Shown in pieces: positions 1 to 20,307 of a stretch of 20,307 nt of DNA (position 1 is its first letter; every line of letters starts with the position of its first letter). The translations under genes were made by a program, and so were the position numbers. This DNA comes from a virus. The notes below the pieces were generated by a model. It did no database searches. It saw only the letters and a list, made by a program, of their open reading frames with translations, and had not been told where the DNA came from. The stretch is from the IMG/VR virus record IMGVR_UViG_3300034073_002418, positions 1-20,307 of that record, one strand, 5' to 3'.

Positions 1-191
1 TTGAGTTACACGCCACTCGCCTCATGCCCACGTACAATCTCGGGGCGACCGTTACGGATACCGGCTGCAACATTCACCTAATGCCGTGCCGCCCGGCGAA
101 CAAAGCAGTCGATGAGGCACTGTCCCGGATGCAATTGGCGATTGCAGACGCACGAGCGGCCGCGTGTTTATTGGAGAAGCCCACGCCATGA
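1..191 (+). CDS. Hypothetical protein, 5'-truncated by the window edge
   Basis: An open frame runs from base 3 to the TGA at 189-191 and encodes about 62 visible residues. It has no confident start inside the window. The first in-frame ATG (base 24) has no Shine-Dalgarno sequence in front of it, so the gene most likely begins upstream. Its end overlaps the next start as ATGA, the same arrangement used throughout this phage, which supports the frame. The visible C-terminal half is alanine-rich and probably helical. No family is recognised. Confidence 0.6.
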   Translation, partial: ELHATRLMPTYNLGATVTDTGCNIHLMPCRPANKAVDEALSRMQLAIADARAAACLLEKPTP

Positions 192-391
192 CCCCATCCC
201 CAAAAATCTGGCAAATCCACACCCTACTCCGCCGAGTGCATCCCGATTGGCGCGGGGCGCTGAATGTCACAGAAAACGTCACGGCCAAAGACGCTACCGA
301 TACGATCGTCCTGCGCAATCACCTGCTTACGCTGCGGGATGCGATTGGTGCGGCACTGGAGACGCTGAGTGATAAGGCGGAGGAGCAATGA
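188..391 (+). CDS. Hypothetical small protein (67 aa)
   Basis: The ATG at 188 overlaps the previous stop (ATGA) and has GGAG at about 172-175 upstream. A GTG at 164 is an in-frame alternative but would give a long overlap. The product is small, mostly hydrophilic and probably helical toward the C-terminus (about residues 40-65). It has no signal peptide, membrane segment or cysteine motif. Its stop overlaps the next gene, so it is translationally coupled within the accessory operon that ends in the methyltransferase. The function is not recognised. Confidence 0.65.
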   Translation: MTPSPKIWQIHTLLRRVHPDWRGALNVTENVTAKDATDTIVLRNHLLTLRDAIGAALETLSDKAEEQ

Positions 392-669
392 CCCCGCGCG
401 AAATCATCAACGCCGCAATCCACGCTCAAGAGCAGCGAATCGTCGAACTGCGACGCCTTCGAGACGCCGTGCAAGCCAACATGGACAGCTGCGTGGACCA
501 GATCCTTGACGATTTGATCGAAGTCTACAGCGTCCGTCAACTGGCCCGCAAACTCGAACGCAGCCCGCGATTCATCAACGACCTCGCAAGTTTTCGGATG
601 GCGTGCAGTTATGAGTTGTATTTGGAGCTGTTCGACCTCTGGCGCAACCTGCAGAAGAAAGCAAACTAA
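388..669 (+). CDS. Hypothetical small helical protein, possible helix-turn-helix (93 aa)
   Basis: The start ATG overlaps the previous stop (ATGA) and is preceded by GGAGGAG. Residues about 12-35 are charged and heptad-like, possibly a short coiled coil for dimerisation. Residues about 48-69 (SVRQLARKLERSPRFINDL) resemble a helix-turn-helix of the kind in small regulators: a Ser-Val-Arg-x-Leu-Ala first helix, then a Ser-Pro turn. That makes a DNA-binding or regulatory role plausible, but the HTH call rests on pattern only. No enzymatic motif is present. It is the third gene of the accessory operon. Confidence 0.7.
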   Translation: MTPREIINAAIHAQEQRIVELRRLRDAVQANMDSCVDQILDDLIEVYSVRQLARKLERSPRFINDLASFRMACSYELYLELFDLWRNLQKKAN

Positions 670-671
670 CC

Positions 672-920
672 ATGCCACCAAACGGACCACCGCCACCACT
701 CCCAGACTGGGCACACGACACCCCGCGACCTACGTCGCCGCCACCGCCGAGACGCAGGGCACGCGTTCCGATCGACTCCGACAGCAGCCTTGCCCGTGAT
801 GGGCTCCGGGCATTGCGCCGGGCTGTGCAGGATTTCCGCGTGGCTGGGATGTCAAACGCGGAGATCGAGCGGGCGTTTTGGGCGGCGATACGAGATCCGT
901 GGGATGAGGCGACCGAATGA
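672..920 (+). CDS. Hypothetical protein with proline-rich N-terminus (82 aa)
   Basis: The ATG lies 2 bases after the preceding TAA. The ribosome site is weak (a purine stretch near 652-660), which suggests reinitiation. Residues 1-32 are strikingly proline-rich and end in an Arg cluster (RRRAR). Residues about 42-75 look helical, with a motif GMSNAEIERAFWAAI reminiscent of short adaptor or HTH-like helices. The stop overlaps the methyltransferase start as ATGA, so the two are translationally coupled. The disordered basic-proline tail plus helical domain would suit a small DNA- or protein-binding accessory factor, but no family is recognised. Confidence 0.65.
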   Translation: MPPNGPPPPLPDWAHDTPRPTSPPPPRRRARVPIDSDSSLARDGLRALRRAVQDFRVAGMSNAEIERAFWAAIRDPWDEATE

Positions 921-2119
921 CCACCCACACAATCAACCGCGTCACGATTCACGAGGGCGACTGCCTGCAATCACTGCGGACCATGCCCGATGAGTCCGTT
1001 CACTGCATTGTCACGGATCCGCCTTACGGTCTATCCTTCATGGGCAAGAAATGGGACTACGACGTTCCATCAGTCGAAGTCTGGCAGGAATGTTGGCGAG
1101 TCCTAAAGCTTGGTGGGCACCTGCTCGCATTTGCCGGCACTCGCACGCAACACCGTATGGCTGTGCGGATTGAAGATGCGGGGTTTGAGATCAGGGATAT
1201 GATTGCTTGGTGCTACGGAAGTGGTTTTCCGAAATCGCTGGATGTATCAAAGGCGATTGATAAGGCGGCAGGGGCTGAAAGGGAGGTGGTTGGGGAAAAA
1301 GTGTACGGCGATGGTCACATTCAACGAAACAAGACGCGAAGAAATCAATCAGGCCGTTATAACTACTCTTTGCGTGACGGCGTCGATCCTAACCCCGTAG
1401 AAACTGCCCCCGCAACCGAAGCCGCAAAGCAGTGGGCAGGCTGGGGCACTGCCCTGAAACCCGCATTAGAGCCAATCACAGTCGCACGCAAGCCCCTATG
1501 CGGCACTGTGGCGGAAAACGTCCTGCAGCATGGCACCGGCGGGTTGAATGTCGATGGGTGTAGGGTGGAGGCTGCGGATTCTGAATGGGTGGCAACCAAA
1601 TCTCCCACCGGGACATTCAGCCAAGAACATAGACCGTGGAAAGATAAATTAACCGGAGGTGAGGTTGTTTCTGGAGGCAAAGGAGGCCGATGGCCCGCCA
1701 ATCTTATCCACGATGGCTCTGATGAAGTTGTGGGGCTGTTTCCGGAGACTGCAAGCGGCATGATGAAAGCCGGCACTCAGCGAAGTAATACTTCGGGATG
1801 GGCTGGTCCAATGCCCGAGCAAACTGGCAAGGAAACCTACGGTGACACCGGCTCAGCAGCCCGTTTCTTCTACTGTGCCAAAGCCGACTCCAGCGAACGA
1901 CGCAACAGCAAACACCCCACGATCAAACCGCTGGCCTTGATGCGTTACCTGTGCCGTCTCGTCTGCCCACCCGATGGCATCGTCCTGGATCCGTTTTGCG
2001 GCTCAGGTACGACACTGGAGGCCGCGAGGCTCGAAGGATTCCAGGCGATTGGATGCGAGCTCAATCCGGAATACATTCAGGATTGCAAGGAACGACTGAA
2101 GCAGGGGGTGTTGTTTTGA
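917..2119 (+). CDS. DNA methyltransferase, beta-class (N6-adenine or N4-cytosine), 400 aa
   Basis: This is a site-specific S-adenosylmethionine-dependent amino-methyltransferase. The catalytic motif IV, DPPYG, is at residues 34-38, near the N-terminus. The SAM-binding motif I, DPFCGSGTT, is at 358-366, near the C-terminus, followed by an acidic GCELNPEY strand end. Motif IV before motif I defines the beta class, and DPPY favours N6-adenine. The HPTIKPLALM segment before motif I is typical of phage and type II enzymes. The middle (about 130-320) is the variable target-recognition region. The start overlaps the previous gene (ATGA). No restriction partner is visible, so this is probably an orphan enzyme that modifies phage DNA against host restriction or regulates it. 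The recognition site cannot be read from sequence. Confidence 0.95.
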   Translation: MTTHTINRVTIHEGDCLQSLRTMPDESVHCIVTDPPYGLSFMGKKWDYDVPSVEVWQECWRVLKLGGHLLAFAGTRTQHRMAVRIEDAGFEIRDMIAWCYGSGFPKSLDVSKAIDKAAGAEREVVGEKVYGDGHIQRNKTRRNQSGRYNYSLRDGVDPNPVETAPATEAAKQWAGWGTALKPALEPITVARKPLCGTVAENVLQHGTGGLNVDGCRVEAADSEWVATKSPTGTFSQEHRPWKDKLTGGEVVSGGKGGRWPANLIHDGSDEVVGLFPETASGMMKAGTQRSNTSGWAGPMPEQTGKETYGDTGSAARFFYCAKADSSERRNSKHPTIKPLALMRYLCRLVCPPDGIVLDPFCGSGTTLEAARLEGFQAIGCELNPEYIQDCKERLKQGVLF

Positions 2120-2148
2120 ACCGCCAGCCAATTCTTGACAGACTGCTC

Positions 2149-2176
2149 TTGACACCCACGAAAAACTATCTAATCT
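2149..2176 (+). promoter_or_regulatory. Candidate sigma70-type promoter upstream of leader and tRNA
   Basis: A perfect TTGACA (-35) at 2149-2154 is followed after 16 bases by TAATCT at 2171-2176 (an overlapping TCTAAT begins at 2169). A second TTGACA at 2135-2140 forms a direct repeat of TCTTGACA with a 14-base period. The -10 element is a mediocre match. The site lies directly after the methyltransferase stop, where a new transcription unit would be expected. Predicted transcripts would begin near 2180-2184, at the start of the structured leader. Confidence 0.4.
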
Positions 2177-2182
2177 GACACT

Positions 2183-2288
2183 GCCGACGGGAAGAGAGAC
2201 CGCTGGCAAACTACAATCAGACACTCCAGGCTTCATGCCTGTCACAACCCGTCCTCGGTTGCTCTCTTCAGCCGTGGTCGGGTTTTTT
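2183..2288 (+). ncRNA. Candidate structured leader RNA or small RNA ending at an intrinsic terminator
   Basis: About 105 bases between the candidate promoter and the terminator T-run contain three elements. The first is GAAGAGAG at 2191-2198. The second is a perfect hairpin CAGGC-TTCAT-GCCTG at 2227-2241. The third is the terminator hairpin at 2246-2284. The first element is perfectly complementary over 8 bases to CTCTCTTC at 2262-2269, which is the terminator loop plus its first stem base. The leader could therefore form an alternative fold that competes with, or kisses, the terminator. No known riboswitch family is recognised. It may be an attenuator for the tRNA downstream or a short phage RNA. 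Confidence 0.35.
2246..2288 (+). terminator. Strong Rho-independent terminator
   Basis: The left arm AACCCG (2246-2251) pairs with CGGGTT (2279-2284), and CGGTTG (2256-2261) pairs with CAGCCG (2269-2274). Between them CC pairs with GG, flanked by two U-U mismatches. This gives an almost continuous 14-pair stem with a 7-base loop, followed at once by six T (2283-2288). It would stop + strand transcription from the methyltransferase operon or from the candidate promoter at 2149. It lies only 16 bases before the tRNA, so the tRNA needs read-through or a promoter of its own. Confidence 0.75.
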
Positions 2289-2304
2289 ATTGCGCTCACA
2301 TATC

Positions 2305-2390
2305 GCGTCGGCGGTGACGATGGTGGAGTCACACCAGACTGTAAATCTGGCACAATAGAAACGCTGCGGGTTCGACTCCCGCCTGACGCA
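2305..2390 (+). tRNA. tRNA-Tyr (GTA anticodon), atypical core
   Basis: The cloverleaf reads as follows. Acceptor arms are GCGTCGG (2305-2311) and CTGACGC (2383-2389), with A2390 as discriminator. The D-arm is GTGAC/GTCAC (2314-2318, 2328-2332). The anticodon stem is CCAGA/TCTGG around the loop CTGTAAA (2339-2345), giving anticodon GTA. The variable region is a long 15 bases (2351-2365), as expected for class II tyrosine tRNAs. The T-arm is GCGGG/CCCGC with loop TTCGACT. Oddities: position 8 is C instead of the near-universal U, position 14 is not A, the variable region shows no clear stem, and CCA is not encoded. It sits among phage genes, so it is phage-borne rather than an obvious host attachment site. 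Confidence 0.85.
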
Positions 2391-2731
2391 AAAGCAGTAC
2401 AGACATGAAAAAAAGCCTTCCAGTAGCAGCCGCAAGAACCTGCCCAGGGTATCGTGGGATTCGGAACGTCTGGTCCGTAGGCGACAGTGAGGGGCGACAC
2501 TGCTTTGGGCTCGTGCAGCCGTAAAACTCACGTGACAGCCGGGAAAGACCGGCATTGTTTTCCTGCTGCCGGCCTAGGGATCGGCGGCAGAAGATTCGCT
2601 GGTGGGGCTCGAAAGAGTCGACGGTGGGCGAATCAAAACAACGCACCTGACAACGGCGACGGCAGCCGAGACGACGGCGGCAGATTCGCCTGCTACTCTC
2701 TGCTCTCTCTCTGGAGGGGGTAGGGGGTGGC
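2391..2731 (+). other. Non-coding, stem-loop-rich stretch between tRNA and early genes
   Basis: No well-supported gene lies here. Visible local structures are: CAGTG/CACTG (2485-2489, 2498-2502); GCCGG-GAAAGA-CCGGC (2538-2553) followed by a T-rich run, a weak terminator candidate; CTGCCG/CGGCAG (2566-2571, 2585-2590); and GATTCGC/GCGAATC (2593-2599, 2628-2634), which encloses a 5-pair stem capped by a GAAA tetraloop (2606-2619). CGGCGGCAG plus ATTCGC occurs twice (2582-2599, 2675-2689), so GGCGAATC at 2627-2634 can pair with either copy. This may be a structured RNA, or just chance pairing in GC-rich DNA. A CT-rich tract ends the stretch (2691-2712). Confidence 0.4.
2405..2524 (+). CDS. Possible very small protein (39 aa)
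   Basis: An ATG-initiated frame encodes 39 residues starting MKKSLPVAAARTCPGY and rich in Gly, Val and Trp. It has no clear Shine-Dalgarno sequence and lies directly after the tRNA in the stem-loop-rich stretch. It could equally be a chance frame. It is recorded because nothing else codes here and the sequence is not low-complexity. Confidence 0.2.
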   Translation: MKKSLPVAAARTCPGYRGIRNVWSVGDSEGRHCFGLVQP

Positions 2732-2839
2732 ATGGCTCAAGCAACCAAACAACAGCAGCAGGAATGCTGCTGGAAGACAACAGGGAACTCTTCGGAAGTT
2801 CCGAATAGTTCAAAGCAACCTTCCGGAATTTCCGGATAG
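2732..2839 (+). CDS. Possible small glutamine- and serine-rich protein (35 aa)
   Basis: The ATG at 2732 follows purine-rich GGAGGGGG and AGGGGG stretches at usable Shine-Dalgarno spacing. The 35 codons (starting MAQATKQQQQECCW) contain a Gln run and end inside the pair of palindromes just before the next gene. The overlap with operator-like DNA argues either for an early leader peptide or against coding. No family is recognised. Confidence 0.3.
   Translation: MAQATKQQQQECCWKTTGNSSEVPNSSKQPSGISG
2791..2836. promoter_or_regulatory. Twin palindromic operator-like sites
   Basis: TTCGGAA-G-TTCCGAA (2791-2805) and TCCGGAA-T-TTCCGGA (2822-2836) are perfect 7-base inverted repeats around one central base. 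They share the core CGGAA-N-TTCCG. Their centres (2798 and 2829) are 31 bases apart, about three helical turns, which puts them on the same DNA face. Both are followed by the same word, ATAGTTCAA, so the whole unit is an imperfect tandem repeat. They end 26 bases before the start codon at 2863, where a repressor of the replication operon could act. Confidence 0.55.
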
Positions 2840-2862
2840 TTCAAGAGGCAGAAGGAGATCAC

Positions 2863-3144
2863 ATGAGACCAATCGCAAGGTTTATTTTGGTACAAAACTG
2901 GGGTCACGAGATTCTGATCAACATCTCGCGCATCGAATCAATTCGAGCGACTGCAGACCCAAACGTTTGCCAGATCCATATGATTGGCGACAAGGAGGAC
3001 GAGTGCTTTGACGTGAAGCACACCCTACAAGACCTCGTTTTCGTTCTCGACGAGGCTGCCGACGTGCACATTGCCGGCGTGAGAGTGAAGCCAGAGGGGC
3101 TGACGTCGCCGGAAATCGAATCCATGACACACAAGAAAAACTGA
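2863..3144 (+). CDS. Hypothetical small protein, FlbD-like pattern (93 aa), paralogue of the next gene
   Basis: A strong ribosome site (AAGGAG, about 2849-2855) precedes the ATG. The N-terminal part (RFILVQNWGHEILINISRIESI) matches the pattern of the next protein (RFIRM...GHSLLINTDHIALI), so the two are diverged tandem paralogues. The alternating short beta strands, a set-value-then-Ile-Asn strand, and a final helix-like segment recall small FlbD-type proteins, but this is pattern similarity only. It is the first gene after the twin palindromes and so probably the first gene of the replication operon. The C-terminal 25 residues are polar and likely flexible. Confidence 0.75.
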   Translation: MRPIARFILVQNWGHEILINISRIESIRATADPNVCQIHMIGDKEDECFDVKHTLQDLVFVLDEAADVHIAGVRVKPEGLTSPEIESMTHKKN

Positions 3145-3174
3145 GTCTCACACACACGACACAAAGGAAACCAC

Positions 3175-3387
3175 ATGACCAGATTCATCAGGATGAAGAC
3201 GACTGCAGGCCACAGCCTGCTAATCAACACCGACCACATCGCATTGATAACGAGCGACCCGGAGGAGACCTACAGCGTGATTCAGCTGTGTAACGCGATT
3301 GATCACGACGATTACCTGATCGTTCAGGCAACCGTGGACGAGATTCAGGCGATGATTGAGGCACCAGAAGCAAAGGAAACCACATGA
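3175..3387 (+). CDS. Hypothetical small protein, FlbD-like pattern (70 aa), paralogue of the previous gene
   Basis: The start has AAAGGAAACCAC directly upstream, a good ribosome site. The product consists mainly of predicted beta strands (RFIRMK, HSLLINTDHIALIT, TYSVIQLC, YLIVQATV) and ends in an acidic helix (DEIQAMIEAPEAKE). It is shorter than its upstream paralogue, lacking that protein's C-terminal tail. Its stop overlaps the DUF3102 gene start (ATGA). A small early regulatory or DNA-mimicking role would fit its size, acidity and position, but nothing in the sequence proves it. Confidence 0.75.
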   Translation: MTRFIRMKTTAGHSLLINTDHIALITSDPEETYSVIQLCNAIDHDDYLIVQATVDEIQAMIEAPEAKETT

Positions 3388-4517
3388 ACGAAATTATTCT
3401 CACCGACCTACCCACCGAAACACTCGCCGAGATGGCCGCCGAAAAGGCCGCACTTGTCGAACAGCATGGACGGAAGACTGTCCAAGCAGCAATTGACTGC
3501 GGACGCTACCTGACGGAAATCAAAGGCCGTCTCGCGTATGGTGAATGGCTGCCGTGGCTGGAGGAGAACTGGCAGTACAGTCGAATGTGGGCATCGCAGT
3601 TCATGAAGTTGGCAAATGTAAACGGCACTTTACATTTGGAAAACGCCGGCAGTATTGGCGAGGCCCTGCGAATGATCGGCGAAGCCGAAGAAGCCGCCGG
3701 CACCAAACGCACCCGAAAGCCCGCCGAACCAGCCCCCGAAGTGATCGACAACCGCCCGGAATCGCGCACAATCGCGCAGCCCAAACCCACGCCAGACGTG
3801 CAAAAACACGAGCAATCAGAGCCGCAGCCAGCCAATCAATCGCGCGGAATCGCGCACGACCTGCCACCCGATGAGCCCGCGTCATTACCGCGGACGAACA
3901 CTCGCCACACCCCGGCAACCCGTCAGCAGATCGACCATGGGCCAGATTCCGCACCGGCGCAGGCTGTCGAGGACGCCTACGGAATGCCACTACTAGAGGT
4001 GGTGATCGCCCAGCATACGACTGCCGAAGTCGTGGCCGCACTTGTGGCCGGCATGGAAGGCACGCAGGCAAAGCGCGTCGCTGCAATCTTGCGCGAAGCC
4101 GCGGACAAACTCGATCCGCAGCCCGTCGTGATCCATCACCAGGAGCCAGCACCGAAGCCCGCAAAGCCCGGCAAACATCCTTCAGCCGATCAGTTGATGA
4201 ATGTGGCCCGCACCTATGAGACAGCGTGGAGCGGCCAGCTGATGACGCAGGTCAGTAAGTGGGCACAGTACAAGCAGTCTTTGACAGGCAACGCCAAAGT
4301 CCGCTCTCTCGCATCATGGGAAACAATGCTGACCCGCATTGACAACGTCCAGAAAATGCGAGGAGCCGGCACAGTCTGTGAGATGATCAACAAAGCCATT
4401 GCCAACGGTTGGCAAGGCTGGGAACACGATTCAGGCAGCAACGGCAAGCCGACCGTTGCATCTACACGCATCGATTCAGGAGAAGACTACAGTGATCTCG
4501 AATACCGCACGGCATGA
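3384..4517 (+). CDS. DUF3102 protein with replication-protein-like C-terminus (377 aa)
   Basis: Residues about 10-80 match the DUF3102 pattern: a long helix, then GRYLTEIKGRLAYGEWLPWLEENWQ, then a SRMWASQFMKLA helix. This domain is common in phage and plasmid proteins. A proline-rich, probably disordered linker spans about 105-190. The C-terminal part ends with W...R...KMRGAGTVCEMINKAIANGWQGWE. NGWQGWE (341-347) resembles the ends of phage replisome organisers. The next gene is a DnaC-like loader that overlaps it by 26 bases. By analogy with lambda O/P, this protein may be the origin-binding factor. The gene also carries an AT-rich dyad and iterons (3613-3855). ParB-like partitioning is an alternative role. 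Confidence 0.85.
   Translation: MNEIILTDLPTETLAEMAAEKAALVEQHGRKTVQAAIDCGRYLTEIKGRLAYGEWLPWLEENWQYSRMWASQFMKLANVNGTLHLENAGSIGEALRMIGEAEEAAGTKRTRKPAEPAPEVIDNRPESRTIAQPKPTPDVQKHEQSEPQPANQSRGIAHDLPPDEPASLPRTNTRHTPATRQQIDHGPDSAPAQAVEDAYGMPLLEVVIAQHTTAEVVAALVAGMEGTQAKRVAAILREAADKLDPQPVVIHHQEPAPKPAKPGKHPSADQLMNVARTYETAWSGQLMTQVSKWAQYKQSLTGNAKVRSLASWETMLTRIDNVQKMRGAGTVCEMINKAIANGWQGWEHDSGSNGKPTVASTRIDSGEDYSDLEYRTA
3613..3855. other. Candidate phage replication origin: AT-rich dyad plus four iterons inside the DUF3102 gene
   Basis: A perfect 10-base inverted repeat, CAAATGTAAA / TTTACATTTG (3613-3622, 3629-3638; 6-base loop), stands out as AT-rich in GC-rich surroundings. Downstream, AATCGCGC occurs four times as two tandem pairs with exact 10-base period: 3760 and 3770, then 3838 and 3848. 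Within each pair the copies are read in different codon frames, so conservation is at the DNA rather than the protein level. Iterons plus an AT-rich element inside a replication-initiator gene next to a helicase-loader gene is the lambda ori arrangement. Function is inferred. Confidence 0.5.
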
Positions 4518-5157
4518 AGAACTCGGGCTGCCTGACGACGCAGACGCACGGCGCCTCTGTGTTCGTGAGGCCGTCCTTCGAATCAAAGACAAAATTGCAA
4601 ACCGCACGGACGAGCCGGAGCCAGAGGAGTCCCCGCGGCTGCCGGAAGGCTACGAGGATTCAACGTGGGAAGCCGTGGATGACGCCGATAAAATTAAGCA
4701 GTTTGTTCGCGATGTCTGCGCCCGCAAGTCATGGCCGCTGTACATTCATGGACGCCCAGGTGTCGGAAAAACATCGGTGGCTGCACTGATCTACTCCGCA
4801 TGGACAATGCAGCCGCTGTGGCTACGGGCTGACACAACCCTGCGGGAAATCGCATTCTCAAACAACGAGGACGTTCGGGCGTGGCGGAAACGCATCAAGC
4901 AGGCGCCCTGTGTTTTCCTCGACGATCTCGGAGTGCAGGCGCCTAATCCGCAGATGCTGGTGGCCTTGTTCGACCTGCTCGAAGACCGCAAGAATCGGCC
5001 GCTGATTATTACCGGCAACCACAACCTTCAGTCACTGCTGCAAATCTACGAGCCGCGAATCGTCTCGCGTTTGTCAGCCGGCGCTACACTGTGGCTCGAC
5101 GGCAACGACCAGCGAAAAGGACAGGGCGACCGACTTAGAATCGGAGCAAGCAAATGA
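4492..5157 (+). CDS. DnaC-like AAA+ ATPase, helicase loader (221 aa)
   Basis: The protein carries Walker A GRPGVGKT at 87-94 and Walker B CVFLDDLG with D144-D145. A TGN sensor-1 segment is at 174-176 and SRL at 192-194, the usual order for DnaC/IstB-type ATPases. These load the replicative DnaB helicase onto melted origin DNA. The length (221 aa) is close to that of phage loaders. GTG at 4492 is preferred as start because CAGGAGA (about 4478-4484) lies at good spacing. A TTG about 90 bases upstream would overlap the DUF3102 gene heavily. The acidic N-terminus (about 1-75) would contact helicase or initiator. It overlaps genes on both sides, within a replication operon. Confidence 0.92.
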   Translation: MISNTARHEELGLPDDADARRLCVREAVLRIKDKIANRTDEPEPEESPRLPEGYEDSTWEAVDDADKIKQFVRDVCARKSWPLYIHGRPGVGKTSVAALIYSAWTMQPLWLRADTTLREIAFSNNEDVRAWRKRIKQAPCVFLDDLGVQAPNPQMLVALFDLLEDRKNRPLIITGNHNLQSLLQIYEPRIVSRLSAGATLWLDGNDQRKGQGDRLRIGASK

Positions 5158-5507
5158 ACCCCCAACACATCGACCGAATCACCATCAACGGACTCGGGCT
5201 AAAGCGCTGGCGAGAACACGGCAGCCCCTGCTGGTGGCACCAAATCATTCAGCCCGACGGCACCGAATCCCGCGTCGAAATGCTTCGTAAATCCGGCACC
5301 GATACTCTTGTCATTCACGGCGACAAGATCCGGCGCGCCTTGGCAATCTGTGGTGAAGGCGTGCGGCTGGTCTATGCTATCGGACTGCCGGAACCAGTCT
5401 ATCAGCAGGTAATCACAATCAACCGCGACGAAGTCGTCAGCGGTGCACGGGTGGCGTTTTTCTCAATGGACCTTGAGGTAATTCTACAACGGGAGGCAAA
5501 CAGATGA
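5154..5507 (+). CDS. Hypothetical protein (117 aa)
   Basis: The start overlaps the loader stop and its stop overlaps thyX, both as ATGA, so it belongs to the replication operon. The sequence looks like an all-beta small domain: several short strands, a GSPCWWHQIIQPDG turn with paired Trp, and a C-terminal strand and helix (VAFFSMDLEVILQREANR). There is no recognised motif, signal or membrane segment. Position between the helicase loader and ThyX suggests a DNA replication or nucleotide role, but this is context only. Confidence 0.75.
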   Translation: MNPQHIDRITINGLGLKRWREHGSPCWWHQIIQPDGTESRVEMLRKSGTDTLVIHGDKIRRALAICGEGVRLVYAIGLPEPVYQQVITINRDEVVSGARVAFFSMDLEVILQREANR

Positions 5508-6310
5508 TTGGCGACACAGTGAAGGTTGGGCCGGATGGATTTGTGCGGCTCAGGGACGTGATGGGCACAGACGCAACCATCTGTGACGCGGCTCGCGTAT
5601 CGTACGACCAGCAGGGCAAGCAGGGCGACGACAGGAAGCTGATCCGATACCTGATGCGGCACAAGCACACGAGCCCGTTTGAACAGGCGGAGGTGCAGTT
5701 CGTTGTTCGCGTCCCAATGGATATCTGGCGGCAGTGGGTGAGGCACAGGACGGCAAGTATTAATGAGTATTCGACAAGATACCGCGAGGCGATTGAAGAT
5801 GTTGCGATTCCTGCAGTGAATCAGTGGCGGAAGCAATCAAAAACAAACAAGCAGGGCAGCGAGGGAATGTTGTCGGAGTGTGATGGCGAAGAATGCCGAG
5901 TGGAGTTTCGGCTTGCCGCAAAAGCGTGTCGCGATGCTTATGCAAATATGATCGACTGCGGAGTCGCCCGCGAACAAGCCCGCTCAGTACTCCAGTTGGC
6001 CACCTACACCGAAGCCTTCTGGAAAATCGACCTGCACAACCTCCTGCACTTTATCGCACTCCGCATTGACAAGCACGCACAGCAGGAGATCCGCGAGTAC
6101 GCGCAGGCAATCCTAGACCTCATCGCCCCGCTGTTTCCGCTGACGATCGAGGCGTTTTTTGACTACCGCGTCAACGCGATGACGCTGTCGGATTTGGACA
6201 TCGCAGCAATCGCGCGGCAGGACTGGGCCGGAGAGACGATTGAAGATGCTCGCGAGCGTCGCGAGTATTTGGATAAGTTGGTAATCTTGGAACTTGGAGG
6301 TGTGAAATGA
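5504..6310 (+). CDS. thyX: Flavin-dependent thymidylate synthase ThyX (268 aa)
   Basis: ThyX methylates dUMP to dTMP using methylenetetrahydrofolate, FAD and NADPH. The diagnostic RHR-x7-S motif is present: R80-H81-R82, then S90 within RHRTASINEYSTRY. It is preceded by the HKHTSPFEQ segment (53-61) that binds dUMP and flavin. C-terminal helices (about 160-215) match the family, including ArgSer-containing EQARSVLQL. The length is typical (200-270 residues). The start overlaps the previous stop. Phages carry thyX to raise dTMP supply during replication; the surrounding operon fits that. No dUTPase or ribonucleotide reductase is visible in the window. Confidence 0.96.
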   Translation: MIGDTVKVGPDGFVRLRDVMGTDATICDAARVSYDQQGKQGDDRKLIRYLMRHKHTSPFEQAEVQFVVRVPMDIWRQWVRHRTASINEYSTRYREAIEDVAIPAVNQWRKQSKTNKQGSEGMLSECDGEECRVEFRLAAKACRDAYANMIDCGVAREQARSVLQLATYTEAFWKIDLHNLLHFIALRIDKHAQQEIREYAQAILDLIAPLFPLTIEAFFDYRVNAMTLSDLDIAAIARQDWAGETIEDARERREYLDKLVILELGGVK

Positions 6311-7044
6311 GCAAGTATACGCGGCAGATCACGCAAACGCTTACAGACGAAGATCAGGGCTTTACAATCAACGTGGACGTGTACGACGTTCTAAGGGCGT
6401 TTAGCGTCACCGATCCCGCCATTCAACATGCAATCAAAAAACTACTCTGCACAGGCATCCGTGGGCACAAAGACAGCCGGCAGGATTTGGGGGAGGCTAT
6501 TCAGTCGATTCAGAGGGCGCTTGATGCGGTTAAGGTTGAGGAGTTGTTGAATCAACCAATCGACGCTGAGTTCGAGGTGGTTCCTGAGTTACAGCCAGTC
6601 ACTAGCGATGATTCGCCGCAGCCAGAATGTCCATTTAAAATCGGCGACATCATCCAGCACAACATGGACATCGCAGATCAAGCCGGCACAAAATGGCAAA
6701 TCGTCGGCATCACAAGCGAGCAGCTCTTAGTCGTAAATTTCCATGACCACAACGACGCATCGCACATCGAGCGGAGATTTTGGCGGAATTATTCTCGCGT
6801 CGGCCCTGTGGCGCCTGAGGTTAAAGAGCAGGCTGAATGCCCGTTCAGGGTTGGCGACGTGATTCAGTTTCACGACGCGGCAGTCAGTAAAACACTGTGG
6901 AAAATCGACCGCATTCTGTCCGACCGGCTGCATGTAATCAGCCACGACCCCTATCAGACCCCGTCACAAATCGACCGACAATTCTGGCCAAACTACCGAA
7001 TCGTCACGCCGACTACTATTGACGCAATCCAGCAAACCTGCTAA
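6307..7044 (+). CDS. Phage protein with duplicated ECPF-x-GD domain (245 aa)
   Basis: The N-terminal region (about 1-75) contains VYDVLRAFSVTDPAIQHAIKKLLCTGIRGHKDSRQDL, a pattern found in uncharacterised phage proteins near replication genes. The rest holds two copies of a roughly 60-residue unit starting at E107 (ECPFKIGD) and E177 (ECPFRVGD). Each has a GT/KxLWxI core, an L-V/H-V strand and a conserved IxRxFWxNYxxVxP end. The units look like small beta-barrel (SH3-like) folds joined by an acidic linker. The start overlaps thyX (ATGA). It ends the replication operon before a GC-rich hairpin gap. Nucleic acid or protein binding is plausible but not shown. Confidence 0.85.
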   Translation: MSKYTRQITQTLTDEDQGFTINVDVYDVLRAFSVTDPAIQHAIKKLLCTGIRGHKDSRQDLGEAIQSIQRALDAVKVEELLNQPIDAEFEVVPELQPVTSDDSPQPECPFKIGDIIQHNMDIADQAGTKWQIVGITSEQLLVVNFHDHNDASHIERRFWRNYSRVGPVAPEVKEQAECPFRVGDVIQFHDAAVSKTLWKIDRILSDRLHVISHDPYQTPSQIDRQFWPNYRIVTPTTIDAIQQTC

Positions 7045-7060
7045 ACCCACGACGGGCAAC

Positions 7061-7134
7061 GGAGGCACCTGATTTGCCCCGGAGCGAGCGCCCCGGCGGC
7101 AACGCCTCCACGCCGCGACTGTGGGCGCCGCTCC
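7061..7134 (+). other. GC-rich multi-hairpin spacer upstream of the DUF1353 gene
   Basis: This 100-base gap contains a long imperfect inverted repeat: GGAGCGAGCGCCC (7081-7093) against GGGCGCCGCTCC (7123-7134). Nested within it is CGGCG/CGCCG (7095-7099, 7111-7115). An alternative partner GGAGGC (7061-7066) pairs with GCCTCC (7104-7109). No T-run follows, so it is not a standard terminator. The right arm ends 3 bases before the GGAGG ribosome site of the next gene, so the structure could limit translation. Confidence 0.45.
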
Positions 7135-7147
7135 TTTGGAGGCTGTT

Positions 7148-7579
7148 GTGGTAGAGCGTGATTGGCCGATTACGATTCAGTGCAACGAGGAGCTGCCATC
7201 TGTCAGCGAGCCGGCGGGGCACGTTGACGAATTTGGCCCGCACTGGTGGCGGTTGACAGACAGCATTTTGATTCGTGCCGCCATAGCGCAGTCTGTCACA
7301 GTCGAAATCGCAATTGGCCGCGGCTATACGTGGGACGGGGCCAGCATTCCATGGTGGGTTTGGTGGATAATCGGAAAGCCGATGGAGCCGCGGTTTGCCT
7401 TGGCCTCGCTGGCTCACGACTGGATTTGCGAGCACGCAGAAACGCGACCCCAGCGAGTATTTGGTGACGCGATTTTTCTGTGGCTCCTCAGAGATGCAGG
7501 CGTGCCAAAGTGGCGGCATTATGCGATGTTTTTGGCGGTGACGGCGTACCGGCGGTTGATTTGGAGGGCGAAGAAATGA
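7148..7579 (+). CDS. DUF1353 family phage protein (143 aa)
   Basis: The family signature is clear: GYTWDGASIP (about residues 59-68), then an LAHDW motif with H90-D91. These are the most conserved residues of DUF1353, found in many phages and prophages. The fixed HD pair suggests metal binding, though no activity is established. GTG at 7148 is chosen because GGAGG (7138-7142) sits 5 bases upstream; a GTG at 7121 has no such site and lies inside the hairpin. A hydrophobic WW-rich patch (about 69-76) may be membrane-proximal or a buried core. The stop overlaps the next start. Confidence 0.85.
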   Translation: MVERDWPITIQCNEELPSVSEPAGHVDEFGPHWWRLTDSILIRAAIAQSVTVEIAIGRGYTWDGASIPWWVWWIIGKPMEPRFALASLAHDWICEHAETRPQRVFGDAIFLWLLRDAGVPKWRHYAMFLAVTAYRRLIWRAKK

Positions 7580-7761
7580 GCGACGAGTGGCGAGTGTTAG
7601 AGGCCGGCGAAATAATCCAAGAGGGCGATGAGCGAGACGCATGTGTCAATCCAATGAAAGACGATGCAGTCTGGGAGCGAGTGCCACCGAATGACATCGG
7701 CAAGCCCGCGCCAACGCATTACCTTGCGCATACGGTTTACCGGCGGAGGGCGGAGAAATGA
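7576..7761 (+). CDS. Small phage protein of the EWRVLxxGExIQEGDE type (61 aa)
   Basis: The ATG overlaps the DUF1353 stop and is preceded by GGAGG (7563-7567). The product begins EWRVLEAGEIIQEGDE and ends THYLAHTVYRRRAEK. This acidic start plus a C-terminal Tyr-Arg-Arg end is a recurrent but functionally unknown pattern in phage small proteins. It has no membrane segment. The compact size and acidic composition would suit an accessory factor. Both flanking junctions are ATGA, so its expression follows the DUF1353 and nuclease genes. Confidence 0.75.
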   Translation: MSDEWRVLEAGEIIQEGDERDACVNPMKDDAVWERVPPNDIGKPAPTHYLAHTVYRRRAEK

Positions 7762-8141
7762 CCATGCCTGATCTAGGCTGGACCACTGACGGGCACGTCA
7801 CGGACGTTCATGACGGCGACACAATTACCGTTCGCGTCTTCCGCGATTTCCGGGTGCGGCTGCGCGATTGTTGGGCGCCGGAGTTGGAGGCTATTGAGGC
7901 GAGGCGTAAGTGGGGCAAGTATCCGCCAGACAACACTGGTGCGGCGTCACACCTGCATCTGAAGCATTTGGCGGAAGGCTTTCAGGTTCGTCTGCACATC
8001 GTGGGCAGCCCGGACGGCGACTTCCGCGACTCCACGAGCATGGGTCGCGTGATTGGTGACGTGTATTTGCTGAAAGACGGGACAAACCTGGCGGAAGCAC
8101 AGGTCAAGGCAGGGCACGCAACGCGGGAGAAAGTCAAATGA
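7758..8141 (+). CDS. Staphylococcal nuclease-like (TNase/SNase) protein (127 aa)
   Basis: The OB-fold nuclease pattern is visible: VHDGDTITV (metal-site D21, T22), then VRLRDCWAPE (R34, E42) and MGRVIGDVYL (R97), then a final LAEAQVKAGHA helix. The equivalents of staphylococcal nuclease Asp21, Arg35, Glu43 and Arg87 are therefore present. However, the Asp40-Thr41 pair is Trp39-Ala40, so one calcium ligand is lost. It has no signal peptide, so it is probably cytoplasmic or virion-associated rather than secreted. It could degrade host DNA or be a reduced-activity binder. The start overlaps the previous gene (ATGA); an ATG two codons later is also possible. Confidence 0.88.
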   Translation: MTMPDLGWTTDGHVTDVHDGDTITVRVFRDFRVRLRDCWAPELEAIEARRKWGKYPPDNTGAASHLHLKHLAEGFQVRLHIVGSPDGDFRDSTSMGRVIGDVYLLKDGTNLAEAQVKAGHATREKVK

Positions 8142-9175
8142 GATCCGTACTTGCCGCGCTGCTGCTCTCCGCCACCGCACAGGCCCAACTCGCCGCATTG
8201 CCGGAGGAGCCGACCATATTTGTGGTGACTGCCCCATGGTGTGCTCCGTGTCAACGGTTTCAGCGCGACTGGGACACCGTGCCGGGTCTGGCTCCACTCG
8301 TCGGCACGAACTATGCGGTCAAGCGGTGTTCGTGGGACAATCCCAGCAACCGCGCATGGGCACAGCGGCGCGGAGTGACACAGATCCCGACATTTCTCGT
8401 CACGCACAGAGGCCGCATAATCGACCAGTGGAGCGGATACAACGGCGACTGGCGGACGTGGCTCGATCGTGTGGGGCTGGCCGATTACCTTGACGGCGGA
8501 CGTATTGTGCAACGCCAACCAATACCCGCTCCCGCAACGCCACCGCCGACAACCGCAGAGACCCCGCGGGTGGATCTCGATCCGATCAATAACCGCTTAG
8601 GCAACCTCGAAAACCTGATCCGCAATCTCAGCCAATCCCGCGAAATCAAGCCGCCGGAGAAGCCTGCGGAGCAATCACCATTCAGCGATCCGCAGCCGAA
8701 ACCGAAACCACCAGCGACCCCCCGGCCGCCCGCTAAGTCGACGCAAGAAGCGAAGGCTGGCGGGCTGGCCTCTCAATGGGGCGGCGTGCTATCGACAGTC
8801 GGCAAAGTGGCTCTCGCTGTGGCGGCTCCCGAAATAGCGCTACCTGCCGGGGCTCTGGGCCTTTTGGGTGCGGCGGTAAGGGTAGTGGGCTCGCGCCGCC
8901 GTTCGGTCATTGGTCAGCCTCCAGAGCCTCGGCAGATCGTGCGATCGGAGACGGTGCGGGAGGTGCCAGTGGTAGTTGCGACAGATACGCCACCACCGCC
9001 AGCAAAGGTGGTCAGTACATCGCATTACGTTCCAATCGAACGCGAGTCTCATCGTGAGGCGTGGCAGTGGGCGGCCGATAATTACGCCCGCAAATATCCC
9101 GGATCAGAGGGTCTGATCCAAACACTCAACAGCATGATTTCTCAATACGAGACATCGAAACAGGAGGCAAAATAG
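8138..9175 (+). CDS. Exported thioredoxin-fold protein with central hydrophobic segment (345 aa)
   Basis: Residues 1-17 form a short hydrophobic signal-like segment ending AQA. The thioredoxin domain follows, with the active site WCAPC (C35, C38), a cis-Pro strand in GVTQIPTFLV, and a final helix near 105-115. A proline-rich linker (about 125-210) leads to a hydrophobic Gly/Ala-rich stretch (about 218-252) that could insert in membrane. A C-terminal helical region (about 300-345) follows. The predicted role is thiol-disulfide exchange outside the cytoplasm, or in a particle or envelope-bound complex. The thioredoxin domain plus a long C-terminal extension is unusual for a phage gene. It overlaps the nuclease gene as ATGA. 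Confidence 0.85.
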   Translation: MRSVLAALLLSATAQAQLAALPEEPTIFVVTAPWCAPCQRFQRDWDTVPGLAPLVGTNYAVKRCSWDNPSNRAWAQRRGVTQIPTFLVTHRGRIIDQWSGYNGDWRTWLDRVGLADYLDGGRIVQRQPIPAPATPPPTTAETPRVDLDPINNRLGNLENLIRNLSQSREIKPPEKPAEQSPFSDPQPKPKPPATPRPPAKSTQEAKAGGLASQWGGVLSTVGKVALAVAAPEIALPAGALGLLGAAVRVVGSRRRSVIGQPPEPRQIVRSETVREVPVVVATDTPPPPAKVVSTSHYVPIERESHREAWQWAADNYARKYPGSEGLIQTLNSMISQYETSKQEAK

Positions 9176-9966
9176 TGCCGACAACATCAGACGCATTTTT
9201 GTGGTACAACGTGGGGCAATGGGCAGACTATGGGCTGGCCGTTCCCAACTGGTCGGACGACAACAAAAGCCAGAACGGAGCCATTCGCGACTTCGTCCAG
9301 ATCGTCGGACGCAACATGCAGGCAATCATGTGGCACACTGACGCACGGCTTTCCACGCCGCCGTCAATCAACACACTTTCCCGGGTCCATCGGCTTTGCG
9401 TGCGGGCTCGCCAGTTGCTGGCAAATGCCGCCGTAGCGCCAAACACGCCATTCATGGAGCCGGCTCACGCACTGCCGGCGCCCGAGGAATTCTTGGTTTA
9501 TCCGGTGCCTTATTTCCGCGTGAAGAACGCATGGATGAAACGCTGGTGCGGGCTGGCACTGCTGGCGTTGACGGAGTCCATGCAGCATCAGGAGAACGCG
9601 AGGGCTCTGGAAATCTCAACGGCCTTCGCTGGGCTCGTCGGCCAGTACATTCAGCGGATTTATCGGGACATGGCGACAACGCTGTTAATGGTGCCGACAG
9701 TCGACGCAAGCAAGCCCGATTTCACGCTGACGGACGCACAGTTGTCTGGCTACGACCCGAGCAAGTGGTTCACTTCCACGGAGTTGATCGACACCGTCCC
9801 GGACCTGATCGGCTGGCCGACTGAGGACCGATTGAAGGTATTGACTGACGGAATTCCAATCGGCTACCTGCCAAACCTCGGCCCCTATCCTGAGTCTGGC
9901 GGAATTCCGGCGACTGGCACGATGGCGCCTCCGACCGCCTCATTCATGCCAGCCCCGGGCGCCTAG
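9175..9966 (+). CDS. Hypothetical protein, possible virion component (263 aa)
   Basis: The GTG start shares one base with the previous TAG (TAGTG) and has AGGAGG at about 9162-9166, a strong ribosome site. The protein is aromatic-rich at the N-terminus and largely helical in the middle (about 60-175). The C-terminus is proline-, glycine- and threonine-rich and probably flexible (about 230-263). It has no signal peptide, clear membrane segment or enzymatic motif. Lying between the thioredoxin-like gene and the membrane/tail block, it may be a minor structural protein, but I do not recognise it. Confidence 0.75.
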   Translation: MPTTSDAFLWYNVGQWADYGLAVPNWSDDNKSQNGAIRDFVQIVGRNMQAIMWHTDARLSTPPSINTLSRVHRLCVRARQLLANAAVAPNTPFMEPAHALPAPEEFLVYPVPYFRVKNAWMKRWCGLALLALTESMQHQENARALEISTAFAGLVGQYIQRIYRDMATTLLMVPTVDASKPDFTLTDAQLSGYDPSKWFTSTELIDTVPDLIGWPTEDRLKVLTDGIPIGYLPNLGPYPESGGIPATGTMAPPTASFMPAPGA

Positions 9967-9968
9967 TA

Positions 9969-9997
9969 TTGACACGGAGCCGCCCTGCTGCTAACAA
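9969..9997 (+). promoter_or_regulatory. Candidate promoter for the membrane/tail block
   Basis: A consensus TTGACA (9969-9974) lies 2 bases after the previous stop codon. At the ideal 17-base spacing is TAACAA (9992-9997), a partial -10 match. It is one of few gaps in the gene string, and a new block begins at 10045. The -10 lies in the loop of the hairpin at 9981-10007. Activity is unproven. Confidence 0.35.
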
Positions 9998-10007
9998 GCG
10001 CAGGGCG
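9981..10007 (+). other. Perfect 8-base hairpin in the spacer
   Basis: CGCCCTGC (9981-9988) and GCAGGGCG (10000-10007) form a perfect 8-pair stem with an 11-base loop. No T-run follows, so it is not a typical intrinsic terminator. It could act as an mRNA end-protecting structure, a processing site or a protein-binding dyad. Confidence 0.45.
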
Positions 10008-10044
10008 TACCCGTCCACCAGCAACCGCGGCAAGGCCCCGCAGA

Positions 10045-10248
10045 ATGACCGATGAAGCCCAACCTGACAATCAGCCAGACAGCGGAGGCATCGACCTGCA
10101 GGCCGGCGATAAGCGGGTGCGCATGGGCAAGGACGAGGCTCGGACGCTGCTGGGGTACACCGGCAACGCGTGGCGTGCGGTTGTTTGGGCTATCGCATAC
10201 GCAGTGGCGATTATCGCAACCTTTTTTGCAATGAGTCTGACACAATGA
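10045..10248 (+). CDS. Small single-pass membrane protein (67 aa)
   Basis: The first 40 residues are polar and acidic. Residues about 43-64 (AWRAVVWAIAYAVAIIATFFAM) form one convincing transmembrane helix near the C-terminus, leaving a few residues beyond it. The stop overlaps the next membrane protein (ATGA), and the two may act together. Holin, antiholin or an envelope-directed superinfection factor are possible. No lysin is visible nearby to support a lysis cassette. The ribosome site is weak. Confidence 0.7.
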   Translation: MTDEAQPDNQPDSGGIDLQAGDKRVRMGKDEARTLLGYTGNAWRAVVWAIAYAVAIIATFFAMSLTQ

Positions 10249-10748
10249 ACATTCTGACCATGGAACTCGGCGAGCAGTTTTTAAAGGCCGCGGGATTCGC
10301 GTGGCTCTGTTTTTTGTGGGGCGTTGTGGCTCTCAAAAGCATTGGTGACAGCAAGCATGGCGAGCGACTGGGCAAGGGCTTAATCCTGCTCGCCCCGTTC
10401 ACTTTGACGATGTTCGGGCAATGGAGCGTGAGGCAATACAATGTGGTTTTGGCGGCAAATCGTATCCCTGTATCGGAGGTGGCAGATAATGGCGGACAAC
10501 GAACTCGAACAGACTCATACACTGACGCAGACGGCTATGCCTTCCATTGGTCCGGACTTCCCGCCGGACCCGGACAGCAAGCCGATTGGGCGGTGCTACG
10601 CGGAGCAAATGGAGGCAAAGGCTGCTGTGATGGCGCTTCGTGCTGCCCAACAGCGTGTGCGGGAAACTGTGAGTGCCTTCGGGGACTGCCGTGCTCGTGC
10701 GGCTGCCAGTGCGGGGGATTTTGCGGCAGCGAATCAATCCGATTTTGA
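10245..10748 (+). CDS. Membrane protein with cysteine-rich C-terminus overprinting the next gene (167 aa)
   Basis: The start overlaps the previous stop as ATGA. Two hydrophobic segments (about 14-31 and 45-60) would form a hairpin in the membrane, like class II holins. The frame stays open for a further 100 codons and ends at 10748. Its last 260 bases are also covered by a different frame starting at 10489 with its own strong ribosome site. The overprinted tail holds 12 cysteines (residues 127-160), several in CxC and CC pairs. It may be a real zinc-binding or disulfide-rich domain or only the shadow of the next gene. The membrane part is better supported than the tail. Confidence 0.55.
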   Translation: MNILTMELGEQFLKAAGFAWLCFLWGVVALKSIGDSKHGERLGKGLILLAPFTLTMFGQWSVRQYNVVLAANRIPVSEVADNGGQRTRTDSYTDADGYAFHWSGLPAGPGQQADWAVLRGANGGKGCCDGASCCPTACAGNCECLRGLPCSCGCQCGGFCGSESIRF

Positions 10749-10875
10749 CATGATCACGGCTGGCCTGTTTGACATGATGACCGCGCAATTGACGGACCTG
10801 GAAAACCTCATCAACCGCGAGTGCGGCAACTGCCTGACGGACGACACAGACAAGCAAACGGACATCACAGAATGA
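10489..10875 (+). CDS. Hypothetical helical protein (128 aa), nested in the previous frame
   Basis: GGAGGT (10475-10480) lies 8 bases before the ATG at 10489, a near-ideal ribosome site. An in-frame ATG at 10441 is possible but lacks one. The N-terminal 35 residues are polar and proline-rich. Residues about 38-110 are predicted helices with alanine-rich stretches (MALRAAQQRVRETVSAF) suggesting coiled-coil packing. A Cys pair (CGNC) sits near the end. The stop overlaps the next start as ATGA. No family is recognised. A small structural or chaperone role would fit its neighbours. Confidence 0.7.
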   Translation: MADNELEQTHTLTQTAMPSIGPDFPPDPDSKPIGRCYAEQMEAKAAVMALRAAQQRVRETVSAFGDCRARAAASAGDFAAANQSDFDMITAGLFDMMTAQLTDLENLINRECGNCLTDDTDKQTDITE

Positions 10876-11315
10876 CCCCTACCGATCTTCTCGCCCTGAT
10901 CCAGTCTGACCCGCAGGCCCGGCAGTTATTTGCTGATGGCAACGACACGGAGTGCGCTGTGCGGTGCGGTGTAATTGCCCCACCGGTGCGTCAGCGAGTG
11001 CCAGCCGATAAAGTACAGGAAATCAGCAGCCTGAATGGGCTCTGGGGAACGCTGAAAATCGCGGCTCTCAACACAACTTTAACAGACCCGCCGCGTGGGG
11101 CTGCGATTGCGTTCATTGATTGGGTTGAGGCCGGGCGAGCCTTGGACATGGACAACCCCGCGGTTCAGCAAATGGCTGCAACGCTGGTGAGTTATTCGCT
11201 TGCGACCGCTGCACAGGTGGCTGAACTGTCCGCCGCAGCAAACACACCGCAGACGTTTACCGCTGCCGAAGTCGGTGCAGCAAGGCAGGAGGGACTGACG
11301 AATGGCGTTACCTGA
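10872..11315 (+). CDS. Hypothetical phage protein (147 aa), probable virion-associated
   Basis: The ATG at 10872 overlaps the previous stop (ATGA). The start PTDLLALIQSDPQARQLFADGND and the segment AIAFIDWVEAGRALDMDNPAVQQM are patterns seen in uncharacterised phage proteins beside fibre genes. The protein looks mainly helical with an alanine-rich C-terminus and has no membrane segment. It overlaps the next gene by 14 bases, another sign of translational coupling. Function is not established. Confidence 0.7.
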   Translation: MTPTDLLALIQSDPQARQLFADGNDTECAVRCGVIAPPVRQRVPADKVQEISSLNGLWGTLKIAALNTTLTDPPRGAAIAFIDWVEAGRALDMDNPAVQQMAATLVSYSLATAAQVAELSAAANTPQTFTAAEVGAARQEGLTNGVT

Positions 11316-11832
11316 TTACATCGAAGCCACACAGGGAACTGCGATTATTTGGGGGGAAGCCGGCGCGTCTGGCGTCACAGCAACGCTCAGTGTTGATGGT
11401 CTTGCCAACGGCTCAGCGCAGCAAGGAAACTCAGTCGATCTCGGTGCAAACTTTGCTGATGAATACCTCGTGTATTTGCAAGTTGAAACAGGCACGGCAC
11501 CAACCGCAGGAAACACAGTCGAAGTCTATTTGCTTAGCAGTTACGACAACAGCACATGGCCGGCAAAAGCCACCGGCTCAAATGGCAGTTACACGCTCGG
11601 GACATCTGACGCAAACCTACGACAAGCCGGACCGCCTGCAATCACGCTCATTGCAACCAACGACAGCAACACCGTGTTGACGCAAGCCCCGACAATTTGG
11701 CGTCCCCGTGGTCGATACGTCGCCCCAATCATCGACAATAACCTCGGGCAAGCATTTCGCGACGAGACGACCGCAACCGACAACGGAACGCGAATAATCC
11801 TCGTTCCACGCAGGACGGTAGTCAATGATTAG
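11302..11832 (+). CDS. Beta-rich phage structural protein (176 aa)
   Basis: AGGAGG (about 11287-11292) precedes the ATG. The sequence alternates short beta strands and Asn/Ser/Thr-rich turns, with the signature QGNSVDLGANFADEYLVYLQVETG followed by NTVEVYLLSSYDNSTWP. This is typical of phage tail or neck surface proteins with Ig- or jelly-roll-like folds. It starts within the previous gene and ends 8 bases inside the LamG-like gene. A role in the virion exterior, such as tail or fibre decoration, is likely by context, though the exact family is not recognised. Confidence 0.78.
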   Translation: MALPDYIEATQGTAIIWGEAGASGVTATLSVDGLANGSAQQGNSVDLGANFADEYLVYLQVETGTAPTAGNTVEVYLLSSYDNSTWPAKATGSNGSYTLGTSDANLRQAGPPAITLIATNDSNTVLTQAPTIWRPRGRYVAPIIDNNLGQAFRDETTATDNGTRIILVPRRTVVND

Positions 11833-12703
11833 CCCGTCATGGAGCGACTATGGCACCTACGATGAATCCGCCTATCCGGATCTATGGGACGGCGTCGTCG
11901 GCTATTGGGCTCCGTGTCTCGGCCCGACTGGGTTGCGATTGCATGACGTGAGCCGTGGCAACAATTGGGGCACGCTCACAAGCATGGACGCAGCCACTGA
12001 CTGGACCGTAAGTAGCGGTCAATACTCGCTCGATTTCGATGGCTCAAGCGATCATGTTTTGTTGTCACACCTGCCTTACACAAAATACGCTAACGGCACA
12101 ATTGCGGCGTGGGTGAAATCAAGCAGCGACATAAACCAAACGGTCTTTGCTGTAGGCAATTCCGCGGATAGCAACGTGCTGTGGCAATTTGGCTATGGTG
12201 GCAGCCCGACTGGCACACTGACGAACGAATTGCTTTGGGTTTTGTTGCGAGGGTTTTCGGGCGCAACACTGGCTACTGTTGGCTACACCACGGCGACGCG
12301 CACGGAGTTGATCGACGGGAACTGGCATCATATTGCAGTAACAGGTAATGGGTCATCATTCTCTCTGTACCTCGATGGAGTTTCAAAAACCCTCAGTGTT
12401 TCAAATCAATACGCACAGTCTAATAATGGTTTATGGTTTAGCTCTATTGGCGTAATAGACTTTGCGGCACTTGCTGCGGCACGAATCGGCGGAACTGTGT
12501 ATCAATATGCCAACGGCAATCAGGACGATATTGGATTGTGGTCCCGCGCCTTATCGGCAAGCGAAATTTGGCAACTCTACCAATTAGGTCGCGGCGGAAT
12601 GCTGCAGCGCCGCTCCCGTCGGCGAGCCTATTTATTCATGCCGGGCGTCAACATTCCAATTCTGACCGCTCGCAACTCAATCATCGGAGGCGGCACAATA
12701 TGA
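11825..12703 (+). CDS. LamG / concanavalin A-like lectin-domain tail protein (292 aa)
   Basis: A LamG-like jelly-roll (Laminin_G_3 type) covers about residues 22-265. It begins with GVVGYWAPC, then SLDFDGSSDHVLL and GTIAAWVKSS. The hallmark GNWHHIAVTGNGSSFSLYLDGV segment and the closing QDDIGLWSRALSASEIWQLYQLG complete the fold. Such domains bind carbohydrate and are frequent in phage fibres or tail tips that contact host polysaccharide. A positively charged RRSRRR stretch follows the domain. The start overlaps the previous gene by 8 bases and the stop overlaps the next ATG. Receptor binding is inferred. Confidence 0.92.
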   Translation: MISPSWSDYGTYDESAYPDLWDGVVGYWAPCLGPTGLRLHDVSRGNNWGTLTSMDAATDWTVSSGQYSLDFDGSSDHVLLSHLPYTKYANGTIAAWVKSSSDINQTVFAVGNSADSNVLWQFGYGGSPTGTLTNELLWVLLRGFSGATLATVGYTTATRTELIDGNWHHIAVTGNGSSFSLYLDGVSKTLSVSNQYAQSNNGLWFSSIGVIDFAALAAARIGGTVYQYANGNQDDIGLWSRALSASEIWQLYQLGRGGMLQRRSRRRAYLFMPGVNIPILTARNSIIGGGTI

Positions 12704-13620
12704 GCTATCCCCGCAACGCCGCATCCCCGCCGATTGTTGCAGTTGGTGCGATCTATCTGATTGCAGATGGCACGATACAAACCAGCGGCGCATCAGTCCG
12801 CGTCAAAACCGGTTCAGGAGCATGGGCAACAGGTGCAGGAGCGCTCGCGTGCGATACTGATTCAGGCATCTGGACATACGTTCCGACGCAGGGCGAAACT
12901 AATGCAGAATCATTCATCGTTGCAATCTATAAATCGGCCTGCACGTCGCAGCATCAGACGGTTGCTACGTCGGCATCAGCGACGGCTGGCTATGCTGGAG
13001 TAGACTGGGGCAAAATCGCGGACAAAACGGCGACTGTGGCGTTGACAAACACCACGATCAACGCCGCGCCTATCGCCGACGCTGTTCTTGATGAATTGAT
13101 CAGCCAGCACCTAACCTCAGGCAGCCTCGGCTGGGCGATCAACCAGATCCGAAAAGCGAACCAGACGATCGAGGGCACCGTGCTTGCCAGCCCAACGCCT
13201 ACGACTACCGTCTTTTCGGTCAGTGGCATCAACTACCCGACAGGAGCGTTCAAACACGCTGTGCTTTTATTCGCCGACGATGCTTCCATCGCCGAACAAA
13301 ACAGCCCGATCCTCACCTATACGAACAACGGCGACGGCACATCGACAATCACGGTCGAGGAGGCATTCACGGCAGCACCAGCAACCGGAGACAAAATCCT
13401 GATTATCCCGACAACGCACGTGCATGCTGTGGCGGCGATTCAGGGCGAAATACCTGACAGGCTGGGCTATTTGCTCTCAATCCTCGCCGGTGCAATCAGT
13501 GACGCAGGGACAGCGGCAGAGACATACACGATCACGCTTGGGGCGAACACGTTTACTGTGGATTACTCTGGGCTCGATGCGGCAGGTAACAGGACAGGGG
13601 CGACCCTGACGAAGACATGA
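12700..13620 (+). CDS. Phage tail/fibre-like beta protein (306 aa)
   Basis: The ATG at 12700 overlaps the previous stop and has GGAGG (12686-12690) upstream. The sequence is built of short beta repeats rich in Ala, Thr, Gly and Ile. Recognisable phage-fibre patterns include GIWTYVPTQGETNAESFIVAIYK, a VALTNTTI segment, the VLDELISQHLTSGSLG helix, and ILTYTNNGDGTSTITVEEAFTAAPATGDKI. These recur in tail and baseplate proteins. There is no enzyme motif. Together with the LamG gene it forms a receptor-contact or tail-surface set. The exact family is not named. Confidence 0.82.
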   Translation: MSYPRNAASPPIVAVGAIYLIADGTIQTSGASVRVKTGSGAWATGAGALACDTDSGIWTYVPTQGETNAESFIVAIYKSACTSQHQTVATSASATAGYAGVDWGKIADKTATVALTNTTINAAPIADAVLDELISQHLTSGSLGWAINQIRKANQTIEGTVLASPTPTTTVFSVSGINYPTGAFKHAVLLFADDASIAEQNSPILTYTNNGDGTSTITVEEAFTAAPATGDKILIIPTTHVHAVAAIQGEIPDRLGYLLSILAGAISDAGTAAETYTITLGANTFTVDYSGLDAAGNRTGATLTKT

Positions 13621-13805
13621 CAAGCAACATTGGGGCAGTAGAAGTTGACGGGCCGGATTTGCTGCCGCAATTGTCGGTGACGGTGAAGATCCGTAATAAC
13701 TGGAGATTCCTGATTCGAAACTGGATCGGCAGTTGGTGCTTGCGTGTTGCGAGTTGGTGTTTTCCCGGCATGGAAATCAAGTTTCACGAGGACGCTGAGG
13801 AATGA
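13617..13805 (+). CDS. Small hypothetical protein (62 aa)
   Basis: The ATG and the stop both form ATGA overlaps with neighbours. The middle (about 28-50) is unusually rich in Trp, Arg and Ile (WRFLIRNWIGSWCLRV), suggesting an amphipathic or membrane-surface helix. The N-terminus is acidic, and the acidic tail EIKFHEDAEE would balance the charge. It is compact and has no classic family signature. It may be a small tail accessory protein or a membrane-active peptide. Confidence 0.65.
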   Translation: MTSNIGAVEVDGPDLLPQLSVTVKIRNNWRFLIRNWIGSWCLRVASWCFPGMEIKFHEDAEE

Positions 13806-13963
13806 GTACAAAAATAAAATCAGAGGTGCTGTTTCAGGAACTCAAGCGACTGATTGAGATTCCGGCAAACGTGCGAAAACTCGTTTTGACCGTGGAGATC
13901 AATGAGCCAGTTGCGGTTGTGTTTGACTGTTTGGCGTCTGAGCCAAAGGAGCCTGCTGAATGA
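13802..13963 (+). CDS. Small phage protein (53 aa)
   Basis: This frame codes for a 53-residue product. Both junctions are ATGA. The pattern is an N-terminal helix with IPANVRKLVLTVEINEPVAVVFDC. It resembles a recurring short phage protein type with an Ile-Pro-x-x-Val motif and one beta hairpin, often found near tail genes and of unknown function. Confidence in the gene rests on coupling at both ends and on the coherent composition. Confidence 0.65.
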   Translation: MSTKIKSEVLFQELKRLIEIPANVRKLVLTVEINEPVAVVFDCLASEPKEPAE

Positions 13964-14184
13964 GCGTCGGACGATACATCATGCGGCCCCGCGTGTTTCA
14001 GGGGCGGGCGTTTGCGGGGTGGGCGCTGGCTAATGCTGGCGCACCACCGTCAGCGCCTGTTTACGGTCGACTAATTGCCGCAGGTGTATATGCGTCTGGT
14101 GTTGTCGCGGGCGAATCCTACCAAAGCGGGCACAAAGCAGCGCAAACGTATTCATCCGGCATTGTTGCGGGGAGTGTGCAATGA
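13960..14184 (+). CDS. Small protein with three decapeptide repeats (74 aa)
   Basis: Both ends overlap neighbours as ATGA. The C-terminal half consists of three consecutive 10-residue repeats starting at Y44, Y54 and Y64, with pattern Y-x-S-G-x-x-A-(G/A)-x-x. The whole protein is rich in Gly, Ala, Ser and Val. Periodic Tyr-x-Ser-Gly units are typical of beta-helical or fibrous surface structures in phage tails. The N-terminus is basic (RPRVFQGRAF). It may be a short fibre, collar or spike element. Function is not established. Confidence 0.7.
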   Translation: MSVGRYIMRPRVFQGRAFAGWALANAGAPPSAPVYGRLIAAGVYASGVVAGESYQSGHKAAQTYSSGIVAGSVQ

Positions 14185-14567
14185 GTTGCGATCCGATTGT
14201 TGGGTGTGCGAATGAAGATAGTACGCTGTCAATCATGGCTCGGGTTGAAGTTGATGGCAGCAATTGGACCACGGCAAGCGTCACGGCAATCAGCTGGAAA
14301 GCGTGGGACATCAACGACAGAGACACAGCCTACAAGAACGGATCGCTGACGGTAGGTAATGTGGTGTTCAATTCGCTGCAGACTGACGCACGATGGACCA
14401 CGGACGCTACCGGGTACAATTTTCGCCACGACATTTCAAACAGCGTGTTCACCGACCCGGGTAAATACCGGATCGAATACACAGCCAGCCTGACGGGTGG
14501 CACACAGATTATTCTTGGCCCGTACCTGCTGCAGATCAATGACATGTGGACGGACGGCGAAGCATAA
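14181..14567 (+). CDS. Phage tail/baseplate-like beta protein (128 aa)
   Basis: The start overlaps the previous stop (ATGA). The sequence alternates strands and turns. It contains ISWKAWDIND, a VVFNSLQTDARWTTDATGYNFRHDI core and a KYRIEYTASLTGG strand pair. This is the look of compact beta-sandwich modules of phage baseplate or upper-fibre proteins. It ends the tail/fibre block before a short gap and the terminase. There is no enzymatic motif. The role is probably structural. Confidence 0.75.
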   Translation: MSCDPIVGCANEDSTLSIMARVEVDGSNWTTASVTAISWKAWDINDRDTAYKNGSLTVGNVVFNSLQTDARWTTDATGYNFRHDISNSVFTDPGKYRIEYTASLTGGTQIILGPYLLQINDMWTDGEA

Positions 14568-14663
14568 AACGCAATGAAATTGCAGTAGGTACTATATGAA
14601 AAAAGCGCTCCATACCGCACACTTCGCCCAAAATCGCGTACACTCTCTTGCATAGGTGGCGAA
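14568..14663 (+). other. Short gap before terminase with possible leader peptide
   Basis: A weak palindrome GCAAT-GAA-ATTGC (14571-14583) is followed by a 19-codon frame (ATG at 14596, TAG at 14653-14655) that stops 8 bases before the terminase ATG. AGGTGG (about 14654-14659) would be the terminase ribosome site. No convincing -35/-10 pair is seen. The small frame may be chance. Confidence 0.3.
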
Positions 14664-16742
14664 ATGCCAGCAAAACAGGACACGCGACAGAACGTAGAAA
14701 GCAGCGAACACCGCAAACGACTGATGGAAGTCGGCGAACTACCAGAGATCGCCAACCCGCAGCGCCGCGAATACTGCCGCACCGACCTCCACGCCTTCTT
14801 GCTGAGTTACTTCCCGGAAACCACAGGCCTCAAGCCATTCAGTGACGACCAAAAAGGCGCCATCATCCGAATGCAGCGAGCGATTCTGCAGGGCGGGTCT
14901 CGGGTGCTCAATTTGTTTCCCCGCGGCTTCGGCAAGACCACCATCAGTGAAAACGCCGCACTGTGGGCGATCCTATACGGGCACAGGCGATTTATTCCAA
15001 TCATCGGCGCGGACGAACACGCCGCGAAGGACAACATCGAGTCTATTAAAACCGAGCTACTCACCAACGACCTCTTGGCCGAAGACTTTCCGGAGGTGGT
15101 GTGTTGCGTTAAGCACCTCGAAAACAAGGCCCAGCGAGCACGAAGCCAGACATACAAAGGCGAGCCCACATTCATCCAATGGGGGCAGGATACGCTGGTG
15201 CTCCCGTCGATAAAAAACGAGATCGGCGAATGGACAGCGTCTAGCGGCGCAATCGTGACGGCCCGCGGCCTGACTGGTCGGATCCGCGGCATGGCCCATA
15301 AGCGACCCGACGGGACAAAACAACGACCTGATTTTGTCATCATCGACGACCCGCAGACGGACATCAGCGCACTTAGCCCCGCGCAATGCACGAAGCGACT
15401 CAGTCTGATCCGCAAGGGTGTCCTTCGGCTCGGTGGCCACACAGAGCAAATTTCGGCCGTAATGAATGCCACAGTAATCATTGAGGATGACGCTGTCGAT
15501 CAGTTGGCAGATCACCAAAAGCACCCGGAGTGGGAAGGGCTCCGCATTCCAATGCTCAAGCGGTTTGCCGACGAGCATGAGAAATTCTGGCTCGGCGAAT
15601 ACGCAGACCTTCGCCGCAACTACAACCCGGAAGACCCACACGACCGCAGCCGCGCAATTGAGGCGAGCAATCAGCTCTATCTTGCAAATCGTGAGCGAGC
15701 AGACGCTGGGGCGCTCGCCACATGGGACGAGTGCTATTCCGTCGGTGAATACTCAGCCATTCAGCATGCTTACAACATTCTGATCGACGACGGCGAGGAC
15801 GTGTTTGCTTCGGAATGTCAGAACCAGCCGCTCAGGCTTAATCACGGTACGGGCTTCCTTTCCGCGGGCGAAATCAATCGCGACCGCGTCGGCACTTGGC
15901 AGCGACTGCCGAACGACACGGTGGCCGTCGGTTTTCACATCGACGTGCAAAAGCGGCTGCTGTATTGGACCTGCGTAGGCATTTCGGCTGACTTTCGCAT
16001 TTACCCGATCTACGGCACCTACCCGCAACAAAAAACCAGCACCTTCGAGTACCGGGCGGTGAAGCTGTCGATTCAGCAGGTCCACCGTGGGCTGTCCGAG
16101 GAAAAGGCAATCGAGACAGCATTGGGCAAGCTGCTGGAGGATTTGACACAGCGACAATGGGAGCGGCAAGACGGCAGCCAGATCCCGTTCGACATCGGCC
16201 TGATTGACGGCGGCTATCAGCCCGCAGCAGTCCGGCAGGCAATTGCACAGTCGCCACAGAAAAACCGGCTATTTGTGACGTTTGGCCGCGGCATCAAAGC
16301 CGGCGACGTGCCAATGTTGCAGCGTGCAAAGCGACCGCACGAAATACGCAGTGCAGACGCAGCCATTCCATGGATAATGCAGCCGGACGCCACAACAAAA
16401 TCAATGCGAAATGTTTTCGTTGATTCAAACAGCGTCAAAACCTTCTTGGCTCGGCGAATTGCAACTGACGCTGGCCGGGCCGGATCGTTTGAGTTGTCGA
16501 AAGGCGAACACCGCCGCTACTGCGAGCACCTTGCCGCTAGCGAATATGCGACCGAAACGACAGGCCCGCACGGCTCAATTCTTGAGTGGCGACAATTGCC
16601 AGGGGCGCCAGATAATCACTGGCTCGACACAACCTGCGGAGCGATTGTTGCGTGCAGCATTGGAGGCAAGGTATCATTCACCAGATCCGCAACGCCACAG
16701 GCAGCGGGAAGGGCACAGCGAAAGAAAGTGAGTTATCTATGA
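14664..16742 (+). CDS. terL: Terminase large subunit (692 aa)
   Basis: This is the ATP-driven DNA packaging motor and nuclease. Walker A PRGFGKTT is at 86-93. Walker B DFVIIDD has acidic pair D228-D229, followed by PQTD. A conserved ARGLTGRIRGM segment precedes Walker B. The nuclease domain shows FDIGLIDGG (D510, D515) and a late NHWLD (D655) acidic residue, the expected metal ligands of the RNase H-like fold. At 692 residues it is longer than many TerL proteins. Its end resembles the GpA-like closing pattern (HWLD...CGAIVA). It assembles with the portal to cut and pump DNA into heads. No small subunit was recognised upstream. Confidence 0.96.
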   Translation: MPAKQDTRQNVESSEHRKRLMEVGELPEIANPQRREYCRTDLHAFLLSYFPETTGLKPFSDDQKGAIIRMQRAILQGGSRVLNLFPRGFGKTTISENAALWAILYGHRRFIPIIGADEHAAKDNIESIKTELLTNDLLAEDFPEVVCCVKHLENKAQRARSQTYKGEPTFIQWGQDTLVLPSIKNEIGEWTASSGAIVTARGLTGRIRGMAHKRPDGTKQRPDFVIIDDPQTDISALSPAQCTKRLSLIRKGVLRLGGHTEQISAVMNATVIIEDDAVDQLADHQKHPEWEGLRIPMLKRFADEHEKFWLGEYADLRRNYNPEDPHDRSRAIEASNQLYLANRERADAGALATWDECYSVGEYSAIQHAYNILIDDGEDVFASECQNQPLRLNHGTGFLSAGEINRDRVGTWQRLPNDTVAVGFHIDVQKRLLYWTCVGISADFRIYPIYGTYPQQKTSTFEYRAVKLSIQQVHRGLSEEKAIETALGKLLEDLTQRQWERQDGSQIPFDIGLIDGGYQPAAVRQAIAQSPQKNRLFVTFGRGIKAGDVPMLQRAKRPHEIRSADAAIPWIMQPDATTKSMRNVFVDSNSVKTFLARRIATDAGRAGSFELSKGEHRRYCEHLAASEYATETTGPHGSILEWRQLPGAPDNHWLDTTCGAIVACSIGGKVSFTRSATPQAAGRAQRKKVSYL

Positions 16743-17071
16743 CCGGCAAGCGACAGCAGGCAAAACCGTGGACACCTCCGCCGCCGATTGACGTGCAGCG
16801 ATTGAGGCAGCAAGCACCAGCACAGACGCCGCCAACGCAGGCGGCCGCCGCATCTGCTCGGGTGGCTGATTGCGTCGTCGAGGAAGTCCCGGCCGCGTGT
16901 CCGCGCTGCCAGTCAACCGATCGGGAGCAACTGGAGGGCACGATTACCCGCAACATTTCGGGCATGACCCGCGACGGCCGCACATTTACCCGCGTTCGCT
17001 GGGCTTATTGCACCTGCCGCAAGTGCTCCCAGCGTTACAGGGTAATCCGCCGTGAAAACTCGGGTGAATAG
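16739..17071 (+). CDS. Zinc-ribbon protein between terminase and portal genes (110 aa)
   Basis: The ATG overlaps the terminase stop. The N-terminal 45 residues are basic and rich in Gln, Pro and Ala and are probably disordered. CPRC (54-57) and a second Cys group CTCRKC (91-96) form a zinc ribbon, with RTFTRVRWAYC between them. The C-terminus is arginine-rich (RYRVIRREN). This resembles small zinc-finger regulators such as Com-type proteins, and a DNA- or RNA-binding role is likely. Located between terL and portal, it might help terminase recognise DNA or regulate head genes, but this is inference. Confidence 0.8.
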   Translation: MTGKRQQAKPWTPPPPIDVQRLRQQAPAQTPPTQAAAASARVADCVVEEVPAACPRCQSTDREQLEGTITRNISGMTRDGRTFTRVRWAYCTCRKCSQRYRVIRRENSGE

Positions 17072-17084
17072 TTCGGAATCCGAA
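17072..17084. promoter_or_regulatory. Short palindrome related to the twin operator-like sites
   Basis: TTCGGA-A-TCCGAA is a perfect 13-base palindrome directly after the zinc-ribbon gene stop and before the gpW-like gene. Its half-site resembles those at 2791-2836, but the spacing is shorter. It could be a binding site for the same regulator, or chance. Confidence 0.3.
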
Positions 17085-17129
17085 ATCCTGCGGTTGCTGG
17101 CCCCACAGTAAGCCGCCAAACTCGCACCC

Positions 17130-17351
17130 ATGGCAAACCTCCAAACACTTCGTGAACGTCGAGACGCGCTTGAGGCCGCAATTGCAAGCGGCGTCACGTC
17201 GATCTCTGTTGATGGGCAGATGACTACATTTGCCAGTCTGCAGGATCTGCAGCGCGTCTTGAACCGCATCAACGACGAAATCGCGGAGTGTACCGGCCAA
17301 AACAAGAAACGGCCGCGGGCTGCGTCTGTCTATTTGGGGGCCAGCCCATGA
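17130..17351 (+). CDS. gpW-like head-tail joining protein (73 aa)
   Basis: Length (73 aa) and layout match phage gpW (about 68 aa): a helix LQTLRERRDALEAAIASGV, a beta hairpin SISVDGQMTTF, and a second helix DLQRVLNRINDEIAEC, then a short basic tail. In lambda, gpW completes the head and prepares the connector for tail joining. Its place directly before the portal gene supports this. The stop overlaps the portal start (ATGA). The ribosome site is weak, so it may depend on upstream translation. Confidence 0.85.
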   Translation: MANLQTLRERRDALEAAIASGVTSISVDGQMTTFASLQDLQRVLNRINDEIAECTGQNKKRPRAASVYLGASP

Positions 17352-18784
17352 CAACGCTTGCCAACCGCGTCGCCAGATTCTTTCAAACAGGCTACGACGC
17401 TGTCAAAACGAGCGGCAAGCGTAAGTCGGCCCCGACTATCCTCAAGAACGAGGACAATGAACTAAAAGGGCAAGACCGGCACGCACTGCTCGGGACTACG
17501 CGAGACCTCGCCCGCAACTTTGCGCTGGTGGCATGGGCGATCCGCAAGCACCTCGATTACGTCTCAATGTTTGACTTTCAAAGCCGGACGCAGATCCCGG
17601 AATTGAATGCACGGATTGAATCACTGATGGCGGACTGGCAGTTGCCGCAAAACTGTGATGCTGCCGGCCGTCATTCATTTCCGCGAATGCTCAGGCTGTT
17701 TGAGTCCTGCCGCACCAGCGACGGCGACGTGTTCGCACTGAAACTCAACAGCCTTCAGTTGCAGGCAATCGAAGGCGACCGCATCAGGCAGCCGCAAGAC
17801 GCTGAAATTCTGAATCGTGGTGAGTGGTTCAACGGCGTCAGGGTCAACGCGGCAGGCGGCGCCGCTGAATACGCACTGTGGAACAGATCCGGCGATGGCC
17901 GATTTGAGTTTGCTCGCAGCCTGCCAGCAAGTCGCGTCATTCATCACGCCTATTTTTCGCGTTTCGATCAGGCACGGGGCATCAGCCCGCTGGCCGCCGC
18001 CGTAAATTCCTTCCGGGACGTCTACGAGGGCATCGACTACGCATTGGCGAAAATGAAGGTGGAGCAGTTGTTTGCTCTCGTGTTCTATCGCGACGCAAAC
18101 GACACAGTGGCGCCTTTGACCGACGGCAGCAGCGAGGCAAACGGCTACTCGGTAAACTTCGGAAAGGGGCCGGTGCAGTTGGATCTGGACCCCGGCGACA
18201 AAGCCGAATTCCTCAAGACTGACAACCCCGGCAGTAACACCCGCGAGTTTATTCAGGTGGTTCTGTCGATCGCGATGAAGTCACTCGACCTGCCCTACAA
18301 CTTTGCGGACGAGTCGTTTACAAATTTCTTCGGCTCGCGTGCCGCGTGGCTGCAATATGACCGCGCTTGCATCGCCAAACGTGCGGACATTGCCGAGTTT
18401 CTCCGCAAGATCACGGTTTGGCTTTATCAAGGCTGGATCGCATCTGGCCGGCTGGTTATTCCTGAGGGCATGACCATTCGCGACCTGTCGTTTGAGTGGG
18501 TTCACCGCGGAATGCCATGGTGGGACCCTGCAAAGGAAATCAACGGCAACGTGGCAGCCATTCAAGCGGGACTAGACAACCCCTACCGTATCTGCAAAGA
18601 AACCGGCCGCGGAGAATTCGAAGAAAACGTGGACGCCATCGCACGGGCTCAACAATACGCTCGGAGCAAGGGTGTGGCGCTCAATTACGCCATGCAGCCT
18701 GTCGAGCAACCTGACGAAGACGATGACGAAGACGATAATGAGATTGAGCGAGTACCAGAACGCAACACAAGGGGCCGACTATGA
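17348..18784 (+). CDS. Portal protein, lambda gpB family (478 aa)
   Basis: The portal ring sits at the head vertex and is the channel for DNA entry and tail attachment. Family features include the early ALLGTTRDLARNFALVAWAIRKHLDYV helices, the central VEQLFALVFYRD and DPGDKAEFLKTDNPGSNTREF segments, FFGSRAAWLQYDRA, and the late FEWVHRGMPWWDPAKEINGNVAAI region. The length (478 aa) is usual for lambda-type portals. The C-terminus is strongly acidic (DEDDDEDDNE), perhaps contacting scaffold or terminase. ATG 17348 is chosen because it overlaps the gpW stop; an upstream start would overlap it further. It overlaps the protease gene as ATGA. Confidence 0.95.
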   Translation: MTTLANRVARFFQTGYDAVKTSGKRKSAPTILKNEDNELKGQDRHALLGTTRDLARNFALVAWAIRKHLDYVSMFDFQSRTQIPELNARIESLMADWQLPQNCDAAGRHSFPRMLRLFESCRTSDGDVFALKLNSLQLQAIEGDRIRQPQDAEILNRGEWFNGVRVNAAGGAAEYALWNRSGDGRFEFARSLPASRVIHHAYFSRFDQARGISPLAAAVNSFRDVYEGIDYALAKMKVEQLFALVFYRDANDTVAPLTDGSSEANGYSVNFGKGPVQLDLDPGDKAEFLKTDNPGSNTREFIQVVLSIAMKSLDLPYNFADESFTNFFGSRAAWLQYDRACIAKRADIAEFLRKITVWLYQGWIASGRLVIPEGMTIRDLSFEWVHRGMPWWDPAKEINGNVAAIQAGLDNPYRICKETGRGEFEENVDAIARAQQYARSKGVALNYAMQPVEQPDEDDDEDDNEIERVPERNTRGRL

Positions 18785-19920
18785 ACAGCGTGATTGAAAT
18801 GCCACTGAAGCACTTCCGCGCCAAACTAGCCCGTGGTGCTGGTGCCGTTGAGCGCGAGGGCGGCAAATATGGACACGGCGCCATTTACGGCGTCAGCGTG
18901 ATAACCCGCGGCGAAGCGCTCGGGCACAGCATGTGGATCGACGAGCAATTTCTGGCAGACACCACCGCCGCAATCAACAGAGGCGAAAGCGGCATCAAGG
19001 CGCGTTTCACGCATCCCGGGCTGTCTTCCGATGGGCTCGGCAAATACCTTGGCCGCATCACCGATGCTCGCATGGAAGGCAACAAGGTGCTGGCCGATCT
19101 GCACTTTCAAGAGTCAGCGACCAAAACGCCAGATGGAAACCTTGCGGATTACGTCATGCAGCTGGCAGAAGACGATCCGCAGTCGTTTGGCCTGTCTATT
19201 GTTTTCGATGTCAACGAAGAGCAGATGACGCAGCACCGCGAGGAGCACACATTCGGCGAGCCGGCAAAATTCGTCAGCCCCGACGAGGAAAACAAAAACA
19301 ACTACCCACACGCACGCATGAGCAGCCTTCGGGCTGCCGACGCTGTGGATTCCCCAGCCGCCAATCCTGATGGCCTGTTTCATCGCGAGCAGGAAATCGC
19401 ACAGGACGCCGATGGGCTCTTTGCATTCGCTTTGGGGTTATCTGCCGACCAGCCCCAGCTGCGAGCACTCAGCGTCGATCCTGACCGCGTCAGGGCTGCT
19501 GTGGTGCGATTCATGGATCGGCACGGATTGACTCTCCAGAAAGGATCGGAACCAATGGCGAACACCGCCCCCGCGGGTGATCCCGCACCGATTCCGCAAC
19601 CGACGCGCGAAGACTTCGCCGCTGAGTGCAAGCGTTTCATCGCTGCGTTTGGCGCGAGAGGTGGCGAGTGGTTTGCGGATGGCAAGACCTACGGCGACTG
19701 CCAGGATCTGCTGATTGCAGACCTGCGGGCTCAATTGTCCGCGAAAGACGAGCAGTTGGCAGAACTGCAACAGCGGCTGGCCGCAATCGACCTCGGCGAG
19801 CCTTCGCCGGTAAAGTTTGCTGACAACACCAGCCCTGAAAAACCACAGGCCCGCAGCCTCAACGCTGGCGTGGCTCAGCGAATCCGAATGCCGCAACCCG
19901 CTTTTCCGTCCGCAAACTGA
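18781..19920 (+). CDS. Prohead protease with fused scaffold-like C-terminus (379 aa)
   Basis: Residues 1-170 look like a prohead maturation protease: a beta-rich core with FTHPG (H78) and PQSFGLSIVF (S135 or S139) as the likely catalytic His and Ser. A charged linker follows. Residues about 259-379 are scaffold-like, with a helical coiled-coil segment (LLIADLRAQLSAKDEQLAELQQRL) and a Pro-rich end. An in-frame ATG at 19555 (M259) has AAGGA 9 bases upstream, so an independent scaffold could be made, as lambda Nu3 is from gene C. The product cleaves scaffold and head proteins during maturation. It starts inside the portal gene stop. Confidence 0.92.
   Translation: MNSVIEMPLKHFRAKLARGAGAVEREGGKYGHGAIYGVSVITRGEALGHSMWIDEQFLADTTAAINRGESGIKARFTHPGLSSDGLGKYLGRITDARMEGNKVLADLHFQESATKTPDGNLADYVMQLAEDDPQSFGLSIVFDVNEEQMTQHREEHTFGEPAKFVSPDEENKNNYPHARMSSLRAADAVDSPAANPDGLFHREQEIAQDADGLFAFALGLSADQPQLRALSVDPDRVRAAVVRFMDRHGLTLQKGSEPMANTAPAGDPAPIPQPTREDFAAECKRFIAAFGARGGEWFADGKTYGDCQDLLIADLRAQLSAKDEQLAELQQRLAAIDLGEPSPVKFADNTSPEKPQARSLNAGVAQRIRMPQPAFPSAN
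19555..19920 (+). CDS. Probable nested scaffold protein (121 aa) translated from within the protease gene
   Basis: An in-frame ATG (M259 of the protease) is preceded by GAAAGGA (19539-19545) about 9 bases upstream. The resulting 121-residue product contains a polar N-terminal segment, a helical core, a coiled-coil stretch and a basic C-terminus: the composition expected of a phage scaffold. It would share the C-terminus of the fused protease. Nested scaffolds are known from lambda (Nu3 within C). Whether this start is used is inferred. Confidence 0.5.
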   Translation: MANTAPAGDPAPIPQPTREDFAAECKRFIAAFGARGGEWFADGKTYGDCQDLLIADLRAQLSAKDEQLAELQQRLAAIDLGEPSPVKFADNTSPEKPQARSLNAGVAQRIRMPQPAFPSAN

Positions 19921-19934
19921 AGGAGACATGATCC

Positions 19935-20307
19935 ATGGCGAATGATTACGTAGCAATCAGCGACTTCGTCGCCGATGCTCTCGATGTTGCACGAACGGCG
20001 ACCAGCGATCTATTGCTGGCTGCTCCGACCGTGGCGCGAATGCCCCGCATTGCACCTGCAGACGGCGGCACCGTCCACAAATACAACAAGTACACCGGCA
20101 AGCCGACTGTCGGCTTCCGCTCGGAAAACGACGGCCGCGAAAACGACCACAGCGAAGACACCGTGGTGAGCGTAAATCTCAAGATTTGCGACTTCTCGTT
20201 TGCTGTCGACATGGCCGTCGCCGATGGCTGGCGTGATGGTGGCGCTCAAGCGTACATCGCACGCGAAGGCCGCCGGCACCTGGAAGCGATGTTGTTCAAG
20301 CTCGAAC
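19935..20307 (+). CDS. Probable major capsid protein, 3'-truncated by window edge (first 124 aa)
   Basis: AAGGAG (about 19919-19924) is well placed before the ATG. A nearby ATG at 19928 gives only a five-codon frame. The visible part begins ANDYVAISDFVADALDVARTATSDLLLAAPTVARMP. It continues with an acidic EN-rich loop (SENDGRENDHSEDT) and the start of a helix (YIAREGRRHLEAMLFKLE). The position directly after protease/scaffold is the canonical place for the head protein. Fold and length cannot be checked because the window ends. Confidence 0.8.
   Translation, partial: MANDYVAISDFVADALDVARTATSDLLLAAPTVARMPRIAPADGGTVHKYNKYTGKPTVGFRSENDGRENDHSEDTVVSVNLKICDFSFAVDMAVADGWRDGGAQAYIAREGRRHLEAMLFKLE

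Follow-up and report, generated by a model that had tools for sequence, protein, structure and literature searches.

Covariation of a recognition helix and an intragenic palindrome points to a self-encoded DNA target of DUF3102 proteins

A helix and a palindrome that change together across more than 100 phages, plasmids and prophages point to the target of DUF3102 proteins and to a putative protein-DNA recognition code. The proteins of this family very probably bind a palindrome located in their own gene, and a domain of unknown function thus gains a specific predicted biochemical activity, with sequence alone naming the target of well over 100 members. The case analyzed here is a 26-bp palindrome at positions 3613 to 3638 of the window (the whole stretch of viral DNA, 20,307 nucleotides); we put the probability that it is the cognate site of the DUF3102 protein encoded around it at roughly 0.85.

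The DUF3102 protein and its predicted recognition helix

The DUF3102 gene of the window (3384 to 4517, plus strand) encodes a protein of 377 amino acids with an N-terminal DNA-binding domain, a Pro-rich linker and a small C-terminal helical domain. Residues 15 to 85 match the Pfam model DUF3102 (PF11300) with an E value of 1.6e-13 and 51.5 bits against a curated cut-off of 24.4; the protein is thus a member of this family, which had no assigned function. An AlphaFold2 model of residues 1 to 114 (mean pLDDT 90) has helices at residues 11 to 49, 55 to 62, 67 to 83 and 91 to 109 and contains a predicted helix-turn-helix, the second helix of which comprises residues 67 to 83. A fold search with this domain model against the PDB gave no significant match (best E value 2.9), and a sequence search against the PDB found no solved relative of the domain.

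The family motif is numbered S1-E2-R3-T4-A5-Q6-N7-F8-M9, and in the AlphaFold2 model the predicted recognition helix begins at code residue 2. In the window protein, residue 66 is S1, and residues 67, 68, 71 and 72 occupy code positions 2, 3, 6 and 7. The codons for the start of the recognition helix (residues 66 to 74, SRMWASQFM) lie at 3579 to 3605 on the plus strand, as judged from the helix at 67 to 83 in the model and from covariation in the family.

The palindrome in the window and its nearest relatives

The arms of the palindrome, CAAATGTAAA (3613 to 3622) and TTTACATTTG (3629 to 3638), are complementary at 10 of 10 positions and are separated by a 6-nt spacer. Taken as a 26-mer, CAAATGTAAACGGCACTTTACATTTG, the palindrome matches in 11 of 13 pairs, and the DUF3102 protein itself is predicted to bind it. 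It begins with CAAAT, ends with ATTTG and lies 3' of the recognition-helix codons. It is present in a single copy within the window, and few 40-mers between 2700 and 5200 are as AT-rich as this stretch (0.65 versus a window mean of 0.43); the AT-rich inverted repeat with perfect 10-base arms reported in the preliminary description is thus borne out.

The ends of the palindrome are kept among relatives and its core varies. In the nearest relatives found, L003 (62% identity) and L004 (39%), the palindromes CAAATTATGCGC-GT-GCGCATAATTTG and CAAATTGCTACC-GC-GGTAGCAATTTG, respectively, occupy the same codons and have the same ends as that of the window, each with another core. The DUF3102 domains of the window and L003 are 77-79% identical, and yet the helix start (QYSRM in the window versus RLHQA in L003) and the palindrome core have both been rewritten.

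Further copies of the palindrome were sought in the window and its relatives and were mostly not found; clear ones were detected in L093 and L156. The DUF3102 gene of L093 (about 4124 to 4350) carries three copies at offsets 0, +75 (3 mismatches) and +102 (1 mismatch), so that this gene holds an array in place of the usual single site, and L156 has extra copies in two adjacent paralogs.

The palindrome across the DUF3102 family

We gathered 163-164 distinct DUF3102 genes from contigs of viruses and genomes, from records of phages and plasmids, and from whole genomes. Because the GEWLPWL motif and Pfam served as seeds for the collection, outlying branches of the family are under-represented, and the collections may also omit very near relatives of the window. 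We scanned for near-palindromes of 24-27 bp just 3' of the helix codons, scoring matches minus mismatches with a cut-off of at least 9 (the score of the window) and without using the CAAAT ends. This score was reached by 112 of 163 distinct DUF3102 genes, versus 0.86% of 1630 synonymous-codon shuffles and 0.83% of 839 other ORFs from the same loci. When each gene was compared with 200 of its own shuffles, 56 of 92, the window's gene among them, outscored all of these.

About 15-30% of DUF3102 members have no palindrome at the expected place, and several of these have one just outside the gene; L015, L182 and L193 have perfect or near-perfect palindromes away from the usual place. In some members no site was detected, as in the DUF3102 relative of phage LE1 (L218/L219): this gene, Orf4, is flanked by ParA-like Orf3 and Orf5 and has no detectable intragenic palindrome, and L219 has a separate annotated ParB-like gene near Orf4, at 2791-3639. 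Several gut Firmicutes genomes (L132-L159, L190-L209) contain around ten DUF3102 paralogs scattered over the chromosome, mostly with differing helices and matching palindromes.

A code linking helix residues to palindrome bases

The association between helix and palindrome was analyzed in the 113 genes that remained after redundancy in helix and core was removed; entry required recognizable CAAAT palindrome ends, and core bases and helix played no part in the choice. Among genes chosen in this way, positions 2 to 5 (AAAT) are nearly fixed, partly because of the choice itself, and bases 6-13 are variable. Four residue-base combinations stand out: residue 2 with base 6 (z 21), residue 3 with base 8 (z 19), residue 6 with base 7 (z 13) and residue 7 with base 10 (z 23.5). 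Secondary associations link residue 3 with base 9 (z 14) and residue 6 with base 6 (z 13), and most other combinations are far weaker. Arginine goes with guanine, as R3-G8 (65 of 66), R6-G7 (12.5 of 15) and R7-C10 (47.5 of 50, the guanine being on the opposite strand); the other prominent pairings are N7-A10 (34/34), Q2-T6 (17/17) and E2-C6 (36/40). Pairing of Arg with guanine, Asn with adenine, Gln with an A-T pair and Glu with cytosine are chemically familiar preferences. In the core of the window, R2-G6 and Q7-A10 fit the code, S6 with T7 is unusual, and M3 is too rare to judge; in L003, Q2 goes with T6, as the code predicts.

The helix codons and the palindrome are separate DNA, so neither encodes the other. 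They lie physically close, and part of the raw correlation between helix and core is therefore shared descent. Two tests lessen this effect but leave some of it. First, a code trained on 40 Firmicutes genes was applied to 23 genes from Pseudomonadota, Verrucomicrobiota and Leptospira, phylum labels that are compatible with horizontal transfer. It gave 113 of 124 bases right (91%), including 32/32 for residue 6-base 7 and 40/40 for residue 7-base 10; with the helices of the test genes shuffled, 53±6% of bases were right, with a maximum of 73% in 1000 trials. Second, among 50 non-overlapping pairs of near neighbors, co-change of helix residue and base was strongest for 7-10 (p 7e-7), 2-6 (p 1.4e-5), 6-7 (p 4e-4) and both 3-8 and 3-9 (p 5e-4).

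The same helix-core pair can also be found in distant backgrounds. For example, SERTAR is paired with CAAATCGGCA both in L105, from Verrucomicrobia, and in gut Firmicutes, whereas L005, L016 and a Leptospira plasmid share the pair SRFTA and CAAATGTTG. The Leptospira plasmid lcp1, which was outside the training set, has no intragenic site and one anchored palindrome, CAAATGGGAA, 3 bp past the DUF3102 stop codon (L220, 1369-1393, between DUF3102 and rep); its bases agree with the code for R2, R3, S6 and T7. Taking these comparisons together, we hold with high confidence that the palindrome is conserved at the DNA level and specifically coupled to its own recognition helix.

Covariation of the two arms, and the ability of the sense strand to form a hairpin, are also what would be expected of an RNA hairpin with a regulatory role in the mRNA. 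However, G-U-compatible mismatches are not clearly favored over A-C: among mismatched pairs G-T was counted 36 times and A-C 28 times, no marked G-T excess, and selection therefore looks like selection on double-stranded DNA. Moreover, the total length of the palindrome is nearly fixed at 25-26, loopless perfect palindromes are common, and a hairpin would leave the covariation with the helix unexplained. The hairpin, already largely refuted by the code, is rejected on the mismatch types together with the code, and we consider it extremely improbable.

Recognition by a DUF3102 protein would then proceed as follows. A homodimer would place the helix-turn-helix recognition helix of each subunit in one half-site, 5'-CAAAT-n6-n7-n8-n9-n10, where conserved residues would read CAAAT and helix residues 2, 6, 3 and 7 would read bases 6, 7, 8 and 10, respectively. 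The code predicts that replacing Q6 by R in a member with the SERTAQ helix would shift the preference from CAAATCCG to CAAATCGG and that a change of R7 to N would shift base 10 from C to A. In the window, the helix codons and the palindrome span 60 nt, and in the family the start of the site lies about 34-110 nt past the beginning of the helix codons; being so close, reader and site would be inherited together and could change specificity jointly.

Tandem pairs and the question of an origin

The preliminary description proposed a lambda-like replication origin inside the DUF3102 gene, with four copies of AATCGCGC as iterons. The copies are present as claimed, at 3760, 3770, 3838 and 3848, in the tandem pairs AATCGCGC-AC-AATCGCGC (3760 to 3777) and AATCGCGC-GG-AATCGCGC (3838 to 3855). 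Counted on both strands of the 20.3-kb window, AATCGCGC occurs 6 times versus 1.9 expected, and two instances of the tandem-pair pattern were found in the window, versus none in 100 shuffles. When codons were reshuffled synonymously, keeping the protein, 0/2000 trials reached four copies and 0/2000 reached two pairs. Both the inverted repeat and the AATCGCGC copies are thus real at the DNA level. The two copies within a pair are read in different frames (ESR then TIA; QSR then GIA), as the preliminary description claimed. The two pairs, however, share one frame, in which their hexapeptides are related, (E/Q)SR(T/G)IA; the likeness of one pair to the other may therefore stem from a duplication of the peptide.

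Neither AATCGCGC in the gene nor equivalent tandem repeats were found in L003 and L004. The pairs are thus additional and have so far been seen in the phage of the window alone, and this comparison does not support their reading as origin iterons. Since the palindrome is conserved while AATCGCGC is absent from both relatives, the key element is the palindrome rather than the iterons. GC skew has no minimum at 3613-3638, although it is not decisive, because the record is a 20-kb linear fragment. An origin built on the AATCGCGC iterons, with the palindrome secondary, would fit the non-random occurrence of the pairs at the DNA level and the adjacent helicase loader; given the absence of such repeats from L003 and L004 and the lack of a skew minimum, we regard it as quite unlikely. 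The proposal of a lambda-like origin is thus supported in part. What stands of it is a predicted protein-binding DNA element within coding sequence, kept at the DNA level, whose binding protein is almost surely the product of the same gene, as is the case for lambda O and its origin.

The genes next to this element bear on its role. The C-terminal domain of the DUF3102 protein (4170 to 4514, plus strand) is shared with L004 (50% identity) and has a weak likeness to lambda-O-type initiators: the profile phrog_678, "replication initiation O-like", matches the C-terminus with E values of 0.099 in the window and 0.02 in L004. The suggested resemblance to replisome organisers thus finds a match, but a weak one (E 0.02-0.1). 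The contig of L004 was the only one that turned up among viral relatives of this domain, and a model of the domain (pLDDT 76) gave no significant fold match, the top viral match being a DUF6291 protein (E 0.15). The 3' end of the DUF3102 gene overlaps with a gene for a DnaC-like AAA+ helicase loader (4492 to 5157, plus strand, with a GTG start at 4492 as the probable start codon; phrog_50, E 1.3e-21), and the claimed order of a DUF3102 gene upstream of a DnaC-like loader is therefore correct in both assignments. A pattern search for viral relatives of this loader found none. Both the window and L004 have a DUF3102 protein with an extra C-terminal domain followed by a DnaC-like loader, and in L003 the downstream genes include a possible DnaD-like protein (E 0.022) and, two genes on, a DnaB-like helicase.

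Given the DnaC-like loader after the gene, an origin at the DUF3102 gene of this phage is plausible. As lambda O does, the bound DUF3102 protein would recruit the loader to the site or its vicinity and would thereby nucleate replication. With the extra C-terminal domain and the loader downstream, this is the likeliest role in the phage of the window, although we propose it tentatively and at slightly less than even odds, and it makes the DUF3102 protein a candidate origin-binding protein. The self-binding arrangement alone does not mean an origin, because it is also found behind ParA and in a Mu-like transposable phage.

Other elements lie in the same part of the window. The early gene cluster also contains a ThyX-type thymidylate synthase gene (5504-6310). 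Two 15-bp palindromes, TTCGGAAGTTCCGAA and TCCGGAATTTCCGGA (2791-2805 and 2822-2836), lie within a 28-nt direct repeat with 31-bp spacing, just upstream of a small gene at 2863, and look like an operator pair for the early operon. A 26-nt direct repeat (3153-3178 and 3362-3387), which ends in AAAGGAAACCACATGA and lies at the starts of two consecutive genes, is read as a reused ribosome-binding region.

Genomic neighbors and alternative roles

Of 188 loci, about 25 encode a ParA-type ATPase directly upstream of DUF3102, in the position of ParB (Pfam assigns 18 of 97 upstream genes to this type), and Leptospira plasmids have the gene order parA-DUF3102-rep. The lcp1 gene published as parB (LIL30002; PMC4338851) corresponds to DUF3102 by its position next to parA. 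These observations suggest that DUF3102 could be a non-ParB centromere-binding protein and the palindrome a parS-like partition site on which ParA acts. Paralogs that reside together mostly have different helices and sites (in one genome, 10 of 11), as incompatibility would require; this divergence within a genome fits a need for mutual orthogonality. However, ParA is absent from the window and from the neighborhood of most phage members, and no ParA-type motif was found near the DUF3102 gene in the window, L003 or L004. Furthermore, Pfam finds no ParB domain in the window protein, and in the Mu-like transposable phage Ps59 DUF3102 precedes transposase genes. For the palindrome of the window, a partition site is therefore possible, if on the unlikely side. 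For the ParA-linked members, on the other hand, we lean toward a DUF3102 module that serves partition together with ParA, possibly as a non-ParB centromere-binding family in plasmids and integrated elements.

Two further observations concern the neighbors. PcfJ-like genes (PF14284) often adjoin DUF3102 in Firmicutes loci, for example in L121; they made up 16 of the 97 genes scanned upstream and 10 of the 81 scanned downstream. A TubZ partition system upstream of DUF3102 was considered and rejected: the tubulin/FtsZ Pfam match traces to L144/L151, where the ORF looks like an ordinary FtsZ.

The usual presence of one site, in or beside the DUF3102 gene, would also suit an autoregulatory operator, where the protein, bound within its own coding sequence, would hold down its transcription through a roadblock or a loop, with no role in replication or partition. 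KfrA, an alpha-helical plasmid DNA-binding protein that is laid out similarly, regulates its own expression (PMC7783346). Operators usually overlap promoters, however, whereas the palindrome lies about 230 nt into the gene, and autoregulation alone would leave the ParA and helicase-loader neighbors unexplained. We consider autoregulation as the only role unlikely; it may accompany a role in replication or partition.

Partition and autoregulation are thus the main rivals to replication in the phage of the window, and the variety of neighbors suggests a shared DNA-addressing module with varying effectors. We favor, with some reserve, the view that DUF3102 represents a widespread class of self-addressed DNA-binding modules, in which helix and palindrome are co-encoded within about 60-140 nt and which would be plugged into replication, partition or other DNA transactions by C-terminal parts and neighbors that vary. 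Co-resident copies would diversify for orthogonality, and the family would be a natural library of matched helix-site pairs. Because reader and target share one gene, most newly sequenced members are themselves matched pairs. Such pairs offer an unusually clean system for studying the evolution of protein-DNA specificity and for finding orthogonal DNA-binding domains.

Comparison with known systems

In the full text of open-licence papers, we found no earlier report on the function of DUF3102, on such an arrangement or on covariation of helix and site; judged by title and abstract, none of the papers naming DUF3102 is on its function.

In phage lambda, the helicase-loader gene adjoins gene O. 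The O gene contains the DNA-binding sites of its own product (PMC4488673). The DUF3102 gene of the window is similar in that it contains the predicted site of its own product and has a loader gene adjacent. However, lambda has four 19-bp iterons and an AT-rich segment, whereas DUF3102 has one conserved 26-bp palindrome and a DNA-binding domain of another family; the conserved site is this single palindrome rather than a conserved iteron array.

The ParABS systems share with DUF3102 a helix-turn-helix protein and a palindromic site. In B. subtilis, a parS site lies within the parB (spo0J) gene (PMC4442127), and the specificity of ParB and Noc is set by few residues (PMC7383237); DUF3102 likewise appears to have an intragenic site and few specificity residues, and a subset has a ParA neighbor. 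In contrast, DUF3102 sites have other bases and vary between members, and most members are without ParA. The N-terminal CTPase domain of ParB was not found in the window protein, for which DUF3102 is the sole Pfam match. On the features tested, the DUF3102 system is a member of neither the lambda O nor the ParB family.

The sites bound by KfrA of RA3 are direct repeats that overlap its promoter (PMC7783346), unlike the intragenic palindrome of DUF3102, and no family match between the two was found. They are nonetheless alike in layout, an N-terminal helix-turn-helix followed in many DUF3102 members by a long coiled-coil-like region, and in a link to plasmid maintenance (PMC7783346).
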